Shown here in pieces: positions 1 to 64,000 of a stretch of 64,000 nt of DNA; the stretch's first letter is position 1, and every line of letters begins with the position of its first letter. The translations under genes were made by a program, and so were the position numbers. Under the pieces are notes generated by a model, which ran no database searches, was not told the DNA's origin, and was given only the letters and a program-made list of their open reading frames with translations. The stretch is from a virus, in the IMG/VR virus record IMGVR_UViG_3300027797_000013, positions 57,643 to 121,642 of that record; one strand, 5' to 3'.

Positions 1-1
1 T

Positions 2-700
2 AGACATTCAGCAGGTAAATTTACGCAAAATGTATTAACAGGTGCTGCGATAGCACTTCCAGCAATGGCTTTAGCTGCTCCTGTAGCTACAGCAATGGGA
101 TTAACCGGTGCGGCTGCAGCTGCTACTGCAGCAGGTTTGACTGGAGGTTCTGTATCTTTCTTAAAAGATTTAATAAATGGTCAAAAACCAGATAAGAAGA
201 GAATGGCTGTAACAGCACTTGCATCCGCTGCTGCAGCCGGATTGTTCCAGGTAGCTATGGATAAATATTCTTCATCACCAGAAGCACCTACAGGTACTTC
301 TCAATCGCCTGAAACATCTCAATCGCCTGAAACATCTCAATCGCCTGAAGTTCGTGATGCCTTGCCTGTATTAGATCAAGGAGACACGTTTGAAACAATG
401 CATGGTACGTCATATGATCCTGGCGCGACATTGGATCAAATGAAACAATCTTCTCACGATGTCCTATGGAGTAAAAAGATCATGGGTACTACCGGTGATG
501 GAACTGCAATACCATCGCCTGCTATACAAAATTACATAGATACATTAGCTAAAAGTAATCCTGATAAAGCTCAATATATTATTGATTACATTAAAAATAT
601 GTCAAAGATAGATATTGACAATACATTATCTTCTAGTGCAAGAAAAAGCGGTGCTGCTGTTAACGCTCTTAAGAGTATTGTTAAAAGCAAATTTGGTTAA
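2..700 (+). CDS. Repeat-containing hypothetical protein, 5'-truncated by window edge
   Basis: The reading frame is open from base 2 with no convincing start, so the gene probably begins upstream; the first ATG is at 65. The visible part starts with a long Ala/Gly/Thr-rich hydrophobic stretch (about the first 60 residues), which could be membrane-inserting or a structural-protein segment. Next comes a perfect three-fold 18-bp repeat encoding TSQSPE (positions about 295-350), then a polar C-terminal domain ending in a basic tail. It is the only + strand gene before the convergent thyX. I do not recognise the family. A virion or injected internal protein would fit the composition, but that is inference. 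Confidence 0.7.
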   Translation, partial: RHSAGKFTQNVLTGAAIALPAMALAAPVATAMGLTGAAAAATAAGLTGGSVSFLKDLINGQKPDKKRMAVTALASAAAAGLFQVAMDKYSSSPEAPTGTSQSPETSQSPETSQSPEVRDALPVLDQGDTFETMHGTSYDPGATLDQMKQSSHDVLWSKKIMGTTGDGTAIPSPAIQNYIDTLAKSNPDKAQYIIDYIKNMSKIDIDNTLSSSARKSGAAVNALKSIVKSKFG

Positions 701-722
701 TCAATAACTTTATGAGCTATAT

Positions 723-744
723 AGTACCTACTTTCGTAGGTACT
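723..744. terminator. Hairpin between convergent genes
   Basis: A perfect 9-bp stem (AGTACCTAC / GTAGGTACT) closes a 4-nt loop, which reads GAAA on the minus strand. It overlaps the thyX stop codon and lies 23 nt after the stop of the + strand gene. There is no U-tract on either side, so it is not a canonical intrinsic terminator; it may stabilise both 3' ends. Confidence 0.45.
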
Positions 745-1369
745 TCCACGACACAGGAAACAACTCCTGTGTAATATTATCAATTTGCTCAGCTACTAAC
801 CTGGTTTCAAGCTGAGTATCTTTCTTGCATCGTAAGTTACAAACACGAGCAAAAGCAATTAACGAGCCTGACCAATACCACTCAGTAAAGATGTTCTGAG
901 GTAATACCATACGTGCTTGCTCAGCACATACACCAGCAGCTAATAGGTCTTTGTAGTAAGCTATACTAGCATTACATACAGCCTCTGCAGAGCTAGATAA
1001 GTCTTTAACATCAACAAACTGATCTTCATATGAGCCCTGCTTCTTATCCTCATTACGCTTACGCCAGCTATCAGGATAATAAATTTCAGGTACAGAGTCT
1101 ACATACCTCCTCGATACCTCATTCCATACTAGACCAACAGTATGCTTTACTAGCTGACGAGCAACAAAGATTGGAGCTTTAATATGAAAAGATAAAGCAG
1201 CATGACCAAAAGGAGTCCAGTGATTGTGTTCAGCTAAGAACTTAATAAGCCTTTCATCCCCAGCCTTTAACTTATCTCCTTCCCAGGTAGACTTCTTATC
1301 AAATGATACCCGAGCTGCATTTACTACAGATAAGTCAGTACCCATCTTATCAATTAATTCTACAATCAT
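728..1369 (-). CDS. thyX: Flavin-dependent thymidylate synthase ThyX
   Basis: Makes dTMP from dUMP using FAD, NADPH and methylene-tetrahydrofolate, supplying phage DNA synthesis. The 213-residue length is normal for ThyX. The signature region is at residues 71-89 (RQLVKHTVGLVWNEVSRRY). Compared with the classical RHR-x-x-S-x-N-E-x-S motif it carries KHT for RHR and one extra residue before NE; NE, S86 and RRY are kept. From memory, this form is common in phage ThyX proteins. The N-terminal block with H50-W-T-P-F-G-H56 is also typical. It works in the same pathway as dut (62.6 kb) and the dCMP deaminase (37.9 kb) in this window. Confidence 0.93.
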   Translation of the reverse strand: MIVELIDKMGTDLSVVNAARVSFDKKSTWEGDKLKAGDERLIKFLAEHNHWTPFGHAALSFHIKAPIFVARQLVKHTVGLVWNEVSRRYVDSVPEIYYPDSWRKRNEDKKQGSYEDQFVDVKDLSSSAEAVCNASIAYYKDLLAAGVCAEQARMVLPQNIFTEWYWSGSLIAFARVCNLRCKKDTQLETRLVAEQIDNITQELFPVSWKYLRK

Positions 1370-1402
1370 ACTCTATGATAGAGTCATTACTGTCTTAATC
1401 AA

Positions 1403-2347
1403 CTATAACAATCTAGCTGTACCGTCTTTCTCTGCTTGTAGAAATGAATCATACGCATGATTTATACCCTCTTCTAGATCTATACTATAGCTCCAACCTA
1501 ACTCTTTTAACTTAGATACATCTAATAGCTTACGAGGAGTACCATCAGGCTTACTAGGGTCAGTAAGTATATTACCTTTAAAGCCAACAGTCTTAGCTAC
1601 TAAGTGAGCTAATTCTAAAATGCTAATATCAGTTCCGGTACCTACATTAACCCAATCAGGAGGATTATCTACCTTAAGGATATGGAAGCACGCTTGAGCT
1701 AAATCATCAACGTGAAGAAACTCTCGTCTCGGTGTACCAGTTCCCCATAGTGTAACATCACTATCTCCTCTTAGAGTAGCTTCATGAAACCTACGAATCA
1801 AAGCAGGTAGTACGTGTGAGTGTTCAGGGTGAAAGTTATCGCCTGGACCATATAGATTGGTAGGCATTACTGAGTGAAAGAGAACGCCATGCTGTCGTCT
1901 ATATGACTGACACATCTTCAATCCTGCTATCTTAGCTATAGCATACGACTCATTAGTAGGCTCAAGAGCAGAGGTTAGTAAGCAATCCTCTGTCATTGGT
2001 TGTGGAGCCTCTTTAGGATAAATGCACGAGCTGCCTAAGAACAATAACCTGTCCACTTTAGTTTTATAAGCTAAGTCAATTAAGTTATGCTGTATTATTA
2101 AGTTATCTGATATAAAGTCTGCAGGTAAGTCTCTATTAGCCACGATACCTCCTACCTTAGCTGCAGCAATTATGACAGCATCAAACCTATGTTCAAACAT
2201 AAAGTCTTCAACTTCATCCTGCATAGTTAAATCTAGTTCATATCTAGATGCAGTAACTACATTCGTCCAACCAGCAGCTGCAGCAGCTCTTAATAGAGCT
2301 GACCCAACCATTCCTTTATGTCCTGCGATAAAAAGCTTCTTATTCAT
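1403..2347 (-). CDS. fcl: GDP-L-fucose synthase (GDP-4-keto-6-deoxymannose epimerase/reductase)
   Basis: NADPH-dependent short-chain dehydrogenase family enzyme that turns GDP-4-keto-6-deoxy-D-mannose into GDP-L-fucose. Visible features are the Rossmann motif GHKGMVG (residues 9-15), SSCIYP (106-111) and the catalytic Y135-x-x-x-K139 (YAIAK). The 314-residue length matches the family. Its substrate is made by the GDP-mannose 4,6-dehydratase encoded 25 kb away (26295-27308), so the pathway is present but split. The gene sits between thyX and the 21-residue-repeat genes on the same strand, with no clear promoter of its own. The product is probably used to decorate a phage or host glycan; that target is inference. 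Confidence 0.92.
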
Positions 2348-2356
2348 AATGTGTAT

Positions 2357-2959
2357 CTATATTTGATCCTCATGAATATAAACTCTACCACCTACTTTGC
2401 AAACAGATCTTATCTCTTCTTCGGTAAATTTACCAACAGTAGACATAAGGAATAGATCACCACCTATCTCCTCTGGAATGCCTTCTATTGAAACAAGTTC
2501 CGTACTATGACACGTAAAGTTATACTTTACCTTTCTTGGAGCTCCTATAAGATTCTTAAACGGATTATAGGAACAGCTAAAAGAATCGAGTATTTCAGTA
2601 GGGCTGTACTCTAGACTATCAAGCAAATTATTAGAACAAATAAAATTACCTCCCGCATATGAAGGACAATATTGTAATGAGGTTAATTTATTACCACCAC
2701 AGTTAAAGTGTTTATATACATAATCAGGTCCTCCTTCTAATGTTATAAGTTTATTTTCAGAACACTTAAAGGATCCCCCTCCATATGTATATTCTCTTCC
2801 GCCTTTTTGTACTGAAGAAGGAGAGTTAATAAGAGAGGTAAGTTTATTTTTAGAGCAATCAAATCTACCTCTTACTTCTACCCCTTTCATAAAGTCAGGT
2901 AGCTCAGTTATATAGGTGTTATGAAAACTAACATCACCTTCTATGTATCTATTAGACAT
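2357..2959 (-). CDS. 21-residue-repeat (LRR-like) paralog 1
   Basis: A 200-residue member of an eight-gene family in this window. It begins with the shared N-terminus M-S-x-R-YIEGDV and TELPDF, then has about seven repeats of the form G-x-F-x-C-S-x-N-x-L-x-S-L-x-G-A-P, and ends with the family cap FTEEEIRSVCKVGGRVYI. One repeat carries an insertion (about residues 48-62). The regular Leu/Cys/Asn pattern suggests a leucine-rich-repeat-like solenoid. It overlaps the next gene upstream by 8 bp, so the two are probably translated together. Function unknown. Confidence 0.85.
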   Translation of the reverse strand: MSNRYIEGDVSFHNTYITELPDFMKGVEVRGRFDCSKNKLTSLINSPSSVQKGGREYTYGGGSFKCSENKLITLEGGPDYVYKHFNCGGNKLTSLQYCPSYAGGNFICSNNLLDSLEYSPTEILDSFSCSYNPFKNLIGAPRKVKYNFTCHSTELVSIEGIPEEIGGDLFLMSTVGKFTEEEIRSVCKVGGRVYIHEDQI

Positions 2960-3575
2960 ATACTCTACCTCCTACCTTACAAACTGCTCTTACTTGTTCT
3001 TCTGTAAATATGACAGGGTCATAGCCAGGACGAGCTCGTTGATTACTGCATATAAAGTCATTTCTAACTTCCTTTGGAGCTTCTGTTAAATCACTAAGTA
3101 AATTATTCGAGCAGTTAAAACTTCCTCCAACCGTTTTTGGAGAGCCTCTAAGGGTTGTGAGATTGTTATACCCGCATAGATAATGACCATCTTTGTCTGA
3201 GAGATACCCCCATCCATCGGCGGATGGAGACGCTTCAATAATAGTAGGCCCGAAATCAAGATTTTTAAGCATATTGTACCTACAATCGAAATCCCCGATA
3301 ACTCTGGATGGTGAATGATTAAGTGAGGATATTTTATTGTATCGTATATCTACAGAACCGCCTATAATACTAGGTATACCTTCTAAAGAGATTAGCTTAT
3401 TATCCTTACAGCTAAATGAACCAGTCACTTCAGCAGGAGCATTCTTGAGAGTTCTAAGTTGGTTTTCACTAGCAAAGAACCCTCCTTTAACTATTAAGCC
3501 ATTAAGAAACTCAGGTAGCTCCGTAATATAGAAACCTGATATATCAACCATACGCTCAATATATCTCTTAGACAT
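2952..3575 (-). CDS. 21-residue-repeat (LRR-like) paralog 2
   Basis: Start chosen at 3575 because it gives the family N-terminus MSKRYIE; an upstream in-frame ATG at 3614 would lengthen the overlap with the PcfJ-domain gene and add an unrelated leader. About seven 21-residue repeats follow, one broken by an insertion rich in Gly/Ser/Asp (around residues 120-135), then the cap FTEEQVRAVCKVGGRVYV. It overlaps the end of the PcfJ gene by 8 bp, implying a coupled late operon PcfJ - paralog 2 - paralog 1. Function unknown. Confidence 0.85.
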   Translation of the reverse strand: MSKRYIERMVDISGFYITELPEFLNGLIVKGGFFASENQLRTLKNAPAEVTGSFSCKDNKLISLEGIPSIIGGSVDIRYNKISSLNHSPSRVIGDFDCRYNMLKNLDFGPTIIEASPSADGWGYLSDKDGHYLCGYNNLTTLRGSPKTVGGSFNCSNNLLSDLTEAPKEVRNDFICSNQRARPGYDPVIFTEEQVRAVCKVGGRVYV

Positions 3576-4545
3576 ATCTAAAGCCTTTCTGAAGATTGGA
3601 TAGATAGGATTCAACTAAGCTATAACCCTCTCCAGCAACCGTCACAATACGCTTCTTAATCTCTTCAAAGACTCTCTGCTGCATAGGTACAATCTTTTCA
3701 TTATAAATCGCCTCCCATTTAGGGTCATCAGTGAAATAATAATTACTCTCATATTCAGCCATACCTATGTTATCACCATCTCCGGTAACTTTATACCCTT
3801 TCTTTAACAAGCTTTTTACGAAAGCTATGGTAGGCTCTTGATATCTTTCAGCAGGAGCCTGGTTAGAATTACCTTTAATTTGTAAAATATCTTTCTTTTT
3901 TATCTCAAAAGTAACGTGAGGTCGGTTCTCTGCATCCCAGAGAGAAATAATGTCCTGGTTTGGAGTTTTAGGATCATAACTTCCAACACAGTGACCCATT
4001 TCATCTCCTTCACACTTATATGCTTTCTTAGAAAGTAACTTAACCCATGTCATCTCTCTACCACGGCCATCTTTAGTCTTATAGATAGGCTCATAATCGA
4101 CTCCTTCCTTAAACTTATTGGCAGGAGCTGATGCAGCTTGTCTTGATCTAGCAGTCATAGCTGCATCCCAAGAAGCAATCTTCTGTACAATAGTGCTATA
4201 TGGTTCTTTATTAATTTTTGCTAAATCAATATCTTCTAGAGTATTAAAATAGTCAATCATGTGATTAAGATACTCAATATCATCTGGCTCAAAGCCTGTA
4301 AAGTCAACAATACCTTCTCCAGACATCCACGAAGGCTCATCTTGAGTATATGTATGAGGACGAACTGGTTTCTTATCATCATCTTGGTTAGACTTAAACC
4401 ATTTAATAAACTGAGTACTAAACCACTGACGTATAGGTGCTTTATTAACCCCTTTAGCATCTAATACTTTATCAATAGAGAGCTGTAGAGGTTCAATCTG
4501 AGCTAAATTAGCCTCTTTAAGATAGAACTGAGTATAGGAAATCAT
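3568..4545 (-). CDS. PcfJ-like domain protein with capsid-targeting-like N-terminus
   Basis: A 325-residue protein. The central part (about residues 175-235) has E-G-D-E-M-G-H-C-V-G-S-Y, then a Ser/Leu-Trp-containing strand, H-V-T-F-E-I and I-L-Q-I-K-G-N-S-N. This arrangement resembles PcfJ, a family known from conjugative plasmids and phages whose biochemical role is not settled. The N-terminus MISYTQFYLKE-ANLAQ resembles the T4 capsid-targeting sequence and contains L-x-E before Ala, the T4 prohead protease consensus. A late octamer sits exactly 5 nt upstream. I infer that it may be packaged and processed inside the head. It is the first gene of an operon with two repeat paralogs. Confidence 0.7.
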   Translation of the reverse strand: MISYTQFYLKEANLAQIEPLQLSIDKVLDAKGVNKAPIRQWFSTQFIKWFKSNQDDDKKPVRPHTYTQDEPSWMSGEGIVDFTGFEPDDIEYLNHMIDYFNTLEDIDLAKINKEPYSTIVQKIASWDAAMTARSRQAASAPANKFKEGVDYEPIYKTKDGRGREMTWVKLLSKKAYKCEGDEMGHCVGSYDPKTPNQDIISLWDAENRPHVTFEIKKKDILQIKGNSNQAPAERYQEPTIAFVKSLLKKGYKVTGDGDNIGMAEYESNYYFTDDPKWEAIYNEKIVPMQQRVFEEIKKRIVTVAGEGYSLVESYLSNLQKGFRYV

Positions 4546-4550
4546 AATAA

Positions 4551-4558
4551 TATTTAAT
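4551..4558 (-). promoter_or_regulatory. Late-type octamer ATTAAATA, N5 before ATG 4545
   Basis: Octamer like the T4 late promoter (TATAAATA), 5 nt before the start of the PcfJ-domain gene. Transcription would be expected to begin at the ATG. Confidence 0.7.
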
Positions 4559-4608
4559 TAAAACTAAAAAGTATACAGTGAATTCTATAGAAAAATACAT
4601 CTCATCCT

Positions 4609-5541
4609 CTATACTTCAACTCTACCTCCTACCTTACAAACAGCTCTTACCTCTTCTTCAGTAAAACTAACAGCGTTTTGGGAGCAGCAAAAATGACCTT
4701 CTACAACTCGAGGAGCTCCTTCAAGAGTGGTTAATTTATTAATAAAGCAGTTAAAATTACCTCCTACATATTCAGGAGCTCCAATTAAACTAGTAAGCTT
4801 ATTACTATAACAACTAAAATCACCTCCAACCCTTTTTGGACCACCTTCAAGAGTGGTTAAGTTACTCTGACTGCAACTAAAATCTCTTTCTATAATTTCC
4901 GGAGCTCCTTTTAAAGAAACTAAAGACTTACCTCCACAATGATATCTTCTAACTGTTTTAGGTCCTCCTTCGAGAGATTTTATATTATTACCCCAGCATA
5001 TAAAAGTGTCTCCTACTGTGTGTGGAGAGCCAGCAAGAGAGGTTAATTGGTTTTTTTGACATTGGAAGGATTCACCTACTTCACTAGGAGCTCCAGCTAA
5101 ACTAGTGAGCTGATTTTCAAAACATGCAAAGTGACCCCCAACACTTTCCGGAGAACCTTCAAGAGTTCTTATGCTACTATTATAACAATAAAAATTACCC
5201 CCCACTCTTAAGGGTGAACCTTTTAATGAAACTAAAGATTCACTTGAACAAATAAAATCACCTACTACTTCTTTTGGAGCTCCATCAAGAGTTCTTAGTC
5301 TATTAGTATGACAATAAAAACTACCTAATACTCGTTCAGGAGCTCCTTCAAGAGATTTTAATTTATTTTCAGAACAATCAAAACTTCCCTCAACTTCATA
5401 AGGTGCATTAACCAGATTGGATAAGTGGTTAACACTGCAAATGAAATCACCTTGTATCTTGACATCAGACAAGAAATCAGGGAGTTGCATTAAGTTTATT
5501 CCAGATAGTTTTACCTCACCTTCTATATACTTCTTAGGCAT
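4609..5541 (-). CDS. 21-residue-repeat (LRR-like) paralog 3, longest copy
   Basis: The largest family member, 310 residues with about twelve near-regular 21-residue units and no insertions, so it shows the consensus best: G-x-F-x-C-x-x-N-x-L-x-S-L-x-G-A-P-x-x-V-x. It opens with MPKKYIEGEV and LPDFL and closes with FTEEEVRAVCKVGGRVEV. Length differences between paralogs correspond to whole repeat units, as expected from unequal recombination. A late octamer lies 5 nt before the ATG. No signal peptide. An adhesin-, scaffold- or binding-type role is possible, but nothing in the sequence identifies a partner. Confidence 0.87.
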   Translation of the reverse strand: MPKKYIEGEVKLSGINLMQLPDFLSDVKIQGDFICSVNHLSNLVNAPYEVEGSFDCSENKLKSLEGAPERVLGSFYCHTNRLRTLDGAPKEVVGDFICSSESLVSLKGSPLRVGGNFYCYNSSIRTLEGSPESVGGHFACFENQLTSLAGAPSEVGESFQCQKNQLTSLAGSPHTVGDTFICWGNNIKSLEGGPKTVRRYHCGGKSLVSLKGAPEIIERDFSCSQSNLTTLEGGPKRVGGDFSCYSNKLTSLIGAPEYVGGNFNCFINKLTTLEGAPRVVEGHFCCSQNAVSFTEEEVRAVCKVGGRVEV

Positions 5542-5546
5542 AATGT

Positions 5547-5554
5547 TATTTAGG
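5547..5554 (-). promoter_or_regulatory. Late-type octamer CCTAAATA, N5 before ATG 5541
   Basis: Octamer 5 nt before the start of repeat paralog 3; the same spacing as at the other paralogs. Confidence 0.65.
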
Positions 5555-6212
5555 TATATACCCTATCTCCAACCTGACACACCGCTCTTATTTCATCCCT
5601 AGTAAACGTTTTACCTTTGTTACCACTTATATCGAAGTTACCATTCACGACTTTAGGTATACCTTCGAGTGAAGTAATCCTATTCTGCGAGCAGTCAAAG
5701 TCACCATACACGAGACTAGGCGCTCCTAAGAGTGACTTAAGATTACTAAACTCGCAATAGAAACTACAATCATCATTAATATCATCGCCTATTTGTTTAG
5801 GTGCTCCTTCAAGTGTTTCAAGTTGATTATAACTACAAATATAATTGAGTCTTACGTCACTAGGGCCTCCTTTTAGTGTTTTGAGCATATTGTTACTACA
5901 ATCAAAATGACCTCCTACTCTTGTAGGTCCATTTTCAAGAGAAGTAATACTACAGGTATTACATAATAGACTACCTCTTATCTCCCCGGGTACACCTTTA
6001 AGTGAAGTAAGATATTTATTTTCGTAACAATATATGCTCATGTTCCTTATATGGTAAGGTACCCATTTAAATTTAGGCATACCATTAAGAGAAGTAAGAA
6101 GGTTATTACTACAATCAAACTCTCCTGCACACTCTACATCGGCTAAGAAATCAGGTATACTCTGCAAATATAACTTAGATATATCAACATTACCTTCTAT
6201 ATACTTTCTCAT
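5550..6212 (-). CDS. 21-residue-repeat (LRR-like) paralog 4
   Basis: A 220-residue family member starting MRKYIEGNVDIS and ending FTRDEIRAVCQVGDRVYT. About eight repeats; the second unit has an insertion with Lys/Trp/Tyr/Arg (around residues 46-58), and another unit carries a short Asp-rich insertion (N-D-D-C). The stop codon region overlaps the late octamer of paralog 3. Its own octamer is 7 nt before the ATG, the widest spacing in the set. Function unknown. Confidence 0.85.
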   Translation of the reverse strand: MRKYIEGNVDISKLYLQSIPDFLADVECAGEFDCSNNLLTSLNGMPKFKWVPYHIRNMSIYCYENKYLTSLKGVPGEIRGSLLCNTCSITSLENGPTRVGGHFDCSNNMLKTLKGGPSDVRLNYICSYNQLETLEGAPKQIGDDINDDCSFYCEFSNLKSLLGAPSLVYGDFDCSQNRITSLEGIPKVVNGNFDISGNKGKTFTRDEIRAVCQVGDRVYT

Positions 6213-6219
6213 TATATTA

Positions 6220-6227
6220 TATTTAAT
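6220..6227 (-). promoter_or_regulatory. Late-type octamer ATTAAATA, N7 before ATG 6212
   Basis: Octamer upstream of repeat paralog 4, with 7 nt to the ATG instead of the usual 5. Confidence 0.55.
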
Positions 6228-6921
6228 CTAGATAAATTTGGCCTTTGATATTAGACACTGCTCTAATCTCTGCTTCAGTAAACACTCTTTCTTTTCCTTT
6301 TGAATAAAAAAAGTCACCACTTATAAATTTAGGTATACCTTCAAGTGACTCTAAATTATTGTTAAGACAGTTAAATGTTCCATTAGGTAAAGATTTAGGA
6401 GCTCCCTTAAGTGACTTAAGTTTATTGTGACTACAATCATACACACCTCCAACCTCAGTAGGTCCTCCTACAAGGTCAGAGAGTAGATTACCTCTACAGT
6501 AGAAATGTGTTCCTACCTCAGTAGGCGCTCCTTCAATAGTAGTGAGTATATTTTTATCGCAATTAAAAGAACCTTTTACATTGGTAGGGGCAAATTTAAG
6601 ATTACTAAGCAGATTGTGTTTGCAAACAAAATCTTTAAATATAGTAGTAGGAGCTCCTTCAAGAGTGGTAAGTTTATTGTCACTACAATAATAATGACCT
6701 TCTACTTCACTAGGCCCATCTACAAGCTTATCAAGTCTATTAGTACTGCAATCAAATTTACGTCTTACAATACTAGGTGCATTCTTAAGAGAGGTAAGGA
6801 GGTTTCGGAAACAAGCGAAATCGCCCTTAACCTCTATATCATCTAAGAAATCTGGTAGTTCTACTAGATATAAAAAACCTACAGAAACATTGTAATTACC
6901 TTCTATATACTTCCTGGGCAT
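6223..6921 (-). CDS. 21-residue-repeat (LRR-like) paralog 5
   Basis: A 232-residue copy. The N-terminus MPRKYIEGNY is followed by a slightly longer first block (VSVGFLYLVELPDFL), then about eight repeats with Asn/Leu/Cys at the family positions. The cap is diverged: FTEAEIRAVSNIKGQIYLD, with Ser replacing the Cys found in most copies. It has its own late octamer 5 nt before the ATG and partly overlaps the octamer of paralog 4, so each copy seems to be an independent transcription unit. Function unknown. Confidence 0.85.
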   Translation of the reverse strand: MPRKYIEGNYNVSVGFLYLVELPDFLDDIEVKGDFACFRNLLTSLKNAPSIVRRKFDCSTNRLDKLVDGPSEVEGHYYCSDNKLTTLEGAPTTIFKDFVCKHNLLSNLKFAPTNVKGSFNCDKNILTTIEGAPTEVGTHFYCRGNLLSDLVGGPTEVGGVYDCSHNKLKSLKGAPKSLPNGTFNCLNNNLESLEGIPKFISGDFFYSKGKERVFTEAEIRAVSNIKGQIYLD

Positions 6922-6926
6922 TATAT

Positions 6927-6934
6927 TATTTAAT
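6927..6934 (-). promoter_or_regulatory. Late-type octamer ATTAAATA, N5 before ATG 6921
   Basis: Octamer 5 nt before repeat paralog 5; the flanking sequence (ATATA spacer) is the same as at 8564. Confidence 0.7.
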
Positions 6935-6983
6935 ATAGAAATAAATTGCTGTACGAGAAGTTATTAATTCTACCAGTCAAAAT

Positions 6984-7625
6984 CTAGGATTCTCTCTTAT
7001 ATAACCTAACACTACCTTCTATCTCACTTAATGCTCTAACATCACGTTCGGTAATCGGTAGCTTTTCATCGACCAAACATACAAAATCACCTATTATGAG
7101 TTTAGGTATACCCTCTAAGGAAGTAAGCTTATTACCCGTACAATCAAAATTGCCCCCAACTCGGTCAGGAGCACCTATAAGATTAGATAATTTATTGAGA
7201 GAACAATCATAACTACCATCTACAACAAGAGGACCATTTAAAAGAGATTTAAGACCATTGCCACTGCAAACAAACATACCTCCTACAAAGGCAGGAGCAA
7301 AATCAAGAGTTTTAAGCTGATTGGTTCCACAATCAAACATACCTTCAGCACGTGTAGGAGCGCCTTTAAGGGACTCTAAGCCACAGTCATTGCACTCATA
7401 ATTAGTATCTACATAGGTAGGCCCTCCTTCAAGAGTTTTAAGTTGCTTATTAAAACTACAAGCAAACTCTCCTATTATAGAAGAGGGACAATTTTTAAGA
7501 GAAGTAAGTTGATTCTTATTACAATCAAAATAACCTCTAATCTCAACACCAGAAAGAAAGTCAGGTAATTCAGTTAGGTAGAGCTTACGTAAATTTAAAT
7601 CACCTTCTATATACTTCTTAGGCAT
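6984..7625 (-). CDS. 21-residue-repeat (LRR-like) paralog 6
   Basis: A 213-residue copy with MPKKYIEGDLNLRKLYLTELPDF at the N-terminus, written here in two parts in the family pattern: YIEG start, then L-x-x-LPDF. About eight repeats follow. The cap diverges (ITERDVRALSEIEGSVRL) and has an extra basic tail KRES. The preserved ends combined with variable middles suggest that the termini are functional caps. Late octamer 5 nt before the ATG. Function unknown. Confidence 0.85.
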   Translation of the reverse strand: MPKKYIEGDLNLRKLYLTELPDFLSGVEIRGYFDCNKNQLTSLKNCPSSIIGEFACSFNKQLKTLEGGPTYVDTNYECNDCGLESLKGAPTRAEGMFDCGTNQLKTLDFAPAFVGGMFVCSGNGLKSLLNGPLVVDGSYDCSLNKLSNLIGAPDRVGGNFDCTGNKLTSLEGIPKLIIGDFVCLVDEKLPITERDVRALSEIEGSVRLYKRES

Positions 7626-7630
7626 TATAG

Positions 7631-7638
7631 TATTTAAT
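7631..7638 (-). promoter_or_regulatory. Late-type octamer ATTAAATA, N5 before ATG 7625
   Basis: Octamer 5 nt before repeat paralog 6 with spacer CTATA, identical to the arrangement at 9275. Confidence 0.7.
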
Positions 7639-7661
7639 ATAGATATAACCAGAAGAGCCAG

Positions 7662-8564
7662 TTATAAAAAGAAATGAACCCCATCAATAACTTTAACTTT
7701 ACTGTCCGCTGTACTCTCAAATAACTCTACATTACCTTTAACCTCACACACTGCTCTAATTTGTTCTTCAGTAAATGGTATACCTCTATTAGATCTCATT
7801 GAAAAATTACCTTCTACATATTTAGGTATACCTTTAAGAGACATAATCTGATTTAAACCACACACAAAATCTCCACGTACAATAGTCGGAGCAAATTCTA
7901 AAGATTCCAACTGATTGTCCCTACAATTAAACAAGCCATTCACAGTAGTAGGAGCTCCCTTAAGAGAGGTGAGTTGATTAGATTGACAATAATATGAACC
8001 GTTTACTGTTGTGGGTCCATATTCTAAAGAATTGAGCTTATTATTGTAGCAACTAAATGGACCTCTAAGTATCTCGCCTACACTTGTAGGAGCTCCCTTA
8101 AGAGAGGTAAGCTCATTATCATCGCAATTGTAAGAATTTCCTACACTAGTAGGTCCGCCTTCAAGAGATTTAAGTTTATTACCGTTACAATTGAACGAGT
8201 GTCTTAGTGTTGATGGAGCACCTTTAAGATTAGATCTAATTCGATTGTAGCTACAATAAAATGATTGGGTTACTGTAGTAGGAGCAAATTCAAGACTCTC
8301 GAGATTATTAAACCTGCAGTCGAATATACCAAACTTACTATTAGGTCCACCTATTACTGTAGTAGCTCCTTCAAGAGATTTAAGTTTACTGTGTGTGCAA
8401 TTATATGTACCTCTTACTATGTTAGGAGATCCTATAAGATTAGATAGTTGGTTGAAAGAACAAATAAAGTCGCCTTTAACATCGAGACCATCCAAGAAGT
8501 CAGGTAGAGTTTTTAACCTTATATTCTGTAGTATTACATCTCCTTCTATATACTTACTGGGCAT
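7662..8564 (-). CDS. 21-residue-repeat (LRR-like) paralog 7 with C-terminal extension
   Basis: A 300-residue copy with about eleven repeats; several contain the variant G-A-P-T-T/S-V. The usual cap (FTEEQIRAVCEVKGNVEL) is followed by an extra 20 or so residues ending in HFFL that no other copy has. This could be a late acquisition or a gain by stop-codon loss. MPSKYIEGDV is the normal family start. Late octamer 5 nt before the ATG. Function unknown. Confidence 0.86.
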   Translation of the reverse strand: MPSKYIEGDVILQNIRLKTLPDFLDGLDVKGDFICSFNQLSNLIGSPNIVRGTYNCTHSKLKSLEGATTVIGGPNSKFGIFDCRFNNLESLEFAPTTVTQSFYCSYNRIRSNLKGAPSTLRHSFNCNGNKLKSLEGGPTSVGNSYNCDDNELTSLKGAPTSVGEILRGPFSCYNNKLNSLEYGPTTVNGSYYCQSNQLTSLKGAPTTVNGLFNCRDNQLESLEFAPTIVRGDFVCGLNQIMSLKGIPKYVEGNFSMRSNRGIPFTEEQIRAVCEVKGNVELFESTADSKVKVIDGVHFFL

Positions 8565-8569
8565 TATAT

Positions 8570-8577
8570 TATTTAAT
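8570..8577 (-). promoter_or_regulatory. Late-type octamer ATTAAATA, N5 before ATG 8564
   Basis: Octamer 5 nt before repeat paralog 7. Confidence 0.7.
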
Positions 8578-8615
8578 AGAGAATAAAAACTTAACTAGCT
8601 AATAGAAGTAACTTG

Positions 8616-9275
8616 CTATAATAAAACTTTCCCTTTAACATTACACACAGCTCTTATATCTTCTTCGGTAACATTTAGTGTAGAGTAACCCTCTTTATCA
8701 AGTTGTTCTTGACACACAAAATCACCTCCTACACTTTTAGGGCACCCTTCAAGAGATTCAAGACGGTTTTGCGAGCAATTAAACTCTCCTACAATATGAG
8801 TAGGAGCACCAACAAGAGAAGTGAGTTTATTAAATGTACAATAAAAATCACCTCCTACAGATGATGGAGCGTGTCTAAGATCAGGAAGCTGATTACCACA
8901 ACAAAAAAAGCCCGAACCTATAATACAATCTGCAGCTCCTTCTAAAGTAGTAAGTAGACTATCAGTACATAAAAACTTGCCTCGTATATCTATAGGAGCA
9001 CCGATGAGATTAGTAAGCCGACTAACAGAGCAATTAAAATTACCTTTTACAATAGTAGTGCTTATTTCTAGCTTAGTAAGACGATTAACAGCGCCATTAT
9101 AATTGCCGTCTATGATATGAGGTGAACCTTTAAGAGTAGTAAGCTTATTATTATGGCACCAAAAATGACCCTGAGTCCGACCATCTCTTATTTCTATCCC
9201 ATCCAAGAAGTCAGGAAGAATATGTAAGTGAAGAAACCCCATATCAACTCTACCTTCTATGTAATTCCTGGGCAT
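8616..9275 (-). CDS. 21-residue-repeat (LRR-like) paralog 8
   Basis: First gene of the array in transcription order, 219 residues. The start MPRNYIEGRV is followed by LPDFLDGIEI, about eight repeats and the cap VTEEDIRAVCNVKGKVLL. Near its 3' end and upstream of it lie copies of a GCTAATAGAAGTA word (8598 and 9372). Late octamer 5 nt before the ATG. Upstream is the about 400-bp non-coding divide that separates this minus-strand block from the plus-strand early array. Function unknown. Confidence 0.86.
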   Translation of the reverse strand: MPRNYIEGRVDMGFLHLHILPDFLDGIEIRDGRTQGHFWCHNNKLTTLKGSPHIIDGNYNGAVNRLTKLEISTTIVKGNFNCSVSRLTNLIGAPIDIRGKFLCTDSLLTTLEGAADCIIGSGFFCCGNQLPDLRHAPSSVGGDFYCTFNKLTSLVGAPTHIVGEFNCSQNRLESLEGCPKSVGGDFVCQEQLDKEGYSTLNVTEEDIRAVCNVKGKVLL

Positions 9276-9280
9276 TATAG

Positions 9281-9288
9281 TATTTAAT
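9281..9288 (-). promoter_or_regulatory. Late-type octamer ATTAAATA, N5 before ATG 9275
   Basis: Octamer 5 nt before repeat paralog 8. Confidence 0.7.
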
Positions 9289-9653
9289 ATAGATATAAAA
9301 TGTATATAAAAAGAAGAAAAATATAATGTTTTTAAAGAAAAATAATTAAATTAAAAAAATAAAGGGAGCTTGCTAATAGAAGTAGGTCAAGATAATAGGC
9401 TTGTCTTGCTAATAGACGCGTGTATGTGTATATAAGAGGAAATATAATGTAACTATATGTAAAGCATAAAAGAGTGTAGAGAGACCATGAGAGAACCAAA
9501 AGAACACATAAGAGAAGATATCGAGCATATAGAAGAGAGAAGGATATAAGGAGAAGGATGATAAGAGTGTATTGTGGAGTATGGAGTAGTTCGTATTTAT
9601 AGCAAAGAGATAAAATATACGAAATAGAGAAATACAAGAGAAATATATTAAAT
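9289..9653. other. Non-coding divide between divergent late and early blocks
   Basis: About 365 bp with no convincing gene. The + strand is strongly purine-biased (AGA/GAA-rich). A 12-bp direct repeat CTTGCTAATAGA occurs at 9369-9380 and 9405-9416, and the related word GCTAATAGAAGTA also occurs at 8598. Long minus-strand open frames here have Phe/Leu/Tyr-rich low-complexity translations and look like by-products of the base skew. It could hold an origin, a regulatory region or a transcript leader; nothing decides between these. Confidence 0.5.
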
Positions 9654-9671
9654 AACGAACTACGATAAAAT
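9654..9671 (+). promoter_or_regulatory. Early promoter, N5 before ATG 9677
   Basis: AACGAACTACGA followed by TAAAAT as -10, then 5 nt to the ATG. Weaker -10 than the later copies. Confidence 0.65.
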
Positions 9672-9676
9672 AAAAT

Positions 9677-9970
9677 ATGAGCTTAGATAAAGCAATTGAA
9701 TTTGGAAAGGAGAAAAGAAAGCAATATAGAAAGAGCAAAGCTTTCGATCGCACTTGCCGCAATCACGGATCCTGTCCCTGGTGCGAAGGAAATAGAACAT
9801 ATCAAGCTCGCAAAGAGCATAAGAGAATTCAGAGTTCAGAGAAAGAAGAAGAGTATGAAGAGATTACAGAACCTAAAAAGTCTAGAAATTACGAGATTCC
9901 CCCATTATGGAAATTATTGAGACCTGAAGAGTCTGATGGCTCCGAGTATGGACCTTTTCAGACATACTAG
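9677..9970 (+). CDS. Small conserved phage protein with CxxHxxCxxC cluster
   Basis: 97 residues. The N-terminal half is highly basic and contains C27-R-N-H30-G-S-C33-P-W-C36-E-G-N-R-T, a compact potential zinc-binding knuckle. From memory this N-terminal half (MSLDKAI-x-x-GKEKRK...RTCRNHGSCPWC) recurs in many large phages, but no function is known to me. The C-terminal half is acidic and repetitive, and its coding DNA resembles the direct repeats just downstream. It is the first gene of the plus-strand early array, behind an early promoter at N5. Confidence 0.8.
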   Translation: MSLDKAIEFGKEKRKQYRKSKAFDRTCRNHGSCPWCEGNRTYQARKEHKRIQSSEKEEEYEEITEPKKSRNYEIPPLWKLLRPEESDGSEYGPFQTY

Positions 9971-10005
9971 AAACCTGGAAAATTTCCATACACAGACAGT
10001 CTCGA

Positions 10006-10094
10006 AATTACTAGAATGGAGTCAACCTGAAAATTATCAGACCCGCGTCATTATGGTAATTACTAGAATGGAGTCAACCTGAAAATTATCAGAC
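10006..10094 (+). repeat. Pair of 37-bp direct repeats
   Basis: Identical 37-bp copies at 10006-10042 and 10058-10094, starting AATTACTAGAATGG and ending TTATCAGAC, with a 15-bp spacer. A diverged relative occurs within the 3' end of the preceding gene (around 9903-9935, ATTATGGAAATTATTGAGACCTGAA). The block lies immediately upstream of the tRNA-fMet promoter. Two copies only, so not a CRISPR array. Confidence 0.8.
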
Positions 10095-10104
10095 AGAAGG
10101 TAAT

Positions 10105-10122
10105 AACGAACTCCGATATAAT
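10105..10122 (+). promoter_or_regulatory. Early promoter driving tRNA-fMet
   Basis: Full motif AACGAACTCCGA + TATAAT (10117-10122), followed by GATGGAGTAGAGAGTAAC, the leader type seen at four other early genes. No ORF follows; the tRNA begins 27 nt after the -10. Confidence 0.8.
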
Positions 10123-10149
10123 GATGGAGTAGAGAGTAACAAATAATTT

Positions 10150-10224
10150 AGCAGAGTGGAGCAGTGGTAGCTCGTTAGGCTCATAACCTAAAGGTCGTTG
10201 GTTCGAACCCAACCTCTGCAACCA
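10150..10224 (+). tRNA. Initiator tRNA-fMet (CAU), CCA encoded
   Basis: A 75-nt cloverleaf with anticodon CAU. It follows the E. coli initiator tRNA almost word for word: GTGGAGCAG, TGGTAGCTCGT, GGCTCATAACC, AAGGTCGT and GCAACCA. Initiator marks are the unpaired first position (A1 opposite A72, where E. coli has C1/A72) and the A11-U24 pair in the D-stem (GAGC/GCTC). The anticodon stem is TTAGG/CCTAA, so only two of the three G-C pairs typical of bacterial initiators remain. The CCA end is encoded. An elongator or Ile2 identity is unlikely given the 1-72 mismatch and A11-U24. Confidence 0.9.
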
Positions 10225-10231
10225 ATCTTTT

Positions 10232-10249
10232 AACGAACTCCGATATAAT
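10232..10249 (+). promoter_or_regulatory. Early promoter upstream of ATG 10279
   Basis: AACGAACTCCGA + TATAAT (10244-10249), 8 nt after the end of tRNA-fMet. Here the ATG is 29 nt downstream, so this transcript would have a short leader. Confidence 0.75.
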
Positions 10250-10278
10250 AAGTTGTCGGCAATAACCTTATCTTCTAT

Positions 10279-10530
10279 ATGACCAACTCTACTATCATCG
10301 CTGCTCTCAATGCTACCGAAGATCCTGCACTTGACAATATCATTATAGGTATGGCAGATATTGAATGTGGGTTCGGTTCTTACGAAAAGGCGGTACGGTA
10401 TGCTGCTTCTAGAAGCACGTATGAAGAGGTAATGAAGCTTCGAGATGCGTACGAGAAGCTAGCAGAGACGATGCAGCACGTAGCTACTGTTAAGCAGATA
10501 CTATTCCGAGATGGTAATAACGAACTCTGA
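10279..10530 (+). CDS. Small early protein, unknown
   Basis: 83 residues, moderately acidic and predicted helical, with no motif I recognise. The C-terminal NNEL and the TGA stop are encoded by the next early promoter itself: the stop at 10528-10530 is the CTGATATAAT part of that element. So the reading frame ends inside a regulatory site and the last residues are probably unconstrained. Expressed from the promoter just after tRNA-fMet. Confidence 0.65.
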   Translation: MTNSTIIAALNATEDPALDNIIIGMADIECGFGSYEKAVRYAASRSTYEEVMKLRDAYEKLAETMQHVATVKQILFRDGNNEL

Positions 10531-10536
10531 TATAAT
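10519..10536 (+). promoter_or_regulatory. Early promoter upstream of ATG 10566
   Basis: AACGAACTCTGA + TATAAT (10531-10536), then the GGAGTAGAGAGTAAC leader. Contains the stop codon of the preceding gene. Confidence 0.75.
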
Positions 10537-10565
10537 AATGGAGTAGAGAGTAACCAAAACCTAAT

Positions 10566-10940
10566 ATGCGAACATTCGAAGAAATCAAAGCTAGCATGAA
10601 GAATCGTAAGCCTACGATCTTTAGTGAGATCGCTGAAAACGAACTCCGATATAATAAGGGAGTAAAGAGTAAAACTACTATGCGAACCTTCGAAGAAATT
10701 CTTGATAGTATCAAAGACATCGATCTAATGTTCGATGACGAATTGATCAATAAGTTCATTAACGAAAGAGATGATCATTCGACGGCGAATCTATATAATC
10801 TACTCAAAGCGGGATCGTTGAATGAGGATGATATTTGTGACTTAGATGAAAATGATGTTCGGAATATCGTTGATTATGTTAACGTTCGATATGATATTGA
10901 TTTGAAAGTAGTCGGTTGTAAAGTGATATGGAATAGTTAA
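10566..10940 (+). CDS. Early protein with duplicated N-terminus; internal start at 10680
   Basis: The long form is 124 residues. Residues 1-10 (MRTFEEIKAS) recur at residues 39-48 (MRTFEEILDS), and a complete early promoter (10638-10655) lies between the copies, read through in frame as N-E-L-R-Y-N. The simplest reading is a tandem duplication in which the first copy lost its stop. The 86-residue form starting at 10680, directly downstream of the internal promoter, is probably the main product. The C-terminal part is acidic and Asp-rich. No known family recognised. Confidence 0.6.
   Translation: MRTFEEIKASMKNRKPTIFSEIAENELRYNKGVKSKTTMRTFEEILDSIKDIDLMFDDELINKFINERDDHSTANLYNLLKAGSLNEDDICDLDENDVRNIVDYVNVRYDIDLKVVGCKVIWNS
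10638..10655 (+). promoter_or_regulatory. Early promoter inside the 10566-10940 frame
   Basis: AACGAACTCCGA + TATAAT (10650-10655), then AAGGGAGTAAAGAG leader and ATG at 10680. Supports 10680 as a true start. Confidence 0.75.
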
Positions 10941-10956
10941 CGAACTCCGATATAAT
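10939..10956 (+). promoter_or_regulatory. Early promoter upstream of ATG 10989
   Basis: AACGAACTCCGA + TATAAT (10951-10956) with the GGAGTAGAGAG leader. Its first two bases are part of the TAA stop of the previous gene. Confidence 0.75.
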
Positions 10957-10988
10957 AATGGAGTAGAGAGTATTAAAACTAATATATA

Positions 10989-11222
10989 ATGAAACAACTT
11001 AAGAAACAACTGGTTAGCTTTATTATGGAAAGTGAGAGCGCGCTCGTTCTATATAATGGAGTTGGTGGTGTAGTGGACGAACTGTCTCGAGAAGAGGTAG
11101 AGTCGATGGTCGAGAGTTGTAAGACAAAGTCAGAATTAAGTCGACTCATTATGGGTAAGTGGATGTATAGTGATGTGTATGGGAGCTTCGAAGAGCTGTT
11201 AGAGGATATTGAGACTGAATAA
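10989..11222 (+). CDS. Small acidic early protein, unknown
   Basis: 77 residues with a lysine-rich start (MKQLKKQLVSFIMESESA) and an acidic C-terminus (EELLEDIETE). Followed after 3 nt by another short gene that ends in a similar ELLEDIDIE, so the two may share a C-terminal motif. No recognised family. Transcribed from the promoter at 10939 with a leader of about 25 nt. Confidence 0.65.
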   Translation: MKQLKKQLVSFIMESESALVLYNGVGGVVDELSREEVESMVESCKTKSELSRLIMGKWMYSDVYGSFEELLEDIETE

Positions 11223-11225
11223 GTT

Positions 11226-11396
11226 ATGACACTATCAATTGTACCGAAAGAGCGCCGCGTATGTCAGTACTGTGGCTCGGGGCATCTGATAGTCGCTACT
11301 ACGCACGATCCGGTCCGGACCGATTGGTGTATGCTGTGTGGTCGCAAGCTAGATGAAGAGCTCAATGAGCTTCTGGAAGATATTGATATTGAATAA
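11226..11396 (+). CDS. 56-residue zinc-ribbon protein
   Basis: Short gene starting 3 nt after the preceding stop. It has two CxxC pairs, C13-Q-Y-C16 and C35-M-L-C38 (VCQYCGSGH ... WCMLCGRK), spaced as in a zinc ribbon, then an acidic tail ELLEDIDIE that echoes the end of its neighbour. Likely cotranslated with 10989-11222. A nucleic-acid or RNA-polymerase-binding role is common for such phage ribbons, but is inference here. Confidence 0.65.
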   Translation: MTLSIVPKERRVCQYCGSGHLIVATTHDPVRTDWCMLCGRKLDEELNELLEDIDIE

Positions 11397-11419
11397 GCTC
11401 TCAGGTTAACCTGAGAGCT
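11396..11419. terminator. Perfect 10-bp hairpin after zinc-ribbon gene
   Basis: AGCTCTCAGG / CCTGAGAGCT with TTAA loop, starting at the stop codon. No U-tract follows; it could be a 3'-end stabiliser or weak terminator ahead of the next promoter. Confidence 0.55.
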
Positions 11420-11428
11420 GAGGCAAAA

Positions 11429-11444
11429 GGAACTCCGATATAAT
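11429..11444 (+). promoter_or_regulatory. Early promoter, N5 before ATG 11450
   Basis: GGAACTCCGA + TATAAT, then AAGGT and ATG. Confidence 0.8.
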
Positions 11445-11449
11445 AAGGT

Positions 11450-11629
11450 ATGACGATTACAGAACTAATTAACAAACTGCAGCAATTGAAAATGGAAAGC
11501 GGCGACATTAACGTACTTACTTATGATGAAAGTGAAGGTGCTTTTAATGTCGTTCAAAGTGCCTTTCTTTCATATCCTGATTCAGATGACGATGAAGGGA
11601 TCGTGCCAACTGGAGTAATTCTTCAATAA
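11450..11629 (+). CDS. 59-residue early protein (MTITEL family, copy A)
   Basis: Short gene whose N-terminus MTITELINKLQQL and middle DESEGAF are shared with a same-length gene at 15560-15739, so the two are paralogs at opposite ends of the early array. The pattern (short amphipathic helix, then strands) resembles small phage proteins that begin T-I-x-E-L-I-x-x-L and describe themselves as hypothetical. Early promoter at N5. Function unknown. Confidence 0.7.
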   Translation: MTITELINKLQQLKMESGDINVLTYDESEGAFNVVQSAFLSYPDSDDDEGIVPTGVILQ

Positions 11630-11645
11630 GGAACTTCAATATAAT
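11630..11645 (+). promoter_or_regulatory. Early promoter upstream of ATG 11691
   Basis: GGAACTTCAA + TATAAT, followed by an AATAGAGTAGAGACTAAC leader; ATG 45 nt downstream. One of the leadered early transcripts. Confidence 0.7.
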
Positions 11646-11690
11646 AATAGAGTAGAGACTAACAAACAAACAATTAATCTAATCAATCAT

Positions 11691-12074
11691 ATGGCTTATC
11701 AATCTAAATACAAAGGCGTCCTCGTTCATCCTTCTGATAAAGACACACTGAACACTCTCCGTGCGCTAGCCCCTAGCCTTACTGAGGCAGATATGATGCA
11801 GTTCTTTATCAATAGTGTTGATAAAGAATCATTTACCGCTTTCCTCGTTGAAGAGGAGACTCGTAACTTCCTCAAGAAGAACGATAAGAAAGAGGCTTCC
11901 GCTAAGCCTGCTAAGAAAGCAGCTAAGGCCGAGACGGTTGATAAGCCGGTCAAAGAGAAGAAGGTAAAGAAGGTCAAAGAGCCTGTGTTCGTAGCGACAG
12001 AAGAAGAGACTGATAAGGTTCGCGAACTGCACGATAAAGACGAGCCTGCTATTCGCGTAGTGGTAGGCTGCTAG
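11691..12074 (+). CDS. Lys/Ala-rich early protein with histone-like tail
   Basis: 127 residues. The N-terminal domain (about 1-65) is mixed and possibly helical. The middle (about 68-100) is a Lys/Ala/Pro tract with repeated K-K-A, K-P-V-K and K-K-V-K, like nucleoid-associated or H1-like tails. The end is acidic, then hydrophobic (IRVVVGC). A DNA- or RNA-binding role is plausible from composition only. It has a longer leader than its neighbours. Confidence 0.65.
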   Translation: MAYQSKYKGVLVHPSDKDTLNTLRALAPSLTEADMMQFFINSVDKESFTAFLVEEETRNFLKKNDKKEASAKPAKKAAKAETVDKPVKEKKVKKVKEPVFVATEEETDKVRELHDKDEPAIRVVVGC

Positions 12075-12079
12075 CATAA

Positions 12080-12095
12080 GGAACTCCGATATAAT
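12080..12095 (+). promoter_or_regulatory. Early promoter, N5 before ATG 12101
   Basis: GGAACTCCGA + TATAAT, AAGGT, ATG. Confidence 0.8.
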
Positions 12096-12100
12096 AAGGT

Positions 12101-12265
12101 ATGAATACGACCCCAACTGAAGACGCAGTTAAGATCGCGCTGTTGCGCAAGACGCTAGAAGACTTGATCGGTGAGTGGGGCGGTCAAGTTGTCGATCCTA
12201 ACTGCGACTGTGAGGACTGCAATCATCTGCGCCCTCTGTATAGAGCGCTTGAAGCGACAAAGTAA
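12101..12265 (+). CDS. 54-residue early protein with C-x-C-x-x-C cluster
   Basis: Short gene fixed by the promoter at its start. Residues 35-40 read C-D-C-E-D-C followed by N-H, a compact metal-binding-like cluster in an otherwise helical, mildly charged protein. No family recognised. The stop is 1 nt before the next early promoter, so each gene in this stretch is a separate promoter-gene unit. Confidence 0.65.
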   Translation: MNTTPTEDAVKIALLRKTLEDLIGEWGGQVVDPNCDCEDCNHLRPLYRALEATK

Positions 12266-12266
12266 A

Positions 12267-12282
12267 GGAACTCCGATATAAT
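12267..12282 (+). promoter_or_regulatory. Early promoter, N5 before ATG 12288
   Basis: GGAACTCCGA + TATAAT, AAGGT, ATG. Confidence 0.8.
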
Positions 12283-12287
12283 AAGGT

Positions 12288-12494
12288 ATGAAGACACAAC
12301 AAGAGATCAAGGAGACTAGAGAGTACATCAAAGATACAGTGCAGTTCAAGATTAAGGTTGCTAAGGCTAATGAGTGGTTCGAACGCAACTTCAAATTGTC
12401 TGATGACGCTGACGAAGGTCGACACATCTGCGAGCGGTACTGCGAAGAGATCAAAGCCCTTCACGAGCTCTACCGTTACGAAAAAGGTCTATAA
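12288..12494 (+). CDS. Early helical protein (EWFE family, short copy)
   Basis: 68 residues, highly charged and helical. The segment ANEWFERNFKLSDDADEG and the following ICERYCEEIKALHELY are clearly related to the same region of the next gene (ATEWFEKNFKQSESAEEG, VCERYLAEMKALHDHY). So the two are tandem paralogs, the second with a C-terminal extension. Function unknown. Confidence 0.7.
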   Translation: MKTQQEIKETREYIKDTVQFKIKVAKANEWFERNFKLSDDADEGRHICERYCEEIKALHELYRYEKGL

Positions 12495-12507
12495 TTATAT
12501 TACTACA

Positions 12508-12951
12508 ATGTCCTATATCGACAATGCAATCGATCTCTCTGCCGACGTCACGAGAGCTACTGAGTGGTTCGAGAAGAACTTCAAGCAGTCAGAAAGCGCT
12601 GAAGAAGGTACGCGAGTATGTGAACGGTACCTCGCTGAGATGAAAGCTCTTCACGATCACTATGTTACAAAGGTTGAAACATATAAAAACAATTGTGAAT
12701 ACTATACCGACAAGCCACGCATTACCGTTGACAATGTCAACTACGATTGGGACGGTTGGGCTGACGCCTATCTAGGTCCAACTACTCCATCTGGTATATA
12801 TGGTGCACGAGAAGAGGAAGATGGTAAATGGCGACCAGCGGTATACCGTCCAACCGAATACGATGCCGAATTATCATTTGAATCATTCGACACACCTCAC
12901 TCTGCTATTAAAAGATCACTCGCTTACTTCGCAAAAGGAACTTCGATATAA
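12508..12951 (+). CDS. Early protein (EWFE family, long copy)
   Basis: 147 residues from the ATG at 12508; an upstream in-frame ATG at 12358 would run through the preceding gene in another frame and is rejected. Residues about 13-50 match the previous gene. The C-terminal extension is Tyr/Trp-rich (DWDGWADAY, PAVYRPTEY). No early promoter of its own, so it is cotranscribed with 12288-12494. Its TAA stop lies inside the TATAAT of the next promoter (12937-12952). Confidence 0.68.
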   Translation: MSYIDNAIDLSADVTRATEWFEKNFKQSESAEEGTRVCERYLAEMKALHDHYVTKVETYKNNCEYYTDKPRITVDNVNYDWDGWADAYLGPTTPSGIYGAREEEDGKWRPAVYRPTEYDAELSFESFDTPHSAIKRSLAYFAKGTSI

Positions 12952-12952
12952 T
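12937..12952 (+). promoter_or_regulatory. Early promoter upstream of tRNA-like gene
   Basis: GGAACTTCGA + TATAAT, 45 nt before the tRNA-like gene. Contains the stop codon of the preceding gene. Confidence 0.7.
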
Positions 12953-12996
12953 AATGTTGTCAGAGATTGAAAGATACGTTTGACATAAAAACAAAC

Positions 12997-13073
12997 GGCT
13001 CGTTAGCTTAATGGCAAAAGCGTCTTAGATGGTGACATCTAAGGAGATGAAGGTTCGATTCCTTCCCGACCCT
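12997..13073 (+). tRNA. tRNA-like gene with abnormal anticodon arm
   Basis: Acceptor GGCTCGT / CCGACCC pairs at 5 of 7 positions, with C-C and T-C mismatches. The D-arm is GCTT-AAGC with AATGGCAA loop, and the T-arm GAAGG-TTCGATT-CCTTC is canonical. Between D- and T-arms are 27 nt, 4-5 more than normal. They form an over-long stem, CTTAGAT / ATCTAAG (13024-13043), with a 6-nt loop GGTGAC. No standard 7-nt anticodon loop with U33 is visible and no CCA is encoded. The overall shape resembles tRNA-Lys of E. coli. It could be a decayed tRNA, a tRNA mimic or a tRNA-derived regulatory RNA. It has its own early promoter. Confidence 0.6.
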
Positions 13074-13139
13074 GCTTTCAACGTAGGATGAACATCCGAA
13101 CAACGAGGCGTCAGAATACGCCTACAAGACACAACTTTA

Positions 13140-13155
13140 GGAACTCCGGTATAAT
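13140..13155 (+). promoter_or_regulatory. Early promoter, N6 before ATG 13162
   Basis: GGAACTCCGG + TATAAT, AATAGT, ATG. Confidence 0.8.
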
Positions 13156-13161
13156 AATAGT

Positions 13162-13506
13162 ATGACCAACGACGAATTCATCAAAGACACCATCGAGTAC
13201 TACTGCACAGACTCTGACCGCATCGCATATCCAGGTCCAATGTACAAGTGTGGTGGTCGCTTCTGCGCCGTTGGTCGGTGGATTAAGCCTGAGAAGTACT
13301 GTAACGCAATGGAGTGCAGTCCTAACGTAGAGGAGCTGCTCCAAATATATCCTGACTGCTTGATGGATGAAGTGAGTAGTGTTGATGTAGAGGTACTCTC
13401 TGTGATGCAGCAGATGCACGATGTAGTGTTGTCCAGTATTTATTCAACTGAGCAGAATCGACAAAAGGCAAAGGTGTTCCTCGAACGCCGCGGCATCACA
13501 ATCTAA
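13162..13506 (+). CDS. Early protein, Cys-containing, unknown
   Basis: 114 residues. It contains M-Y-K-C-G-G-R-F-C-A-V-G-R-W (about residues 27-41) and further Cys at about 47 and 53, then a helical C-terminal half. The sequence C-G-G-R-F-C-A-V-G resembles phage proteins annotated only as hypothetical. Own early promoter at N6 and its stop is 1 nt before the next promoter. Confidence 0.68.
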   Translation: MTNDEFIKDTIEYYCTDSDRIAYPGPMYKCGGRFCAVGRWIKPEKYCNAMECSPNVEELLQIYPDCLMDEVSSVDVEVLSVMQQMHDVVLSSIYSTEQNRQKAKVFLERRGITI

Positions 13507-13507
13507 A

Positions 13508-13523
13508 GGAACTCCGATATAAT
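13508..13523 (+). promoter_or_regulatory. Early promoter, N5 before ATG 13529
   Basis: GGAACTCCGA + TATAAT, AAGGT, ATG. Confidence 0.8.
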
Positions 13524-13528
13524 AAGGT

Positions 13529-13894
13529 ATGAACATTAACGATCTAACAGATGCAGAGCTGATTGAAGTCAAAGAGGCTTGGGAAGGAGTAAACAAAGGA
13601 CAGTACCATGCATGGACCCATACACGCGCTGATGGCTGGGATGACTTCGATGTAGCGAGAGCTTATCCTGAGTGGTGCTTCGCTGATAATCCCGAGCGGA
13701 TGCTCAATACATACCCACACTGGGTAGCAATCAATCAACCTGAATTCGCGTTCGAACGTGAGCCAAAGACAGTAGCTGTAGACAATAACCGTTGGGTAAA
13801 AGAGAACAGGCCCGAGTACTACGCAGAGTATAGGAAGGCGATGCGCTTAGCAGGTTATGTACCACATAACGGAATGGGCATCGAAGAGCTGTAA
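13529..13894 (+). CDS. Trp/Tyr-rich early protein, unknown
   Basis: 121 residues, unusually rich in aromatic residues (AWEG, YHAWTH, DGWDDF, YPEWCF, YPHWV, NNRWVKENRPEYYAEYRKA). No motif that I can link to a function. A T-rich remnant resembling the hairpin at 20.7 kb (CAAGGCGGGTCGTTTGTTT, 13898-13916) follows the stop. Confidence 0.68.
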   Translation: MNINDLTDAELIEVKEAWEGVNKGQYHAWTHTRADGWDDFDVARAYPEWCFADNPERMLNTYPHWVAINQPEFAFEREPKTVAVDNNRWVKENRPEYYAEYRKAMRLAGYVPHNGMGIEEL

Positions 13895-13916
13895 CCAAGG
13901 CGGGTCGTTTGTTTAA

Positions 13917-13932
13917 GGAACTCCGATATAAT
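13917..13932 (+). promoter_or_regulatory. Early promoter, N5 before ATG 13938
   Basis: GGAACTCCGA + TATAAT, AAGGT, ATG. Confidence 0.8.
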
Positions 13933-13937
13933 AAGGT

Positions 13938-14126
13938 ATGACCGAAACTGAATACAACGAAATTGCTGCTGAAATCTTTGAATCTGCTATGTGGACTATT
14001 AAGTTTACATTAGATGCTAAGAAGTCATCAGATGAAGAAAAGCTAAGTCAAATTAAAACAATCGTCAGCGGAGCCTTCAAACGCATCGCAGAAGAAGAAC
14101 TCAATATGCTGTGCGACGAAGAATAA
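13938..14126 (+). CDS. Small acidic helical early protein, unknown
   Basis: 62 residues, rich in Glu and Ala, likely one or two amphipathic helices; ends C-D-E-E. The stop codon abuts the next promoter. No family recognised. Confidence 0.65.
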   Translation: MTETEYNEIAAEIFESAMWTIKFTLDAKKSSDEEKLSQIKTIVSGAFKRIAEEELNMLCDEE

Positions 14127-14143
14127 ACGAACTCCGATATAAT
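14126..14143 (+). promoter_or_regulatory. Early promoter, N6 before ATG 14150
   Basis: AACGAACTCCGA + TATAAT, AATAAT, ATG. Overlaps the last base of the preceding stop. Confidence 0.8.
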
Positions 14144-14149
14144 AATAAT

Positions 14150-14362
14150 ATGCACAATGTATCTGTTGGTGACATCTTTATGGATTCAAATGAAGTCTTT
14201 CGTGTGATAGAAGTTCTAGAAAACGAGAAGTTTCCTGAAGATCCACTCATCGAAGTTGAAGTGTGTATGAGTGGTCCCGGGCGCGAGGGCTTGGGCGACT
14301 GGAGCTTCACTCTCGAACAAGCAGAAAAGTACAACCTGCAGCACTACAAAGCTGCCAAGTAA
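14150..14362 (+). CDS. Early protein of the MHN-SV family (copy A)
   Basis: 70 residues from ATG 14150; a frame open upstream to 14111 only reads through the promoter as N-E-L-R-Y-N-N. MHNVSVGDIF ... FRVIEVLEN...PEDPLIEVE is clearly related to the minus-strand gene at 26102-26272 (MHNISVNDVF ... MRVIEVINN...PNDPILHIE). Both start behind an N6 early promoter with the same spacer. A small beta-rich domain is likely; function unknown. Confidence 0.72.
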   Translation: MHNVSVGDIFMDSNEVFRVIEVLENEKFPEDPLIEVEVCMSGPGREGLGDWSFTLEQAEKYNLQHYKAAK

Positions 14363-14379
14363 ACGAACTCCAATATAAT
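14362..14379 (+). promoter_or_regulatory. Early promoter, N6 before ATG 14386
   Basis: AACGAACTCCAA + TATAAT, AATAAT, ATG. Confidence 0.8.
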
Positions 14380-14385
14380 AATAAT

Positions 14386-14637
14386 ATGACACAATCAATC
14401 AACTCCTTCGACCTTACTCCAAACGAGCACATCGCTCTTGACAATATTACTGCAAAGCTGCTCGATGATGTCAATGTCGATATCAAAGAAGCCTTCGAAG
14501 TAGTCCAGGCCATTACTCAATCAGAAGGACTGACTGTAGAAGAGGTAATCAAGTTCCTCACAGAGAGCCTATTCATGGACCTCGAAGTAAGCCCTGATGG
14601 TATGACGTTTAAGGCTAACGATGTGCATGATGTATAG
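14386..14637 (+). CDS. Acidic early protein, unknown
   Basis: 83 residues from ATG 14386, which follows the promoter at N6; the longer frame from 14263 is a read-through of promoter sequence. Mostly helical and acidic (DDVNVDIKEAFEVV, EEVIKFLTESLFMD). Its stop TAG overlaps a downstream ATG (ATGTATAG), a translational-coupling arrangement. Confidence 0.68.
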   Translation: MTQSINSFDLTPNEHIALDNITAKLLDDVNVDIKEAFEVVQAITQSEGLTVEEVIKFLTESLFMDLEVSPDGMTFKANDVHDV

Positions 14638-14818
14638 TTCTATTCACGTAAAGGTTCTTCCTAAGAAAATAGATTATAGCTCTTCGACAATAGAGTGTGA
14701 AGCACGCCGTCTTCTATACATTGACGATAGAACTATAGAGTACTGTCAAAAGACCACGACCACCCACCCACTACCTCCGGTATATGACTACTGCAGAGAA
14801 GATAGCGATCTTGGATAA
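14630..14818 (+). CDS. Possible small coupled gene, unknown
   Basis: 62 residues from the ATG that overlaps the preceding stop. Basic/Tyr/Ser-rich (KVLPKKIDYSSSTIECEARRLLYIDD). No promoter motif upstream, and its end overlaps the next gene by 35 bp in another frame. It fills an otherwise empty 146-bp gap, which is the main argument for it. Confidence 0.4.
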   Translation: MYSSIHVKVLPKKIDYSSSTIECEARRLLYIDDRTIEYCQKTTTTHPLPPVYDYCREDSDLG

Positions 14819-15026
14819 GGAGTATGCCGATGCCAAGATCGTTGTCAATAAGACCATAGAGACCTTCTGTGGTCTGAATTCAGCTGAATCGTTGGCAGTG
14901 CGCAGGCTGTTCCAGACAGAGAGAGCACTAGATGGTCTGCTAAAGGCTCTCAGAGAGCGTCACATTAGTAATCCGGACATAGAATGGATCATTGGTGTAG
15001 CAGAAGACATCCGCTACCTAGAGTAA
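14784..15026 (+). CDS. Helical early protein, unknown
   Basis: 80 residues, predicted all-helical (EKIAILDKEYADAKIVVNKT, LRERHISNPDIEWI). The upstream sequence CTACCTCCGGTAT resembles a shortened early promoter but lacks a full TATAAT, so expression may come mainly from read-through. No family recognised. Confidence 0.6.
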   Translation: MTTAEKIAILDKEYADAKIVVNKTIETFCGLNSAESLAVRRLFQTERALDGLLKALRERHISNPDIEWIIGVAEDIRYLE

Positions 15027-15042
15027 GGAACTCCGATACAAT
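15027..15042 (+). promoter_or_regulatory. Early promoter, N5 before ATG 15048
   Basis: GGAACTCCGA + TACAAT (one change from TATAAT), AAGGT, ATG. Confidence 0.75.
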
Positions 15043-15047
15043 AAGGT

Positions 15048-15332
15048 ATGACCGACGAACTCAAAACAAACCAAACGTGGGCCGAAATTTCAGCTCTGCG
15101 TACAGAAGCCAATATCAAGTCCGCTGCTGCGCACAGAGCTTGGCTTCGGTCTACTGTAGACCTCAACACTCTCGGACAAAACGAGCAGGTGGTGAAGGAA
15201 GTAAATGATAAGCGAGCTGCTGCCTATGCTGAGTATAAGCGCTGTCACGATGAGGCCTTTAGAATCTCGCAGATAGCCAACTCCTTGTATAGAGATATGG
15301 CAGGTTCAGATGATCATCTGTTTAACAAATAG
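15048..15332 (+). CDS. Helical early protein, unknown
   Basis: 94 residues, Ala/Arg/Glu-rich and probably a coiled or bundled helix throughout (NIKSAAAHRAWLRSTV, DKRAAAYAEYKRCHDEAF). No recognised family. Confidence 0.67.
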   Translation: MTDELKTNQTWAEISALRTEANIKSAAAHRAWLRSTVDLNTLGQNEQVVKEVNDKRAAAYAEYKRCHDEAFRISQIANSLYRDMAGSDDHLFNK

Positions 15333-15340
15333 ACCAGTAA

Positions 15341-15356
15341 GGAACTCCGATATAAT
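15341..15356 (+). promoter_or_regulatory. Early promoter, N6 before ATG 15363
   Basis: GGAACTCCGA + TATAAT, AATAGT, ATG. Confidence 0.8.
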
Positions 15357-15362
15357 AATAGT

Positions 15363-15533
15363 ATGACCGACATTACTAAATTCACTGCTGCAGAGCTGGC
15401 TCGTATCGAAGCATACGACGCTGACCTTCTTATGCTCAAAGGTTGGGCATCTAATCTCGAAGAGGCTACACAGATGGCCCGAGCCACTCTCTGTAAACGC
15501 TTTGGTGTTAAACAAATGCCTAACCAAGACTAG
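15363..15533 (+). CDS. 56-residue early protein, unknown
   Basis: Short gene defined by the promoter at its start and a stop just before the next promoter. Helical, Ala-rich (TAAELARIEAYDADLLMLKG, EEATQMARATLCKRFGV). No family recognised. Confidence 0.65.
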   Translation: MTDITKFTAAELARIEAYDADLLMLKGWASNLEEATQMARATLCKRFGVKQMPNQD

Positions 15534-15537
15534 TAAA

Positions 15538-15553
15538 GGAACTCCGATATAAT
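15538..15553 (+). promoter_or_regulatory. Early promoter, N6 before ATG 15560
   Basis: GGAACTCCGA + TATAAT, AATAGT, ATG. Confidence 0.8.
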
Positions 15554-15559
15554 AATAGT

Positions 15560-15739
15560 ATGACGATTACAGAACTCATCAACAAACTACAGCAATTGCA
15601 AACGCAAGACGGTAATGTAAATGTAAACATTGTCGATGAAAGCGAAGGTGCTTTTAAGTATTACAAAGTGTTGTACTACAACAATCCGAACCAGGATACA
15701 AATATGAGCGCTGGTCGCCCTGGTGAAGTACTTCAGTAA
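15560..15739 (+). CDS. 59-residue early protein (MTITEL family, copy B)
   Basis: Same length and same start (MTITELINKLQQL) as the gene at 11450-11629, and shares DESEGAF and a C-terminal E-V/I-L-Q. The middle diverges (YYKVLYYNNPNQDTN). Last gene of the early array; a degenerate promoter word (GGTACTCCGATACA) follows its stop but leads into hairpins rather than a gene. Confidence 0.7.
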   Translation: MTITELINKLQQLQTQDGNVNVNIVDESEGAFKYYKVLYYNNPNQDTNMSAGRPGEVLQ

Positions 15740-16105
15740 AGGTACTCCGATACAAGCTCTCTATATAGCTAATATAGAGAGCAGGCGCTAGCGATAGCTA
15801 CGCCTCTAGACTATCAGCTCTCTAGACCGTCAGCGCTCCAGATTGTGTATAGAGAGCGAGAGAAAAAAAAGGTGTGAGCCGCCATGGCCCAATTTTTTTT
15901 TTGCAAATTTCCGAAGACCTCCCATATAGGAATTTTTGCAAATTTCCGTATAGCCCTCTTCTCCCAATCCCCCCACGCCTATAAGATATTCGGAGTCGAT
16001 ACGGAAAATTTTTTTTTCGGAAATTCTCAGAGTTTTCCTAATAGCCGATTTGTAGATAATACCTTATAAGGTGACTCTAAATTACGGATGAGAGGCGGAT
16101 TGAAA
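15740..16105 (+). other. Structured non-coding boundary after the early array
   Basis: About 365 bp without a convincing gene. In order: a degenerate promoter word; a perfect 11-bp hairpin (listed separately); AGGCG...CGCCT inverted repeat (15783-15805); GA-rich and A-rich stretch; T9-10 tracts. The 16-bp word TTTTTGCAAATTTCCG occurs twice (about 15894-15911 and 15933-15948) and the related CGGAAAATTTTTTTTTCGGAAA once (16000-16022). It looks like a multi-hairpin transcription stop between early and late units; a replication or packaging element is also possible. Confidence 0.55.
15756..15782 (+). terminator. Perfect 11-bp hairpin ending the early array
   Basis: GCTCTCTATAT / ATATAGAGAGC with loop AGCTA, 17 nt after the last early stop codon. 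No immediate U-tract; T-runs come about 110 nt later. Confidence 0.6.
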
Positions 16106-16113
16106 TATAAATA
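16106..16113 (+). promoter_or_regulatory. Late promoter TATAAATA, N5 before ATG 16119
   Basis: Exact T4-type late octamer, spacer ACTAT, then ATG. Confidence 0.8.
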
Positions 16114-16118
16114 ACTAT

Positions 16119-16607
16119 ATGAAGAAAACAGATATCGAGCAGCTTGGTGCACTCTATGAACAAATAAGCTTCGGAGAGCCTGGTGGTGGTGACAAGTATG
16201 GTCCTACTATGGGCCGAGGCGGTTACGGTGTCAGAGTTGCTCCTAAGGAAAAGCGTGATCCAGATGAGTATAATGATGGATACGATGACGATGAAGATGG
16301 GCCTGATGACTATTTCGACTATGGTTCCTGTATGTTTAAGAAGAACACTTTTCAAAGAAATCCTTCTTCAATTAAAGCTCATACTACTTTAATTGATGAG
16401 GTAGATAATAATAAATCTATTTCTTTCGACAGATTTTGGGAGCTCTTTAGTGTAATGTATAGCCTTACAGAGAAGGATACACCTCATTCTAACTTCTTTA
16501 AAGTGGCTATTCGTTGCGCTGTTTATAAAGTAAACCAGGACTTCCCTGACATGTCGCTAGAAGCATCTTTACCTGGAGAAGGCTCAGTATACAAAAAGGA
16601 AAGTTAA
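16119..16607 (+). CDS. Late acidic protein with processing-like N-terminus, unknown
   Basis: 162 residues. The start MKKTDIEQLGALYEQISFGEPGGG has the helical, Tyr-Glu-containing character shared by several late proteins in this window. A Gly/Asp/Tyr-rich acidic linker follows (about 25-70), then a folded domain to the end (SFDRFWELFSVMYSLTEKD). A perfect late promoter at N5 suggests a virion or assembly role. No known family recognised. Confidence 0.65.
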   Translation: MKKTDIEQLGALYEQISFGEPGGGDKYGPTMGRGGYGVRVAPKEKRDPDEYNDGYDDDEDGPDDYFDYGSCMFKKNTFQRNPSSIKAHTTLIDEVDNNKSISFDRFWELFSVMYSLTEKDTPHSNFFKVAIRCAVYKVNQDFPDMSLEASLPGEGSVYKKES

Positions 16608-16627
16608 TTACTAAACTAAATAGTAAT

Positions 16628-17251
16628 ATGACTCTAAATCACAATGTTGGTAACATTAAATGTTTAGTAAGAGTCTCTCACTTGACCCATAATCCAGAAG
16701 ATCATGACAAGTACCATAATGCTTACATATTTGGTATTCAATCTATATCTATGAAGATCTTAACATTCCATATCATGACTGATTATGGAATGATGAGAAG
16801 TAGGGTTCCTATTAGTGAGATATTTTTGTCTGAGCCTACTAATGATATTCCTTTCCACTTTAAACAGCTGTGGGATTGCTTTAGCGAGAATGTATCGGTA
16901 ATTACTTATGAGTATCTAAAGGAAAAGAGATGCGAAGTATTACTGAAGGACGGATCAAAGATTTGGGCGAGCTATCTCTTTACCGTAGATTGGTACAACA
17001 ATGCTTATTCAGATGAGCCTTCTGATTATAAGTGTGGACACGTCTTAGTAGCAGATGATGGTTATCTATTATGCCAGCCTAATAATAGAATATACTGGAG
17101 AGACTCTAACTGGGTCACTAAGCCTTTTCCCTTTAAGACAACAAAGACTATAAAGGTTGATAATAAATTACCTTCGGTAGAGGTCGTTTCAGACAAATGG
17201 GTTACCGAAGATACTGATTCTTATTATTACGATATATCTAAAAAGGCATAG
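16628..17251 (+). CDS. Late-region hypothetical protein
   Basis: 207 residues, rich in Trp, Tyr and His, with alternating hydrophobic residues typical of beta-rich folds. HYD-containing central section (YECKEKRCEVLLKDG-like charged turn) and WRDSNWVTKPFPFKTTK near the C-terminus. 20 nt after the preceding gene, so probably the same transcript. I do not recognise it. Confidence 0.6.
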   Translation: MTLNHNVGNIKCLVRVSHLTHNPEDHDKYHNAYIFGIQSISMKILTFHIMTDYGMMRSRVPISEIFLSEPTNDIPFHFKQLWDCFSENVSVITYEYLKEKRCEVLLKDGSKIWASYLFTVDWYNNAYSDEPSDYKCGHVLVADDGYLLCQPNNRIYWRDSNWVTKPFPFKTTKTIKVDNKLPSVEVVSDKWVTEDTDSYYYDISKKA

Positions 17252-17272
17252 GCTAGATTAGGATCTTAGCTA

Positions 17273-18268
17273 TTAAGAACTTGCTAATTTGTCAGCAGGT
17301 TCTTCAGCTGCTATAATTCTAGCGTTTCTTTTCATACGCTTTATGACCCCATCACCTTTGGGCTTCTTCTTAAGACGTTTCTTATACTCTTTGTGATCTA
17401 AGTACTTCTTAGAGGCCTCTTTATACTTCCCAGCTTTGAGGAGCTCTACCCATTCAAACTCTCCTTCTCCTTTTGATTGTAAGTCGCCTCTAAACTCTAT
17501 ATCTACGAGTGCGGCCTTTAGCCCAGTGCTCATGTTAGGCCAGAGCTCTATAAATATATCTTCTACGGTTGGTATACGTTTACTGACGTCTTTGGTGAAG
17601 CGCTCTAGAGCTTCTTCAGGTGTAAAGGCTGATTTGAGGCCTTTCTTTGCACGAGCCTTATCATGAGCTATCTTAGCTTTTAAACTACCATCTCCTATCA
17701 AGTGCCCTACTCCTATTGTCCATTTGCCTACATCGTCCTTATAAGGTGTTAAGAATCGACTATTTGCTTTAGACTTTATATCGCTTCCTATGATCTCACT
17801 AGGTAGAATATAGTTAGCGATGGTATCGTATAGATTGCCCATGTCCTTTACGGTGATAGGCGGCTCTTCTTTCTCTTTCTTAGCTTCCTTAGTATCAGGC
17901 TTGTTAACAGGTTTCTCTTTGCTCTGAACTTGTTGATCTGGCTGAGCGGCTGGCTGGGCGGCTTGTGGCTTTGGTTGTTCTGAGGGCTCGTTAACTATAC
18001 GGCTGATAGCGTCGTTTGCTATCTGATGGAATTTGTCGTTGTTGATCTTATCGGCTGCTAGCTTCATAGCCTCTATCTTCTGAGGTTTAGACTCAGGACG
18101 TTTCCAGAGCTCTTTATTAATCGCATTAACATTATAGAGCAGACCGACAGCACCTAGACCTATTACAGCAGCAAGGACTTCTCTTACGCCTTCGTTATAC
18201 TGTTCGAGCTGATTTCCCTCAGCTATACCTTCGTTAAGGACTCTGTAGAAGACACTATCAAAACTCAT
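17273..18268 (-). CDS. GH24-type lysozyme with capsid-targeting-like N-terminus
   Basis: 331 residues. The C-terminal half (about 150-320) is a T4-lysozyme-type (GH24) muramidase: L-T-P-Y-K-D-D-V-G-K-W-T-I-G-V-G-H carries the family Asp and Thr, with a candidate Glu upstream (PSE). The N-terminus MSFDSVFYRVLNE-GIAEG contains L-x-E before Gly, the T4 prohead protease consensus. Between them are a hydrophobic helix (about 30-48) and a Pro/Gln/Lys/Glu linker (about 100-140). I infer an internal or virion-associated lysozyme that is processed and perhaps ejected, rather than an endolysin. Late octamer ATTAAGTA at N5. Confidence 0.78.
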   Translation of the reverse strand: MSFDSVFYRVLNEGIAEGNQLEQYNEGVREVLAAVIGLGAVGLLYNVNAINKELWKRPESKPQKIEAMKLAADKINNDKFHQIANDAISRIVNEPSEQPKPQAAQPAAQPDQQVQSKEKPVNKPDTKEAKKEKEEPPITVKDMGNLYDTIANYILPSEIIGSDIKSKANSRFLTPYKDDVGKWTIGVGHLIGDGSLKAKIAHDKARAKKGLKSAFTPEEALERFTKDVSKRIPTVEDIFIELWPNMSTGLKAALVDIEFRGDLQSKGEGEFEWVELLKAGKYKEASKKYLDHKEYKKRLKKKPKGDGVIKRMKRNARIIAAEEPADKLASS

Positions 18269-18273
18269 ATAGA

Positions 18274-18281
18274 TACTTAAT
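18274..18281 (-). promoter_or_regulatory. Late-type octamer ATTAAGTA, N5 before ATG 18268
   Basis: Octamer with G in place of the sixth-position A, 5 nt before the lysozyme gene. Confidence 0.65.
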
Positions 18282-18294
18282 CATTTAAGCTGTC

Positions 18295-18798
18295 TTATTC
18301 AGGACTGATCATATAAGTCGACCATACTTGTCCAGTAGCTGCGTCTCTATGCACAGGTCCGCTATTGGCTACAGATAGTGTGATACCTTGACGCTCTGCC
18401 TTCTTTAAGATTTGTTTTAACAGTGGCTCTGATAGGGTGTTTGGAGATGTAGTAAGTGACTTACCGTCTTTTAGTTTAGAAATCAATTGATCTATCCAGC
18501 TGAATAGATCTTTCATATAATTAGTTTTCTCTACACCAGGCACTGCTACAATACCTAACACAGCTACTAGCTCGTCAGAATCGATATAGCGCACAATCAT
18601 GCTACCATCTTCAGTCTTATAGGTTTCAATAGGCGCTCCAAAATATTGAGACGCCATCTTGTCCTGAGATCTAATTGTATTTACTAGCTTCGCATCATAG
18701 TGTTGACCTACTGCATTATAGTATTCCTCATCATTTGATGAAACAGCTTCATTCAACATCCGCTCATATATTAAAGTCAAAGGGTCTTTCTTGGTCAT
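18295..18798 (-). CDS. Late protein with prohead-protease-like site, unknown
   Basis: 167 residues. The N-terminus MTKKDPLTLIYERMLNE-AVSSNDEEY has L-N-E before Ala, matching the (L/I)-x-E-(A/G) consensus of T4 prohead protease gp21. The rest is a mixed alpha/beta domain with no motif I know. The late octamer at N5 and the lysozyme neighbour suggest a head-internal protein. Confidence 0.65.
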   Translation of the reverse strand: MTKKDPLTLIYERMLNEAVSSNDEEYYNAVGQHYDAKLVNTIRSQDKMASQYFGAPIETYKTEDGSMIVRYIDSDELVAVLGIVAVPGVEKTNYMKDLFSWIDQLISKLKDGKSLTTSPNTLSEPLLKQILKKAERQGITLSVANSGPVHRDAATGQVWSTYMISPE

Positions 18799-18803
18799 AT
18801 GAG

Positions 18804-18811
18804 TATTTAAT
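18804..18811 (-). promoter_or_regulatory. Late-type octamer ATTAAATA, N5 before ATG 18798
   Basis: Octamer 5 nt before the start, spacer CTCAT. Confidence 0.7.
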
Positions 18812-18841
18812 TGTCCTAGTATACTAAGACTATACTACTCT

Positions 18842-19651
18842 TTAGAATTCTGCTGCAGTAGGTCCAATTCCTTCTGCTTCTTCGAAGCTATAGGTCTCAC
18901 CATCCGAAAGTACAACCGACTTTAAGTACCCTGTTAGTGGGTAGAACTCGTACTGCTCTACTTTACCGTCTGGTAAGCGTTTTGTAAAGCTAGTTTGCTT
19001 AGGAGCGTTAGTATGCACCAGCCTATTTTTTTCAAGAAAACTTTTAGCTTTATAATAGTCAGGTAGAACATGATCTAGATGTAGTTTATTTATACTAATA
19101 TCAAATGAAGTCCATTTAACATCCTTTAAATTAGTTATACCTTCATCATGTTGAAACCCAGGATATCTGGCTAAGGTGTTTATTCTTTCGTTAGAAGCCC
19201 AGTTAGCTCTTTTTTCCTTTTTATCCGACGAGGTCTCAGCATTTATCGGGTACCATTCATGCAAATTAGATGTATACCCTCTTAGTAGGAAAAAGGTATG
19301 ATCATCTGACATAGTTTGGCTCCAAGATCTAATTACAGAAACAGAAATTTCTTCATCTGCTTTACTAAAAAGATATTTTAAAGCAGTTACCATATCACCC
19401 CCAGTCTCAGCGAGCCTACCAGAAAAAATATTATGCATTATTGGTACCTTATTTGAATATCTTTTTTCTAATCTATTTGCTCTTTCTTGTGCTTGCTTAT
19501 ATCTGCTATACGCATCTTTAGTCACAAAATAAGATCTATTGTGCTCGCTGCCCACCTCTGGATCTTTAGTATCACCTACTACTTGACGGTAGGCTCTACC
19601 AACATCATCTCGTTCTTTAAGTATTTGATCAACTTCCTTATTAAAATCCAT
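18842..19651 (-). CDS. Late protein, 269 residues, unknown
   Basis: Charged N-terminal helical region (MDFNKEVDQILKERDDVG, similar to MNFNKEIENLLEHF at 22699), possible coiled coil about residues 45-70, then a mixed domain with many aromatic residues. ILKE near the N-terminus could be a processing site but is followed by Arg, not Ala/Gly. Late octamer at N5. No known family recognised. Confidence 0.63.
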   Translation of the reverse strand: MDFNKEVDQILKERDDVGRAYRQVVGDTKDPEVGSEHNRSYFVTKDAYSRYKQAQERANRLEKRYSNKVPIMHNIFSGRLAETGGDMVTALKYLFSKADEEISVSVIRSWSQTMSDDHTFFLLRGYTSNLHEWYPINAETSSDKKEKRANWASNERINTLARYPGFQHDEGITNLKDVKWTSFDISINKLHLDHVLPDYYKAKSFLEKNRLVHTNAPKQTSFTKRLPDGKVEQYEFYPLTGYLKSVVLSDGETYSFEEAEGIGPTAAEF

Positions 19652-19656
19652 ACATA

Positions 19657-19664
19657 TACTTAAT
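19657..19664 (-). promoter_or_regulatory. Late-type octamer ATTAAGTA, N5 before ATG 19651
   Basis: Overlaps the stop codon of the small gene at 19660-19824. Confidence 0.65.
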
Positions 19665-19824
19665 CAATCAGAGTCACACCTTCTGGTGGAGGAGACATTT
19701 TGTAGATTTCCTTCCAGCGATTAGCGCCCGGACCAGAGAAGGAGATGGTTCCAGGCTTAACTTTATCGGCCTCTACAATCTCACTAGCTTGAATCTCTGC
19801 AGACATATCGTTGTAATCACTCAT
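19660..19824 (-). CDS. 54-residue early protein, unknown
   Basis: Short gene found because an early promoter points into it at N5. Translation MSDYNDMSAEIQASEIVEAD then a strand-rich end with SFSGPGANRWKEIYKM and PPPEG. Acidic first half, basic/Pro second half. No family recognised. Confidence 0.65.
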   Translation of the reverse strand: MSDYNDMSAEIQASEIVEADKVKPGTISFSGPGANRWKEIYKMSPPPEGVTLID

Positions 19825-19829
19825 ACCTT

Positions 19830-19847
19830 ATTATATCGGAGTTCGTT
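19830..19847 (-). promoter_or_regulatory. Early promoter, N5 before ATG 19824
   Basis: AACGAACTCCGA + TATAAT, AAGGT, ATG on the minus strand; identical to the plus-strand copies. Confidence 0.8.
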
Positions 19848-20085
19848 ATGGGTACAGTTTCTGTACCAGTTCTTTGTGTTTGCAAAGTATTTCGTCCATC
19901 TCTTCACGACTAAACGTTCGTGTCGACGTCCAGACTTGTAGATCTAATCCTTCAACTTCTTTCTCGCAAATTCCGCATCGCGCTTTTTTGATCGGGTTTT
20001 GCTCGGACGCGAGGATTTGGTATCCGAATCCACAGTACTTACAGACGTGTGTAATGCGGTGGTAGGTCTCAATAGTAGTTTCCAT
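19846..20085 (-). CDS. Zinc-ribbon protein
   Basis: 79 residues with C15-K-Y-C18 and C37-G-I-C40, a two-knuckle zinc ribbon, followed by a helical acidic-basic C-terminus. Last gene of a three-gene minus-strand early unit (20659, 20433, 20085), each 3-4 nt after the previous stop. A -10-like GATAAAAT lies just upstream. Likely nucleic-acid- or protein-binding; inference only. Confidence 0.68.
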   Translation of the reverse strand: METTIETYHRITHVCKYCGFGYQILASEQNPIKKARCGICEKEVEGLDLQVWTSTRTFSREEMDEILCKHKELVQKLYP

Positions 20086-20088
20086 GCT

Positions 20089-20433
20089 TTATTTTATCAA
20101 ACTGATACGAGCTGCACCATGCTGGATAGTAGCAGGTTCAATCGACACAATTTTAGAGTAGTACATCGCAGTCAACGCATCATAAGATTCATACGTATGC
20201 AGTACACCATCTGTAGTACGCTTGATACGTTCGATGAGAGCCTTTAATGCTACAGCAGAGCTGAAGTGAGGACGATTCTTACTATTAGCTTTGATGTAAT
20301 CGTAGCAGTGCAATGCCTGTTCAGTAGTTGCTTTAGGTCTATCTGCTATGAGCTGAGCGGAGGCTCGGCGTACGGTAGTCTTAGGAGCTGGCACCGTAAT
20401 GTTGTATAGAGGGTTAGATGGGTCGTACGGCAT
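20089..20433 (-). CDS. Early hypothetical protein
   Basis: 114 residues, basic, with Pro-rich start (MPYDPSNPLYNITVPAPKTT) and a helical middle (RRASAQLIADRPKATTEQAL). Middle gene of a tightly packed early operon. No recognised family. Confidence 0.65.
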   Translation of the reverse strand: MPYDPSNPLYNITVPAPKTTVRRASAQLIADRPKATTEQALHCYDYIKANSKNRPHFSSAVALKALIERIKRTTDGVLHTYESYDALTAMYYSKIVSIEPATIQHGAARISLIK

Positions 20434-20437
20434 ATGA

Positions 20438-20659
20438 TTACTTAGAGTAGTTGATCCAACGCAGGAATGAACGGAAGTTTTTGAAGCCTACTATGCTGCC
20501 ATCAGGATTGATCTCTGCTTGTAGGTTATTATTATTCCTGGTACGTTGCATCAGTACAGAGCTGTCATCGTACATGCACATGACTCTGAAGCCTAGATGG
20601 ATCAGCGACATCAACGTTATTTGACGTTCAAAGGAAGGTAGAGTGAGTGTATCGGTCAT
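20438..20659 (-). CDS. Early hypothetical protein
   Basis: 73 residues from ATG 20659, chosen because the early promoter lies at N6 upstream and the longer frame only translates that promoter (N-E-L-R-Y-N-N). It contains RQITLMSLIHLGFRVMCMYDD and ends FRSFLRWINYSK. No recognised family. First gene of the operon. Confidence 0.66.
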   Translation of the reverse strand: MTDTLTLPSFERQITLMSLIHLGFRVMCMYDDSSVLMQRTRNNNNLQAEINPDGSIVGFKNFRSFLRWINYSK

Positions 20660-20665
20660 ACTATT

Positions 20666-20683
20666 ATTATATCGGAGTTCGTT
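20666..20683 (-). promoter_or_regulatory. Early promoter, N6 before ATG 20659
   Basis: AACGAACTCCGA + TATAAT, AATAGT, ATG on the minus strand. Confidence 0.8.
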
Positions 20684-20685
20684 AA

Positions 20686-20733
20686 CAAAAAAAAGACCCG
20701 CCTTGGTGCGCATCGTAGAGAGGCGTGGCGGGT
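20686..20733 (-). terminator. Intrinsic terminator (minus strand)
   Basis: ACCCGCC / GGCGGGT stem (20696-20702 with 20727-20733, with further pairing inside the loop), followed on the minus strand by a run of eight or so U. It ends transcripts coming from 21.5 kb just before the early promoter at 20666. Confidence 0.75.
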
Positions 20734-20802
20734 ACAGATCACCTAACGAAGTGTGCTTCACTCTTTTCAGGAGGAGAGGCCCGTTAAGTCTACTGAAATT
20801 AT

Positions 20803-21339
20803 TTATGCATCCTTAAAACTTTTAGGTTTATACCCCATGGAGCGCTCCTCAGGTTCATCGCCCATATCTAAATGATAAATTAAATTCTCAAGCTCATCGT
20901 ACTGGAGCTGAGTGCCGAACAAATAATCTACAGCAGCTATAATTTTCTCAACTTCAAAAGCTGTTAAGTTTCCTACTTCGGATTCATCGCCGCCGAAGTC
21001 ACCCTCTTGACTATTATTGTCTCCGATAGGCACACCTACTGCTTTGAGAAAGTCTGTCGCAGATTCGTTTTCTTGTTTAAGAAATGGCATTAGTGCATTC
21101 TTATCGAAGCGTAGATTCAAGGTACCAGCATACTCGGTTCCCATCTTCATGGTTTTAACAGCTGTAGGCCACTTTGATTCATCTGGAGTATACTTTTGAT
21201 CTTTTGCATGCATGCTTGCAAAAGGTTCGTTTTGATTACCTTCCATAGCTTCGTATATTAAGCCTATTCTCTTAAAGTCGTTATTTCTCATTCCTTTATT
21301 TATGGCTCGTAATATATTTTCTTTAGGTTCGTCTTTCAT
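20803..21339 (-). CDS. Late-type protein with prohead-protease-like site
   Basis: 178 residues. Near the N-terminus, FKRIGLIYE-AMEGNQ offers I-Y-E before Ala, matching the T4 prohead protease consensus; cleavage would remove about 30 residues. The rest is acidic with a helical C-terminal region (AFEVEKIIAAVDYLFGTQLQYDELE). It overlaps the gene upstream by 4 bp. No recognised family; head-internal location is inference. Confidence 0.63.
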   Translation of the reverse strand: MKDEPKENILRAINKGMRNNDFKRIGLIYEAMEGNQNEPFASMHAKDQKYTPDESKWPTAVKTMKMGTEYAGTLNLRFDKNALMPFLKQENESATDFLKAVGVPIGDNNSQEGDFGGDESEVGNLTAFEVEKIIAAVDYLFGTQLQYDELENLIYHLDMGDEPEERSMGYKPKSFKDA

Positions 21340-21536
21340 ACTTCAGGAAAGGGAGGAAGATCCATCCATCCAATGATGGTCCAATCCATATACGGATAAG
21401 CATTATCGTCTCTACTAATCCACCTGTGGCCAAGTTGTCTTACGATGGCGTGTCCTTGTGGACCGTCCTTTACAGTACCATACGCAATGAGGACTTCACG
21501 ATCACTAGGAATGGTCTTAAATGACTTCCATTTCAT
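21336..21536 (-). CDS. Small hypothetical protein
   Basis: 66 residues, Trp-rich beta-type protein: W-K-S-F-K-T-I-P-S-D-R at the start and Y-M-D-W-T-I-I-G-W-M near the end. The pattern (MxWxxIxxxPxDxxVL...W.P.....P) resembles the small DUF551-type proteins common in phages, which are of unknown function. It overlaps the following gene by 4 bp. Confidence 0.62.
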   Translation of the reverse strand: MKWKSFKTIPSDREVLIAYGTVKDGPQGHAIVRQLGHRWISRDDNAYPYMDWTIIGWMDLPPFPEV

Positions 21537-21538
21537 AA

Positions 21539-21661
21539 TTACTTAACAATAATGAACCAGATAGCAGCGACAAGAGCAATGTCGAGTACTGCGCAGATAT
21601 AACCAGTGACGAATGTGCTATAGGATGAGCGGAAAGCGTAGTAGCGAATATTATTGAGCAT
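21539..21661 (-). CDS. 40-residue single-pass membrane protein
   Basis: Short gene with an early promoter at N5. Basic/aromatic N-terminus (MLNNIRYYAFRSSY), then a hydrophobic segment from about residue 17 (TGYICAVLDIALVAAIWFII) to the end. Small early membrane proteins often target host envelope functions or exclude other phages; that is only an analogy here. Confidence 0.62.
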   Translation of the reverse strand: MLNNIRYYAFRSSYSTFVTGYICAVLDIALVAAIWFIIVK

Positions 21662-21666
21662 ACTTT

Positions 21667-21684
21667 ATTATATCGAAGTTCGTT
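21667..21684 (-). promoter_or_regulatory. Early promoter, N5 before ATG 21661
   Basis: AACGAACTTCGA + TATAAT, AAAGT, ATG on the minus strand. Confidence 0.8.
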
Positions 21685-21704
21685 TAGATCTATATGAAAA
21701 AATA

Positions 21705-21789
21705 TGGTGGGTAGGGATGGATTCGAACCATCGAAGGCTAAGCCAGCAGATTTACAGTCTGCCCCATTTGGCCACTCTGGTACCTACCC
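21705..21789 (-). tRNA. tRNA-Tyr (GUA), CCA encoded
   Basis: 85 nt, type II with a long variable arm. Acceptor GGGTAGG / CCTACCC pairs fully; anticodon arm GCAGA-CTGTAAA-TCTGC has GTA; T-arm GATGG-TTCGAAT-CCATC. Discriminator A and CCA are encoded. Matches bacterial tRNA-Tyr closely. Confidence 0.93.
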
Positions 21790-21795
21790 GTATTA

Positions 21796-22290
21796 CTATT
21801 TATCTAAATCTTCAACTTCATCAAGCTCTTTCTCTATCTCTCTACAAGTCTTATTAGCTAGTGTCTGCAGCTCTTCTGTAAAGTTTCCATAGATTCTAAA
21901 CGTATCATACTTCCATTTTGTATCAGTTACTCTAATACCTTTAGTGAGTAGATAAAAGATCTTTGATAGAAAGAGATTTCGACATCTGACCAATGAACCA
22001 TCGTTGCCGAATAGATCAAGTAAGCGTAGTACGAATCTTGGACACCACCACGGGCGCGCTACCTTATCAACCTCTTTAAAGAACTCGCGTAGGAGTGCTT
22101 CTTCAGGGTATAGAAATTTGCTACCTACAGTATAGGTATAGATAGCGTAACCTAGATAACTGTACTCGTTTCCTATTTTAGGAAAGAAGCATTCAATTAC
22201 ATCTCCAACCTTTATGCTATTTAACATAACTTTAAAGGCTGTCGAATCTTTTACTCTCGGTTTAACAAGTACAATGTCTCTAAAATTCAT
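21796..22290 (-). CDS. Hypothetical protein, late operon
   Basis: 164 residues. Beta-rich first half (VGDVIECFFPKIGNEYSYLG) and helical, basic C-terminal half with a Cys/Trp stretch (RPWWCPRFVLRLLDLFG). Last gene of a four-gene operon starting at 23383, ending just before tRNA-Tyr. No family recognised. Confidence 0.62.
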   Translation of the reverse strand: MNFRDIVLVKPRVKDSTAFKVMLNSIKVGDVIECFFPKIGNEYSYLGYAIYTYTVGSKFLYPEEALLREFFKEVDKVARPWWCPRFVLRLLDLFGNDGSLVRCRNLFLSKIFYLLTKGIRVTDTKWKYDTFRIYGNFTEELQTLANKTCREIEKELDEVEDLDK

Positions 22291-22294
22291 ATAG

Positions 22295-22699
22295 TTAGTC
22301 TACTCTCGTATCTTCAGGTATATCTTTCTTAGGCACGATATATACATCTATTGTTTTCTTATCTTCGATAGATATAGCTCTCTTTAATCTATTCAGACCG
22401 TCCGCTACAGATAGCCCATAAGAGCTATCTTTAATAACTAACAAAGGGTATGATGTGTCAGCTTTCTGCACACGTTCATTAGAATGCTTAGGATCTTCCT
22501 TATTCTGTTTGTTCCACCATTTTAGTTCATGTTTAAGTTTAGAAATAGGAAAATCTTTTTTAAAGTACTTTTCCTTATTCTTCTCAGCAAACTTTACTAT
22601 TTTTGGAACAGACCACTTTTCACCTTTCTCATTCTGCATTATATTGCTTGCATCATGAAAGTGCTCTAGAAGATTTTCTATTTCTTTATTAAAATTCAT
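22295..22699 (-). CDS. ParB-like / DGLNR-motif hypothetical protein
   Basis: 134 residues. The segment YPLLVIKDSSYGLSVADGLNRLKRAI, given here in parts as L-V-I-K then S-V-A-D-G-L-N-R-L, followed by T-I-D-V-Y-I-V, resembles the ParB/sulfiredoxin-type fold core (D-G-x-H/N-R). The similarity is by eye only. The N-terminus MNFNKEIENLLEHF is like that of the late protein at 19651. It lies between two late-type genes with 4-nt spacings. Confidence 0.5.
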   Translation of the reverse strand: MNFNKEIENLLEHFHDASNIMQNEKGEKWSVPKIVKFAEKNKEKYFKKDFPISKLKHELKWWNKQNKEDPKHSNERVQKADTSYPLLVIKDSSYGLSVADGLNRLKRAISIEDKKTIDVYIVPKKDIPEDTRVD

Positions 22700-22703
22700 A
22701 TAG

Positions 22704-23192
22704 TTAGTTCTGAGATGTGCCGGGAATCTCCTTTACCATAGCCTGTAGTAGGGCTCTTGCAACTACTCTATCCTTCTCTTTATCAACTTCCTTTAAATCC
22801 TTATAGTCAAGGCCCTTTAGATACTCTCGCTGAGCATACTTAGTATCAAACTTGCCGTCATCACGTAGCTTTTGAGTGTCGTCGAATTGATCAGGATCTT
22901 GAACGAAGCGCTCTGCAGTTTCATTCCAACCTTTATGAATTTCATCACTGATACGCTCGATGTCTGTCTCGCCACTATTAATAGATTTTGCAGCGTACTC
23001 TGCACTCTTAAGGTTGGATTGCCAGCCGAATGTATTGCTGTTTGGAATACTCGTTGGCCAGCCATATTCTTGCTTCAATGCTTCGTCACTTATCGCAGCG
23101 AGTTTAGCAATATCGCTTGAATCAGTGTTGGTATTTTCTAGAATGCAGCTATAAGCAGTCGCAATAAGTTCAGCGTCTTGTTTGTGTTTCAT
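22704..23192 (-). CDS. Late-operon protein with processing-like N-terminus
   Basis: 162 residues. N-terminus MKHKQDAELIATAYSCILE-NTNTDSSD has the helix-Tyr-x-x-L-x-E pattern shared by the putative head-internal proteins, though Asn follows Glu. The rest is helical and highly charged. It overlaps the upstream gene by 4 bp. No family recognised. Confidence 0.62.
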   Translation of the reverse strand: MKHKQDAELIATAYSCILENTNTDSSDIAKLAAISDEALKQEYGWPTSIPNSNTFGWQSNLKSAEYAAKSINSGETDIERISDEIHKGWNETAERFVQDPDQFDDTQKLRDDGKFDTKYAQREYLKGLDYKDLKEVDKEKDRVVARALLQAMVKEIPGTSQN

Positions 23193-23383
23193 TTTAAATT
23201 TTGTCCATTGAGAGATACATTAGGTACCTCACTTGCTTGAATATTAAACTTACAAGGTCCTGCAGTAAAGAAAACTTTGACACCTTCTCTTCTAGTAATT
23301 GTTATAAAGTCATTCCTACCGCAGCCTAGGTTCGCAAGCTCATCACTAAACTCTTCAGTAATGTACAATATTTCGTCTTCCAT
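23189..23383 (-). CDS. Small late protein, unknown
   Basis: 64 residues, beta-type (MEDEILYITEEFSDELANLG, GVKVFFTAGPCKFNIQAS). First gene of the 23383-21796 operon, with late octamer TATAAGTA at N5. No family recognised. Confidence 0.62.
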   Translation of the reverse strand: MEDEILYITEEFSDELANLGCGRNDFITITRREGVKVFFTAGPCKFNIQASEVPNVSLNGQNLK

Positions 23384-23388
23384 ACACT

Positions 23389-23396
23389 TACTTATA
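23389..23396 (-). promoter_or_regulatory. Late-type octamer TATAAGTA, N5 before ATG 23383
   Basis: Octamer 5 nt before the start, spacer AGTGT. Confidence 0.65.
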
Positions 23397-23438
23397 GTCT
23401 AGCTAAGATTCTACTAGCTTGTTTTATTTACGTAAAGT

Positions 23439-23504
23439 TTGTGTCTCTCCTATTGCTCTGTTTCTCTAACACCCATACTACCTTTTACGGTAGCATTGGA
23501 GAGA
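23439..23504 (-). terminator. Long interrupted hairpin
   Basis: TGTCTCTCC / GGAGAGACA closes a 66-nt element with a second inner hairpin CTACC-TTTTA-CGGTAG. It lies between the early unit ending at 23532 and the late promoter at 23389. No clear U-tract, so terminator or structured leader is undecided. Confidence 0.5.
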
Positions 23505-23531
23505 CAAAGGATATACCTAAGAGACGACCTA

Positions 23532-23714
23532 TCAGGTAAAGCTTTCGTAGAAGTTCTGACGCGATTCCCAGATATCTACCTCTTCTTCGAAGTTTGCGTC
23601 AGGAGAAAGAATATCCCAGCCCCCTGCCTTTAACTCTTCTTTCATATGCATTTTGAATTTAATTGGCTCATTGTCGATAGGAGACAAGGCAATGAAGAAT
23701 TCTTCGTTGATCAT
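23532..23714 (-). CDS. Small hypothetical protein
   Basis: 60 residues from the ATG at 23714, chosen over 23783 because that start would overlap the preceding gene by about 60 bp. Acidic: MINEEFFIALSPIDNEPIKF, ANFEEEVDIWESRQNFYESF. Last gene of a small early unit starting at 23941. Confidence 0.58.
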   Translation of the reverse strand: MINEEFFIALSPIDNEPIKFKMHMKEELKAGGWDILSPDANFEEEVDIWESRQNFYESFT

Positions 23715-23725
23715 ATTTGTGTTGG

Positions 23726-23941
23726 TTAGTTGAAGGCCGTAACGTAGACAGTATTGTTGCTTTCGTCGATACTGAGATGGCAACTGAATAGAAAGGAGGC
23801 GTAGTTGACAATCTCTTCTAGTTCGGTATAGCTGAATCCATACCAGATTTGTAGAGGATCTAGAGCTGATAGAAGAGCCGCAATAGTCACACTTCCCTTC
23901 TCTTGCAACTCTTCGATGATTCCGTATTCTTCAGTAAGCAT
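23726..23941 (-). CDS. Early hypothetical protein
   Basis: 71 residues, with helical start (MLTEEYGIIEELQEKGSVTI) and hydrophobic middle (YTELEEIVNYASFLFSCHL). Early promoter at N5. No recognised family. Confidence 0.66.
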   Translation of the reverse strand: MLTEEYGIIEELQEKGSVTIAALLSALDPLQIWYGFSYTELEEIVNYASFLFSCHLSIDESNNTVYVTAFN

Positions 23942-23946
23942 ACCTT

Positions 23947-23964
23947 ATTATATCGGAGTTCGTT
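23947..23964 (-). promoter_or_regulatory. Early promoter, N5 before ATG 23941
   Basis: AACGAACTCCGA + TATAAT, AAGGT, ATG on the minus strand. Overlaps the end of the gene at 23948-24184. Confidence 0.8.
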
Positions 23965-24184
23965 TTAACTTTCGATTCAAAATACTTTCAACAATAGTCT
24001 TTTTCTCAGCTTTCAACTCTTTTAAAAGAGCAATATAATCAGCAGAACTACAGATGCAAGTAATCTGTAAAGAAGGATCATCCATAGCTCCGCAGTCGCA
24101 GCTATCGCGATGCTCATCGATACTCTTACTGAGCTCAATAATGCGCTCCATAGTACGAGTTTCTTCTGCCGTTAGTTTTTTCAT
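23948..24184 (-). CDS. Helical Cys-containing protein, unknown
   Basis: 78 residues. Two charged helices (MKKLTAEETRTMERIIELSK, IALLKELKAEKKTIVESILN) flank a Cys-rich loop with C-D-C-G and C-I-C, a possible metal site. Its start overlaps the stop of the preceding membrane-protein gene by 1 nt. No recognised family. Confidence 0.62.
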   Translation of the reverse strand: MKKLTAEETRTMERIIELSKSIDEHRDSCDCGAMDDPSLQITCICSSADYIALLKELKAEKKTIVESILNRKLKRTPI

Positions 24185-24373
24185 TTAAAAGGAATTTAAA
24201 GCCTCTGGTAGATGTAGAATGATTTTACTCAAGTATACCAGCATTATAACTCCCATAGAGCAGAGAGCTCCTGTCGTTATAAAATCAAATATACTACGCT
24301 GACTACTCCTATACTTTTGTCTTTCAATCTGTATTAGTTTCTCTACACTATTGTCTAGATAATATTTTTTCAT
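24185..24373 (-). CDS. Small membrane protein
   Basis: 62 residues. Polar, basic N-terminal helix (about 1-28), then a transmembrane segment (about 31-54, FITTGALCSMGVIMLVYLSK). One membrane pass, N-terminus in the cytoplasm by the positive-inside rule. Follows the RadA-like ATPase gene in the same direction. Function unknown. Confidence 0.6.
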   Translation of the reverse strand: MKKYYLDNSVEKLIQIERQKYRSSQRSIFDFITTGALCSMGVIMLVYLSKIILHLPEALNSF

Positions 24374-24399
24374 ATATAAGGGAGGTATTAGTATACTTA

Positions 24400-25320
24400 T
24401 TAAGCTTCTACCTTCTCTTCAACTAGTACTTTCTTGAAGCAAGCGTTATCGCCTCGTCCAATCTTTACTAGCTTATTAGTATCGCAGAGCTCTTTCAGAA
24501 TCAGGTAAGCTTGAGAACCAGAAAGATTAAGAGAAGTCATAATAGTGCTCTTAGTAATCAAAGGAGGGTCGAGCTTGAGAATACTATCGATAAGAGTTTT
24601 CTTACGAGCGTTCTTAGAAGGAGTTACTTCTTGCTCAACTACTTTACCCGTAAACGTAAACCCTTTACTAGTCATACTAGCGCGATAGTCGAGAGTAGCT
24701 CCAAAACGATTCTTAATAAAGCTAACAACACGAGCAGTAGAGTCGTCTTCTTCATCTAGCTCGATCTGAATATTCACATCGACAGTATGAGGAATAAGAG
24801 TCGAACCTTTCAAGACGCCATTCTTAGTAAAGTGCATAACGATAAACAAAGCACACTCGTTCTCTTTAGCAGCTTTAACAAGACTACTAATAGCGTATCG
24901 CTCGAGCTCTGAGAAATTAAGCTTATTAGCACTAGTCAGAGCTTGAAAAGAATCGACAACAAGAGCGTCAAAGTCTTTAGTCGCATTAACAAGATTATCG
25001 ATATCAGTTTCGCTAGCGATAGACACGTTCGAAACATTTAGACGTTTGCAAGTATAAGCGAGCTGATGCTGATTCTCTTCACCAGAAGCATAACCAACGT
25101 TATACCCGTTATTAGCTAGACCTTCCATAAGCTGTAGAAGGAAACTAGACTTACCAGAACCTGCACGACCCGTTACAGTAAAAGAAGAACCAGGAATAAT
25201 ACCTTCACCAAACATCTCATCAATCTCTTTAACACCAGTCGTTAGACGGTTAAAGAAAGTAGAAGGAATAGCAACATCACAAGCGCGGACAAAGTTGGTA
25301 CGTTCAATATTTAGATTCAT
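24400..25320 (-). CDS. RadA/RecA-like ATPase with C-terminal winged helix
   Basis: 306 residues. RecA-fold core: Walker A G51-R-A-G-S-G-K-S-S59, the G-E-E-N-Q stretch at about 80-85 typical of RadA/Sms and KaiC-type proteins, and Walker B D118-A-L-V-V-D-S124. After about residue 225 comes a Lys-rich linker and a helix-turn-helix/winged-helix region (TKSTIMTSLNLSGSQAYLIL). The family acts on DNA in recombination and branch migration or as a helicase-like motor. This could be the phage recombinase (in the place of T4 UvsX) or a replication loader; I cannot decide. It has an early promoter with a 21-nt gap. Confidence 0.78.
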   Translation of the reverse strand: MNLNIERTNFVRACDVAIPSTFFNRLTTGVKEIDEMFGEGIIPGSSFTVTGRAGSGKSSFLLQLMEGLANNGYNVGYASGEENQHQLAYTCKRLNVSNVSIASETDIDNLVNATKDFDALVVDSFQALTSANKLNFSELERYAISSLVKAAKENECALFIVMHFTKNGVLKGSTLIPHTVDVNIQIELDEEDDSTARVVSFIKNRFGATLDYRASMTSKGFTFTGKVVEQEVTPSKNARKKTLIDSILKLDPPLITKSTIMTSLNLSGSQAYLILKELCDTNKLVKIGRGDNACFKKVLVEEKVEA

Positions 25321-25341
25321 ATTAATTTCTGATTACTCCTT

Positions 25342-25359
25342 ATTATACTGTAGTTCGTT
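25342..25359 (-). promoter_or_regulatory. Early promoter upstream of ATG 25320
   Basis: AACGAACTACAG + TATAAT, 21 nt before the ATPase start; a leadered transcript. Confidence 0.7.
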
Positions 25360-25369
25360 AAAAGTTCAA

Positions 25370-25558
25370 TTAAGCACAAGCTAGTCCCTTAAAAGCTACA
25401 GCAGCGATCGCTTCAGGACCAGTGCAAAGAATCTTTGCATGCGGATAACGAACTCGAAGGGTTGAAGGCCGACCGCTCCAGAAAAACTCACGACTTTTAT
25501 TCTTGATATAGTAGCAGGCATACACATTGGCTTTTACTAGTTGTTCGTCTGTTGTCAT
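25370..25558 (-). CDS. Small early protein, unknown
   Basis: 62 residues, basic and aromatic (YACYYIKNKSREFFWSGR, LRVRYPHAKILCTGPEAIAA). Early promoter at N6. No recognised family. Confidence 0.64.
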   Translation of the reverse strand: MTTDEQLVKANVYACYYIKNKSREFFWSGRPSTLRVRYPHAKILCTGPEAIAAVAFKGLACA

Positions 25559-25564
25559 ACTATT

Positions 25565-25582
25565 ATTATATTGAAGTTCGTT
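25565..25582 (-). promoter_or_regulatory. Early promoter, N6 before ATG 25558
   Basis: AACGAACTTCAA + TATAAT, AATAGT, ATG on the minus strand. Confidence 0.8.
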
Positions 25583-25592
25583 AAGGTTAATA

Positions 25593-25694
25593 TTACAGAA
25601 TGTACCAAATAGTGCAGATAATAAGGAACCCTAATCCTACACAAACAAGAGCAGTACTTAGCAGTTCATTATCGTTATCATCGTTATAGTTCAT
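25593..25694 (-). CDS. 33-residue membrane peptide
   Basis: Acidic N-terminus MNYNDDNDNE, then one hydrophobic segment (LLSTALVCVGLGFLIICTIW) to the end. Begins 2 nt after the stop of the deaminase-like gene upstream, so probably cotranslated with it. Real-gene status rests on the clean topology and tight packing. Confidence 0.5.
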   Translation of the reverse strand: MNYNDDNDNELLSTALVCVGLGFLIICTIWYIL

Positions 25695-25696
25695 AA

Positions 25697-26077
25697 TTAG
25701 TAGCTTTCCCAGAGTCCGAATTGATTGGTGAAGTAGACTTTTTTAAAGTTCAATACTTTGATTAGATGAGCGCAATGAAAGCAAGGCTTGCTATGGTTAA
25801 GCTTACCGTTGCGGTCAATCCGAAGTACACCGATGCTATACTTGCGGCAGTCCTCTTCGCCCAGTTTAATACAAGCTGACAGTTCCGCGTGAAGTCTCGA
25901 GTGATCTTCGTAACCATATTGTTTAATTTTTGGATGTGTTTTGTTTGAGTTAGTGCCAACAGAAAGAATATTATTACCTCTAAAGATAAAAGCGACATGA
26001 AAGCATCTGCTTTCTCTTGAGAGATTCTCCCAAGCGATATTTTCTAATCTCTTAAGCAGCTTAATATTGTTTAGCAT
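25697..26077 (-). CDS. Cytidine/deoxycytidylate deaminase-fold protein
   Basis: 126 residues from ATG 26077, the start placed 7 nt after an early promoter; the two codons further upstream would begin at TTG. Zinc motif H-A-E (about residues 63-65) and P-C-F-H-C (about 98-102), the signature of the CDA superfamily. It is shorter than and diverged from the dCMP deaminase at 37881, so the window has two such enzymes. The substrate is not evident; a nucleotide or an RNA base are both possible. Confidence 0.75.
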   Translation of the reverse strand: MLNNIKLLKRLENIAWENLSRESRCFHVAFIFRGNNILSVGTNSNKTHPKIKQYGYEDHSRLHAELSACIKLGEEDCRKYSIGVLRIDRNGKLNHSKPCFHCAHLIKVLNFKKVYFTNQFGLWESY

Positions 26078-26084
26078 TAACAAT

Positions 26085-26102
26085 ATTATATCGAAGTTCG
26101 TT
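26085..26102 (-). promoter_or_regulatory. Early promoter, N7 before ATG 26077
   Basis: AACGAACTTCGA + TATAAT, 7 nt to ATG. Overlaps the end of the gene at 26102. Confidence 0.75.
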
Positions 26103-26272
26103 TACTCAGTTAACCAAGAAAGCAAAGTAAACTTTCCCCAGCGATTTGTTTTTTTAATCGACTCAATATGGAGAATTGGATCATTGGGATTCTCTGCGTT
26201 GTTTATAACTTCAATTACGCGCATTTTATCGTTTGAAACTGTAAAGACATCATTAACAGATATATTGTGCAT
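26102..26272 (-). CDS. Early protein of the MHN-SV family (copy B)
   Basis: 56 residues from ATG 26272. Paralog of the plus-strand gene at 14150-14362: MHNISVNDVF, then RVIEVINN and NDPILHIE. It lacks the C-terminal part of copy A. The frame open to 26329 only translates the promoter. Function unknown. Confidence 0.7.
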   Translation of the reverse strand: MHNISVNDVFTVSNDKMRVIEVINNAENPNDPILHIESIKKTNRWGKFTLLSWLTE

Positions 26273-26278
26273 ATTATT

Positions 26279-26296
26279 ATTATATCGAAGTTCGTT
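26279..26296 (-). promoter_or_regulatory. Early promoter, N6 before ATG 26272
   Basis: AACGAACTTCGA + TATAAT, AATAAT, ATG on the minus strand. Confidence 0.8.
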
Positions 26297-27308
26297 ACGC
26301 CAATCCTGCATCAACAAGAGATCTTTCATGCTTAGCTAATTTTAAATCTGCATCGACCATAATACCACAAAGCTCTTTAAACCTCACTTTAGGCTCCCAA
26401 CCTAGAGCGTTTTTAGCTTTACTAGGATCGCCAATTAACAAATCTACTTCCGCGGGTCGATCGTATCTAGTATCGTACTTGACATACTGTCGCCAATCGA
26501 GATCGAGAGCACTAAACGTCTCTTCGACAAATTCCTGAACGCTATGAGTCTCATTTGTAGCAGCTACATAGTCGTCTGGCTTATCTTGCTGAAGCATTAG
26601 CCACATCATATGTACATATTCCTTTGCATATCCCCAGTCACGCTTTGCGTCTAGATTTCCTAAAACTAATTCAGATTGCAGACCCATTTTAATACGAGTA
26701 GCTGCTCTAGTAATTTTACGCGTGACAAAGGTCTCACCTCTACGAGGCGACTCATGATTGAAAAGTATACCGCAACTTGCATGCATCCCATACGACTCAC
26801 GATAGTTGACAGTCAACCAGTGACCATACAATTTAGCGCAAGCATATGGAGAGCGTGGATAGAATGGAGTAGTTTCAGTCTGCGGTACTGCTTGCACCTT
26901 ACCATACATTTCTGACGATGATGCTTGATAGTATCGAGTATACTCGATCAAGCCTGTTTGCTTGATCGCATCAAGCAGTCGTAGAGTTCCGAGACCGACA
27001 ATGTCACCTGTTGACTGAGGAATGTCGAAAGAGACTCGCACATGGCTTTGCGCGCCGAGATTATAAATTTCGTCTGGCTCAATTTGTGTAAGTAGCTGGC
27101 TTAAACATGCAGCATCAGTTAAGTCACCGAAGTGTAACTTAAGACGATCGCCGAGCTCTGGATTACTATAGATATGCTCTATACGACCAGTATTAAAGCT
27201 AGAAGAGCGCCGTATTATACCATGAACCTCGTAACCCTTATCTAGGAGTAACTCAGCTAAATAAGAACCGTCTTGACCAGTAATACCAGTTATAAGCGCT
27301 TTTTTCAT
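26295..27308 (-). CDS. gmd: GDP-mannose 4,6-dehydratase
   Basis: Converts GDP-D-mannose to GDP-4-keto-6-deoxy-D-mannose, the first step to GDP-L-fucose (and also to GDP-rhamnose/perosamine). 337 residues, a normal length. NAD(P)-binding [12 protein letters not shown] (8-19), G-A-Q-S-H-V (85-90), the Ser-Ser-Glu-Met-Tyr block (131-135) and catalytic Y155-x-x-x-K159, plus [16 protein letters not shown], are all family signatures. The next enzyme, fcl, is at 1403-2347. No early or late motif stands directly upstream of this start. Confidence 0.95.
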
Positions 27309-27369
27309 ACCTCAATATACAGTAGCTTTAATTTATGTCAACAACTTTTACCAGTTTTAATAACTCCAA

Positions 27370-27588
27370 CTACAATAAATGCTTTTGTAATAAAGTAGAC
27401 TTATCTATACAAACAAGTATAGAAGATAGAGCATGGACTTCTGTTCCGTAAGTCTCAGTTACGATTTGAGAATTATTCTCAATGTTCTTAGCTTCGAGTT
27501 TCCAGCAACTGTCTCCATAGTCCATTCGCTGTTCGAAGTCCACGCTATATCCTTTATAATTGATAATACTATACTTAAACTTACCCAT
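27370..27588 (-). CDS. Small hypothetical protein
   Basis: 72 residues, beta-type first half with aromatic residues (FKYSIINYKGYSVDFEQR, CWKLEAKN), helical end. Separated by 4 nt from the RNA ligase gene upstream and probably cotranscribed with it. No family recognised. Confidence 0.58.
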   Translation of the reverse strand: MGKFKYSIINYKGYSVDFEQRMDYGDSCWKLEAKNIENNSQIVTETYGTEVHALSSILVCIDKSTLLQKHLL

Positions 27589-27592
27589 AGTA

Positions 27593-28897
27593 TTATTCAG
27601 CTCCGTGCTTTTCCTCGTCTAGCATTTTAGTTTCAAGTCCAAGGAATTCAAGATCTTTTAATTTTAAAGCATTCCACTTTAAAGGTACTTCTTTGTTAAC
27701 AACGATACCTTCCATAGGAACATCTTTAGTGCATAATGGATCTCTCTTACCTAGAAACTCCTCGGATAGACTCTTAACAAAATTACTACTCCATTCACTA
27801 TCTTGAGGAATATCATACAGATCTTTAGCTAGCCCGTGGTAGTAACCGTAAACCGTTTTCAATCCTTTCATCTTGCAGTACTCTACCACTTGCGGAAACG
27901 TAAACGTAAAGCTCTCGCCATCGACATTAACATAGTCAATCTTGAAAATTAAGAACTCATTGTTACCTGGAGTTAAACCATAGTCGTAGTCTGGCTGAAT
28001 CAACTTCATACCATCATAGCCAATGATCTCTCCAGTCACTCGAATACCTTTATCCAGGAGGGGATAGATTCGCTCTGCAACATCACTCCAAGCATTTTTC
28101 TGTTCGCTTGAGTTAAAGTTGACACCATCTTTAGAATGACCCTCAGCATTTCGTACAACAGTTCTACTAGAGTAGATCATACCATATTCTTTTTCTACTA
28201 CTTTAACTTTAAAGAATTTGGCAATCTTTTCTACCCAGGAAAGCGGACGATTAACGAGAATATTTGCGACAATGCAATTACAGCCATGAAACTTATTCGT
28301 AATAGAGATGCAATCATTTGGATTTAAATCAAAAGCTCTAGTACGCAAGTTCTCGGTATCGCCATGGAATGCAAACTGATGATCAAGTAGTCTCTTGAAC
28401 TTAGGCTTAGACTCTTTCTGACCTTTCTCTCGCGCTTTCATAACCTTCGGAACGTACTTGCTGATAAAAATATCACCACACACGCTATCGAACTTGCGAC
28501 CAATTACACCATAAGACATATACACACCATACTCTTCTGAAACAAACAATTCAAAAGAACTAAAAGGTACGACGTAACCGTCACTATAAATTCCTCGCAG
28601 CTTAATCATACGAACCCGACCATTAGAGCCGAAGAATCCTTTCTGAGTAATATCCTTATTTAACGCGCAGTCGGAATAAGCGTTCGACCATCGTAGAAAC
28701 TTTTCTGAGAGCTGAGACTCAACAGGAAAGTAGACGTACACTTCACCCTTCTTCGCCTCGAGTCCAACAACAATCTTTGTATTTAGCACTTCAGCTACTT
28801 GTAATTTATCAGCATTAGGGTGCACGTTGACAGATTCTAGCTCCACAATACGAGCCAGATAATTTGGATTTGCATTCTCAGAGATTGAAAGACACAT
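27593..28897 (-). CDS. RNA ligase, Rnl5/DraRnl-like
   Basis: 434 residues. N-terminal OB-type domain (about 10-115), with ESVNVHPNADKLQVAEV like the tRNA-binding/OB module of D. radiodurans-type RNA ligases. The nucleotidyltransferase domain has motif I K202-F-H-G-C-N (the K-x-H/D-G adenylation site), motif IV E-G-I-V-V (about 399-403) and motif V L-K-L-K (about 412). Such ligases seal 3'-OH/5'-phosphate nicks in RNA. With eight tRNA or tRNA-like genes nearby and a cREC protein at 39.7 kb, repair of cleaved tRNAs is a plausible job; that is inference. No early motif is seen at its start. Confidence 0.85.
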   Translation of the reverse strand: MCLSISENANPNYLARIVELESVNVHPNADKLQVAEVLNTKIVVGLEAKKGEVYVYFPVESQLSEKFLRWSNAYSDCALNKDITQKGFFGSNGRVRMIKLRGIYSDGYVVPFSSFELFVSEEYGVYMSYGVIGRKFDSVCGDIFISKYVPKVMKAREKGQKESKPKFKRLLDHQFAFHGDTENLRTRAFDLNPNDCISITNKFHGCNCIVANILVNRPLSWVEKIAKFFKVKVVEKEYGMIYSSRTVVRNAEGHSKDGVNFNSSEQKNAWSDVAERIYPLLDKGIRVTGEIIGYDGMKLIQPDYDYGLTPGNNEFLIFKIDYVNVDGESFTFTFPQVVEYCKMKGLKTVYGYYHGLAKDLYDIPQDSEWSSNFVKSLSEEFLGKRDPLCTKDVPMEGIVVNKEVPLKWNALKLKDLEFLGLETKMLDEEKHGAE

Positions 28898-28962
28898 ATA
28901 TATAAAGTTTTTAGATTGTTACAAAAGAAAGATCTCTTTGCAGAGGTCTGGGTTACAAACGA

Positions 28963-29235
28963 CTACTTACTTGGAGTTACCTGCTTAGATACCTCTTTCG
29001 GCTCTTCTTCTTTCGCTACGACATTATAGCCGATCGCAAAAGCAATATAAGGCTTTACACCTGCTACAGTAGTACTAGCGTAAGTATTGAATTCATGACC
29101 GCCTTCGGTTTTGGCGAGCTCAGATCCAAACTGCTTATTAGTCTTAGCTTCAGCGACTAGGCTTGAAGTCTGAGTCTTAACAGTAGTACAGCTAGAGAAG
29201 AGAAGAGCGAGTAGAGCAATATAGATTAGTTTCAT
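28963..29235 (-). CDS. Small lipoprotein
   Basis: 90 residues. Signal peptide MKLIYIALLALLFSS with lipobox L-F-S-S-C16, so the mature protein would start at Cys and be lipid-anchored. The mature part is Thr/Ala/Lys-rich with one hydrophobic stretch (VKPYIAFAIGYNVV). A -10-like TATAAAAT lies close to the ATG. Possible functions are superinfection exclusion at the envelope or lysis (spanin-like outer component); nothing identifies which. Confidence 0.68.
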   Translation of the reverse strand: MKLIYIALLALLFSSCTTVKTQTSSLVAEAKTNKQFGSELAKTEGGHEFNTYASTTVAGVKPYIAFAIGYNVVAKEEEPKEVSKQVTPSK

Positions 29236-29270
29236 ACGTTATTTTATACTAGAAATTAGTTTAATCAAGA

Positions 29271-30296
29271 TTAGTTATTGTAAATATCGAGTAACTTAAA
29301 TTGAAGATGAGGTCCTTTAGAGAAGATTTTTGAAGCAGCCATATTAAGCGCATTCGATTTGTACAAACCAATTTCGTCCTTTTTATGAGTAGCGAGATAG
29401 GTTGCGCGATTAAACATATCGTATAGGTTTTCGTTAGTATACGTATATCGTGCTTTCGAAGCGTTCATATCTTTAATAGGATATCCTGCTAGCTCTAGAT
29501 CGTTAACAGTACTAGTATATTCAGGAATATAGAGATCACGTTCATCACTACTTAGAACTTTTGCAATATCACTCAGCTCTGCAAATGATGCGCGTGAGTT
29601 CTTAAGCTTATTGACTTTAATGACAATCATATCAGAGCTATCCTGTTTCGAGAATTTGTTATACTGACGCTCAACATCTTCGTCAGATTTGAAGACTCGA
29701 TTAAAAAGTACTTCTTGAACCATTAGTCCGTTCGCGCAAGCGAGACGAAGATAATAGCTTTTGAAAGTATTACTAGTCAGACCTAGATTAGTAGAAGTTC
29801 CAGCTTTATAGCTATCGTTAGGACCGCAAGAAATTTCTTTCTCTTTAGTAGAGTTAATAACTAGCTTTCCAGTTTCAGGAAGATAGAAGATCTCAGTTAG
29901 AGTATCATTACTATCGTTGATAGCATTCATAACGCTATCGATTCGATTATCGAAATTTAGTTGAGTAGGTTCTACAAAAGAAGTTCCAGTAAAGATCTCA
30001 ACTTCAGAGTTATCGTTGACAACACAATTGAAGAGACGATTCTTATCGACTTTATTGATTGCTGATCGCACTTCAGCCCAGTTGAGATTAGTCACGTCGT
30101 CAGTCTCGTTAAAGATCTCTTTTGTTAGAGATTCTTTAATTCCGAGAGTATTCATAGTTTTACGAGTACTATTAAACTTATAACGATTATTAATATAAAG
30201 ATCATTTCCTTGGTTAGTAATATCTCGCACTGTAAAAGGGAGAATGGTTTTAGTTTTGATTTGATTTTTGACTTCTTCGATAGTAGCAGCGTTCAT
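29271..30296 (-). CDS. DUF932-like phage protein
   Basis: 341 residues. The central L-A-C-A-N-G-L-M-V (about 200-208), preceded by a strand-rich region and followed by a long helical segment, resembles the phage/plasmid DUF932 family (C-x-N-G signature), whose role is unknown. Strong early promoter at N6. One of the longest early proteins in this window. Confidence 0.6.
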   Translation of the reverse strand: MNAATIEEVKNQIKTKTILPFTVRDITNQGNDLYINNRYKFNSTRKTMNTLGIKESLTKEIFNETDDVTNLNWAEVRSAINKVDKNRLFNCVVNDNSEVEIFTGTSFVEPTQLNFDNRIDSVMNAINDSNDTLTEIFYLPETGKLVINSTKEKEISCGPNDSYKAGTSTNLGLTSNTFKSYYLRLACANGLMVQEVLFNRVFKSDEDVERQYNKFSKQDSSDMIVIKVNKLKNSRASFAELSDIAKVLSSDERDLYIPEYTSTVNDLELAGYPIKDMNASKARYTYTNENLYDMFNRATYLATHKKDEIGLYKSNALNMAASKIFSKGPHLQFKLLDIYNN

Positions 30297-30302
30297 ATTA
30301 TT

Positions 30303-30320
30303 ATTATATTAGAGTTCGTT
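30303..30320 (-). promoter_or_regulatory. Early promoter, N6 before ATG 30296
   Basis: AACGAACTCTAA + TATAAT, AATAAT, ATG on the minus strand. Overlaps the end of the tilS-like gene. Confidence 0.78.
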
Positions 30321-30953
30321 AACGGTATTGTAAAACTTTTTGGCTACGATTTTTGGGAGACCGAATTGTTTAAACATTGGCAGGATCTCATTTCGAACCC
30401 AGTTACGTCTATACGTGTTGTCCTTATTGGTCTCATCCTCTACAATATATGAGGTGAGTTTGTTGTGCACGGTATAATTTACAAAATCTTCCTTTTTAGT
30501 TCTCATAAAAGGTCTAATGAGCATTTTTGGCTTAATTAGTTTACAGTTGTCTAAAGGAGTAAGAGTAGGTACAGGTACATACTCAGGACATCCTCTTAGC
30601 ATATTCATTACGTAGCCTTCAACCGCATCTCCGTTATGATGACAACATACTACATCACTGTATAGAGATTTAAAAAAATCCATTCTTTCCTCTCTTAAGG
30701 CATCTTCGCTCTTGGTCCAAAAAGCACCACGCGTACCAACTACGCATTCAGTAGAAAAATGATGACAAAACACTTCTACCATCTCTTGCATAGTATGATT
30801 TTGTTGTCTCAAATTATGATTAAAGTGAGCTACTTTGACTCGATCTCCGTAAAGTCTAATTAAGAGATGAGCTGCTGCGATACTGTCCACTCCACCAGAT
30901 ACAGCGACGTAGAACTCGCCGCTAGGAATCAATGAACGATCTAATTTAATCAT
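30309..30953 (-). CDS. tilS: tRNA(Ile)-lysidine synthase-like N-type ATP pyrophosphatase
   Basis: TilS changes C34 of tRNA-Ile2(CAU) to lysidine so that it reads AUA and is charged with Ile. The 214-residue protein has the PP-loop S19-G-G-V-D-S24, H43-F-N-H-N-L-R49, and the C-terminal E-D-E-T-N...R-R-N-x-V-R-N-E-I-L-P block (about 171-190) that marks TilS. It stops there, so it holds only the catalytic domain and lacks the C-terminal tRNA-recognition domains of E. coli TilS (432 residues). Two tRNA-Ile2(CAU) genes are in this window, one 0.8 kb upstream. Early promoter at N5. Confidence 0.85.
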   Translation of the reverse strand: MIKLDRSLIPSGEFYVAVSGGVDSIAAAHLLIRLYGDRVKVAHFNHNLRQQNHTMQEMVEVFCHHFSTECVVGTRGAFWTKSEDALREERMDFFKSLYSDVVCCHHNGDAVEGYVMNMLRGCPEYVPVPTLTPLDNCKLIKPKMLIRPFMRTKKEDFVNYTVHNKLTSYIVEDETNKDNTYRRNWVRNEILPMFKQFGLPKIVAKKFYNTVNEL

Positions 30954-30958
30954 ACCTT

Positions 30959-30974
30959 ATTATATACAAGTTCA
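30959..30974 (-). promoter_or_regulatory. Early promoter, N5 before ATG 30953
   Basis: GAACTTGTATATAAT core, then AAGGT, ATG; the upstream AACG is altered (ATGAAC). Confidence 0.7.
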
Positions 30975-31007
30975 TAAAAAAGGCTCTCGCCAATTTGGCG
31001 AGAGCCT
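30975..31007 (-). terminator. Strong intrinsic terminator after the porin-like gene
   Basis: Perfect 11-bp stem AGGCTCTCGCC / GGCGAGAGCCT (30981-31007) with 5-nt loop, followed on the minus strand by a run of six U. Insulates the tilS promoter from the upstream gene. Confidence 0.92.
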
Positions 31008-31024
31008 TTACCGATTGCTTCTTC

Positions 31025-31768
31025 TTAGAATCGGAACGAGGCTTTCACACCCCAGTACTCTCCGTCTTCCTGTTGATTATAATCATCCTGTACAAAATTA
31101 TATTCAACGAATGGCGATACCGTCAACGCTTTGGTTACACTGTAATTATAAGCTAGAGAAAGGGTAGTATGAACAGCCTCTCCATCCTCTAGATACAATC
31201 CCTGTGTAGCCTTGCCGACGAGCGATTGAGTAGGTTGACCTTCTTTATCAACCGCAAGTACCCAAGGAGCACTAACTGACACTTCTGTATAATCTTTAAC
31301 ATCATCTTCGAGGCTGAAATTATAGACAGCTCCTAAGACAATATTAAAAGGCAAAGCATACTCGACACCACCGTATAGTTCTTGCTGAGTACCACCTAAG
31401 GCATCAGGAAAATCAAATACAGAGTAGCCTCCGAGCACGGATAGCTTGCCAAACTTTTGACGAACACCGACACGTCCATCAACTTGATCTTCATCAAATG
31501 AGTCAAACGTTCCATAAAAACCTTGAAACTCAAGAGTAGTGCTTTCTGTAACGTCATAGGATAGACTGAGTTGACCGAAGACGAGATCATCTCCAAGAGA
31601 TACTCCACGCCATAGATTCTCACTTGCATATCCAGACGATACTTCGCCATACAATCGAGTTTCAGAAGCAGTAACAACTACTGGTGGTGCTTTAACTGAT
31701 TCACCCGCGAAGGCTGGTGCACTAGCTAGTAGTAACGACGCAATGATATTTGTTAGTTTGTTTTTCAT
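31025..31768 (-). CDS. Outer-membrane beta-barrel, TorF-porin-like, phage-encoded
   Basis: 247 residues from ATG 31768 (an upstream start at 31819 would run through the tRNA). Signal peptide MKNKLTNIIASLLLASAPAF with an A-F-A cleavage site before GES. The mature part has regularly alternating amphipathic strands. It has the S-G-Y-A-S-E-N-L-W-R-G-V-S segment near the N-terminus, typical of TorF-family (Gcw_chp) porin-like proteins, and ends in Phe (KASFRF) as BAM substrates do. It would be placed in the host outer membrane. It may be host-derived; receptor replacement, exclusion or altered uptake are possible roles. Ends at a strong terminator. Confidence 0.83.
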   Translation of the reverse strand: MKNKLTNIIASLLLASAPAFAGESVKAPPVVVTASETRLYGEVSSGYASENLWRGVSLGDDLVFGQLSLSYDVTESTTLEFQGFYGTFDSFDEDQVDGRVGVRQKFGKLSVLGGYSVFDFPDALGGTQQELYGGVEYALPFNIVLGAVYNFSLEDDVKDYTEVSVSAPWVLAVDKEGQPTQSLVGKATQGLYLEDGEAVHTTLSLAYNYSVTKALTVSPFVEYNFVQDDYNQQEDGEYWGVKASFRF

Positions 31769-31785
31769 AGAATGTTTAAAATTGT

Positions 31786-31861
31786 TGGTAGGCCGTATTG
31801 GATTCGAACCAATGACCAAGGGATTATGAGTCCCCTGCTCTTACCGCTGAGCTAACAGCCT
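31786..31861 (-). tRNA. tRNA-Ile2 (CAU), CCA encoded, copy A
   Basis: 76 nt. Acceptor AGGCTGT / ACGGCCT (one T-G pair), D-arm GCTC/GAGC, anticodon loop ACTCATAATC with CAU, T-arm ATTGG-TTCGAAT-CCAAT, A plus CCA. The blocks GAGCAGG-GACTCATAATC-CTTGGTC match E. coli ileX far better than elongator tRNA-Met, so this is taken as the lysidine-modified AUA decoder. A tilS-like gene lies just downstream. Confidence 0.88.
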
Positions 31862-31881
31862 GTATATAGTATTTTATACTA

Positions 31882-32073
31882 TTAGTTTAAATTTGCAAGA
31901 TTAATTTTTAATTCTTCTAAAATTTCAGAATAAACTCTTATCATGAGTTTTGATTGATTACTTTTTGTCTCATCGAAAATCTTCTGATGTTCTTTGAGCG
32001 ACTGATCTATAACTTTAATATCCTCAGTTATAAACAAAAGATTCTCTTTGTCTTTCTTAGAGATTTTTGCCAT
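31882..32073 (-). CDS. Small helical protein, unknown
   Basis: 63 residues from MAKISKKDKE (ATG 32073), which overlaps the end of the preceding gene by 17 bp; the longer frame from 32085 overlaps more. Charged, probably a two-helix coiled coil (DQSLKEHQKIFDETKSNQSK). Ends just upstream of tRNA-Ile2. Confidence 0.55.
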   Translation of the reverse strand: MAKISKKDKENLLFITEDIKVIDQSLKEHQKIFDETKSNQSKLMIRVYSEILEELKINLANLN

Positions 32074-32281
32074 ATTTAACTTCAAGTGGATTCAAAAGAT
32101 ACTTAAATGTCGTCTTCTTTTTAAGAACGTTATGCTTAGTACGAACTAGTTCACCTTTCGTATTATAAGATTTAGAGAAACTATTATCTGCACCTGATTC
32201 TAAAATATTCATCATATAACCAACACGCTCAAGACGAGCTTTATCGTAAGATTTAAATTTAAATAGTTTAAGTAGATTCAT
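32057..32281 (-). CDS. Small basic protein, unknown
   Basis: 74 residues, Lys-rich (MNLLKLFKFKSYDKARLERV, KHNVLKKKTTFKYLL). Early-type promoter about 26 nt upstream. No recognised family. Confidence 0.6.
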   Translation of the reverse strand: MNLLKLFKFKSYDKARLERVGYMMNILESGADNSFSKSYNTKGELVRTKHNVLKKKTTFKYLLNPLEVKYGKNL

Positions 32282-32307
32282 ATATAATAGCTTTACTGTA
32301 TAACCTT

Positions 32308-32323
32308 ATTATAAGGTAGTTCC
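32308..32323 (-). promoter_or_regulatory. Early promoter upstream of ATG 32281
   Basis: GGAACTACCT + TATAAT; ATG about 26 nt downstream. Overlaps the end of the gene at 32309. Confidence 0.65.
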
Positions 32324-32674
32324 ATTTGACTGTAAGCAATCCATAGAGAACATTTCTACATTTTCAGTCATGTCAAATTGCTGATTCATGATACCTAGTA
32401 GAGCATTTTTGCTATGCGAAGTATAGATAGCTACCTCTTTTTCGTCAATACTGCCAAAGTAATACTCAGTATAAGTCTCTTCCTCGAAACCAGTATAAGA
32501 CTCTGCCTCGAAACCTTCGCAATATTCTATAATATCTACAGGAGACTTATCCATAAAAGTGATAAACTGAGTCTCATCTATCTCTTCTAGCTTATAACCA
32601 ACTCGTGATGCATTATACGTACCAAATATATTTTCTGGATTACAAGTCGCGTAAGTCAAAGTAAGTTTGTGCAT
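32309..32674 (-). CDS. Early acidic protein, unknown
   Basis: 121 residues, rich in Glu/Thr/Tyr, with a repeated motif FEAESYTGFEEETYTEYYF (about 53-71). N-terminus MHKLTLTYATCNPENIFGTY. Early promoter at N6. No recognised family. Confidence 0.65.
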   Translation of the reverse strand: MHKLTLTYATCNPENIFGTYNASRVGYKLEEIDETQFITFMDKSPVDIIEYCEGFEAESYTGFEEETYTEYYFGSIDEKEVAIYTSHSKNALLGIMNQQFDMTENVEMFSMDCLQSNGTTL

Positions 32675-32680
32675 ATTATT

Positions 32681-32698
32681 ATTATATTGTAGTTCGTT
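32681..32698 (-). promoter_or_regulatory. Early promoter, N6 before ATG 32674
   Basis: AACGAACTACAA + TATAAT, AATAAT, ATG on the minus strand. Confidence 0.8.
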
Positions 32699-33163
32699 TT
32701 AAAATTCTCCAACAAATTGCCGACGATTATATTCTTCCTTGGTAAGACACTCTCCGTTAATCCACCAGGCCGTTACTGAACCTTTTGTATCTTCAACTGC
32801 AGGACCGTTATCGCGATGCAAGTAGCCATTGCGATACCAGACCTCGATATCGCTATCTTTATAAATCATTGCAGGACCGTCTTCACGATGACGCACACCG
32901 TTGCAGTACCACGCTACTGTACCGTTCTTATAGAGACGAGCAGGTCCTCCTTCACGGTGCAGTTTACCTTTATAATACCAGTCTTCAGAACCATCGACGT
33001 TCTTTAGAGCAGGTCCGTCTAATCGATGCATGAGACCATCGAGATACCAAGCTTCATCACCGTTCTCAAATACAATAGCTGGTCCATCTTCGCGATGCAG
33101 ATACATGTATTCCGGATCTTTGAAGTACATAGTTGTACCGTTGTAGCTAGTCTTTGTATACAT
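32699..33163 (-). CDS. MORN-like HRxDGPA repeat protein
   Basis: 154 residues from ATG 33163, just after the upstream gene's stop; a longer frame from 33226 overlaps that gene. About five repeats of the form H-R-x-D/G-G-P-A-x8-G-x3-W-Y-x2-G, each about 22 residues. These MORN-related repeats are common in phages and giant viruses and form an extended beta sheet; their role is unknown. N-terminus MYTKTSYNGTTMYFKDPEYM. Confidence 0.75.
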   Translation of the reverse strand: MYTKTSYNGTTMYFKDPEYMYLHREDGPAIVFENGDEAWYLDGLMHRLDGPALKNVDGSEDWYYKGKLHREGGPARLYKNGTVAWYCNGVRHREDGPAMIYKDSDIEVWYRNGYLHRDNGPAVEDTKGSVTAWWINGECLTKEEYNRRQFVGEF

Positions 33164-33165
33164 AA

Positions 33166-33630
33166 TTATAGAATAAAGAAATAGTAAATTACGATTAGGA
33201 CCCATCCAATCAATCCTAATAAACATCCAACAGCAACGCCTTTTGCTGGGTCACTATTATCAGCTCTATACAATTCTTCAAGAGTCACCGCATTCGGAAC
33301 GACTACTGGCTCTACTAAAACAGGTTCCGCTGATAGAGTTTCAGTAACGGTTTGTTCGCGTTCTACTTTTACTTTTAGTACATGGTCAAGATTACAGTAA
33401 TGAATTACTGTAACAATCTTATTAGTATCTCCTTGCAACTTTACTACACTATCTGAGACCGAGATAGTATAATGTGGATACAAGCTAGATAGTTGTTGCT
33501 CTAGATAATTCTCTTGCTCTTTTGAGAGATTAATATCTAGTTTAATTCGGCCGCCGCCAGCTCGACTATCGTGACGCGCTTTGACGTAAAATCCTAAAAT
33601 ATTCCTAATTTGTTTAATTGAAGGTCTCAT
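33166..33630 (-). CDS. C-terminally anchored membrane protein
   Basis: 154 residues: a soluble basic N-terminal domain (about 1-95), a Glu/Pro/Val-rich linker, then a Gly-rich transmembrane segment at the C-terminus (about 128-153, GCLLGLIGWVLIVIYYFF). Probable cytoplasmic protein anchored in the inner membrane. Early promoter at N7. Function unknown. Confidence 0.66.
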   Translation of the reverse strand: MRPSIKQIRNILGFYVKARHDSRAGGGRIKLDINLSKEQENYLEQQLSSLYPHYTISVSDSVVKLQGDTNKIVTVIHYCNLDHVLKVKVEREQTVTETLSAEPVLVEPVVVPNAVTLEELYRADNSDPAKGVAVGCLLGLIGWVLIVIYYFFIL

Positions 33631-33637
33631 TGTGCTT

Positions 33638-33655
33638 ATTATATATAAGTTCGTT
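33638..33655 (-). promoter_or_regulatory. Early promoter, N7 before ATG 33630
   Basis: AACGAACTTATA + TATAAT, 7 nt to ATG on the minus strand. Confidence 0.75.
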
Positions 33656-33669
33656 AACTAAAATATTAA

Positions 33670-33698
33670 AGAAAAACCCATAAATTAAATTATGGGTT
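33670..33698 (-). terminator. Intrinsic terminator after tRNA-Asn
   Basis: Perfect 9-bp stem AACCCATAA / TTATGGGTT with 6-nt loop; on the minus strand it is followed by a U-run. It lies 8 nt after the 3' end of tRNA-Asn. Confidence 0.82.
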
Positions 33699-33705
33699 AA
33701 GAAAT

Positions 33706-33780
33706 TGGCTCCCAGGGCAGGGTTCGAACCTGCGACCTAGTGGTTAACAGCCACCCGCTCTGCCACTGAGCTACCTGGGA
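33706..33780 (-). tRNA. tRNA-Asn (GUU), CCA encoded
   Basis: 75 nt. Acceptor TCCCAGG / CCTGGGA fully paired, anticodon loop CTGTTAA, T-arm GCAGG-TTCGAAC-CCTGC, discriminator G then CCA. Canonical. Confidence 0.93.
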
Positions 33781-33813
33781 TTATAAAAATAATTATGGGA
33801 GGGTTAATTGAAA

Positions 33814-34023
33814 TCAAGCTACTGCTGCGGCTTTCGCTGCTTTACGCTCGTTCTTTTCGTCTGTAATTTGCTTGCGGCAAATCTTAACATTAGCGATTAC
33901 TTCTTGCAACGCTTTACGTGCTCGAGTACTAGCTGAACCATTACCTGATTGGAATTTAGTGTATTCACTCTGGGCTGAGGTTAGATGATGGGCTGCTTGC
34001 ATTAGTGCTGTGTCTGTTGTCAT
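33814..34023 (-). CDS. Small basic Ala/Lys-rich protein
   Basis: 69 residues; helical, ending in a basic Ala-rich tail (KNERKAAKAAAVA) like some nucleic-acid-binding phage proteins. Early promoter 68 nt upstream, giving the longest early leader here. tRNA-Asn follows on the same transcript. Function unknown. Confidence 0.62.
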   Translation of the reverse strand: MTTDTALMQAAHHLTSAQSEYTKFQSGNGSASTRARKALQEVIANVKICRKQITDEKNERKAAKAAAVA

Positions 34024-34091
34024 ATTGTTTGTATTTAAAATATATGTCTTTAAAATTAAAATCTACAAAAACTTTCGTTATTCGTATAATG

Positions 34092-34109
34092 ATTATATCG
34101 TAGTTCGTT
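34092..34109 (-). promoter_or_regulatory. Early promoter upstream of ATG 34023 and tRNA-Asn
   Basis: AACGAACTACGA + TATAAT. Overlaps the 3' end of the last glycine-rich gene. Confidence 0.75.
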
Positions 34110-34353
34110 AATAAACTGCAGCGCCGAATCCATCACCATATCCACCACCATTACCAGACCCGGAACCAGAACCAGCTCCAGACCTAGCTCCTTCTCCAAA
34201 CCCGTCTCCATATCCGCATCCACTACCATTACCCTTACCGAATCCCGACCCCGTAGCATTTCCAAAACCGTATCCAAGCCCAGTAGTATCTTCTAAACCA
34301 GATCCCCATTCTAGATCTGGTGAATATGTACTGTGTATATAACTTAGTTTCAT
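34108..34353 (-). CDS. Gly-rich (GDG-repeat) paralog 1
   Basis: 81 residues from ATG 34353; an upstream frame to 34419 overlaps the next paralog. Head MKLSYIHSTYSPDLEWGSG is shared with paralog 8 (MNLLSIHNLYSPDLICGSG). The rest alternates Gly with Tyr/Phe/Ser/Asp (GYGDGFGEGARSGAGSGSGS). Such regular G-x-G-x tracts can form polyglycine-II-type bundles, as in some phage tail-tip adhesins; that is only an analogy. Function unknown. Confidence 0.72.
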   Translation of the reverse strand: MKLSYIHSTYSPDLEWGSGLEDTTGLGYGFGNATGSGFGKGNGSGCGYGDGFGEGARSGAGSGSGSGNGGGYGDGFGAAVY

Positions 34354-34357
34354 AAAA

Positions 34358-34630
34358 TTAATCTTCATCATAATAAGAATGATCGTACCCGTAATCAATA
34401 CTATAACCAGATCCTTCACCTAACCCCTCGCCTTCTCCGTCACCTTCTCCTCCACCATCTCCATGTCCAAACCCCATCCCTTCACCTTCCTTACAACCTG
34501 ACCCCTCTCCAGACGCATAGCAGGTGCCGCAGCAATCACCATAACCAAATGTAGTACCATGACCAGACCCACATTGATAAATGTAATCTCTTTTTTCAAA
34601 CATATGGTTACCTATTAGTAAATTATTCAT
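34358..34630 (-). CDS. Gly-rich (GDG-repeat) paralog 2
   Basis: 90 residues. Head MNNLLIGNHMFEKRDYIYQC, Cys-containing middle (GDCCGTCYASG), Gly-Glu/Asp tract, acidic Tyr-rich tail (DYGYDHSYYDED). The heads of the family differ much more than the Gly tracts. No early or late motif at a fixed distance upstream. Confidence 0.7.
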   Translation of the reverse strand: MNNLLIGNHMFEKRDYIYQCGSGHGTTFGYGDCCGTCYASGEGSGCKEGEGMGFGHGDGGGEGDGEGEGLGEGSGYSIDYGYDHSYYDED

Positions 34631-34648
34631 ACTTTCTTTATATTTAAT

Positions 34649-34936
34649 TTATAAATGATCTTGAAAATAATAAACATATTCATATTCAGTCATATCTTCT
34701 GCTCCATCTCCTGTACCATTACCATATCCATATCCCGTCCCAAATCCTGCTCCATCTCCTGTTTCAAATCCAGATCCAGAACCTTCACCATCTCCTGATC
34801 CATCTCCCGAGTTGTACCCACTACCATAGCCATCGCTATGACCGAAACCAAGGCCTGAGCCATCCTCTTTACCGTGACCTCCTCCAAATTCATCAACCTG
34901 TATAAATGTGTGATGTGTTTCTACTAAAGTTTTCAT
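34649..34936 (-). CDS. Gly-rich (GDG-repeat) paralog 3
   Basis: 95 residues. Head MKTLVETHHTFIQVDEF, long G-x-G tract (SGDGSGDGEGSGSGF), and a non-Gly tail with EYEYVYYFQDHL. His-rich head as in paralogs 5, 6 and 7 (HHSH, HHG). Function unknown. Confidence 0.7.
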   Translation of the reverse strand: MKTLVETHHTFIQVDEFGGGHGKEDGSGLGFGHSDGYGSGYNSGDGSGDGEGSGSGFETGDGAGFGTGYGYGNGTGDGAEDMTEYEYVYYFQDHL

Positions 34937-34945
34937 AAATTAAAT

Positions 34946-35227
34946 TTATCCTTTTCCTGACCCCTCTCCATCACCTTGACCAGTTACTGCTCCATTACCC
35001 CAGCCACACGCCCACCATGATACCTGGCCTCCTCCTACTGGCTCTTCACCATTTCCATCACCATTTCCGTCACCATCTCCATCACCCTCGCCGTAACCAA
35101 AACCTTCTCCATTACCATATCCATGACCATTGGTATAGCCTTGAGCCGCATTGAACTTTTGCATAAGTTCGCCTGCACCCATATCTTCAAAATTATTAAT
35201 TAGAAAAGCTTCAATAAGAGAATTCAT
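34946..35227 (-). CDS. Gly-rich (GDG-repeat) paralog 4
   Basis: 93 residues. Longest non-Gly head (MNSLIEAFLINNFEDMGAGE, LMQKFNAAQGY), then a tract with six consecutive G-D/N/E-G units and a Trp/Cys interruption (SWWACGWGNG). Function unknown. Confidence 0.7.
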   Translation of the reverse strand: MNSLIEAFLINNFEDMGAGELMQKFNAAQGYTNGHGYGNGEGFGYGEGDGDGDGNGDGNGEEPVGGGQVSWWACGWGNGAVTGQGDGEGSGKG

Positions 35228-35256
35228 AAAATTTACTTTTTTTTATTCTTAAACCC

Positions 35257-35508
35257 CTATCCACTACCATCACCATATCCCTCTCCGTCACCAAATCCAA
35301 GTATATAATTTCCTTTTTTACATTCGTCAGTACATCTGAATCTATATCCTCCTCTATATCCAATCCCTTCACCATCACCAATCCCTTTACCATCTCCAAG
35401 TCCAGCACCGTTTCCTTTTCCAGTTTCAGCTCCGTCTCCGAATCCAGTCCAGGAAGAAATTAATTCAATATATTCTTCTGTGTGAGAATGATGTGCTAAT
35501 TTTATCAT
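35257..35508 (-). CDS. Gly-rich (GDG-repeat) paralog 5
   Basis: 83 residues. Head MIKLAHHSHTEEYIELISSW is clearly homologous to paralog 6 (MLKLAHHSHSNLFIKAISAG), so these two are a recent duplicate pair. The Gly tract is interrupted by a Cys/Lys-rich piece (RCTDECKKGN). Overlaps the end of paralog 6 by 4 bp. Confidence 0.72.
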   Translation of the reverse strand: MIKLAHHSHTEEYIELISSWTGFGDGAETGKGNGAGLGDGKGIGDGEGIGYRGGYRFRCTDECKKGNYILGFGDGEGYGDGSG

Positions 35509-35774
35509 ATATTTAATTTATTGTCTGTGACTATTCCTGCCCCATTTCCATCACCAAACCCACTTCCTCTTCCATTACCATATCCATAACCATCTCCCCA
35601 ACCGTAGCCCTCACCATCACCATCTCCTTCACCAATCCCATCCCCAAATTGGGATGATCTTAGCCAGTCTCTTCCATATCCAGATCCATCTCCAAATCCA
35701 GCTCCACATCCAAAACCAGCAGAAATAGCTTTAATGAATAAATTAGAATGTGAATGATGTGCTAATTTTAGCAT
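35505..35774 (-). CDS. Gly-rich (GDG-repeat) paralog 6
   Basis: 89 residues; head shared with paralog 5. Tract with GDGIGEGDGDGEGYGWGDGY, then a short polar tail (IVTDNKLNI). Coupled to paralog 5 by a 4-bp overlap. Function unknown. Confidence 0.72.
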   Translation of the reverse strand: MLKLAHHSHSNLFIKAISAGFGCGAGFGDGSGYGRDWLRSSQFGDGIGEGDGDGEGYGWGDGYGYGNGRGSGFGDGNGAGIVTDNKLNI

Positions 35775-35787
35775 AACTTTAAATTAT

Positions 35788-36027
35788 TCAGTTAATTGTA
35801 TACCCTGTTCCGTCACCTGTACCATCCCCTTTCCCTTTTCCTGATCTTTCATTATACCCACATGAAAATCCAGACCCATCACCAGACCCAGCTCCATCAA
35901 TAAACCCACAGCCAAACCCATAACCAAGACCAGAGCCATCACCTAAACCACAGCCAGATCCAGTTCCATCACCAGATCTACAGACCAAATCAGCAAAATC
36001 ACCATGGTGTCTATAAAGTAAATTCAT
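35788..36027 (-). CDS. Gly-rich (GDG-repeat) paralog 7
   Basis: 79 residues. Head MNLLYRHHGDFADLVCRSG, then Gly tract with two Cys-containing units (GSGCGLG, GFGCGF). Head ends in the same D-L-(V/I)-C-x-S-G as paralog 8, supporting common origin. Confidence 0.72.
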   Translation of the reverse strand: MNLLYRHHGDFADLVCRSGDGTGSGCGLGDGSGLGYGFGCGFIDGAGSGDGSGFSCGYNERSGKGKGDGTGDGTGYTIN

Positions 36028-36038
36028 AAAATTATCTA

Positions 36039-36233
36039 TTAAGACTCATCTCCAGCTCCATCGCCGAATCCATCACCGAATCCAGATCCTTCTCCATAGG
36101 CATCATTGTATCCACTCTCATGCCCTTGACCTGATCCCGTCCCATGACCGTATTCAATGCCAGATGAATCTCCATTCCCAGATCCACAGATCAAATCAGG
36201 AGAATAAAGATTATGTATAGAAAGTAGATTCAT
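36039..36233 (-). CDS. Gly-rich (GDG-repeat) paralog 8
   Basis: 64 residues from ATG 36233; extending to 36287 would run into the tRNA-like locus. Head MNLLSIHNLYSPDLICGSG, tract ending GFGDGFGDGAGDES. First gene of the Gly-rich array in transcription order; it follows the tRNA cluster directly, so all may be on one transcript. Confidence 0.72.
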   Translation of the reverse strand: MNLLSIHNLYSPDLICGSGNGDSSGIEYGHGTGSGQGHESGYNDAYGEGSGFGDGFGDGAGDES

Positions 36234-36248
36234 AAAATAAAAAAGAAA

Positions 36249-36365
36249 GAGCAGGGTAGGATTTGAACCTACACGGGCTAGCCTCATACCACCAAGGATT
36301 AATGATAGAATCGAACTACCTGCGCTAGCCCTGTTTCTGACCGTATACCTAATCGGACTCTGCTC
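36249..36365 (-). tRNA. Unresolved tRNA-like locus with two T-arms
   Basis: 117 nt. The ends pair as an acceptor (GAGCAGA / CCTGCTC, 6 of 7). A D-arm CCG...CGG follows the 5' side, and a canonical T-arm GTAGG-TTCAAAT-CCTAC precedes the 3' side. In between is a second T-arm-like element, GGTAG-TTCGATT-CTATC (36312-36328 region), and an 8-bp inverted repeat GGGCTAGC ... GCTAGCCC that closes about 40 nt. It could be a tRNA with an insert, or two overlapping tRNA remnants. No anticodon can be assigned and no CCA is encoded. Confidence 0.5.
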
Positions 36366-36376
36366 GTCTATTAAAC

Positions 36377-36745
36377 TTACTCGATAAACTTAATATAAGT
36401 AGCTTCCGCTTGCGAGGTTGTCGGAATATACTCAATAGCATTGGTTAGATAGACCTCACCAGTTGCATTCAAGCGACCACCTTTGATACCGTCATTAGCT
36501 ACAGCAGAGAGACTTAGACCGCCGCCTTCCCATTTCCATAGTCGCAAAGCGTTATCCAGCTTCACTTCCATAGAGTTATTAGGGTTAATATAGGTGACAT
36601 CTCCGATGTGAACACCTGCTGAATAGGTTCGAATAATACAGCGACGTCCAAGCATTGGATGGCTAGTTGCAGCTGGAGCGGAATTAAGGTTCGAGAACAT
36701 TGAAGCAATTTGTTTAGCTTCACGAATTGTCATATCTTCAATCAT
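36377..36745 (-). CDS. Phage DUF6948-like protein
   Basis: 122 residues from ATG 36745; the longer frame starts inside the tRNA. R-T-Y-S-A-G-V-H-I-G, then L-R-L-W-K-W-E-G-G-G and T-N-A-I-E-Y-I-P-T match a widespread small phage protein family (DUF6948 as I recall it) with no known function. Located between two tRNA genes. Confidence 0.7.
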   Translation of the reverse strand: MIEDMTIREAKQIASMFSNLNSAPAATSHPMLGRRCIIRTYSAGVHIGDVTYINPNNSMEVKLDNALRLWKWEGGGLSLSAVANDGIKGGRLNATGEVYLTNAIEYIPTTSQAEATYIKFIE

Positions 36746-36775
36746 ATTATTTGGTTTGTTTATTGGTTTGGAAAT

Positions 36776-36851
36776 TGGTAGGCCGTGTTGGATTCGAACC
36801 AACGACCAAGGGATTATGAGTCCCCTGCTCTTACCGCTGAGCTAACGGCCT
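36776..36851 (-). tRNA. tRNA-Ile2 (CAU), CCA encoded, copy B
   Basis: 76 nt, nearly identical to the copy at 31786. The differences keep pairing: acceptor AGGCCGT / ACGGCCT is fully paired, and the T-stem is GTTGG/CCAAC instead of ATTGG/CCAAT. Anticodon loop ACTCATAATC. Short flanks (AAATTG...TGGTAGGCC) are also shared, suggesting duplication of the gene with its surroundings. Confidence 0.88.
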
Positions 36852-36863
36852 ATTTTGAAAATT

Positions 36864-36940
36864 TGGTGCACCTAGTTGGATTCGAACCAACGACCGACGG
36901 ATTCATTTGTCCGCTGCTCTATCCGCCGAGCTACAGGTAC
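36864..36940 (-). tRNA. tRNA with 8-nt anticodon loop lacking U33
   Basis: 77 nt with CCA. Acceptor GTACCTG / TAGGTGC (with two G-U pairs), D-arm GCTC/GAGC, T-arm GTTGG-TTCGAAT-CCAAC. The anticodon stem GCGGA/TCCGT closes an 8-nt loop CAAATGAA. A normal 7-nt loop with U at position 33 cannot be drawn, so the anticodon is undefined (AAA, AAT or ATG, depending on register). Everything else looks functional. Confidence 0.72.
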
Positions 36941-36957
36941 TTTTTTGTCTATACATT

Positions 36958-36975
36958 TTTATATAAGAGTTCGTT
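36958..36975 (-). promoter_or_regulatory. Weak early-type promoter within the tRNA cluster
   Basis: AACGAACTCTTA + TATAAA, about 17 nt before the 5' end of the tRNA at 36940. Would drive the 36864 and 36776 tRNAs. Confidence 0.5.
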
Positions 36976-36983
36976 AAAGTGAG

Positions 36984-37056
36984 TAGGTACTGAGGGATTC
37001 GAACCCTCACTGGAAAGATTTTAAGTCTTGTGTCTCTGCCGTTGGACTAAGCACCC
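36984..37056 (-). tRNA. tRNA with UAA anticodon (nominally Leu), type I
   Basis: 73 nt without CCA. Acceptor GGGTGCT / AGTACCT (G-T pairs at two places), anticodon stem AAGA/TCTT with loop CTTAAAA, T-arm GAGGG-TTCGAAT-CCCTC. The variable region is only 5 nt (CCAGT), whereas bacterial tRNA-Leu is type II with a long arm. Identity is therefore uncertain even though the anticodon reads UUA codons. Confidence 0.78.
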
Positions 37057-37071
37057 GTGTTTGAAAATTGT

Positions 37072-37146
37072 TGGTGACCCTACCAAGAATCGAACTTGGA
37101 CTTTCTGATTAGAAGTCAGATGCTCTATCCGTTGAGCTATAGGGTC
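37072..37146 (-). tRNA. tRNA-Arg (UCU), CCA encoded
   Basis: 75 nt. Acceptor GACCCTA / TAGGGTC fully paired, anticodon loop CTTCTAA (UCU), T-arm CCAAG-TTCGATT-CTTGG, A plus CCA. Reads AGA/AGG codons, frequent in AT-rich phage genes. Confidence 0.92.
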
Positions 37147-37165
37147 AATTTGTTGTTGTACAGTT

Positions 37166-37183
37166 ATTATACGGTAGTTCGTT
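37166..37183 (-). promoter_or_regulatory. Early promoter heading the tRNA cluster
   Basis: AACGAACTACCG + TATAAT, about 20 nt before the 5' end of tRNA-Arg. Confidence 0.75.
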
Positions 37184-37198
37184 TTTAAATCTACTATA

Positions 37199-37396
37199 TT
37201 ATAAAGAATTTATATACTGCTCTAATTCAATATAGTCAAGTATATCAAGAGCTTCTTCTTTATTAGCAGGGTTAAAATCTGAATCTTTTAACCCGTGATT
37301 GTTTCTAACTGAGTTGCAGCTTACAAATGAAAATAGAACTACAAGTGCAAAGGTCACTAGAGAGATAAAGTTTATTTCTGATATAGAAGTTTTCAT
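37199..37396 (-). CDS. Small lipoprotein
   Basis: 65 residues. Hydrophobic segment (ISLVTFALVVLFSF) and lipobox F-V-S-C27; the mature part is short, polar and acidic (DILDYIELEQYINSL). Second lipoprotein in the window. Followed by the tRNA promoter. Function unknown. Confidence 0.62.
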   Translation of the reverse strand: MKTSISEINFISLVTFALVVLFSFVSCNSVRNNHGLKDSDFNPANKEEALDILDYIELEQYINSL

Positions 37397-37429
37397 TAAT
37401 AATTTTCTATGTCATACTTTATTTAATCT

Positions 37430-37654
37430 CTACTCTGGTGAAAGCTCTCTTTCTGGAACCACCTTTGGTCTACGAGCTTTCTTTGCTTTGTTTAGGAAGA
37501 TTGTAAATTCCTTCTTAGTAAGAACGCCATCACCATTAGCATCTGCTACTAAAAAAGCCTTTTCAATAAGAGTATCAGGTAGGGGGTCAGGTTCTACGCC
37601 TTGACCATATAAAGATTGAGTTGCGAGGAGTAATAGGATATATAACTTTTTCAT
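37430..37654 (-). CDS. Secreted single EF-hand protein
   Basis: 74 residues. Signal peptide MKKLYILLLLATQSLYGQG, then a canonical EF-hand calcium loop D-A-N-G-D-G-V-L-T-K-K-E-F (about 38-50) with helices on both sides and a basic/Pro C-terminus. Probably periplasmic. A secreted EF-hand protein is unusual for a phage; envelope-directed calcium binding or host acquisition are possible. Confidence 0.72.
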   Translation of the reverse strand: MKKLYILLLLATQSLYGQGVEPDPLPDTLIEKAFLVADANGDGVLTKKEFTIFLNKAKKARRPKVVPERELSPE

Positions 37655-37659
37655 AAAAT

Positions 37660-37842
37660 TTATTCGTTGTCAAGTGGAGTCGTCCAGGACTTGATCATTG
37701 CATACACATGCACTTCATAGTATGCTACACTTGGGTCATTACGTAACTGCTCTTCTAGAGCTTGTACCTCTTTAAAGTCCTCGCATAGGAAGAACTCTTG
37801 CTTTTGGTCATTCTTAAAACAAAGTATAGTATAGGAACTCAT
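37660..37842 (-). CDS. Small hypothetical protein
   Basis: 60 residues: beta-alpha-beta style (MSSYTILCFKNDQKQEFFLC, EDFKEVQALEEQLRND, YYEVHVYAMIKSW). Early promoter 19 nt upstream; an octamer-like CTTAAGTA also lies 3 nt before the ATG. No family recognised. Confidence 0.6.
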   Translation of the reverse strand: MSSYTILCFKNDQKQEFFLCEDFKEVQALEEQLRNDPSVAYYEVHVYAMIKSWTTPLDNE

Positions 37843-37861
37843 AGATACTTAAGACAAATTT

Positions 37862-37879
37862 ATTATAAAGCAGTTCGTT
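37862..37879 (-). promoter_or_regulatory. Early promoter upstream of ATG 37842
   Basis: AACGAACTGCTT + TATAAT, 19 nt before the ATG. Confidence 0.65.
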
Positions 37880-37880
37880 A

Positions 37881-38279
37881 TTACATTTGAATCAGTTCAA
37901 TATCATACCGCTTCGCTATCTCTAAAACTTGAAAATAGTCATTGTAATCATCTTGAAAGATTACCTTTTTTATTCCGAACATTGCAATGTCTATAATACA
38001 ATGCTGACATGGAGACAGAGTAACAGCTATTAGTTTCGCTTCACCAGGCTTGCAGTAGCGAAGAGCTGATCTCTCTGCATGAGATACAAACGGACGCCGA
38101 GCGTCTCTATCTGTCCAATCTATATTATACCCTGGTGGAGACCCATTATATCCTAACCCTGCTACACTATTGTCGTGTCTCAAGACGCAAGCGCCGCATT
38201 TAATATATGGATCCTCTGATCTTAGGCTAGCTGTATTAGCTAGTAGCAGAGCGTATTCTTCCCAGGATGGTCTAGTCAT
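37881..38279 (-). CDS. Deoxycytidylate (dCMP) deaminase
   Basis: 132 residues. Zinc-binding H67-A-E69 and P90-C-Q-H-C94, plus G-Y-N-G-S-P-P-G and an early R-S-E-D-P segment, match the phage/host dCMP deaminase family. Makes dUMP, the substrate of ThyX, so dut, thyX and this gene form a thymidylate route. Confidence 0.88.
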   Translation of the reverse strand: MTRPSWEEYALLLANTASLRSEDPYIKCGACVLRHDNSVAGLGYNGSPPGYNIDWTDRDARRPFVSHAERSALRYCKPGEAKLIAVTLSPCQHCIIDIAMFGIKKVIFQDDYNDYFQVLEIAKRYDIELIQM

Positions 38280-38329
38280 ATATTATAAAATTAATTATAC
38301 TATATATTCTGTAATTAGCAAAATTTTAT

Positions 38330-38370
38330 AAAAAAAATCCCGCTAACCGTATATAGTAACGGTTAGCGGG
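38330..38370 (-). terminator. Intrinsic terminator (minus strand)
   Basis: Perfect 12-bp stem CCCGCTAACCGT / ACGGTTAGCGGG (38339-38370) with 8-nt loop, followed on the minus strand by a run of seven U. Ends the transcript of the gene at 38391. Confidence 0.92.
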
Positions 38371-38390
38371 AAATATCTAACAACTAAAGA

Positions 38391-38606
38391 TTAGAGAAAA
38401 CTAACACCTTGTTTATTAAGCAAACGTCCGAATGCACGAGTATTGATCGGCTCCCATACATCTTTGTTATTATGTCGATTACATACTAGGGTCTGATTTC
38501 CAAGTAGCTGCAGTTTACCAGTCTCGTCACGGTGTACAGTTACGTTGAAGATCTTAGGGTTTTTGATTTGATTGCGGTTATTTAGCCAGTTTGTATCGCG
38601 TTTCAT
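38391..38606 (-). CDS. Small basic protein, unknown
   Basis: 71 residues, basic and Asn-rich: MKRDTNWLNNRNQIKNPKIF, NRHNNKDVWEPINTRAFGRL. The strong terminator directly after it suggests a monocistronic, well-expressed gene. No recognised family. Confidence 0.62.
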   Translation of the reverse strand: MKRDTNWLNNRNQIKNPKIFNVTVHRDETGKLQLLGNQTLVCNRHNNKDVWEPINTRAFGRLLNKQGVSFL

Positions 38607-38637
38607 ATGTTTTTTATTGGTTTTGGTTTTTTGATTG

Positions 38638-39075
38638 TTAATTGAAAACTAAATTATAAATCTCTTCTTGTTTATTATATGCCTCTATCTCCCATGGCAA
38701 CTTGTAATATTCAGAAGTTTTACTAGATGCTTCGGGCCATTTTTTGCCTTTCCAGTAAAAATATTTCTCATCGCTGTACAGAGTACCGATATAGTATTGT
38801 TCTGCGTGTACAAGTTCATGACAAATAGTTAGTAGACCGTCGTCTATAGTTCCTTTACGTATATCAATCTCTGCAATATTAGCATCGCCATTATACCTAC
38901 CTACGATGTGAGGTGATCTAATAGGTTTTAGAGCTATGCTAATATCTGTTGGTAATTCTAATACTTCACTAAATCTATGTTTAATCTTTTCTAATTTTTT
39001 CTCGTATATACGAGCTACATTTAAGTAATTTTTAAGATATCCATACTTTATAGAAGTTGATAAATTAATAACCAT
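38638..39075 (-). CDS. HExxH putative zinc peptidase, phage type
   Basis: 145 residues. T-I-C-H-E-L-V-H-A-E-Q (about 83-93) is an HExxH zinc motif, and W-E-I-E-A-Y (about 128-133) gives a possible third ligand Glu. No signal peptide. This small family is common in large phages without a proven substrate. A second, diverged copy with H-E-L-R-H is at 41411. Confidence 0.7.
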   Translation of the reverse strand: MVINLSTSIKYGYLKNYLNVARIYEKKLEKIKHRFSEVLELPTDISIALKPIRSPHIVGRYNGDANIAEIDIRKGTIDDGLLTICHELVHAEQYYIGTLYSDEKYFYWKGKKWPEASSKTSEYYKLPWEIEAYNKQEEIYNLVFN

Positions 39076-39082
39076 TAAAGAA

Positions 39083-39241
39083 TTATTTTGTAAAAATGTG
39101 TTCTCTGTTCTGAATTTTATACCAGTCTCTCAAGACTTCTTCTTCTTTTACTGTTTCTTGCTTGTATAAGAACATCTCATAATCTGTCATCTTATACTTT
39201 CTAGCAAACGCTTTGTCGCTTTCTGAAAGGATTAACTTCAT
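39083..39241 (-). CDS. 52-residue early protein, unknown
   Basis: Short gene revealed by the early promoter at N5. Charged and helical: MKLILSESDKAFARKYKMTD, YEMFLYKQETVKEEEVLRDW. No recognised family. Confidence 0.63.
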   Translation of the reverse strand: MKLILSESDKAFARKYKMTDYEMFLYKQETVKEEEVLRDWYKIQNREHIFTK

Positions 39242-39246
39242 ACCTT

Positions 39247-39264
39247 ATTATATGAAAGTTCGTT
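39247..39264 (-). promoter_or_regulatory. Early promoter, N5 before ATG 39241
   Basis: AACGAACTTTCA + TATAAT, AAGGT, ATG on the minus strand. Confidence 0.78.
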
Positions 39265-39285
39265 TATTAATCTACTGTTAACTTT

Positions 39286-39660
39286 TTAAAAATTATTTAT
39301 TCTGTACTGTTTAGGTTCTCCTGTACGTGGACAAGTAGTTTTGGAAATTTCTTCTGCACTACTAATTATTTCATTAATTTGAGATATCCCTTGCTGTATT
39401 TTGGAGCCTCTTTGTCCCGGTTCAAAGTCAACATAGCATCTTAGAGAATCCCACTTCTCTTTAATTTGTTCTACTTTGACTTCTATGCCTGTCTCATTAA
39501 CTATATTTTGAATTTTTTCTAGCATCTCTTGCACTATATAAAACCAGCCGTTTCCATGATCGAAACCAAAAGCGAAGCAGGTTTTATCTACATCTCCTCT
39601 ATACCTAGAAAGTATCTCCGGGTGTTTTTCTACTAATTTTAATTCTAGGTCGCTTGTCAT
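39286..39660 (-). CDS. Conserved phage hypothetical (FGFxHGxGW type)
   Basis: 124 residues. H-P-E-I-L near the start, F-G-F-D-H-G-N-G-W-F (about 31-40) and V-E-Q-I-K-E-K-W-D-S-L-R-C-Y (about 62-75) follow the pattern of a widespread small phage protein (HPxIF...FGFE-GDGW...KEKFGxLRFY). The C-terminus holds a C-P-x-T-G-x-P segment. No function is known to me. Confidence 0.68.
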   Translation of the reverse strand: MTSDLELKLVEKHPEILSRYRGDVDKTCFAFGFDHGNGWFYIVQEMLEKIQNIVNETGIEVKVEQIKEKWDSLRCYVDFEPGQRGSKIQQGISQINEIISSAEEISKTTCPRTGEPKQYRINNF

Positions 39661-39676
39661 ATATTTTACTTAGTCT

Positions 39677-40213
39677 TTAGATTATACTTAGAATCTCACT
39701 AGACTTATTAATAGCTAATTCGTCACTAGTATTGTATGCAATAAGTTTATCTTCTTCGAGAATATCAATAATATTAGCAGTTCCTTGCTTGTTTAAACTA
39801 TGAACTGCATACTTAGGAAGATCCCTACCTTCATTTATACACTTAGCCTTTAGGTAAATCGCACAATCACGTCCGGTCCTTTCCTTTACTTTACTATAAT
39901 TGTACTCTGTTTTATTGCTAAGACTTAGGACACATTCATAGGAAGCAGACCTATCAAGGTCATGATCAAACGAGATAAAATCATATGTTTTTTCGTCTAA
40001 TGCTTTTGTGAATTGTTCAAAATCTCTCACAATTTCCCATTCGTAAGATGTATAATCAATATTCATCCAGCATACATCACGTGGCCACCTTTGATCATCA
40101 AGAAATAGATTCTTTTGATTCTTTTTAAAGATTACATCGTAGTTGGAATTGTACTTATTAGTGTCCACTTTACGTGGAAAAGATCCTTTACCACCGCTCC
40201 ATTCGCCTTTCAT
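39677..40213 (-). CDS. cREC (cyclic-phosphate-processing receiver-type) domain protein
   Basis: 178 residues. L-F-L-D-D-Q-R-W-P (about 36-44), S-F-D-H-D-L (about 80-85), T-G-R-D-C-A and V-H-S-L-N-K-Q-G form the pattern of the cREC family, receiver-like domains predicted to work with RNA end-processing enzymes on cyclic phosphates. With an RNA ligase in the same phage, a role in RNA end repair is a reasonable guess. Family assignment is from memory of the motifs. Confidence 0.65.
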   Translation of the reverse strand: MKGEWSGGKGSFPRKVDTNKYNSNYDVIFKKNQKNLFLDDQRWPRDVCWMNIDYTSYEWEIVRDFEQFTKALDEKTYDFISFDHDLDRSASYECVLSLSNKTEYNYSKVKERTGRDCAIYLKAKCINEGRDLPKYAVHSLNKQGTANIIDILEEDKLIAYNTSDELAINKSSEILSII

Positions 40214-40218
40214 ATGTA

Positions 40219-40458
40219 TTATTTTAGTTCTTCGTTTAATTCTCGTTCTATACGGTTGTCATAGTCGCTACACGATCCATCATATGGAAATCGACGATTA
40301 AAGAGGTAATCAAAAAGTACATCTTGACCTACATCTGATTCTGGCTCTTTGAGAAGAGCTTTACACTTCTCAAAGAGTTCATCATCCTCTTTTGCGTGTC
40401 TTGAGATGATTTCTCTTGCTTCATCTAGAATTTTTCTTGATACTTCGTTTTCAATCAT
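40219..40458 (-). CDS. Small acidic protein, unknown
   Basis: 79 residues, Glu/Asp-rich and helical (EAREIISRHAKEDDELFEKC), with a YDGSCSDYDNRIEREL end. Located 5 nt upstream of the cREC gene and probably in the same operon. A weak -10 (TATAAT) lies close to its start. Confidence 0.6.
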   Translation of the reverse strand: MIENEVSRKILDEAREIISRHAKEDDELFEKCKALLKEPESDVGQDVLFDYLFNRRFPYDGSCSDYDNRIERELNEELK

Positions 40459-40484
40459 AATTTATTATAACGGTTAAATTACTA

Positions 40485-40727
40485 CTATCCAGATATATTT
40501 TTCGAAAAGTTTTTAACTACAGAGCGCGCTCCGTTAGGAGTAAAGTACTTTTTATTTTCATTCCAAGAATCAGCGGTATGAATTTCAATCATAGAAGTAC
40601 ATTTATCCAAGTAAACCATTCTAGCTTTTAAGGGTCGATATGGAATATTTTTAGCACAAGATAAGCACTTAGTTAATCCAAACTCGATGCGAGCTGGCTC
40701 GACAGGTTTTCCACAGTAACAAATCAT
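40485..40727 (-). CDS. DksA/TraR-like zinc-finger protein
   Basis: 80 residues. N-terminal C-Y-C-G-K-P-V-E-P-A-R-I-E-F-G-L-T-K-C-L-S-C matches the C4 finger of DksA/TraR proteins (C-x-x-C-G-x-x-I...C-x-x-C), with one spacing reduced to C-x-C. DksA-type proteins bind RNA polymerase through its secondary channel, but the coiled-coil tip is absent here, so only the finger is claimed. The remaining about 50 residues are basic. Confidence 0.6.
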   Translation of the reverse strand: MICYCGKPVEPARIEFGLTKCLSCAKNIPYRPLKARMVYLDKCTSMIEIHTADSWNENKKYFTPNGARSVVKNFSKNISG

Positions 40728-40749
40728 AGTAGTAAATACTTTACACCTT

Positions 40750-40767
40750 ATGATATAGTAGTTCGTT
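40750..40767 (-). promoter_or_regulatory. Weak early-type promoter upstream of ATG 40727
   Basis: AACGAACTACTA followed by TATCAT instead of TATAAT. Confidence 0.45.
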
Positions 40768-40784
40768 ATTTGTTGTTTTTAAAT

Positions 40785-41120
40785 TTATAATATTTTTTTA
40801 ATCTGATCTATTGCTTCTGTAGGTTTTTTCTCAAAATATTTGCCTAATTTAACAAGACCTCCTATAACCTCAGGAGATATTACACCAATTATACCATATG
40901 ACATTGCTTTGTATATACTAGATATATCAGTCTGCTCAAGTATAAACCACGCAATAGTAGAAGATAGAGCAGCAGCAATAATTTTTTTAATCTGATCGAT
41001 TAAAGTATGCTTGTTTGCAGAAGCAAACAAGCGCGCTGTCATAGCCAAAGATCCTAACAAAGTAACAAGCCAACCACCGTTGATAAATTCTCTTATTAAT
41101 GTTCTTTCATCTTCGATCAT
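40785..41120 (-). CDS. Holin-like membrane protein (LydA / holin superfamily III type)
   Basis: 111 residues with three hydrophobic segments (about 15-32, 46-63, 72-90). The end of the second and third, I-A-W-F-I-L and M-S-Y-G-I-I-G-V-I-S-P-E-V-I, follow the G-x-x-G-x-x-G-P/S-E pattern of the phage LydA-type holin family. Perfect late promoter TATAAATA at N5 agrees with a lysis role. No endolysin is adjacent; the GH24 protein at 17273 looks virion-associated, so the lysis enzyme may lie outside the window. Confidence 0.68.
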   Translation of the reverse strand: MIEDERTLIREFINGGWLVTLLGSLAMTARLFASANKHTLIDQIKKIIAAALSSTIAWFILEQTDISSIYKAMSYGIIGVISPEVIGGLVKLGKYFEKKPTEAIDQIKKIL

Positions 41121-41125
41121 GTTAG

Positions 41126-41133
41126 TATTTATA
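41126..41133 (-). promoter_or_regulatory. Late promoter TATAAATA, N5 before ATG 41120
   Basis: Exact T4-type octamer, spacer CTAAC, then the holin-like gene. Confidence 0.78.
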
Positions 41134-41135
41134 TC

Positions 41136-41173
41136 TCAAGCGATTATAAGTTAAATTTTTAACTCTCGCTTGA
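41136..41173 (-). terminator. Hairpin upstream of the holin-like gene
   Basis: TCAAGCGA / TCGCTTGA stem with an AT-rich loop that can pair further (TTAAATTTTTAA). Follows the stop of the gene at 41184. Confidence 0.6.
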
Positions 41174-41183
41174 TATAAACAAC

Positions 41184-41357
41184 TTAGCTATTCTGCAACG
41201 ACCAATCCATAATCTCGTAATGAAAGTTCTTCTCACTTAAGTCTTCATTTACACTAATATAAGCGACAGGATCTACATCACCTTTTTGAAAGACTGTGAT
41301 CTTATTGCTATCTTTGTCGTATACAAACCAATTATTTCCAATTTGTCCTTCTAGCAT
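41184..41357 (-). CDS. 57-residue hypothetical protein
   Basis: Short gene in an otherwise empty gap: MLEGQIGNNWFVYDKDSNKI then T-V-F-Q-K-G-D, a beta-type protein with acidic end. A degenerate early element (ATATAG with AACGAACTC) lies about 50 nt upstream. Support is moderate. Confidence 0.5.
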   Translation of the reverse strand: MLEGQIGNNWFVYDKDSNKITVFQKGDVDPVAYISVNEDLSEKNFHYEIMDWSLQNS

Positions 41358-41409
41358 TTTATTTATTTATGTTTATTCAGTTTTTTTATTCACGAGTTGT
41401 TACTCATAT

Positions 41410-41426
41410 ACTATATGAGTTCGTTA
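41410..41426 (-). promoter_or_regulatory. Degenerate early-type element
   Basis: AACGAACTCATATAG: the AACGAACT block is intact but the -10 is altered. Overlaps the end of the gene at 41411. Confidence 0.4.
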
Positions 41427-41848
41427 AAGTTTGCAAGTTTTAATTCCAATATTTTTTTATCTATATTTTTATAGCTTTTGTATATTTGACATACCTCTTT
41501 TGCTAATTTTTCATACGTCCGAGCGTCTTTCTCTTCAGCAGAATTATAATAAACATAATACTTATTATCATACTCTTCAAACTCTATTTTAAAGTGTTTG
41601 GTCTGTATATAGTGTCTGAGCTCGTGTAAAAGCGTCTTTACTGTCTGTAATAGTGTTTTATTTGACTTTAAATCTAAACCAATCATGCCGTCATCAGAAC
41701 AAAAGTAAGAATAATCAAACCTTGTCTTATGAACTTTTAGTACAACTCTTTTATTAGGGAGGAAGAATCTACTAATTATAAAGGATAGAAGATCGAAATC
41801 TAATTTAGTATCCTTTATAATACCTGCTGAAGGTATTAGCTTTATCAT
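41411..41848 (-). CDS. HExxH-containing protein, second copy
   Basis: 145 residues, the same length as the gene at 38638. L-L-H-E-L-R-H-Y-I-Q (about 92-101) is the HExxH motif; the downstream acidic Y-N-S-A-E-E-K-D-A-R segment corresponds to the possible third ligand. Similar layout implies paralogy, though sequence identity is low outside the motif. Confidence 0.62.
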   Translation of the reverse strand: MIKLIPSAGIIKDTKLDFDLLSFIISRFFLPNKRVVLKVHKTRFDYSYFCSDDGMIGLDLKSNKTLLQTVKTLLHELRHYIQTKHFKIEFEEYDNKYYVYYNSAEEKDARTYEKLAKEVCQIYKSYKNIDKKILELKLANFNELI

Positions 41849-41860
41849 TTATTTTAAACA

Positions 41861-42718
41861 TTACTCTTTACTTAGTAAATATTTTAATGATTCTAGTTCT
41901 GTGTTTACTTTATAATCAGGTAAGAGTCTCTCTAATTTATCTGAAGAAAGTATACAATTGGATCTTGGTGCCTTTTGACCTAATTCTCTAGTAATTTGTA
42001 CCAAACTAGAATCCCTACCTTCTGGTAATTTACCATAATCTTCTATAAGGCTAATAATTTGTGTAGGTAGGAGAGGCTCCTTACTAGTAAAGTTTAATAT
42101 ACCAAAGTAATTAGGTCTAAAACTATTGTCAATAAAGTAGTATAAGAAGCTACTAAGATCATGAAGTGATGTTCTAGAATTTACTATGTCTAAAAGTTTA
42201 TTAAATTTTAAAATCTTATTTAGATAGCTACGTTCATTAGTTAACGAGCAGTAGGGCATACGAATTCGAACTGTCATTCCATAGTCGCCAGCTAGGGTCT
42301 CATAAGCGTGCTTTGATTTAGAGTAGAAAGAAGACTCATTAAAGAGTCCAAAATTTGGAGTATCCTCCTCAGTAAACCGTTTACTATACCCACTGTATAT
42401 GCAGCCAGATGATAAGTGAATATAATTAACGCGTTTAGACCTACAAGCTCTATTTGTGTTAACAGGTCCTTGAGTGTTAAAGAACCAACACTGATCTTTC
42501 AATTCTTCTGCTTGGTCAATATTAGGTATTCCAGTAAATCCTGAACAGTTAATTACATAGGCCGGCTTTTCAAATAAAAGATAGTTACTAAAGATATAAT
42601 AATCATTATAATTAATATCTGTCTTACTTAGTTGTTTAACCTTTAGTCCTTTGCCTTTTAAGTAGTTATATAAAAACGTTCCTATATAACCTTTACCTAA
42701 TATTAATATGTTATTCAT
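41861..42718 (-). CDS. NAD-dependent sugar epimerase/reductase (RmlD-like)
   Basis: 285 residues. N-terminal Rossmann motif G8-K-G-Y-I-G-T (I-L-G-K-G-Y-I-G), L-S-S-G-C-I-Y-S-G (about 99-107) and catalytic Y-S-K-S-K (about 131-135) place it in the extended short-chain dehydrogenase family, closest by feel to dTDP-4-dehydrorhamnose reductases. With gmd and fcl it is the third nucleotide-sugar enzyme in the window. Exact substrate unknown. Confidence 0.75.
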   Translation of the reverse strand: MNNILILGKGYIGTFLYNYLKGKGLKVKQLSKTDINYNDYYIFSNYLLFEKPAYVINCSGFTGIPNIDQAEELKDQCWFFNTQGPVNTNRACRSKRVNYIHLSSGCIYSGYSKRFTEEDTPNFGLFNESSFYSKSKHAYETLAGDYGMTVRIRMPYCSLTNERSYLNKILKFNKLLDIVNSRTSLHDLSSFLYYFIDNSFRPNYFGILNFTSKEPLLPTQIISLIEDYGKLPEGRDSSLVQITRELGQKAPRSNCILSSDKLERLLPDYKVNTELESLKYLLSKE

Positions 42719-42725
42719 TGTAATT

Positions 42726-42923
42726 TTATTTGATCTCAGTATGCATACCTTTTAGTTTGGTATAATACTTCGGGTCAATTGATAAGTGCTGCTTAGCAAT
42801 AGTTATTGCAATAGTCTTATATGGTGTGTGCTCTAGTTCTACTTGAATACCTAATTGTAGTTCTTCTGGATCATATTCTATAGTAGGATCAATAGGTTTA
42901 AAGAAGGATTTAAAAGCTTTCAT
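42726..42923 (-). CDS. Small late protein (DUF5661-like context), unknown
   Basis: 65 residues: MKAFKSFFKPIDPTIEYDPE then E-L-Q-L-G-I-Q-V-E-L-E-H-T and A-K-Q-H-L-S-I-D-P-K-Y-Y-T-K-L. The H-T...A...A..HL.E.P.YY..L pattern recalls short phage-virion-associated proteins of the DUF5661 type, and the E-L-x-x-G-I-x-x-E-x-E-H-T start fits. Late octamer at N5. Assignment is tentative. Confidence 0.55.
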   Translation of the reverse strand: MKAFKSFFKPIDPTIEYDPEELQLGIQVELEHTPYKTIAITIAKQHLSIDPKYYTKLKGMHTEIK

Positions 42924-42928
42924 ACACC

Positions 42929-42936
42929 TATTTAAT
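42929..42936 (-). promoter_or_regulatory. Late-type octamer ATTAAATA, N5 before ATG 42923
   Basis: Octamer with spacer GGTGT; overlaps the end of the gene at 42932. Confidence 0.7.
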
Positions 42937-43147
42937 AATTCTCATTAATATACTCTACAATATCATTATAGCTACTGGTATCATTCTCAGAAATTGCTTC
43001 TTCTACATTCTTTTTAAAGTCCTCTGACATTTCACACAACACTTCGTCCTCTAAATCAATTTCAAGTAATGTAGAAATATTATCTAAATTCTCATAAATT
43101 AAATTAATATGATGGTCTAACTTTTTTAGTATAGCTGATTTTTTCAT
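42932..43147 (-). CDS. Small acidic helical protein
   Basis: 71 residues, with Lys-rich start (MKKSAILKKLDHHINLIYEN) and acidic rest (LLEIDLEDEVLCEMSEDFKK). No recognised family. Lies between the nuclease gene and a late promoter. Confidence 0.58.
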   Translation of the reverse strand: MKKSAILKKLDHHINLIYENLDNISTLLEIDLEDEVLCEMSEDFKKNVEEAISENDTSSYNDIVEYINENY

Positions 43148-43175
43148 TTTATACTAATTATATATTCATTTAATA

Positions 43176-43868
43176 TTAAAATTTAATATTAACTTGAAAA
43201 TGTTTTAAAAGGTTTATTACATCTGCCTTAAGGTAGTTACAATGAATAGGTTTAAAATTAGATTCATCTAGATAGAATACAACTAATTTTGAGCATTTTT
43301 TACCAGTCAGCTCCTCATGCATATATGCATATATAGATAATTGTAGAGCGTATGTATTGAACTCACAATAAGATAAGTGAGCAATAGGGTCTTTATGCAC
43401 CTCGTTGTAGGGGCTCGTAAAGCTAAATCTTTTATTAGTCTTAAAGTCTCCTACCGTAAAGAAATCGCCATGATCAAAAATTAAATCAGCAGTACCTGCT
43501 AATTTATATTCATGATTATAGAGTAGTTTCTCACTACTAAAGTTCTTAAACTTATCAATACTAGTATTGATAACATTATCGTAAGACCTGTATAACCACC
43601 TATAGTCATTTTGAATCTCTCCTACATTGACGTAGTTCTCGAGTAGTTTATGAATGTGACTTCCACGATCTGTAGATTTTTTATTCTCGGCAGCCCAAGC
43701 CTCTAAAACCATTTCCTGTGGAACACCCTCTCTCTTGGCTACCCTAAGAGAGTGATATTCTTTATCAAATGGTTCTTTATATTTAGATAGCAGAGTTGTA
43801 GTAGATATATATCTATCCTTAGTCTCTGTATTAGTATATGTGTGAGAATCGCTATCAAATACAATCAT
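43176..43868 (-). CDS. PD-(D/E)XK nuclease (RecB/Cas4-like exonuclease)
   Basis: 230 residues. G-S-H-I-H-K-L-L-E (about 73-81) is the RecB-type motif I, E-Y-K-L-A-G-T-A-D-L-I (about 116-126) supplies the Asp, V-G-D-F-K-T-N-K (about 136-143) is the (D/E)-x-K core, and Y-A-L-Q-L-S-I-Y-A (about 170-178) the final helix motif. Such phage enzymes process DNA ends in recombination or degrade host DNA. Early-type promoter at N6. Confidence 0.82.
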   Translation of the reverse strand: MIVFDSDSHTYTNTETKDRYISTTTLLSKYKEPFDKEYHSLRVAKREGVPQEMVLEAWAAENKKSTDRGSHIHKLLENYVNVGEIQNDYRWLYRSYDNVINTSIDKFKNFSSEKLLYNHEYKLAGTADLIFDHGDFFTVGDFKTNKRFSFTSPYNEVHKDPIAHLSYCEFNTYALQLSIYAYMHEELTGKKCSKLVVFYLDESNFKPIHCNYLKADVINLLKHFQVNIKF

Positions 43869-43874
43869 AAAACA

Positions 43875-43892
43875 ATTGTATTGTAGTTCGTT
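43875..43892 (-). promoter_or_regulatory. Early promoter, N6 before ATG 43868
   Basis: AACGAACTACAA + TACAAT, 6 nt to ATG on the minus strand. Confidence 0.7.
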
Positions 43893-43902
43893 ATAAAGTC
43901 AA

Positions 43903-44982
43903 TTAGTAATATGTGCCGTAGATATCAGTATTATTTGATGACATGTCTAGGATATCTGTCTTAGAGATCTCGTTAATATCACTATCGTAAGATTTATCTT
44001 TAATTACTAGCTGACTTGCAATCTCATGTATAGTGCCTTGAGTTGGATCGTAGTTTAAATCACTATGATTAAGAGGTTCTTCGTATACATTCCACTTATA
44101 ATATTTATTTCCTATTTTAAGTGTAACGTAACTTGTACTATTATAGAGTAGTGTATAATTAGTTGTAGGTACTACGTCTTGACCACTTGGAACAAACTCA
44201 ATAGCAAGCCAAGATAAATTATAATTACCTACTGTGAGATACATTTGGCCATTAGCATAAGTGTATTGGTTATATACACTAGTAACTTCTGTTACAGGTC
44301 CCCAATATATCTTTATACCATTAACTGTAGTTGCAGCTATACTAACAAATTTATTTTCATAAACTTGATCATTAACAGGTTCCTGTGGGGCATTAGGTTC
44401 AAAGGAGAATTCATATCTCTTAGCTTTCAATCTGTATACATAGTGACCCATTAATGGGTTTAATGAGGATACATCTTGATCTACTCTTTCTGTAATCTCA
44501 AATACCTTAGCACCTCTGCCGTTTGGCCTATCACATCCCAAAGATATAACCTCAATTAGATCTCCAGCCTTTGGTTCAATAGATTGATTAAAGCTAGCAT
44601 AATTGACAGCCGGTGATAGAGTATCTGTAAAGGTTGTTATGTGTAAATATCCTGTTAAATCATCTCCTGCTGCATATCCAAATTTAGATAGACTTATAGA
44701 ATTCTCAGATAACTCAATATACATCTGCAAGGCATGAGGACCATTAAATCTACTTAAAGCATCCTGACCATATAGAGTATCTGCATTATCTAAATTAAAG
44801 GTATTGACATAATAGTAAATAGGTATCCCGTAGCTATTAATAAGATCTTTAAATGAGTTATCGTATATTATCTGTTCAGCTTGAAAATTTCCCGGGTTGA
44901 TAAACTGCGAGCACGCTTGCTTAGCGTTAGCAGCAAATATACTGTTTGGATTACAATCTTTTCTTGTTGTGTTACAGCTCAT
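43903..44982 (-). CDS. Neck protein, T4 gp14-like
   Basis: 359 residues, about 100 longer than T4 gp14. The N-terminal half has the gp14 pattern: Y-G-I-P-I-Y-Y-Y-V (about 51-59), L-Y-G-Q-D (71-75), L-S-K-F-G-Y (about 98-103), E-P-K-A-G-D-L-I (about 136-143) and V-F-E-I-T-E. gp14 forms part of the head-tail connector. The C-terminal half is an extra beta-rich domain. It overlaps the gene upstream by 4 bp. A late structural block with the acidic core-like protein and, divergently, the terminase. Confidence 0.72.
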   Translation of the reverse strand: MSCNTTRKDCNPNSIFAANAKQACSQFINPGNFQAEQIIYDNSFKDLINSYGIPIYYYVNTFNLDNADTLYGQDALSRFNGPHALQMYIELSENSISLSKFGYAAGDDLTGYLHITTFTDTLSPAVNYASFNQSIEPKAGDLIEVISLGCDRPNGRGAKVFEITERVDQDVSSLNPLMGHYVYRLKAKRYEFSFEPNAPQEPVNDQVYENKFVSIAATTVNGIKIYWGPVTEVTSVYNQYTYANGQMYLTVGNYNLSWLAIEFVPSGQDVVPTTNYTLLYNSTSYVTLKIGNKYYKWNVYEEPLNHSDLNYDPTQGTIHEIASQLVIKDKSYDSDINEISKTDILDMSSNNTDIYGTYY

Positions 44983-45323
44983 ATACGTTTACGTTTTCTA
45001 AAAATACCAGCTTGACCAAATTTATTTGATAACATTACAACTTCTACTTTAGAATTGCCTAATGTTTTTGTAGCTCCTGGCTGAAAATCTATTTTATACT
45101 TTCTAAGTAATTTTTGTAAAGATGCACCTACTAGTTTAGTTTGTTTAAGTTGACCACTGCTAATTTTAGCAACTATATTGTCTTTGTATTTATATTTTTT
45201 TCTCTTTGTGTTTTGATGAACTCTACTTAAAACTCTATTCGGATCTTTGCCATTTGTCATCCTTGGATTAACAATTGGGTTACCTTTATAATATTCAATT
45301 ATAAAATCTTTAAAAGCAATCAT
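44979..45323 (-). CDS. Small basic late protein with capsid-targeting-like N-terminus
   Basis: 114 residues, strongly basic. Start MIAFKDFIIE-YYKGN resembles T4 capsid-targeting sequences (M-K-T-Y-Q-E-F-I-A-E-A) with F-I-I-E but Tyr after it. Late octamer TATAAATA with 6-nt spacer. It could be a DNA-binding internal head protein; inference. Confidence 0.63.
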   Translation of the reverse strand: MIAFKDFIIEYYKGNPIVNPRMTNGKDPNRVLSRVHQNTKRKKYKYKDNIVAKISSGQLKQTKLVGASLQKLLRKYKIDFQPGATKTLGNSKVEVVMLSNKFGQAGIFRKRKRI

Positions 45324-45329
45324 TATTAT

Positions 45330-45337
45330 TATTTATA
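45330..45337 (-). promoter_or_regulatory. Late promoter TATAAATA, N6 before ATG 45323
   Basis: Exact octamer with spacer AATAAT read towards the gene at 44979. Confidence 0.72.
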
Positions 45338-45371
45338 CAAAAAAAGCCTAATGGCTTTCACCATTAGGCTT
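45338..45371 (-). terminator. Intrinsic terminator (minus strand)
   Basis: 11-bp stem AAGCCTAATGG / CCATTAGGCTT (45344-45371) with a 6-nt loop, followed on the minus strand by a run of U. Ends the transcript of the acidic core-like gene. Confidence 0.9.
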
Positions 45372-45393
45372 GTATTATTTGATTTTATTTAGT

Positions 45394-46353
45394 TTATTGT
45401 TCGAAAGCTGATTTACCAGTTTTAAGGGATCCAACTTTATTGTTTTTACCATCATTGTATTTTTTGGCATTGACACCAGCATGACCTAAGTCACCATCAT
45501 CGCCAGTTTTATCCATATACTTCGATGTTGCAGAACCGGTTGCAGGTTTTAGATTACCAACCTTATTGCTTTTCCCATCGTTGTATTTAGCATTGACACC
45601 AGCGTGACCTAATTCTTCTTCGTCTTCCTCTCCCATCTCCATACCACCTTCTTCACCAAATTCATCTTCACTCATACCACCTTCTTCACCCATGTCATCT
45701 TCACCCATATCACCACCTAATACAGCTCCAAGAACCTCATGGAGTTTTTCAGCAGTTGCACGGTCAAGAGTGAAGGAAACTTCATCTCCCTCTCCTTCAT
45801 CACCTAATTCGTCATCAGGGGTTACTTCATCAAGGCCAAGAGCATCGAGGTCATTACCCTCCTCTGCTTCATCACCATAAGGGTTGCCGGGGCTGCCGCC
45901 AAAAGATTCTTTCATAACATTGGCGTATAGTCTGTCGAATACTGATTTTTGTCTCATAAAATTATTTAGGCTTTTACGGGCTATTTTTCTACTTTCTTTT
46001 AAACTTTCTTCATCTTCTTCTTTGTTTTGATTAGCTCTACACTGTGCACAATCGTCGCAATCACAACCTTCAGCGGCATGCTTACATCCTTCCTCTTCGT
46101 CTTCCTCAGATAGATTATTGATGTTATAAAAATTTTCTAACTCTTTACCTTTACCCTTACCCTTACCCTTACCTTTTAAGTTTCTTCTATCAATTACTTT
46201 ATTACAAAAGCCTGACTTTTCAAGAGGTCCACCAGCTTGTAAAGGAGCATCGCCAATCTCGTTTACACCTTCATTAACCGTCTTCACCTTATTAAGGATG
46301 CTACCATAAACATCACCTAATAAATTAAATTCTTTACTTTTAGATTTCGACAT
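45394..46353 (-). CDS. Acidic head-core/scaffold-like protein
   Basis: 319 residues, extremely acidic in the middle (Glu/Asp/Gly/Met tracts about 165-255). The N-terminus has V-N-E-G and V-N-E-I, like prohead protease sites. A Lys-Gly tract (about 60-70) comes from a 6-bp DNA repeat, and a C-D-C-D-D-C-A-Q-C cluster is at about 97-105. The C-terminus has two near-identical units (L-G-H-A-G-V-N-A-K-Y-N-D-G-K, then N-K-V-G). Composition and position beside the terminase suggest a prohead core or scaffold component. Perfect late promoter at N5, own terminator. Confidence 0.65.
   Translation of the reverse strand: MSKSKSKEFNLLGDVYGSILNKVKTVNEGVNEIGDAPLQAGGPLEKSGFCNKVIDRRNLKGKGKGKGKGKELENFYNINNLSEEDEEEGCKHAAEGCDCDDCAQCRANQNKEEDEESLKESRKIARKSLNNFMRQKSVFDRLYANVMKESFGGSPGNPYGDEAEEGNDLDALGLDEVTPDDELGDEGEGDEVSFTLDRATAEKLHEVLGAVLGGDMGEDDMGEEGGMSEDEFGEEGGMEMGEEDEEELGHAGVNAKYNDGKSNKVGNLKPATGSATSKYMDKTGDDGDLGHAGVNAKKYNDGKNNKVGSLKTGKSAFEQ
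46147..46176 (-). repeat. Hexanucleotide microsatellite (Lys-Gly codons)
   Basis: Four to five tandem copies of TTACCC on the + strand (GGGTAA on the coding strand), encoding K-G repeats in the acidic core-like protein. Length may vary between isolates. Confidence 0.8.
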
Positions 46354-46358
46354 ATAAC

Positions 46359-46366
46359 TATTTATA
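46359..46366 (-). promoter_or_regulatory. Late promoter TATAAATA, N5 before ATG 46353
   Basis: Exact octamer, spacer GTTAT. Lies in the 17-bp gap to the divergent terminase start. Confidence 0.78.
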
Positions 46367-46370
46367 TAAA

Positions 46371-48077
46371 ATGTCCTCTAACAATACAAAAAGTGAATAC
46401 TATTTAGGAAATCCTAACTTACCTAACAAGCACTGGAAAGATGAGTATACAAAAGACATGGTGTACCATCTCAAAAAGAGTAAGGCTAATCTACTGCACT
46501 TTGCAGAGAATTTTTTCTACATTATCGATCCGGATAAAGGTAAGGTTGTAATCGAGCTATTTCCATTCCAGAAAAGAATGCTACGAACCCTGAGAGATAA
46601 TAGAAATGTTATACTTCTAGCTTCTCGACAGGTAGGTAAGACAACTATGTTATCAATTTACGCTCTTTGGGTTGCTTGCTTTAATGACTATCAGAATATT
46701 ATTATTGTAGCAAATAAAGAAGCTACTGCAATTGAAATCTTTCGAAGAGTAAGGTTAGCATATGAAGAGTTACCAAACTGGTTAAAACCTGGTGTTAAAG
46801 AATACGGCAAGACGTCCTGCGAATTTGAAAACGGTTCACGTATCGGCATTAGTACTACTACAGGATCTGCTGCGCGAGGTGCTTCTATTAACTGTCTAAT
46901 CGTCGACGAGATGGGTTTCGTTGAGCCACAGTCTATATTAGAGGATTTTTGGAGATCAGTGTTTCCAACTATTTCACGGTCTACAAAATCAAAAGTATTA
47001 ATAGCATCTACCCCTAATGGTACCGGTAACCTATTTCATAGACTCTATGACGGTGCTGAGAAAGGAGATAATGGGTTCGTTTACGATAGAGTTATATGGT
47101 CAGATGTACCGGGTAGAGATGAGAAATGGAAGCAGGACCAAGTAAGGGCTCTTGGTAGTATGGAGTCTTTTCTTCAAGAGTTTGAGTGTCAATTTTTATC
47201 AACTGGTGACTCATCTATTGACGAAGGACTTTTTTATGACCTATCTCAATCCTGCTGCGACCCTAAGATCATTCTAGACGAAGGTCATTATAGAATATGG
47301 GAAGAACCAGATCCAGATAAATTATATGTTGTAGGTGTTGATATTTCAGAAGGTGTTGGTATTGATGCTAGTGTAATACAGATACTTGATATTACTGATA
47401 TAAAAGCTATTAAGCAAGTAGCTGTCTATCATAATAGAATGATAGCTCCTCTTGAATTTACAAATAAATTACATTCTATTTTAAGAAACTGGGGTAGTCC
47501 TCTAGCTTTAATTGAACGTAATAATTGTGGCGCCCAGGTTGTAGATAGATTAGTTTTTGACATAGGTTATGAGAAGGTGGTTTCTTATGGTGCAAAAGTT
47601 GCTAACAGAGATAAGGTTCAAATGGGTATGATAGCTCATACTAACACCAAATACAAAGGTGTTATGAATATGAGATATTTTGTCAATGAAGTAAGAAGCG
47701 TGGAATTTAGAGATGTAGAAACACTTAAAGAGCTAAAAGACTTTGTTAGACATCCAAATGGGATATGGAAAGCAAGAGGTACAACACATGATGACAGAGT
47801 AATGTCCTTGATATATGCCTTATTCTTACTTGAGAAAGAAATAACTGAAAGATTTTTTGATATATTAGAGTTAGATGCTTATGGTAAGCCATCTGCTATT
47901 GAGCCTATGGACTTTGGTTTGAAGATGTTTGAAGATCCTACCTCAATATATCTTGATAACGAGATTGCAGGTAGTAGTACTGCAGGTCTGGGAGCTGTTG
48001 TATTCGGTATGGAGGATACAGAAGACACAAGTGACTTAGATGATCTTCTATCTTCTGGATGGGTTCAGCTAGGTTAA
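46371..48077 (+). CDS. terL: Terminase large subunit, T4 gp17-like
   Basis: 568 residues. Packaging ATPase and nuclease that pumps DNA into the prohead. Walker A S85-R-Q-V-G-K-T-T92, Walker B C-L-I-V-D-E180, coupling S-T-P-N-G-T, and the RNaseH-type nuclease domain beginning V-G-V-D-I-S-E-G (about 312-319), with later Asp in T-H-D-D-R. The N-terminal about 60 residues resemble those of gp17 of T4-type phages. Divergent from the acidic core-like gene by 17 bp. Confidence 0.95.
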   Translation: MSSNNTKSEYYLGNPNLPNKHWKDEYTKDMVYHLKKSKANLLHFAENFFYIIDPDKGKVVIELFPFQKRMLRTLRDNRNVILLASRQVGKTTMLSIYALWVACFNDYQNIIIVANKEATAIEIFRRVRLAYEELPNWLKPGVKEYGKTSCEFENGSRIGISTTTGSAARGASINCLIVDEMGFVEPQSILEDFWRSVFPTISRSTKSKVLIASTPNGTGNLFHRLYDGAEKGDNGFVYDRVIWSDVPGRDEKWKQDQVRALGSMESFLQEFECQFLSTGDSSIDEGLFYDLSQSCCDPKIILDEGHYRIWEEPDPDKLYVVGVDISEGVGIDASVIQILDITDIKAIKQVAVYHNRMIAPLEFTNKLHSILRNWGSPLALIERNNCGAQVVDRLVFDIGYEKVVSYGAKVANRDKVQMGMIAHTNTKYKGVMNMRYFVNEVRSVEFRDVETLKELKDFVRHPNGIWKARGTTHDDRVMSLIYALFLLEKEITERFFDILELDAYGKPSAIEPMDFGLKMFEDPTSIYLDNEIAGSSTAGLGAVVFGMEDTEDTSDLDDLLSSGWVQLG

Positions 48078-48078
48078 T

Positions 48079-48086
48079 TCTAAATA
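48079..48086 (+). promoter_or_regulatory. Late-type octamer TCTAAATA, N5 before ATG 48092
   Basis: Octamer immediately after the terminase stop; spacer TAAAT, then ATG. Confidence 0.65.
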
Positions 48087-48091
48087 TAAAT

Positions 48092-48670
48092 ATGTCAGCC
48101 AATTTCTATCAGCAGTCAACACTTAACAAATCTCGTGCAGATAAATTTCGTATGGTATTCACCATACCCGCTGCTTTACGTAAGATAAATAGAAAACAAG
48201 AAAGATCAAATTTTACTATTAAAGAAGATTCAATTCAGTTATCTATCTATGGTACCGTTGTTCCAGAAATAGTTGTACCTGCTTTAGAAATTAGATATAC
48301 TGGTAGTACACTCTATAATTCAACTCACTCTAAAAATCCATACCCACCAGTAACTGTAAATTTTACGATAGATAACGAATATAATAACTACTGGGTTATA
48401 TACAAGTGGTTAAATTTATTACACGATGAAAAAACTGGTACCTTCGACAAGACTAATCTAATTAGTGATGATGTATTTCTTGACTATCAAACCAATATAT
48501 CGATTTACGGTCTAGATGAATACGAGAATAATAGAATTAAGTTCACTTACACAAAAGCCTTTCCAACAGGTATCGGTGGTATAACATATGACTATCGGAA
48601 TGGAGCAGAGATACAGTCAACATTTACATTCGTGTACTCACAGCTACACACAGAACTTTTAAGTACATAA
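48092..48670 (+). CDS. Tail-tube-family protein (gp19 fold), copy 1
   Basis: 192 residues from ATG 48092. D-K-F-R-M-V-F-T-I-P near the N-terminus and the beta-rich remainder match the T4 gp19-type tube/tube-initiator family. This copy lies before the sheath gene, unlike T4 where only gp19 follows gp18. It could be a tube terminator, a tail-completion protein or a specialised ring. Confidence 0.65.
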   Translation: MSANFYQQSTLNKSRADKFRMVFTIPAALRKINRKQERSNFTIKEDSIQLSIYGTVVPEIVVPALEIRYTGSTLYNSTHSKNPYPPVTVNFTIDNEYNNYWVIYKWLNLLHDEKTGTFDKTNLISDDVFLDYQTNISIYGLDEYENNRIKFTYTKAFPTGIGGITYDYRNGAEIQSTFTFVYSQLHTELLST

Positions 48671-48693
48671 AAACGAAAACATGACTGCAAAAA

Positions 48694-48701
48694 CATAAAT
48701 A
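48694..48701 (+). promoter_or_regulatory. Late-type octamer CATAAATA, N5 before ATG 48707
   Basis: Octamer 5 nt before the sheath gene, spacer TTTGT. Confidence 0.72.
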
Positions 48702-48706
48702 TTTGT

Positions 48707-51097
48707 ATGTCAAAACGAATGATACAATCACCAGGTGTGGAGATCAATGAGATAGACTTATCTCTTAGACTACCGACACCTGCAGGAACTACCATATATG
48801 CTACAGGATTTAGTGATCAAGGTCCAGCCGATGAAGTTGTCCAAGTCTCAAGTATTAATGAGTTTGAGCAAATTTACGGTTTACCTAAAACTCCTGCTGA
48901 GAGATATTTTTATCACACTGTTAAGGCCTGTGCTAGTTCACAGGCTAGAGTCTTAGTTAATAGATTACCATACGGTGCTGATACAGGTGATGGTTTTGGA
49001 TCTTATGTATCTGTATTAGCTTATCCAGCTGCAGTTACAAGAAAAGATACAGGTCCCACTGCTCCATTCTATACCCCTTTAACAGGAGCAGCAGGTACTT
49101 CAGCCGCTTTATCAGGTATACCTGCAACCTTCACTGACTCTGATACATTATCAAGCGAGTTAACTTATTTCTTAGGTGCACCTCGTCAATTTAATCTAAC
49201 TCAAACTGAATATAGTAGTTTGCTTGCTGGTAGTTTTGTAACATGGAAAAATACAATAAGCTCGTGGAGCGATGCATCTAACCAAGCAGAATATATTGGC
49301 GCCGCCGCCGTTGTGGTTATTAATAAAGGACAATCCACTATTAATAATCAAGGTCACGGATACTACCTTGGTATAGCTGACAACACGGCAATAAATCCAG
49401 CAAGTGCTTATAATTCTATACTAGATGTTTATACTACGTCTATCTCAGCAGGTCAGACAGGTATTAACAAAGCTAACTATACTAAGATACCTACTACAAG
49501 ATTAGACTTCGCTCTCTCTGCAGAGCCTGGATATATTCAAAATAGTGTATCACAGGTAATGGAAGAAGGTATTGTACCTTACGATATTGGTTCTAGGTAC
49601 TATGACGATACCTTAACTGTTGGTGTATTTAAATTGCGTCAATCAGTATTTTCTAATAGTCAAGACAATAATGCATTGACCTATATTCGTGAGGAAGGAT
49701 ACAATGGCTCAATTGGTTATGATCGTACAAAACCTAACCAAGACGGACCAGCTGCTAACTTCTTTATAGAGAATGTTGAAAGTGGTTCACGTAATATTGA
49801 AATTTTAGTTAATCCGTATATATCTAGTGTTAATTCAGCTGCACCTCTTAATGCAGACGGAACTCCAAAGAGAAAGATAAGAGTATTGTCAGAACAACTT
49901 AAAACCATAGCTACTAATGAGGTAACAGTAGGGATTGGAGCCACTAAGAACATGATTACAGAATTTATTAAAACATTAGGTTCGGCAGACGCTCTATTCC
50001 CACTCGGTTCTTATACAGATGGTAGTAATAGTCTTAAAGTTATTGGTGAGATACCAGGTAAAATCGAAAGAGCATTAGAAGGTATTCGTAACTCAGAAAT
50101 TTACGATGTAGATATACTTGTCGAAGGCGGCCTGGGAACTATTTACAACACAACTAAAGCTCTTAATGTAACTTATTTCAACGATACAGCTCACGTACCA
50201 TCTATAGACTCTTTAAGAACATCAGGTGAGCTAACATCAAATGATTCACGTAGTAACTACACAACTGTGTTTAATAAATTTGCTAATTTCGCTGGACCAC
50301 CAAAAGATGGAGGTCGTGGTGATATACTATTCTTAGCGGATCCTTTAAGACAAATCTTAGTTATTGGCAAAGAAACTAAAATATTATCAGACAAGACTAA
50401 GATATTTACTAGAGATGTCTATTGGGCTCTTAGACATCAATTTGAATTAACTAATACATCTTACGCCGCAACATACGCAAATTATCTAAAGGTATTAGAT
50501 GATTCAAGCGGAGTTTATAACTTTATTCCACCTTCAGGCTTCGTAGCCGCTAAGATAGTCGCGACTGATTCTGAAATTGGACCATGGGGTGCACCAGCTG
50601 GTTTTAATAGAGGTATATTAACAAACGTTGTTGACGTAGCCATTACTCCTAATCAACATCAACGTGATAGTTTATATCAAATTAATATTAACCCAATTGC
50701 TACTTTTGCTGATCAAGGAGTTGTAGTATTCGGTCAAAAGACATTGCTTAAAAAGCCAAGTGCGTTCGACCGTATTAACGTTCGTAGAACTTTCCTATAC
50801 TTAGAGAAGGCTACAAAGTCTGTAATGAGGTTCTTCATATTTGAAAACAATACCTTGTTCACACGTGCACGGATTATTAATACACTATCGCCTTTCTTCG
50901 AGAGAGTAAAGGCTGCAGATGGGTTATACGATTACTTGATCGTATGTGATGAAAGAAATAATACACCAGAAGTAATTGATAATAATGAGTTAATAGTAGA
51001 TATATATCTAAAGCCAGTTAGAACTGCAGAATTCATTAGAGTTAACTTCTACGCAACAAGAACCGATGCTAACTTTGAAGAGTTAGCCGGTGGATAA
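48707..51097 (+). CDS. 18: Tail sheath protein, T4 gp18-like
   Basis: 796 residues; T4 gp18 has 659, so the variable outer domain is larger here. N-terminus S-P-G-V-E-I-N-E-I-D is the sheath hallmark, followed by the A-D-E-V-V-x-V-S-S-x-x-E-F-E-Q-I-Y-G block, and the C-terminal N-V-R-R-T-F-L-Y-L-E...F-F-x-F-E-N-N sheath domain. The contractile sheath drives tail contraction. Own late octamer and a following intrinsic terminator. Confidence 0.96.
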   Translation: MSKRMIQSPGVEINEIDLSLRLPTPAGTTIYATGFSDQGPADEVVQVSSINEFEQIYGLPKTPAERYFYHTVKACASSQARVLVNRLPYGADTGDGFGSYVSVLAYPAAVTRKDTGPTAPFYTPLTGAAGTSAALSGIPATFTDSDTLSSELTYFLGAPRQFNLTQTEYSSLLAGSFVTWKNTISSWSDASNQAEYIGAAAVVVINKGQSTINNQGHGYYLGIADNTAINPASAYNSILDVYTTSISAGQTGINKANYTKIPTTRLDFALSAEPGYIQNSVSQVMEEGIVPYDIGSRYYDDTLTVGVFKLRQSVFSNSQDNNALTYIREEGYNGSIGYDRTKPNQDGPAANFFIENVESGSRNIEILVNPYISSVNSAAPLNADGTPKRKIRVLSEQLKTIATNEVTVGIGATKNMITEFIKTLGSADALFPLGSYTDGSNSLKVIGEIPGKIERALEGIRNSEIYDVDILVEGGLGTIYNTTKALNVTYFNDTAHVPSIDSLRTSGELTSNDSRSNYTTVFNKFANFAGPPKDGGRGDILFLADPLRQILVIGKETKILSDKTKIFTRDVYWALRHQFELTNTSYAATYANYLKVLDDSSGVYNFIPPSGFVAAKIVATDSEIGPWGAPAGFNRGILTNVVDVAITPNQHQRDSLYQININPIATFADQGVVVFGQKTLLKKPSAFDRINVRRTFLYLEKATKSVMRFFIFENNTLFTRARIINTLSPFFERVKAADGLYDYLIVCDERNNTPEVIDNNELIVDIYLKPVRTAEFIRVNFYATRTDANFEELAGG

Positions 51098-51120
51098 GAA
51101 CTAATTACATAAACTAAAGA

Positions 51121-51149
51121 ATAGCAGCAGTAATGCTGCTATTTTTTTT
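51121..51149 (+). terminator. Intrinsic terminator after sheath gene
   Basis: 9-bp stem ATAGCAGCA / TGCTGCTAT with GTAA loop, then a run of about eight T. Confidence 0.93.
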
Positions 51150-51169
51150 GTAATAATCCTCTGTAAAGA

Positions 51170-51177
51170 TATAAATA
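51170..51177 (+). promoter_or_regulatory. Late promoter TATAAATA, N5 before ATG 51183
   Basis: Exact octamer, spacer ATAAT, restarting transcription after the sheath terminator. Confidence 0.8.
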
Positions 51178-51182
51178 ATAAT

Positions 51183-51719
51183 ATGCCTGTAAATCAAAAC
51201 ATTCAAAATTTTTATAGAGTTGCTGCTTCACGAGACTTCTCTCGCGACTTTCTATTCCGTGTAACAGATCTAAAGCTAGATGGTTTACCTGCTATGAACG
51301 AAGAGCAGTTAATTTATGCTAAAGCTGCCTCTTTACCAGGTAGAACTATTACCAACGTAGCTGTCCCATATATGGGGTTACCTTTAAATGTTCCTGGTAA
51401 CGCTACTTACCCAGGTTCTGAAGGATATACACTTAATTTCTTCCTTGACGCAGATAGCTCTTTAAGAAATTACTTTGAAGTTGCTTCACGTAATTTATTT
51501 AATGATCAAAGTTCTACAGGTGCTTATGGTACACCAGATGAAAGCTCTTACATTACTTTAGCTCAGCTTGACAAGAACTTAGAAATAATTTCTAACTATA
51601 AATTAATAGGTGCTTCTTTAAGAGCTATTAACAATATTGAATACACTATGTCTGCTGGTACAGGTCAGACAGTTGATATAGGGGTTACAATATCTTATCA
51701 CTTTTACGTCAATCTTTAG
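51183..51719 (+). CDS. 19: Tail tube protein, T4 gp19-like, copy 2
   Basis: 178 residues, close to the 163 of T4 gp19, and directly after the sheath as in T4. L-P-G-R-T-I-T-N-V-A-V-P-Y-M-G-L-P-L-N-V-P-G is the tube-family core. Likely the main tube subunit, given its own perfect late promoter and placement. Confidence 0.85.
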   Translation: MPVNQNIQNFYRVAASRDFSRDFLFRVTDLKLDGLPAMNEEQLIYAKAASLPGRTITNVAVPYMGLPLNVPGNATYPGSEGYTLNFFLDADSSLRNYFEVASRNLFNDQSSTGAYGTPDESSYITLAQLDKNLEIISNYKLIGASLRAINNIEYTMSAGTGQTVDIGVTISYHFYVNL

Positions 51720-51725
51720 ATTAGA

Positions 51726-51733
51726 CTTAAATA
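51726..51733 (+). promoter_or_regulatory. Late-type octamer CTTAAATA, N5 before GTG 51739
   Basis: Octamer exactly 5 nt before a GTG start; overlaps the region after the tube stop. Confidence 0.68.
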
Positions 51734-51738
51734 TATAA

Positions 51739-52473
51739 GTGGCTACATCACCTATACGTTCTAGATTAGCACTGCATCAGGCTTGGATAAGCGATTTACC
51801 GTTAAAGTTTCTTTGGACGGTAAATTTTTCTACTCGCTCAGGTAATAGTACGACTGAGCTCGGAAACAACATTAGTAGAGTGCTTTCAAAATATGAAAGA
51901 CGAGAGTCGAGATTTTGGAAAATTAACTCAAATCAATTATCAGATCAATCGGACCCGTCAGGAAGCTTTGGATTACTTGTAGCGCAAACTATAGGTTTTC
52001 CAAACGAATCATTTAGGATATCTACACAAGGTGTAGAGGAAATGGGTGGATTTATTAAGGGTTATGTTGGTAGTGAGAGAGGTGAATACGGAAGTAGTAA
52101 CAGGATTGATATAACCTTTCTAGAGACTAATGTTGATATAGTTGATAATTTTATTAAGCCTTGGATTATAGCATGCTCACATAGAGGTTTAATAGAAGAT
52201 GGAAATAGTCAGGAGGACATAAAGTGTAATATAACAGTAGATCTGTTCACACGTGACAAAAGATCATACTCTAATCCAAATATAAGCTATAAACCATACC
52301 CTAGTAAATTAGAACCTCGTAAACGCATTGAATTTTACAATGCGGTACCGTATAATGTGGAAGGAGACTCAATAAGTTACGGTGAGCTAACAGAAAGTGA
52401 TTGGAAAAAAACTGTAGCATTTGCATTTTCACACTATAGTGTAGTTACTCCAGACGATTGGTTGTCTGATTAA
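51739..52473 (+). CDS. Tail-tube-family protein, copy 3 (GTG start)
   Basis: 244 residues from GTG 51739. K-F-L-W-T-V-N-F near the start, I-G-F-P-N-E and the G-G-F-I-K-G-Y-V-G strand resemble tube-fold proteins, with a longer C-terminal part. The position after the main tube suggests a tube-baseplate junction or initiator (role of T4 gp54/gp48). The GTG start is supported by the octamer at N5. Confidence 0.6.
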   Translation: MATSPIRSRLALHQAWISDLPLKFLWTVNFSTRSGNSTTELGNNISRVLSKYERRESRFWKINSNQLSDQSDPSGSFGLLVAQTIGFPNESFRISTQGVEEMGGFIKGYVGSERGEYGSSNRIDITFLETNVDIVDNFIKPWIIACSHRGLIEDGNSQEDIKCNITVDLFTRDKRSYSNPNISYKPYPSKLEPRKRIEFYNAVPYNVEGDSISYGELTESDWKKTVAFAFSHYSVVTPDDWLSD

Positions 52474-52475
52474 TT

Positions 52476-53294
52476 ATGTTGCAGTTTTCTATACTAGTTA
52501 AGCTACCAAGTGGTCGATCTATAAGAGTTGCAGAATTGCCTAATAAGCTATATCTTAATCTCATTAAGTATAGTGAGAATAGAGACCTTGAAGGATTGAA
52601 TAGATTCTTTATAGAACTACTTAATATACCTTATGACTTAGATATAATAGATAGATTATATCTTCTTATATACTATCGAATGGTATTTATTAGTGATAAT
52701 ATTATATTTACTAATAAGGAAAATAAGTCTCTTGAATTTAGCATAGATTTAATATTAGAAAAATTAGAAAAGTATAATCAAGATTATAGCTGTGTAATAG
52801 AGGATAAGGATATAAAAATTAGTCTAGGCTTACCTACTGTTATTTATTTTGATGAAAGTTATAATATATTTAATAGTGTAATTCGTACCATACACATTAA
52901 AGACACGTTTATAGATTTTAATAAACTCTCTATAAAGGAAAGAGATAACATCTTAACACTACTACCATCACGTATTGCAAATAAAATAAATAATTATATA
53001 GATAGTATTAGAAGAGATATTGGTGATATAATATTAATTGATAGTAAAGAGGAGTTTGATATACAACAGTATAGTGTAGATATACTGTCTAATAGAACTA
53101 TGTTATTTGTGTGTTCTCTTTACTCTCACAACTTGATCGACTACTTTGAGACATTGTACGGGTATGTTACAAAGATAAGCGCAGACTCAGAATTCTACAA
53201 AAATCTATCCCCAGTAGAAACAAGAATCATTCTTAACATACATAACAAAGCAGTTGAAAAAGAAAATAAAGAGTTGAAAAAACAGCAACATTAA
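52476..53294 (+). CDS. T4 gp26-family baseplate protein, copy 1
   Basis: 272 residues. V-K-L-P-S-G-R-S-I-R-V-A-E-L-P at the N-terminus and L-L-P-S-R-I-A-N-K-I-N-N-Y-I near the middle are shared in form with the next gene; both fit the T4_baseplate (gp26/gp51) family that helps build the hub. Tail is Lys-rich (ENKELKKQQH). 2 nt after the preceding stop. Confidence 0.65.
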   Translation: MLQFSILVKLPSGRSIRVAELPNKLYLNLIKYSENRDLEGLNRFFIELLNIPYDLDIIDRLYLLIYYRMVFISDNIIFTNKENKSLEFSIDLILEKLEKYNQDYSCVIEDKDIKISLGLPTVIYFDESYNIFNSVIRTIHIKDTFIDFNKLSIKERDNILTLLPSRIANKINNYIDSIRRDIGDIILIDSKEEFDIQQYSVDILSNRTMLFVCSLYSHNLIDYFETLYGYVTKISADSEFYKNLSPVETRIILNIHNKAVEKENKELKKQQH

Positions 53295-53306
53295 CTATAA
53301 TAGCGT

Positions 53307-54041
53307 ATGAGTGAAATTTCTAATATTTTAAAAGAATTGCAGTCAGTAGAAGATGATTCTGTAATAGATGTATTTGTACCATCGGTAAATAGATTAGTTA
53401 AATTTAAGCCACTGTCTGTAAAACAGCATCATGAAATTTTAAAATGTGGTATTGATGGAGTATTAGGTAGTATTAAATTATCGACTATTTTTAATAAAAT
53501 TATTATCGATAACAGTTTAGAATCTATCGATTTTACAGTATATGATACTGAATGGATTTTATTAAAATTAAGAATGGCTAATGTAGGTGATAGTGTAACT
53601 ATAAAAGAACAGACTTACAATTTAAATGATTTAGTCAGAAGTAAAAAAATATTTGATTATACAGATGAAATATCTTACAAAGATATTATCGTTCAGTTAG
53701 CAGTACCAAATATTAAACGTGATATAGAGATATCTGAAGCTTGCCACAAGGATTTTAGTAAAGGTAATATAGAGGATAGGTTAGTATCTGAAACTATTAG
53801 CTCTATGCTTTCATACGAAGTTATAAAGTTTATAAAAACTGTAACTGTTAATGATTTAACAGTTAATTTCGATAGTGTTACTACAGCAGATAAAAGAAAA
53901 ATACTTGAAAATTTACCATTATCTATTAATAATATGATTACTAATTTTATTACAAACTATCGTGATCATGAACAGGTATCATATACCTTTGAAGATGGTA
54001 TAGCTTTAGCAATTGATGGTGACTTTTTGACTAGAGCTTAA
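53307..54041 (+). CDS. T4 gp26-family baseplate protein, copy 2
   Basis: 244 residues. V-P-S-V-N-R-L-V-K-F-K-P-L-S-V-K-Q-H-H-E-I-L is the typical N-terminal block of gp26-type hub proteins, and N-L-P-L-S-I-N-N-M-I-T-N-F-I parallels the preceding gene. Tandem related genes point to a duplication in the hub-assembly module. Confidence 0.7.
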   Translation: MSEISNILKELQSVEDDSVIDVFVPSVNRLVKFKPLSVKQHHEILKCGIDGVLGSIKLSTIFNKIIIDNSLESIDFTVYDTEWILLKLRMANVGDSVTIKEQTYNLNDLVRSKKIFDYTDEISYKDIIVQLAVPNIKRDIEISEACHKDFSKGNIEDRLVSETISSMLSYEVIKFIKTVTVNDLTVNFDSVTTADKRKILENLPLSINNMITNFITNYRDHEQVSYTFEDGIALAIDGDFLTRA

Positions 54042-54044
54042 ATA
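54037..54044 (+). promoter_or_regulatory. Late-type octamer CTTAAATA, N5 before GTG 54050
   Basis: Octamer exactly 5 nt before another GTG start; the same arrangement as at 51739. Confidence 0.65.
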
Positions 54045-54049
54045 TATGT

Positions 54050-55768
54050 GTGGATAACTTAGTACAGCCTCTCGTAGAGGGTTTACAAAAAATAAACGAG
54101 TCTGAAAAAAACGCTTCAGACTCTTCTAAATTTATTGTTAGTAATGAGAAGCTAGTTGAAGAGACACCTATACATTTAAAAAATATAAGTAAATCTCTTG
54201 ATAATTTAATAACGTTATTAGGAGAAAAGAATCAAGTTTCACAGTCAAGTGCTAAGGAGGTTAACGGTAACACTCAACCAGTACCAGGTGAAACTATTAA
54301 TGTTAATGAGCAGTCGCCAGCTAAGTTAAGTAGTAAATTAAGCCAACCCGAGAAGGAAAGATATAAAGAAATTTTTACTATCTTAGGTGATACTATAGAT
54401 ATAGGAAAGTTTGCAGAGGGTCCAGAAGCTAATAGATTACTAACACCTTCATCTATTGATAACCGCGAGGATATCAAGCAGATACTACCACAGACTAGTA
54501 GAAATGTTAATGAAAATGAGCCTGCCTCTCTGCTAGCAACTCTTGCTGCGTTAGCTTTAGCTTATGATGTTTTATCAGGTAACATATCAGGTGCTATACA
54601 GTCTATTTTTAGATCGGTAAAGCAGTCTTTTGATACCCTTATTGACGATATAATGCGGGTGACTGGTAAAGTAAAAAAAATCTTTACAAATCTTGTCGAC
54701 GATATAGATGGAATGTTTAAAGGTATTAAGGACATTATTAAGCCATATATAGATGAAATCGTAAAGTTTCTTGGTAACTTATTACCTGGTTGGATGAAAA
54801 ATTTGCTGCCAGCTGCTTTAAGACCAGGTAATGTGCCGACGAGACCACCTACTTCATCTACAATCCCTGGACCTGCAAGAGTACCAACAACCTCACCTAC
54901 AGTACCAGGACCAGTTAATGCATCTCCAGCCCCTAGTCCAGCTAATACATCTTGGTATAAAAGACTACCCGGCGCAAACAAGGTAGCTCAATTAGCAGGT
55001 AGCGTCAAATCCGCAGCTATAGACCCAGTTATAAAAATTATAAAAGGTGCAGCTGCTGTTGTAGGTGGACCTAGAGGTGTACTAAAAGGTATGGGGAAGG
55101 TATTACGAGGTGTACCGCTAGTAGGACCTGTAATTGAATTATTTTTCGGAAAAGGTGATATAGAAAAGCTAAAAGAGCAGCGTGCTAACAATGAAATAAC
55201 TACTGATGAAGAGTTATATAGACTTGCTGGTCAGAGAGTTATTAAAGGTATCGGAGGACTATTAGGAGGTGCTAGTGGCGCTTTAGCGCTAAGCTGGATA
55301 CCTGGTATCGGGACACTTGCTGGTGGGTTAATTGGTGATATATTAGGTAGAATTGGTGCTGAGACTGTAGCTAACTATCTTCTACCAAAAGAGACCACCA
55401 TGGATATAGGTAGGCTTGTTGTTAAAAGCCCTATCAAAGAAGAGGAGTTACAAGACTTTCTTGTCAAAGGAGATAGAGTGTATAAATTTAACAATAAGGA
55501 CGAGGTTTTAGGTATGAAGGAAGGTGGAGCAGTTAATAGTTTAATATCTAGCATCACTAATACAAATGAAAAACAATTCAGTATATCTACTCGTCAGGTA
55601 AAAATATTAGAGGAGATTCGTGATGGTATAAAAGAGGCCTTAACCTTAAGAAGCTCTAGTAATACAAATAACTATAATGGAGGCAGAGAGAGTCAAACAA
55701 GACCATCTCTTACACCGTTTAACCTTAGGTCAGAGTTCGACTCTATGAACAATATAGCAACTATTTAA
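54050..55768 (+). CDS. Tape-measure / hub-like protein (GTG start)
   Basis: 572 residues. N-terminal helical region (about 1-60), a membrane-like segment (about 160-185), Pro/Thr-rich linker (about 260-305), then Gly-rich hydrophobic segments (about 325-460) with S-W-I-P-G-I-G-T-L-A-G-G-L-I-G. Gly-rich transmembrane-like stretches are usual in tail tape measure proteins that insert into the host membrane. Its place between hub and tube genes suits T4 gp29. It would imply a short tail for 572 residues, so a separate membrane-penetrating hub protein is an alternative. Confidence 0.55.
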   Translation: MDNLVQPLVEGLQKINESEKNASDSSKFIVSNEKLVEETPIHLKNISKSLDNLITLLGEKNQVSQSSAKEVNGNTQPVPGETINVNEQSPAKLSSKLSQPEKERYKEIFTILGDTIDIGKFAEGPEANRLLTPSSIDNREDIKQILPQTSRNVNENEPASLLATLAALALAYDVLSGNISGAIQSIFRSVKQSFDTLIDDIMRVTGKVKKIFTNLVDDIDGMFKGIKDIIKPYIDEIVKFLGNLLPGWMKNLLPAALRPGNVPTRPPTSSTIPGPARVPTTSPTVPGPVNASPAPSPANTSWYKRLPGANKVAQLAGSVKSAAIDPVIKIIKGAAAVVGGPRGVLKGMGKVLRGVPLVGPVIELFFGKGDIEKLKEQRANNEITTDEELYRLAGQRVIKGIGGLLGGASGALALSWIPGIGTLAGGLIGDILGRIGAETVANYLLPKETTMDIGRLVVKSPIKEEELQDFLVKGDRVYKFNNKDEVLGMKEGGAVNSLISSITNTNEKQFSISTRQVKILEEIRDGIKEALTLRSSSNTNNYNGGRESQTRPSLTPFNLRSEFDSMNNIATI

Positions 55769-55770
55769 AA

Positions 55771-57354
55771 ATGGCTGGAACATACTACGCAACTACTGAA
55801 GAAGAAAAAGAGACAACAGTGTTAAACTTTACGGTTCAAAACACTGACCCTCATGTTAAGCTTTCTCCGAAGTCAGAAGGCAAAATCATAGACGTGATAA
55901 ATGATTTCTCTTGGACAGCTTCTCCTAAATTACAATCGTCAACGAAAGTACCTGTAATGTATTTGCAGGAGAGAGAACAAGTTCAGAACTCCTTAATATC
56001 TTCAGCTATTTATTATTTAAATGCCGCGTCACAGTTTGATATAGGTGATAGAGACGGTGACACAGCAGCAGGCTTTAATGAGGGAGTTGTATCTTTTTTA
56101 ACAAAAGCAGACGAGCTAATTAGCACTGGTATTATAGGTAGTTTAGTACCAGATTTCGCTAGTAATTTTTTAAAAAGAGCAAGAGACTACATAGCAACTC
56201 TAAGTGTAGGTAATGATACCGCTCTATTGCAAGATAGACTAAAATCATACATAGGCATATATTTAACAAAACCTACAGGCTTCAATTACGTATTTCCTTT
56301 TTATAATCAGACACCTCTAGGTATTAATAGTAGCTGGAGTTCTGAATCACAATTATTAACCAATCCTATAGGTGGCGCTGTCAATGCTGCACAAGGTGCT
56401 ATGGAACGCACAGCATATATGCTTAATATAATGCAGCCTGGTACGTTCATTGAAAAGCCAAAATTCTATCAATATGAAACTGCAGGAGACACTGTCACTG
56501 TTAGCTTTCCTCTTTTTAATACTATAAAAAGGTCAGATAAGATACCATATCAGCAGAACTATGAACTACTATGGATTCTCGCTTTCCAAAACAAACCATA
56601 TAGAACATCGTTCTCTCGTATATCTCCGCCAAAACTCTATACACTAACAGTACCTGGTCAGAAATACATGCCTTACTGTTATATAAGTGATATGAAAATT
56701 GATTTTGGAGGCACAAGAAGAAATTTACCAGTCTCTATACCAGCGCCAGGTTCTGATGCTAATTTTAATACCGTTCAGATATCTATACCTGATGTATATA
56801 TGGTAAGTATTACCTTTACAAGCTTACTAGCAGATGTTGCAAATAGAATGGTAGATAGTGGATTCAGTAGTAAAAAGATTTCTGTAGGTACTGTATCTAG
56901 ACCGACACCCGCTGCGCCAACTATTCCAGGTGCTCCAGCCGGTCCAGCTTCTACAGCTGCGACTGTCGGAGGCGTCGCTCCAGCTTTCGCTACAGCTACA
57001 CCAACAATAAACGCAGCAACGATACCAGTACCTAACCCAGGTCCAGTTAATACCTCTCAGACACCCGTAATAGATAGATATGCTACAGTACGATCAGTGA
57101 GTAATAAATCTATTGTAAAGGATTATAATGATATAGTAAATGATGTACTGGGTAATGACGCTGTTGCTAAAGCATCTAGTCCTCGATCTGAACTTAACTC
57201 AGCTCTTACTAGGACTGATAGGTTTCAACCTATACCAGCCGACATTCAATCCGTTGCCACGACACCTAAACTACCTCCTCCACCAGCCCCTGCTCAAAGT
57301 GTTGATCTTAATGATCTTTTTAGTAGAGTTAGACCTAACCCCCCTAGTAACTAG
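55771..57354 (+). CDS. Baseplate / tube-cap protein, T4 gp48-like
   Basis: 527 residues. The core (about 1-380) has repeated beta-rich segments and ends I-S-I-P-D-V-Y-M-V-S-I-T-F-T-S-L-L, similar to tube-cap proteins of T4-like baseplates. The last 150 residues are Pro/Ala/Thr-rich and unstructured (A-A-P-T-I-P-G-A-P-A-G-P-A-S). 2 nt after the preceding stop. Function from context and weak motif likeness. Confidence 0.55.
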   Translation: MAGTYYATTEEEKETTVLNFTVQNTDPHVKLSPKSEGKIIDVINDFSWTASPKLQSSTKVPVMYLQEREQVQNSLISSAIYYLNAASQFDIGDRDGDTAAGFNEGVVSFLTKADELISTGIIGSLVPDFASNFLKRARDYIATLSVGNDTALLQDRLKSYIGIYLTKPTGFNYVFPFYNQTPLGINSSWSSESQLLTNPIGGAVNAAQGAMERTAYMLNIMQPGTFIEKPKFYQYETAGDTVTVSFPLFNTIKRSDKIPYQQNYELLWILAFQNKPYRTSFSRISPPKLYTLTVPGQKYMPYCYISDMKIDFGGTRRNLPVSIPAPGSDANFNTVQISIPDVYMVSITFTSLLADVANRMVDSGFSSKKISVGTVSRPTPAAPTIPGAPAGPASTAATVGGVAPAFATATPTINAATIPVPNPGPVNTSQTPVIDRYATVRSVSNKSIVKDYNDIVNDVLGNDAVAKASSPRSELNSALTRTDRFQPIPADIQSVATTPKLPPPPAPAQSVDLNDLFSRVRPNPPSN

Positions 57355-57368
57355 TAACTTTTTAAAAA

Positions 57369-57749
57369 ATGAACCCAATAGGACTATCTCAAAATCTTGT
57401 AAATGCTCTACCAAGTTTAGCTAGAACTAGGTATGAAAATATCTTCAAGGTTTTTAAAGTATTAAAGGATAAAGATAATAGTTATTATCTCTATAACATA
57501 AACAATAAAGTCATAATACCAGATAATCTTGATAACAATGTTTACAGTACCATCACAATTTCACGTAACACAGCTTGGACTACACTCTCTTATAAGTTAT
57601 ATGGTACTATAGATCTATGGTGGTTAATATTTCTTATTAACAAGCCTAAGGATATATTTTTAGCGCGAAGCGGTGAATCATATAAGTATATTAAACCAAT
57701 ATTTATAGACAGTGTGTTAACTAACATAGAGCAACAGATAAATGCATGA
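57369..57749 (+). CDS. Baseplate wedge protein, T4 gp53-like (LysM-type)
   Basis: 126 residues. W-T-T-L-S-Y-K-L-Y-G-T-I-D-L-W-W-L-I-F-L-I-N (about 74-95) is the LysM-like W-x-x-L-S-x-x-x-Y-G-x-x-x-x-W-W pattern seen in gp53-type wedge proteins. Its stop overlaps the following start by 4 bp. Confidence 0.75.
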   Translation: MNPIGLSQNLVNALPSLARTRYENIFKVFKVLKDKDNSYYLYNINNKVIIPDNLDNNVYSTITISRNTAWTTLSYKLYGTIDLWWLIFLINKPKDIFLARSGESYKYIKPIFIDSVLTNIEQQINA

Positions 57750-59740
57750 ATGGTAATATATCAAATATTAAGAATAGCATTTATAAGTTTAGCTTCTCCT
57801 TAGCTAAGATTGGAGTTGATACTAAATCACATGTATTTATACCTATTCCGAAAGGTATGATAAGATATCTAGAAATAGAAGATAATTTAGCAAACATAGG
57901 TTATACAGGAACAGTTATCTTTAATAATTTTTACGGCATACTAGATAAGCTTGGACTAGGCTCAGGTATCAGTGATAGCACTACATTATTTGATATTAAC
58001 ATTGAAAATTTAGAATTTAGAGGAACCAACTTACAGGATAACTCTATTCAAACAATCGCTATCCTGCAAAATAATACAGACCCATCTAATAACTCTATAG
58101 ATAAAAGCATTATCTATAACTTCGAAGAATACTCTGTTAATTTATTAAAGCAAAAGAAATCAGAACCTTCAAATGTCAGCGGTAAAATAGTCGGGTCGAT
58201 TTATACTATATTAGAAAATTGCTTTATAGGAGGTAAAGTTATTGACAAAAATAGCTTTGACGAATTAAACAGTAGTAGTAATGAAATGAGTATCGAAAGA
58301 ACAATTTTAAAAACTAGTAGCTACTACGATTACATAAAAATACTCTATAAATATCTTCTGCTTACCGGCAAAAATAATAGTCCAGGCATTCTACAATTAG
58401 AAAACTATGTTGAACCTTATACTAATCAATCTGGTGGATCAAGTGAAAGAGTCATAAGGAAATTTACTATAAGACCTCTTTTTGATAAGATACGTAGTCT
58501 TACAGGAAAGTTAAAATTAAACGAAAAAAAGAAAGATCTTAGAGAAGAAGTTCTAGAGCAATTTACTATAGGTGGTGAATCAGATAAGCCAACATATAGG
58601 GAGAACAGTATTGAATCCGTAACCGTACTAAGACCAGACTTTAAGACATTGTATGAAGATAAGTGGGTTAACTACACTGGAGTTACAACATTACAGAACT
58701 TGACTGATGTTATATCACTTAATTTGACATACGATAATTTAAGAACAACATTTGAGCAAAATGCTCTAGATGGAGATGTAAGTAATTTACCTATTCGGTC
58801 AGATATTAAATCAGATAGCACATTAGAAAAGGTTATAGCTTTTGATTACCCTATTGTAAATGATAATAATCTTCTAGAGCAAGGTATAACCTCGATGATT
58901 TACAAAAGTTTTATATATGATAATACCGCAGTTGTTTTTACAACTCTAGGTAATCCATATCGAAAGCCTGGTAGATTTATCATGTTAAATGGTAGTGTAG
59001 ATAATCAAGAAGATACAACATCCTCAGTAACTGGTTATTGGTTTATAATAGGGGTAAAACATATTTTCGAGAATGACATCTACACTAACGAGATAACAGC
59101 TGTTAAAATTTTCATAGAAGGTGCAAAAAGATCTACTAATACAAGTAGCCCAGCAAATACACCTACCACAAATACAGTTACACCTCCTACAAGAACTAAT
59201 ACATCAGATTTTGGTGAACCTAATGGTAACAATAATACCAGCCCTTCTTCAACTCTAAATGACGCTCAGCTGCCTACACCATCAGCTAGTGGTAATGACG
59301 GTCCAAATCTGTTACCAGAAATTCCTCCTGGTGATCCAGTAGTCGATTCTGCACCTACATCGAGCCCTACAGCGAGAACACCTACATCTAATACATCAGA
59401 TTTTTCTAGCCCAAACAGCACTGGCGTTTCTTCAAATCTGAATGACGGTCAGCTACCTACTCCTTCACCTGAAGGCTACGATGGACCCGAAGACAGTCTC
59501 TTCCTTAACCTTGATCAAAAATTACCTGAAGGAGCACCTTTTGCACCTGACGCTGATCAATCTAGTGGCGGCTCTGCTACAGACCCAACAATACCAGTTA
59601 GTCCAGGAATAGCACGCATAGAGCAAATGCGTAAAGAGTCACTATTTAATATAGTCAAGGTAGGCGGTGTCGATCCAGCTGCGTCAGCTCGAATCGCTGA
59701 GCAGCGCGCGCGCCGCGCTGCAATACTTGGAAGGTCGTAG
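57746..59740 (+). CDS. Baseplate hub protein, T4 gp27-like, with Pro/Ser/Thr tail
   Basis: 664 residues. The core (about 1-460) ends with N-P-Y-R-K-P-G-R-F-I-M-L and G-Y-W-F-I-I-G-V-K-H-I-F, like the tube-like domains of gp27/gpD hub proteins. The tail has two repeats, each with T-S-D-F-x-x-P-N, L-N-D-x-Q-L-P-T-P-S and D-G-P (about 495-540 and 555-590), and ends in a basic Arg/Ala helix (ARIAEQRARRAAILGRS). The following gene ends in a similar tail. Confidence 0.7.
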   Translation: MNGNISNIKNSIYKFSFSLAKIGVDTKSHVFIPIPKGMIRYLEIEDNLANIGYTGTVIFNNFYGILDKLGLGSGISDSTTLFDINIENLEFRGTNLQDNSIQTIAILQNNTDPSNNSIDKSIIYNFEEYSVNLLKQKKSEPSNVSGKIVGSIYTILENCFIGGKVIDKNSFDELNSSSNEMSIERTILKTSSYYDYIKILYKYLLLTGKNNSPGILQLENYVEPYTNQSGGSSERVIRKFTIRPLFDKIRSLTGKLKLNEKKKDLREEVLEQFTIGGESDKPTYRENSIESVTVLRPDFKTLYEDKWVNYTGVTTLQNLTDVISLNLTYDNLRTTFEQNALDGDVSNLPIRSDIKSDSTLEKVIAFDYPIVNDNNLLEQGITSMIYKSFIYDNTAVVFTTLGNPYRKPGRFIMLNGSVDNQEDTTSSVTGYWFIIGVKHIFENDIYTNEITAVKIFIEGAKRSTNTSSPANTPTTNTVTPPTRTNTSDFGEPNGNNNTSPSSTLNDAQLPTPSASGNDGPNLLPEIPPGDPVVDSAPTSSPTARTPTSNTSDFSSPNSTGVSSNLNDGQLPTPSPEGYDGPEDSLFLNLDQKLPEGAPFAPDADQSSGGSATDPTIPVSPGIARIEQMRKESLFNIVKVGGVDPAASARIAEQRARRAAILGRS

Positions 59741-59794
59741 AAAGGCATTTTGATAACTTATATATGCTCTCCTTTATCTCAATTAACTTTGTAG

Positions 59795-59802
59795 TCTAAA
59801 TA
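59795..59802 (+). promoter_or_regulatory. Late-type octamer TCTAAATA, N6 before ATG 59809
   Basis: Octamer with spacer ATTAAC, then ATG. Confidence 0.6.
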
Positions 59803-59808
59803 ATTAAC

Positions 59809-61986
59809 ATGATAATATATAGAGCTAACTTAGCTGAGAAGCTGTTCGGATACGCTTTAAGTAGAGAGTTTATAAAGTTTGATACAACTCTATGTGATTT
59901 ATTAGATAATCCTGACTTAGAATTAGACTTTGAATTAGCTATAAATTTCAATAAAGCGATAAATGGTAATTTAAAGGCTAGAGAGACCTTTACTAACACC
60001 TTTGTGTTGTGTAGTGGTTACATTGACCCAGCTACTATAAATTTCTATACTCGTAAGATGAATAATTATCCTATTTTCAAGGATGAGATTAAGAGAATAA
60101 ATTATATTTTTGCTAATATAGATAGACTACCAACAGTATCAGAAGGTAACGAGACGGGTGATTTCGATAATTTTTCAGTCAATGAATCATCTCCTAGTAA
60201 TGTAGATTTTTACAAGAAATTAAAAGATGCATTAAAGGATTGTTTGAATGCACCTTGTAATGTTTTTAGTGAAGTATCACCTAGCGTAGGCAAGATAGCT
60301 CAGGTAATTCCATCAGCTAATAGTACCTCTTTACTTTCTATAGGACCTCTCAAAGATTCTATGGTTAGCATTACTAATGGCATGGATATGTTAGTGTTTA
60401 ATAGTATACCTAAGGCTTTCCAAGACGGTATAACTGAAGTATCTAAGGCATGTAGTGATGCTTGGGGGAATATTCAAAGCACTCTAATAGATAAGGCTGA
60501 CTTACCTGATTTTATATCTAAAGCTGCTAGTGGCCAGTCTTTAAGGTCTGAGATTAATAACTATCCATATACACCAGATTTAAAATCTTACTTTGACATT
60601 AGTACTATAGCATCAAATATTTTAGGTGAAATTGCATCTACACTAGGAGGATGCTTTTCAAGGTATGAGCATGCTGTAAGGTACAATGGGTATGATCCAG
60701 AACAAAACTTAAGTCAGGTTAATAAGTCTCCTACAATAGGAAGTGTTAACGGTGTACCAACTGCATTTAACTCAGTTGGTCAGTCTGATAGAGTAGCACC
60801 TCAAACTAATGAGAATCTTAATTTAAACTATGTTACATCAACTCTACCATCACCTACTGGTCAACCTCAAACTATAGGAGTTTCTAATCCAAATGTAATA
60901 ACTCCTAAAGCCGTACCTTATACTGATCAGGTGTTCGTAAGCGAACCTGTAATAGCACGTAGTACATTCAGAGGCAATGATTTTAAATATACTATTTTCG
61001 CTGGCTGGAAAGATGATAATAATAAGACTGTATGGACTGACTCTTATGCTGCAACAGCTGCTGACGTAGATACAAGAAGAGGTATTGCAAATATAGGTAT
61101 GGTTCTAACGCCTAGTATACCTGGATCAAGAGATCAGGTTCTTATTGATCAGTATTTAAATGGTGGTGGAGGTACATCAGGCTACACACGTGCTACTGAA
61201 AACAATTTAAATCTAACACAATTTAAACTTAATGCATTTAATCAAGGCATGGCTATTAGTGAAGCAACACTCACTAATGCTGGTCTTAAGATGACACTAG
61301 CTACTTTTGCTAGATTAGCGCGAAGGAATCAAATATTTGCTGCTGTGTCTCATAATGGTAAGCCATATGAGTTAATACAACTTATTGATCGTAAAGGTAC
61401 TCTAAATGGCGGTACAAAAATTATTGATTTTACACCTTATGCTTTCTACAAGATAACTAATGCTTTACCTATTGGTGGTAAAACGTTAAAGTTTGTACCT
61501 GATGGGTGGAAAGAGGTTACTGTACGAGGAGTACCTGATGTTGGAGAAATGAGAATAAGATTCTGTGTAGGTACTAAAGAGCAGGTTACTGCTGAGTTAG
61601 CTAAAGTAGAGAATGTTACAAATACTCCTGCTACCCCCGCAACCCCTGCTACCCCCGCAACCCCTGCTACACCTGACATTGCTGCAAAGGAGGCGCAGCT
61701 CGCATCTATAAAAGCGGAACTAGATGTAGCAAATGCTAGGAACGAAGCTTGGATTAAAGATAATCTTACTGAGGCTAAGGCCATGTTAGCTGTAGAAACA
61801 GACCCTGCTGTAAGAGCAGGGCTTATATATGGAATTGATAAAATAGAGAAAGTAGAGAGCGGTACAGAAGGTGAAAGCTCATATAAGGGTATAGATGCTG
61901 AATTAAAAATTATACAAGATGGTACTCAACAATTGAAAGAGATAAGAGCTCGTAATGCAGCACGCCGCGCAGCGGAGCGAGCATAG
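59809..61986 (+). CDS. Large baseplate/tail-associated protein, unknown
   Basis: 725 residues. Mixed N-terminal region (about 1-310) with several Cys, then a middle domain (about 385-590) with F-A-G-W-K-D and V-P-D-G-W-K-E segments, an A-T-P repeat (about 605-622, from a DNA repeat at 61624-61672), a predicted coiled coil and a basic Arg/Ala end (ARNAARRAAERA) like that of the hub protein. Late octamer with 6-nt spacer. Position suggests a hub, needle-associated or fibre-linking protein; I cannot assign it. Confidence 0.58.
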   Translation: MIIYRANLAEKLFGYALSREFIKFDTTLCDLLDNPDLELDFELAINFNKAINGNLKARETFTNTFVLCSGYIDPATINFYTRKMNNYPIFKDEIKRINYIFANIDRLPTVSEGNETGDFDNFSVNESSPSNVDFYKKLKDALKDCLNAPCNVFSEVSPSVGKIAQVIPSANSTSLLSIGPLKDSMVSITNGMDMLVFNSIPKAFQDGITEVSKACSDAWGNIQSTLIDKADLPDFISKAASGQSLRSEINNYPYTPDLKSYFDISTIASNILGEIASTLGGCFSRYEHAVRYNGYDPEQNLSQVNKSPTIGSVNGVPTAFNSVGQSDRVAPQTNENLNLNYVTSTLPSPTGQPQTIGVSNPNVITPKAVPYTDQVFVSEPVIARSTFRGNDFKYTIFAGWKDDNNKTVWTDSYAATAADVDTRRGIANIGMVLTPSIPGSRDQVLIDQYLNGGGGTSGYTRATENNLNLTQFKLNAFNQGMAISEATLTNAGLKMTLATFARLARRNQIFAAVSHNGKPYELIQLIDRKGTLNGGTKIIDFTPYAFYKITNALPIGGKTLKFVPDGWKEVTVRGVPDVGEMRIRFCVGTKEQVTAELAKVENVTNTPATPATPATPATPATPDIAAKEAQLASIKAELDVANARNEAWIKDNLTEAKAMLAVETDPAVRAGLIYGIDKIEKVESGTEGESSYKGIDAELKIIQDGTQQLKEIRARNAARRAAERA
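61624..61672 (+). repeat. 18-bp tandem repeat encoding A-T-P units
   Basis: Two full copies of GCTACCCCCGCAACCCCT and a partial third, encoding alternating Ala-Thr-Pro. C-rich and unlike the AT-rich surroundings. Confidence 0.8.
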
Positions 61987-62080
61987 AGTTTAATAACTTT
62001 CAACGAGCAGCCGATGACTTAAAAACGTCAACAGCCAATCTCAGATCTCGTTTGTAAAATAATGAAAGCAACTTAAGTTT

Positions 62081-62515
62081 TTAAATATCTATAACCTCTT
62101 TATCTATAATAGCTTTCATTATATCTTCTCTAGAAAGAAGTACTTTGGTTTGATTGTCCATTATACTTAATTTTTCTTTAGATTCTATATCCATAGTTTT
62201 TATCTTGACTTGATTCTTATTTCTCTCGTCAGATATGTAGATCTTATTAAGAGTGTCTACTGCAGAAGAAGCAGCTTTAATTAATTCTGCAAGTGCTGAT
62301 ATAGACTCAGGATCTGCATCTGCAGTTCCTACAAAGTCTCTCATATCATCTATTAAATTAATAGAGTCTGTAACTAACTTACCAGAGTTCTTAATAATAA
62401 ACTCTTCTAACTTCTCCTTAGTTAGAGTATCAGTTACCGGCGTCTGTTTAATTACTTTGGTGTTTTTTAGCTGTGACAAAATATCATTGACAGCTTCATC
62501 TAACTCTTCATTCAT
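62081..62515 (-). CDS. Small terminase subunit-like protein, T4 gp16-type
   Basis: 144 residues, almost all helical. Middle D-P-E-S-I-S-A-L-A-E-L-I-K-A-A-S-S-A-V-D-T-L-N-K-I fits the gp16-type DNA-packaging family (helical oligomerising core), flanked by basic/acidic helices. It lies alone on the minus strand between the tail genes and dut, with late octamer CCTAAATA at N6. Assignment is by pattern only. Confidence 0.55.
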   Translation of the reverse strand: MNEELDEAVNDILSQLKNTKVIKQTPVTDTLTKEKLEEFIIKNSGKLVTDSINLIDDMRDFVGTADADPESISALAELIKAASSAVDTLNKIYISDERNKNQVKIKTMDIESKEKLSIMDNQTKVLLSREDIMKAIIDKEVIDI

Positions 62516-62521
62516 TAAAAC

Positions 62522-62529
62522 TATTTAGG
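62522..62529 (-). promoter_or_regulatory. Late-type octamer CCTAAATA, N6 before ATG 62515
   Basis: Octamer with spacer GTTTTA, then ATG on the minus strand. Confidence 0.6.
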
Positions 62530-62569
62530 CTTGATTAGTTTGATTCAACTACTATAATGATAGTATAGT

Positions 62570-63025
62570 ATGAATACAGAAACACAACCATTAGTACAGT
62601 TTGTAAAAACCCATGAGAGCGCTCAGTTACCTAAGTTTAATATTAGTGACCCTTTGACCGGAGATATTGGTGCTGATCTTTATAGTGTAGCAGAGCTGGT
62701 TATCCCTGCCAAAGGATCAGCGGTAGTTGCTGTAGGTCTAACTGTAGGTTATATCGAACCAGGATATTATTTTAATATATCACCTAGGTCAGGCTTAGGA
62801 TTTAAACATCAAATTCAACCTCATCTTGGTAGAATTGATAATCAATATCGTGGCGATCTAGGTGTATTACTCTATAATTTTAGTGATAAAGATTACCAAG
62901 TTAGTGTTGGAGATAGGATCGCGCAAATCGAATTTCATAAACTAATACAACCAAAATTTGAATGGACTTTTACTGTAGTTGATAGCGAAAGAGGCGCAAA
63001 CGGTCAAGGTTCATCAGGCAAATAA
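62570..63025 (+). CDS. dut: dUTP pyrophosphatase (trimeric dUTPase)
   Basis: 151 residues, all five motifs present: G34-A-D-L-Y-S (I), P72-R-S-G-L-G (II), G87-R-I-D-N-Q-Y-R-G (III), G114-D-R-I-A-Q (IV) and R141-G-A-N-G-Q-G-S-S-G (V). Makes dUMP and keeps dUTP out of DNA; feeds ThyX. A TATAAT lies 11 nt before the ATG, with TATAGT closer, so its promoter differs from the standard early copy. Confidence 0.95.
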   Translation: MNTETQPLVQFVKTHESAQLPKFNISDPLTGDIGADLYSVAELVIPAKGSAVVAVGLTVGYIEPGYYFNISPRSGLGFKHQIQPHLGRIDNQYRGDLGVLLYNFSDKDYQVSVGDRIAQIEFHKLIQPKFEWTFTVVDSERGANGQGSSGK

Positions 63026-63031
63026 TATATC

Positions 63032-63991
63032 ATGGATAGCAATTCAATAACAGAATCAATCAAGGGATTATGGGTCGAGCGGTATAGGCCGAAGACACTA
63101 GAAGATATTATTCTTCCTGCCAGGACAAGAGAGATTATAGAAGGTTTCAAAGACGAGATACCTAATTTACTCTTCGCTAATACTCCTGGTACTGGTAAGA
63201 GTTCACTAGCTAAGATTATTGTTAATGATATTCTTAAGTGTAGTTATCTTTACATTAACGCTTCAGATGAATCTGGTATTGATACTATCAGACATAAGGT
63301 ATCTACGTTTGCTCAGACGAAGTCATTTGATGGTAAGATTAAAATGGTAGTACTAGATGAGTGTGACTTCCTCTCTATTAGTGCGCAAGCTGCTTTGCGT
63401 AATACAATGGAGTCATACTCTCAGTATACACGATTTATTCTTACAGCTAATTATAAGCATAAGATTATTCCTGCTCTACAGTCTAGATGTCAAGCACTTG
63501 ATATTACTCCTACTATCGAAGAGGCAGTACGTAGGTGCTATAATATTCTTAAGCTAGAAAAAGTTAATGTTAGCGATGAACAGAAGAAGAAATTTGTAGA
63601 TGTAGTTAAGGCTAACTTTCCTGACCTTCGAAAGACTATTAATGAGTTGCAGAAAAACACTATTAACGGTAATCTATCAATCGTTAATACTAAGTTAGAT
63701 AGTGAGTTACTTGAGTCTATCTTTAATCATATTAAGAATAAGAAGACTATTGAGTTACGTAAGTTTCTCATTGAAAATGAGAGTAGATTCAATGGAGATT
63801 ATGATAACTTACTCATTGAATATCTTAACTTTATCTATGATAAAGATATAGGCGTCTGGGATAAAGATCTAGGCGATTTGAGTAAGAAGAGTATGATTGC
63901 CACTATTGCAAAGCATTTATACGAGAGTAGCTTTGTAATTGATAAAGAGATTAACTTCTTCGCTTGTACAATTCATCTAGAGCATTGCTAA
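63032..63991 (+). CDS. 44: Sliding-clamp loader large subunit, T4 gp44-like
   Basis: 319 residues, the same as T4 gp44. Start motif W14-V-E-R-Y-R-P-K-T-L-E-D-I, Walker A N-T-P-G-T-G-K-S-S (about 50-58), Walker B V-V-L-D-E-C-D, and S-R-C at about 153-155. Loads the clamp for replication and, in T4, late transcription. An ATG follows 1 nt after the stop (63993), where T4 has gene 62; only 8 nt are visible. Confidence 0.95.
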   Translation: MDSNSITESIKGLWVERYRPKTLEDIILPARTREIIEGFKDEIPNLLFANTPGTGKSSLAKIIVNDILKCSYLYINASDESGIDTIRHKVSTFAQTKSFDGKIKMVVLDECDFLSISAQAALRNTMESYSQYTRFILTANYKHKIIPALQSRCQALDITPTIEEAVRRCYNILKLEKVNVSDEQKKKFVDVVKANFPDLRKTINELQKNTINGNLSIVNTKLDSELLESIFNHIKNKKTIELRKFLIENESRFNGDYDNLLIEYLNFIYDKDIGVWDKDLGDLSKKSMIATIAKHLYESSFVIDKEINFFACTIHLEHC

Positions 63992-64000
63992 GATGTTAAC

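Follow-up and report, generated by a model that had tools for sequence, protein, structure and literature searches.

A phage initiator-type tRNA-Met gene in a genome with leaderless-looking gene starts

The usual account of phage tRNAs, codon use in elongation, does not fit an initiator tRNA, because an initiator tRNA serves the start codon only. What, then, does such a gene do for a phage, and is it tied to the leaderless-looking genes around it? We addressed these questions at a locus in the window, the whole 64,000-nucleotide stretch analysed here, which spans positions 57643 to 121642 of a 121,642-base virus record (G000:C1). Its terminase and tail sheath affiliate this environmental virus with T4-like myoviruses, and the nearest annotated phages share <40% terminase identity. 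The locus comprises the following features, in window coordinates.

9677-9970, + strand: upstream neighbour, a 97-aa ORF with CRNHGSCPWCEGNR and a leaderless-type start, its ATG 5 nt past a promoter copy
10105-10124, + strand: promoter copy AACGAACTCCGATATAATGA before the tRNA, 1 mismatch to the motif, TATAAT at 10117-10122
10129-10149, + strand: putative leader at the 5' end of the precursor tRNA and RNase P substrate, placed by the usual distance from TATAAT to the start
10150-10224, + strand: initiator-type tRNA-Met(CAU), 75 nt including CCA, supported by ARAGORN, Rfam, a feature parse, the fold and an ortholog in the phage G269
10232-10251, + strand: next promoter copy, 7 nt past the CCA, an exact match to the motif and conserved beside the tRNA in G269
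10279-10530, + strand: downstream ORF of 83 aa from the ORF list, with a leader of ~22 nt
11427-15555, + strand: block of promoter copies, mostly with ATG 5 to 6 nt past TATAAT; leaderless-looking, context only

Both ARAGORN and Rfam (RF00005, 64.3 bits, E 1.2e-11) called a tRNA-Met(CAU) at 10150-10224 (+), and both, together with the fold, place the CAU anticodon within a full cloverleaf. The cloverleaf is the minimum-free-energy structure, and pair 1:72 is open in it. The feature parse resolved an acceptor stem AGCAGAG/CTCTGCA with A1 opposite A72 and unpaired, followed by G2:C71, C3:G70 and A4:U69, with discriminator A73 and an encoded CCA; a D stem GAGC/GCTC in which A11:U24 gives R11:Y24 instead of Y11:R24; an anticodon arm UUAGG-CUCAUAA-CCUAA with A29:U41, G30:C40 and G31:C39; and a T arm GUUGG-UUCGAAC-CCAAC. 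Compared to E. coli sequences, the tRNA is identical to tRNA-fMet at 61 of 77 positions (79%), to elongator tRNA-Met at 48/80 and to tRNA-Ile2 at 45/76 (59 to 60%). It shares with E. coli metZ-type tRNA-fMet the CAU anticodon, open 1:72, A11:U24, G30:C40, G31:C39, G2:C71, C3:G70 and A73; it differs in having A1xA72 (not C1xA72), A29:U41 (not G29:C41), A4:U69 and a 7-nt D loop, and in being encoded by a phage.

Determinants of formylation by the formyltransferase include an open 1:72, R11:Y24, G2-C71, C3-G70 and A73 (PMC9976931). Among the minor transformylase determinants, A73, G2-C71 and C3-G70 are present here, and A4:U69 stands in place of G4-C69. The third G:C pair of the anticodon stem, G29:C41, which is usual but not defining, is absent, with A29:U41 at that position. 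An earlier, sequence-only reading had pointed to the unpaired A1xA72, the A11:U24 pair, the likeness to E. coli tRNA-fMet and an anticodon stem with two of three G-C pairs; the parse and alignment bore out every one of these features. As far as sequence goes, these data confirmed that 10150-10224 is a complete, well-formed initiator-type phage tRNA gene. Host assignment by tRNA similarity was tried and rejected, the best cellular matches being scattered over Bacteroidales, Opitutae, Pelagibacter and Ruminococcus.

The CAU anticodon, together with a TilS-like protein encoded by the phage, could also point to an elongator Met tRNA or a lysidine-bearing Ile2 tRNA. However, elongator tRNA-Met has a paired 1:72 and Y11:R24, and tRNA-Ile2 has a paired 1:72, C11:G24 and an Ile2-like body; the tRNA at 10150-10224 has neither set, with its open 1:72, its A11:U24 instead of C11:G24, and lower identity to the elongators than to tRNA-fMet. 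Instead, it is a pair of other CAU tRNAs in the window that fit the Ile2 profile, and an elongator identity for the initiator-type gene is very improbable.

31786-31861 and 36776-36851, - strand: Ile2-like tRNA-CAU genes with paired 1:72 and C11:G24, 78 to 82% identical to Ile2
30309-30953, - strand: TilS-type lysidine synthetase of 214 aa (TIGR02432, 109.8 bits, cut-off 93.6)

TilS and the two Ile2-like tRNA-CAU genes make up a self-contained AUA-decoding set in a phage that uses ATA at 28.8 per 1000 codons; TilS is annotated also in PA5oct-like jumbo phages. Three further RNA elements lie in the window. The four-base-anticodon tRNA occurs also in G003 and is possibly frameshift-reading or altered, and no AbiF-like protein was recognised beside the abiF RNA.

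12997-13073, + strand: tRNA-like match (38.1 bits), missed by ARAGORN, with a 12-nt stretch in place of the 7-nt anticodon loop
20696-20732, - strand: abiF RNA (RF03085, 51 bits, gathering 37), shortly before a leaderless-type promoter (20664-20683)
36864-36940, - strand: tRNA with a four-base anticodon (aatg, ARAGORN)

We searched IMG/VR by pattern for the type with a 7-nt D loop, leaving the acceptor stem and positions 27 to 29 and 41 to 43 free and fixing pairs 30:40 and 31:39. This gave 78 stretches with 50 distinct initiator-type tRNAs, viral by IMG/VR classification, since the contigs may include prophages or host flanks. In this set, 1:72 is unpaired in 41/50, as CA, TT, AA, AC, CT and other mismatches, while pairs 2:71 to 7:66 are each formed in 46 to 50. 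Formylation calls for an open 1:72 of this kind, preserved although its letters change, and such an open first acceptor pair with varying letters is sequence evidence for retention of the viral tRNAs as initiators. Position 29:41 is paired in all 50, as G:C in 17 and otherwise in 33. Furthermore, a scan of cellular genome contigs gave at least 119 stretches in which an initiator has A or T at 29:41; the matches listed include Alphaproteobacteria, Bacteroidales, Verrucomicrobia, Saccharibacteria, Planctomycetes and others. Of 58 genomes sampled evenly from Alphaproteobacteria, the class to which a Pelagibacter genome belongs, 31 have this form. Since G29:C41 is thus absent from many cellular and viral initiators, A29:U41 is compatible with membership of the initiator class. 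We rejected the idea that the lack of a third G:C pair has particular significance, as the same form occurs in cellular initiators of several groups. The proposal that A29:U41 loosens IF3 discrimination is a reading that is not needed for a pair so ordinary, found in about half of the sampled Alphaproteobacteria; the pair may be no more than a trait of the donor or host.

Initiator tRNAs of phages were also known before. A listing within PMC4810235 names the tRNA-fMet of T5 (Chen et al. 1975), and cyanophage cases are cited in the same review; phiLM21-like Sinorhizobium prophages (PMC12429752) and the Erwinia jumbo phage pEa_SNUABM_47 (PMC7760394) also carry tRNA-fMet. These phages belong to other lineages and have an initiator tRNA in the genome, as here; the window gene differs from theirs in that it has a promoter copy to itself, stands apart from the main tRNA cluster and belongs to a genome that looks leaderless. 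BLAST searches of INPHARED matched 412 of 50,697 phage records with the E. coli fMet query and 168 of 50,697 with the window tRNA, mixed counts that include partial matches, elongators and host contamination. On parsing, tRNAs of the initiator type were verified in cr60_1, CcrColossus, GodonK, phiKX1, LoVEphage, AP1, XbC2, phi17:2 and LR756511, among others. As in the window gene, R11:Y24, two fixed G:C pairs and A:U or U:A at 29:41 are found in the crAss-like cr60_1, the huge phage LR756511, CcrColossus, GodonK and phiKX1, which vary in D-loop length, acceptor sequence and pair 1:72; LR756511 also has A1xA72. An initiator tRNA in a phage can therefore be called unusual, as had been stated, but with these matches and published cases it is not rare. 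Knowledge of phage tRNA-fMet goes back to T5 in 1975, and the window gene is an ordinary, well-supported further case.

The 20-nt promoter motif AACGAACTNCRATATAATAA occurs in 37 copies in the window (at most 3 mismatches), compared to 0.06 expected. The copies are spread over 9654-43892 on both strands, and the motif is found also in the rest of the record and in relatives; two copies precede the tRNA cluster at 36 to 37 kb. The copy before the initiator-type tRNA is of the type with a leader. It is a true match to the motif, so the tRNA does lie behind a promoter copy, whereas the label "early" attached to it comes from analogy with T4, and the class is at most putatively early. Among the neighbours, the product of the 10279-10530 ORF had no match in protein family searches, and the 9677-9970 ORF has homologs in 23 viral loci and in G269. 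Another viral contig, L480, has at 3001-3338 an initiator-type tRNA immediately preceded by a homolog of the small CRNHGxCPWCEGNR protein, an arrangement comparable to window 9677-10224; such a placement was seen in 1 of the 22 other loci checked.

Extending the tRNA search to phages with the same promoter motif turned up an ortholog in G269 (IMGVR_UViG_3300009181_000178, 36.7 kb), whose compared proteins are 32 to 68% identical to those of the window phage (TilS 55%, RadA 63%, head closure 68%). The ortholog, at 4019-3945 (-), is identical at 69 of 75 nt (92%). U28:A42 is changed to C28:G42, a compensatory replacement, and A29:U41 is kept; 27:43 is broken, and 1:72 is U:A, a weak pair that is not open. 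Window 10144-10265, comprising the tRNA and the next promoter, matches G269 4026-3905 with 88% identity along 123 nt, and the window ORFs 9677-9970 and 10566-10940 both have homologs near the tRNA. G269 also holds a second, degenerate initiator tRNA copy at ~6770-6699 (-) with a scrambled anticodon arm, which starts a few nt past TATAAT and is followed by the same promoter. In G003, the closest relative (terminase 96% identical), the same promoters are present and the genome aligns to window 9409-9877 and 10231-10972; between these segments, the tRNA is replaced by ~350 nt of unrelated sequence. Such a replacement implies that the gene is dispensable in G003, unless it sits within the unseen part of the genome. 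The simplest history would be that the tRNA was present in an ancestor common to G269 and then lost in G003. Aberrant CAU tRNA-like genes were also seen in G028 (C1xA72, odd D arm) and in G268.

The replacement in G003 and the degenerate copy in G269 would be expected of a passenger, an acquired tRNA cassette of little function that moves and decays with its promoter. Yet the intact copy is 92% conserved while the compared proteins share 32 to 68%, and it combines a compensatory stem change with retention of nearly all initiator features, which leaves a passive cassette a quite unlikely explanation. These data suggest that the tRNA has been kept by selection; the G269 ortholog speaks to its being kept, not to the purpose.

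One candidate purpose is leaderless translation. In the window, 24 of the 37 motif copies have an ATG 5 to 7 nt past TATAAT that begins an ORF of 30 codons or longer, which is the spacing expected for leaderless mRNA. Shine-Dalgarno sequences precede 11 of 134 predicted genes of the record, no enrichment over controls with 10 and 17. Moreover, a late-type box, [TC]TAAATA or TATAAATA, stands 5 nt (less often 6) before the ATG in ~20 genes; what supports these starts is the constant distance seen where genes are predicted to begin, as TATAAATA plus 5 nt plus ATG occurs by pattern alone 9 times in the window versus 5.8 expected (1 mismatch allowed), which is not significant. The leaderless-looking promoters noticed earlier are thus present, and the leaderless architecture looks broad and real in this genome. 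The leaderless-looking phage group, with its motif and late-type boxes found also in related phages, is probably of more interest than the tRNA.

The sequence-only reading had suggested that the tRNA and these promoters may form one system, with extra fMet-tRNA favouring the phage's leaderless transcripts; ribosomes would then be tilted toward these over host leadered mRNAs. The mechanism is plausible, since more fMet-tRNA enhances leaderless translation strongly and canonical translation mildly (review PMC9031893); the genome has the leaderless-type starts described above, and the tRNA and the promoter motif stay together in G269. On the other hand, the tRNA does not occur wherever the leaderless architecture does. 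G003 has the promoters and lacks the tRNA at the locus, and none of the 7 tRNAs detected in its incomplete record is of the initiator type. Late-type leaderless spacing is seen in G026 and G013 and, weakly, in the 110-kb G021; no tRNA was detected in these three incomplete records of larger and more distant relatives. Conversely, many G269 motif copies have leaders. A phage would also gain no selectivity over a host that itself uses no Shine-Dalgarno sequence. Because the relatives' records are incomplete and the tRNA may lie elsewhere in them, its absence weighs against coupling but stops short of exclusion. From G003, with promoters and no tRNA, and the tRNA-free leaderless-type relatives, it follows that the tRNA is useful yet unneeded for leaderless-looking expression. 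Nothing in the DNA demonstrates that tRNA and leaderless genes form one system, and we consider a dedicated leaderless role possible but unlikely.

Another candidate purpose is counter-defence, whereby the phage tRNA would replace a host initiator tRNA cut by a VapC-type nuclease, perhaps with help from a phage RNA ligase. VapC does cut initiator tRNA (PMC10264068), and the window encodes a ligase, which might form an RNA repair set with a second protein.

27593-28897, - strand: RNA ligase (phrog_968)
39677-40213, - strand: cyclic-phosphate processing receiver domain (PF20274)

However, the anticodon loop CTCATAA is standard, without an evading change, and phages generally avoid encoding the VapC target (PMC10264068). 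Counter-defence is accordingly an improbable account of the gene.

We consider it likely that this is a real bacterial-type phage initiator tRNA gene whose role is a general one, topping up the initiator pool, useful and non-essential. The sequence itself shows that the gene is there with its promoter motif, that it has the structure and determinants of an initiator, and that it is conserved in G269, a related phage. The tRNA would be transcribed during infection, its precursor trimmed by RNase P, and the product charged by host MetRS via the CAU anticodon and formylated by the host transformylase via open 1:72, G2:C71, C3:G70 and A73. Used in the P site, the formylated tRNA would enlarge the initiator supply of the infected cell, much as other phage tRNAs serve elongation, and would help all phage transcripts, leaderless ones included, without restriction to them. 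Points that argue against this reading are A4:U69 in place of G4:C69, the lack of the gene at the G003 locus, the degenerate second G269 copy and the U:A at 1:72 of the G269 ortholog. A peptide deformylase, a possible supporting partner, was not found in the virus record.

For the phage group, a broader proposal is that most genes are expressed leaderless and that in some members the initiator tRNA raises fMet-tRNA, turning ribosomes from host leadered mRNAs to the phage's leaderless ones; we regard this as unlikely overall. If true, the leaderless link would be a phage means of choosing the class of mRNA on which the ribosome starts. As for phage tRNAs in general, an initiator tRNA gene tests other reasons for their carriage.
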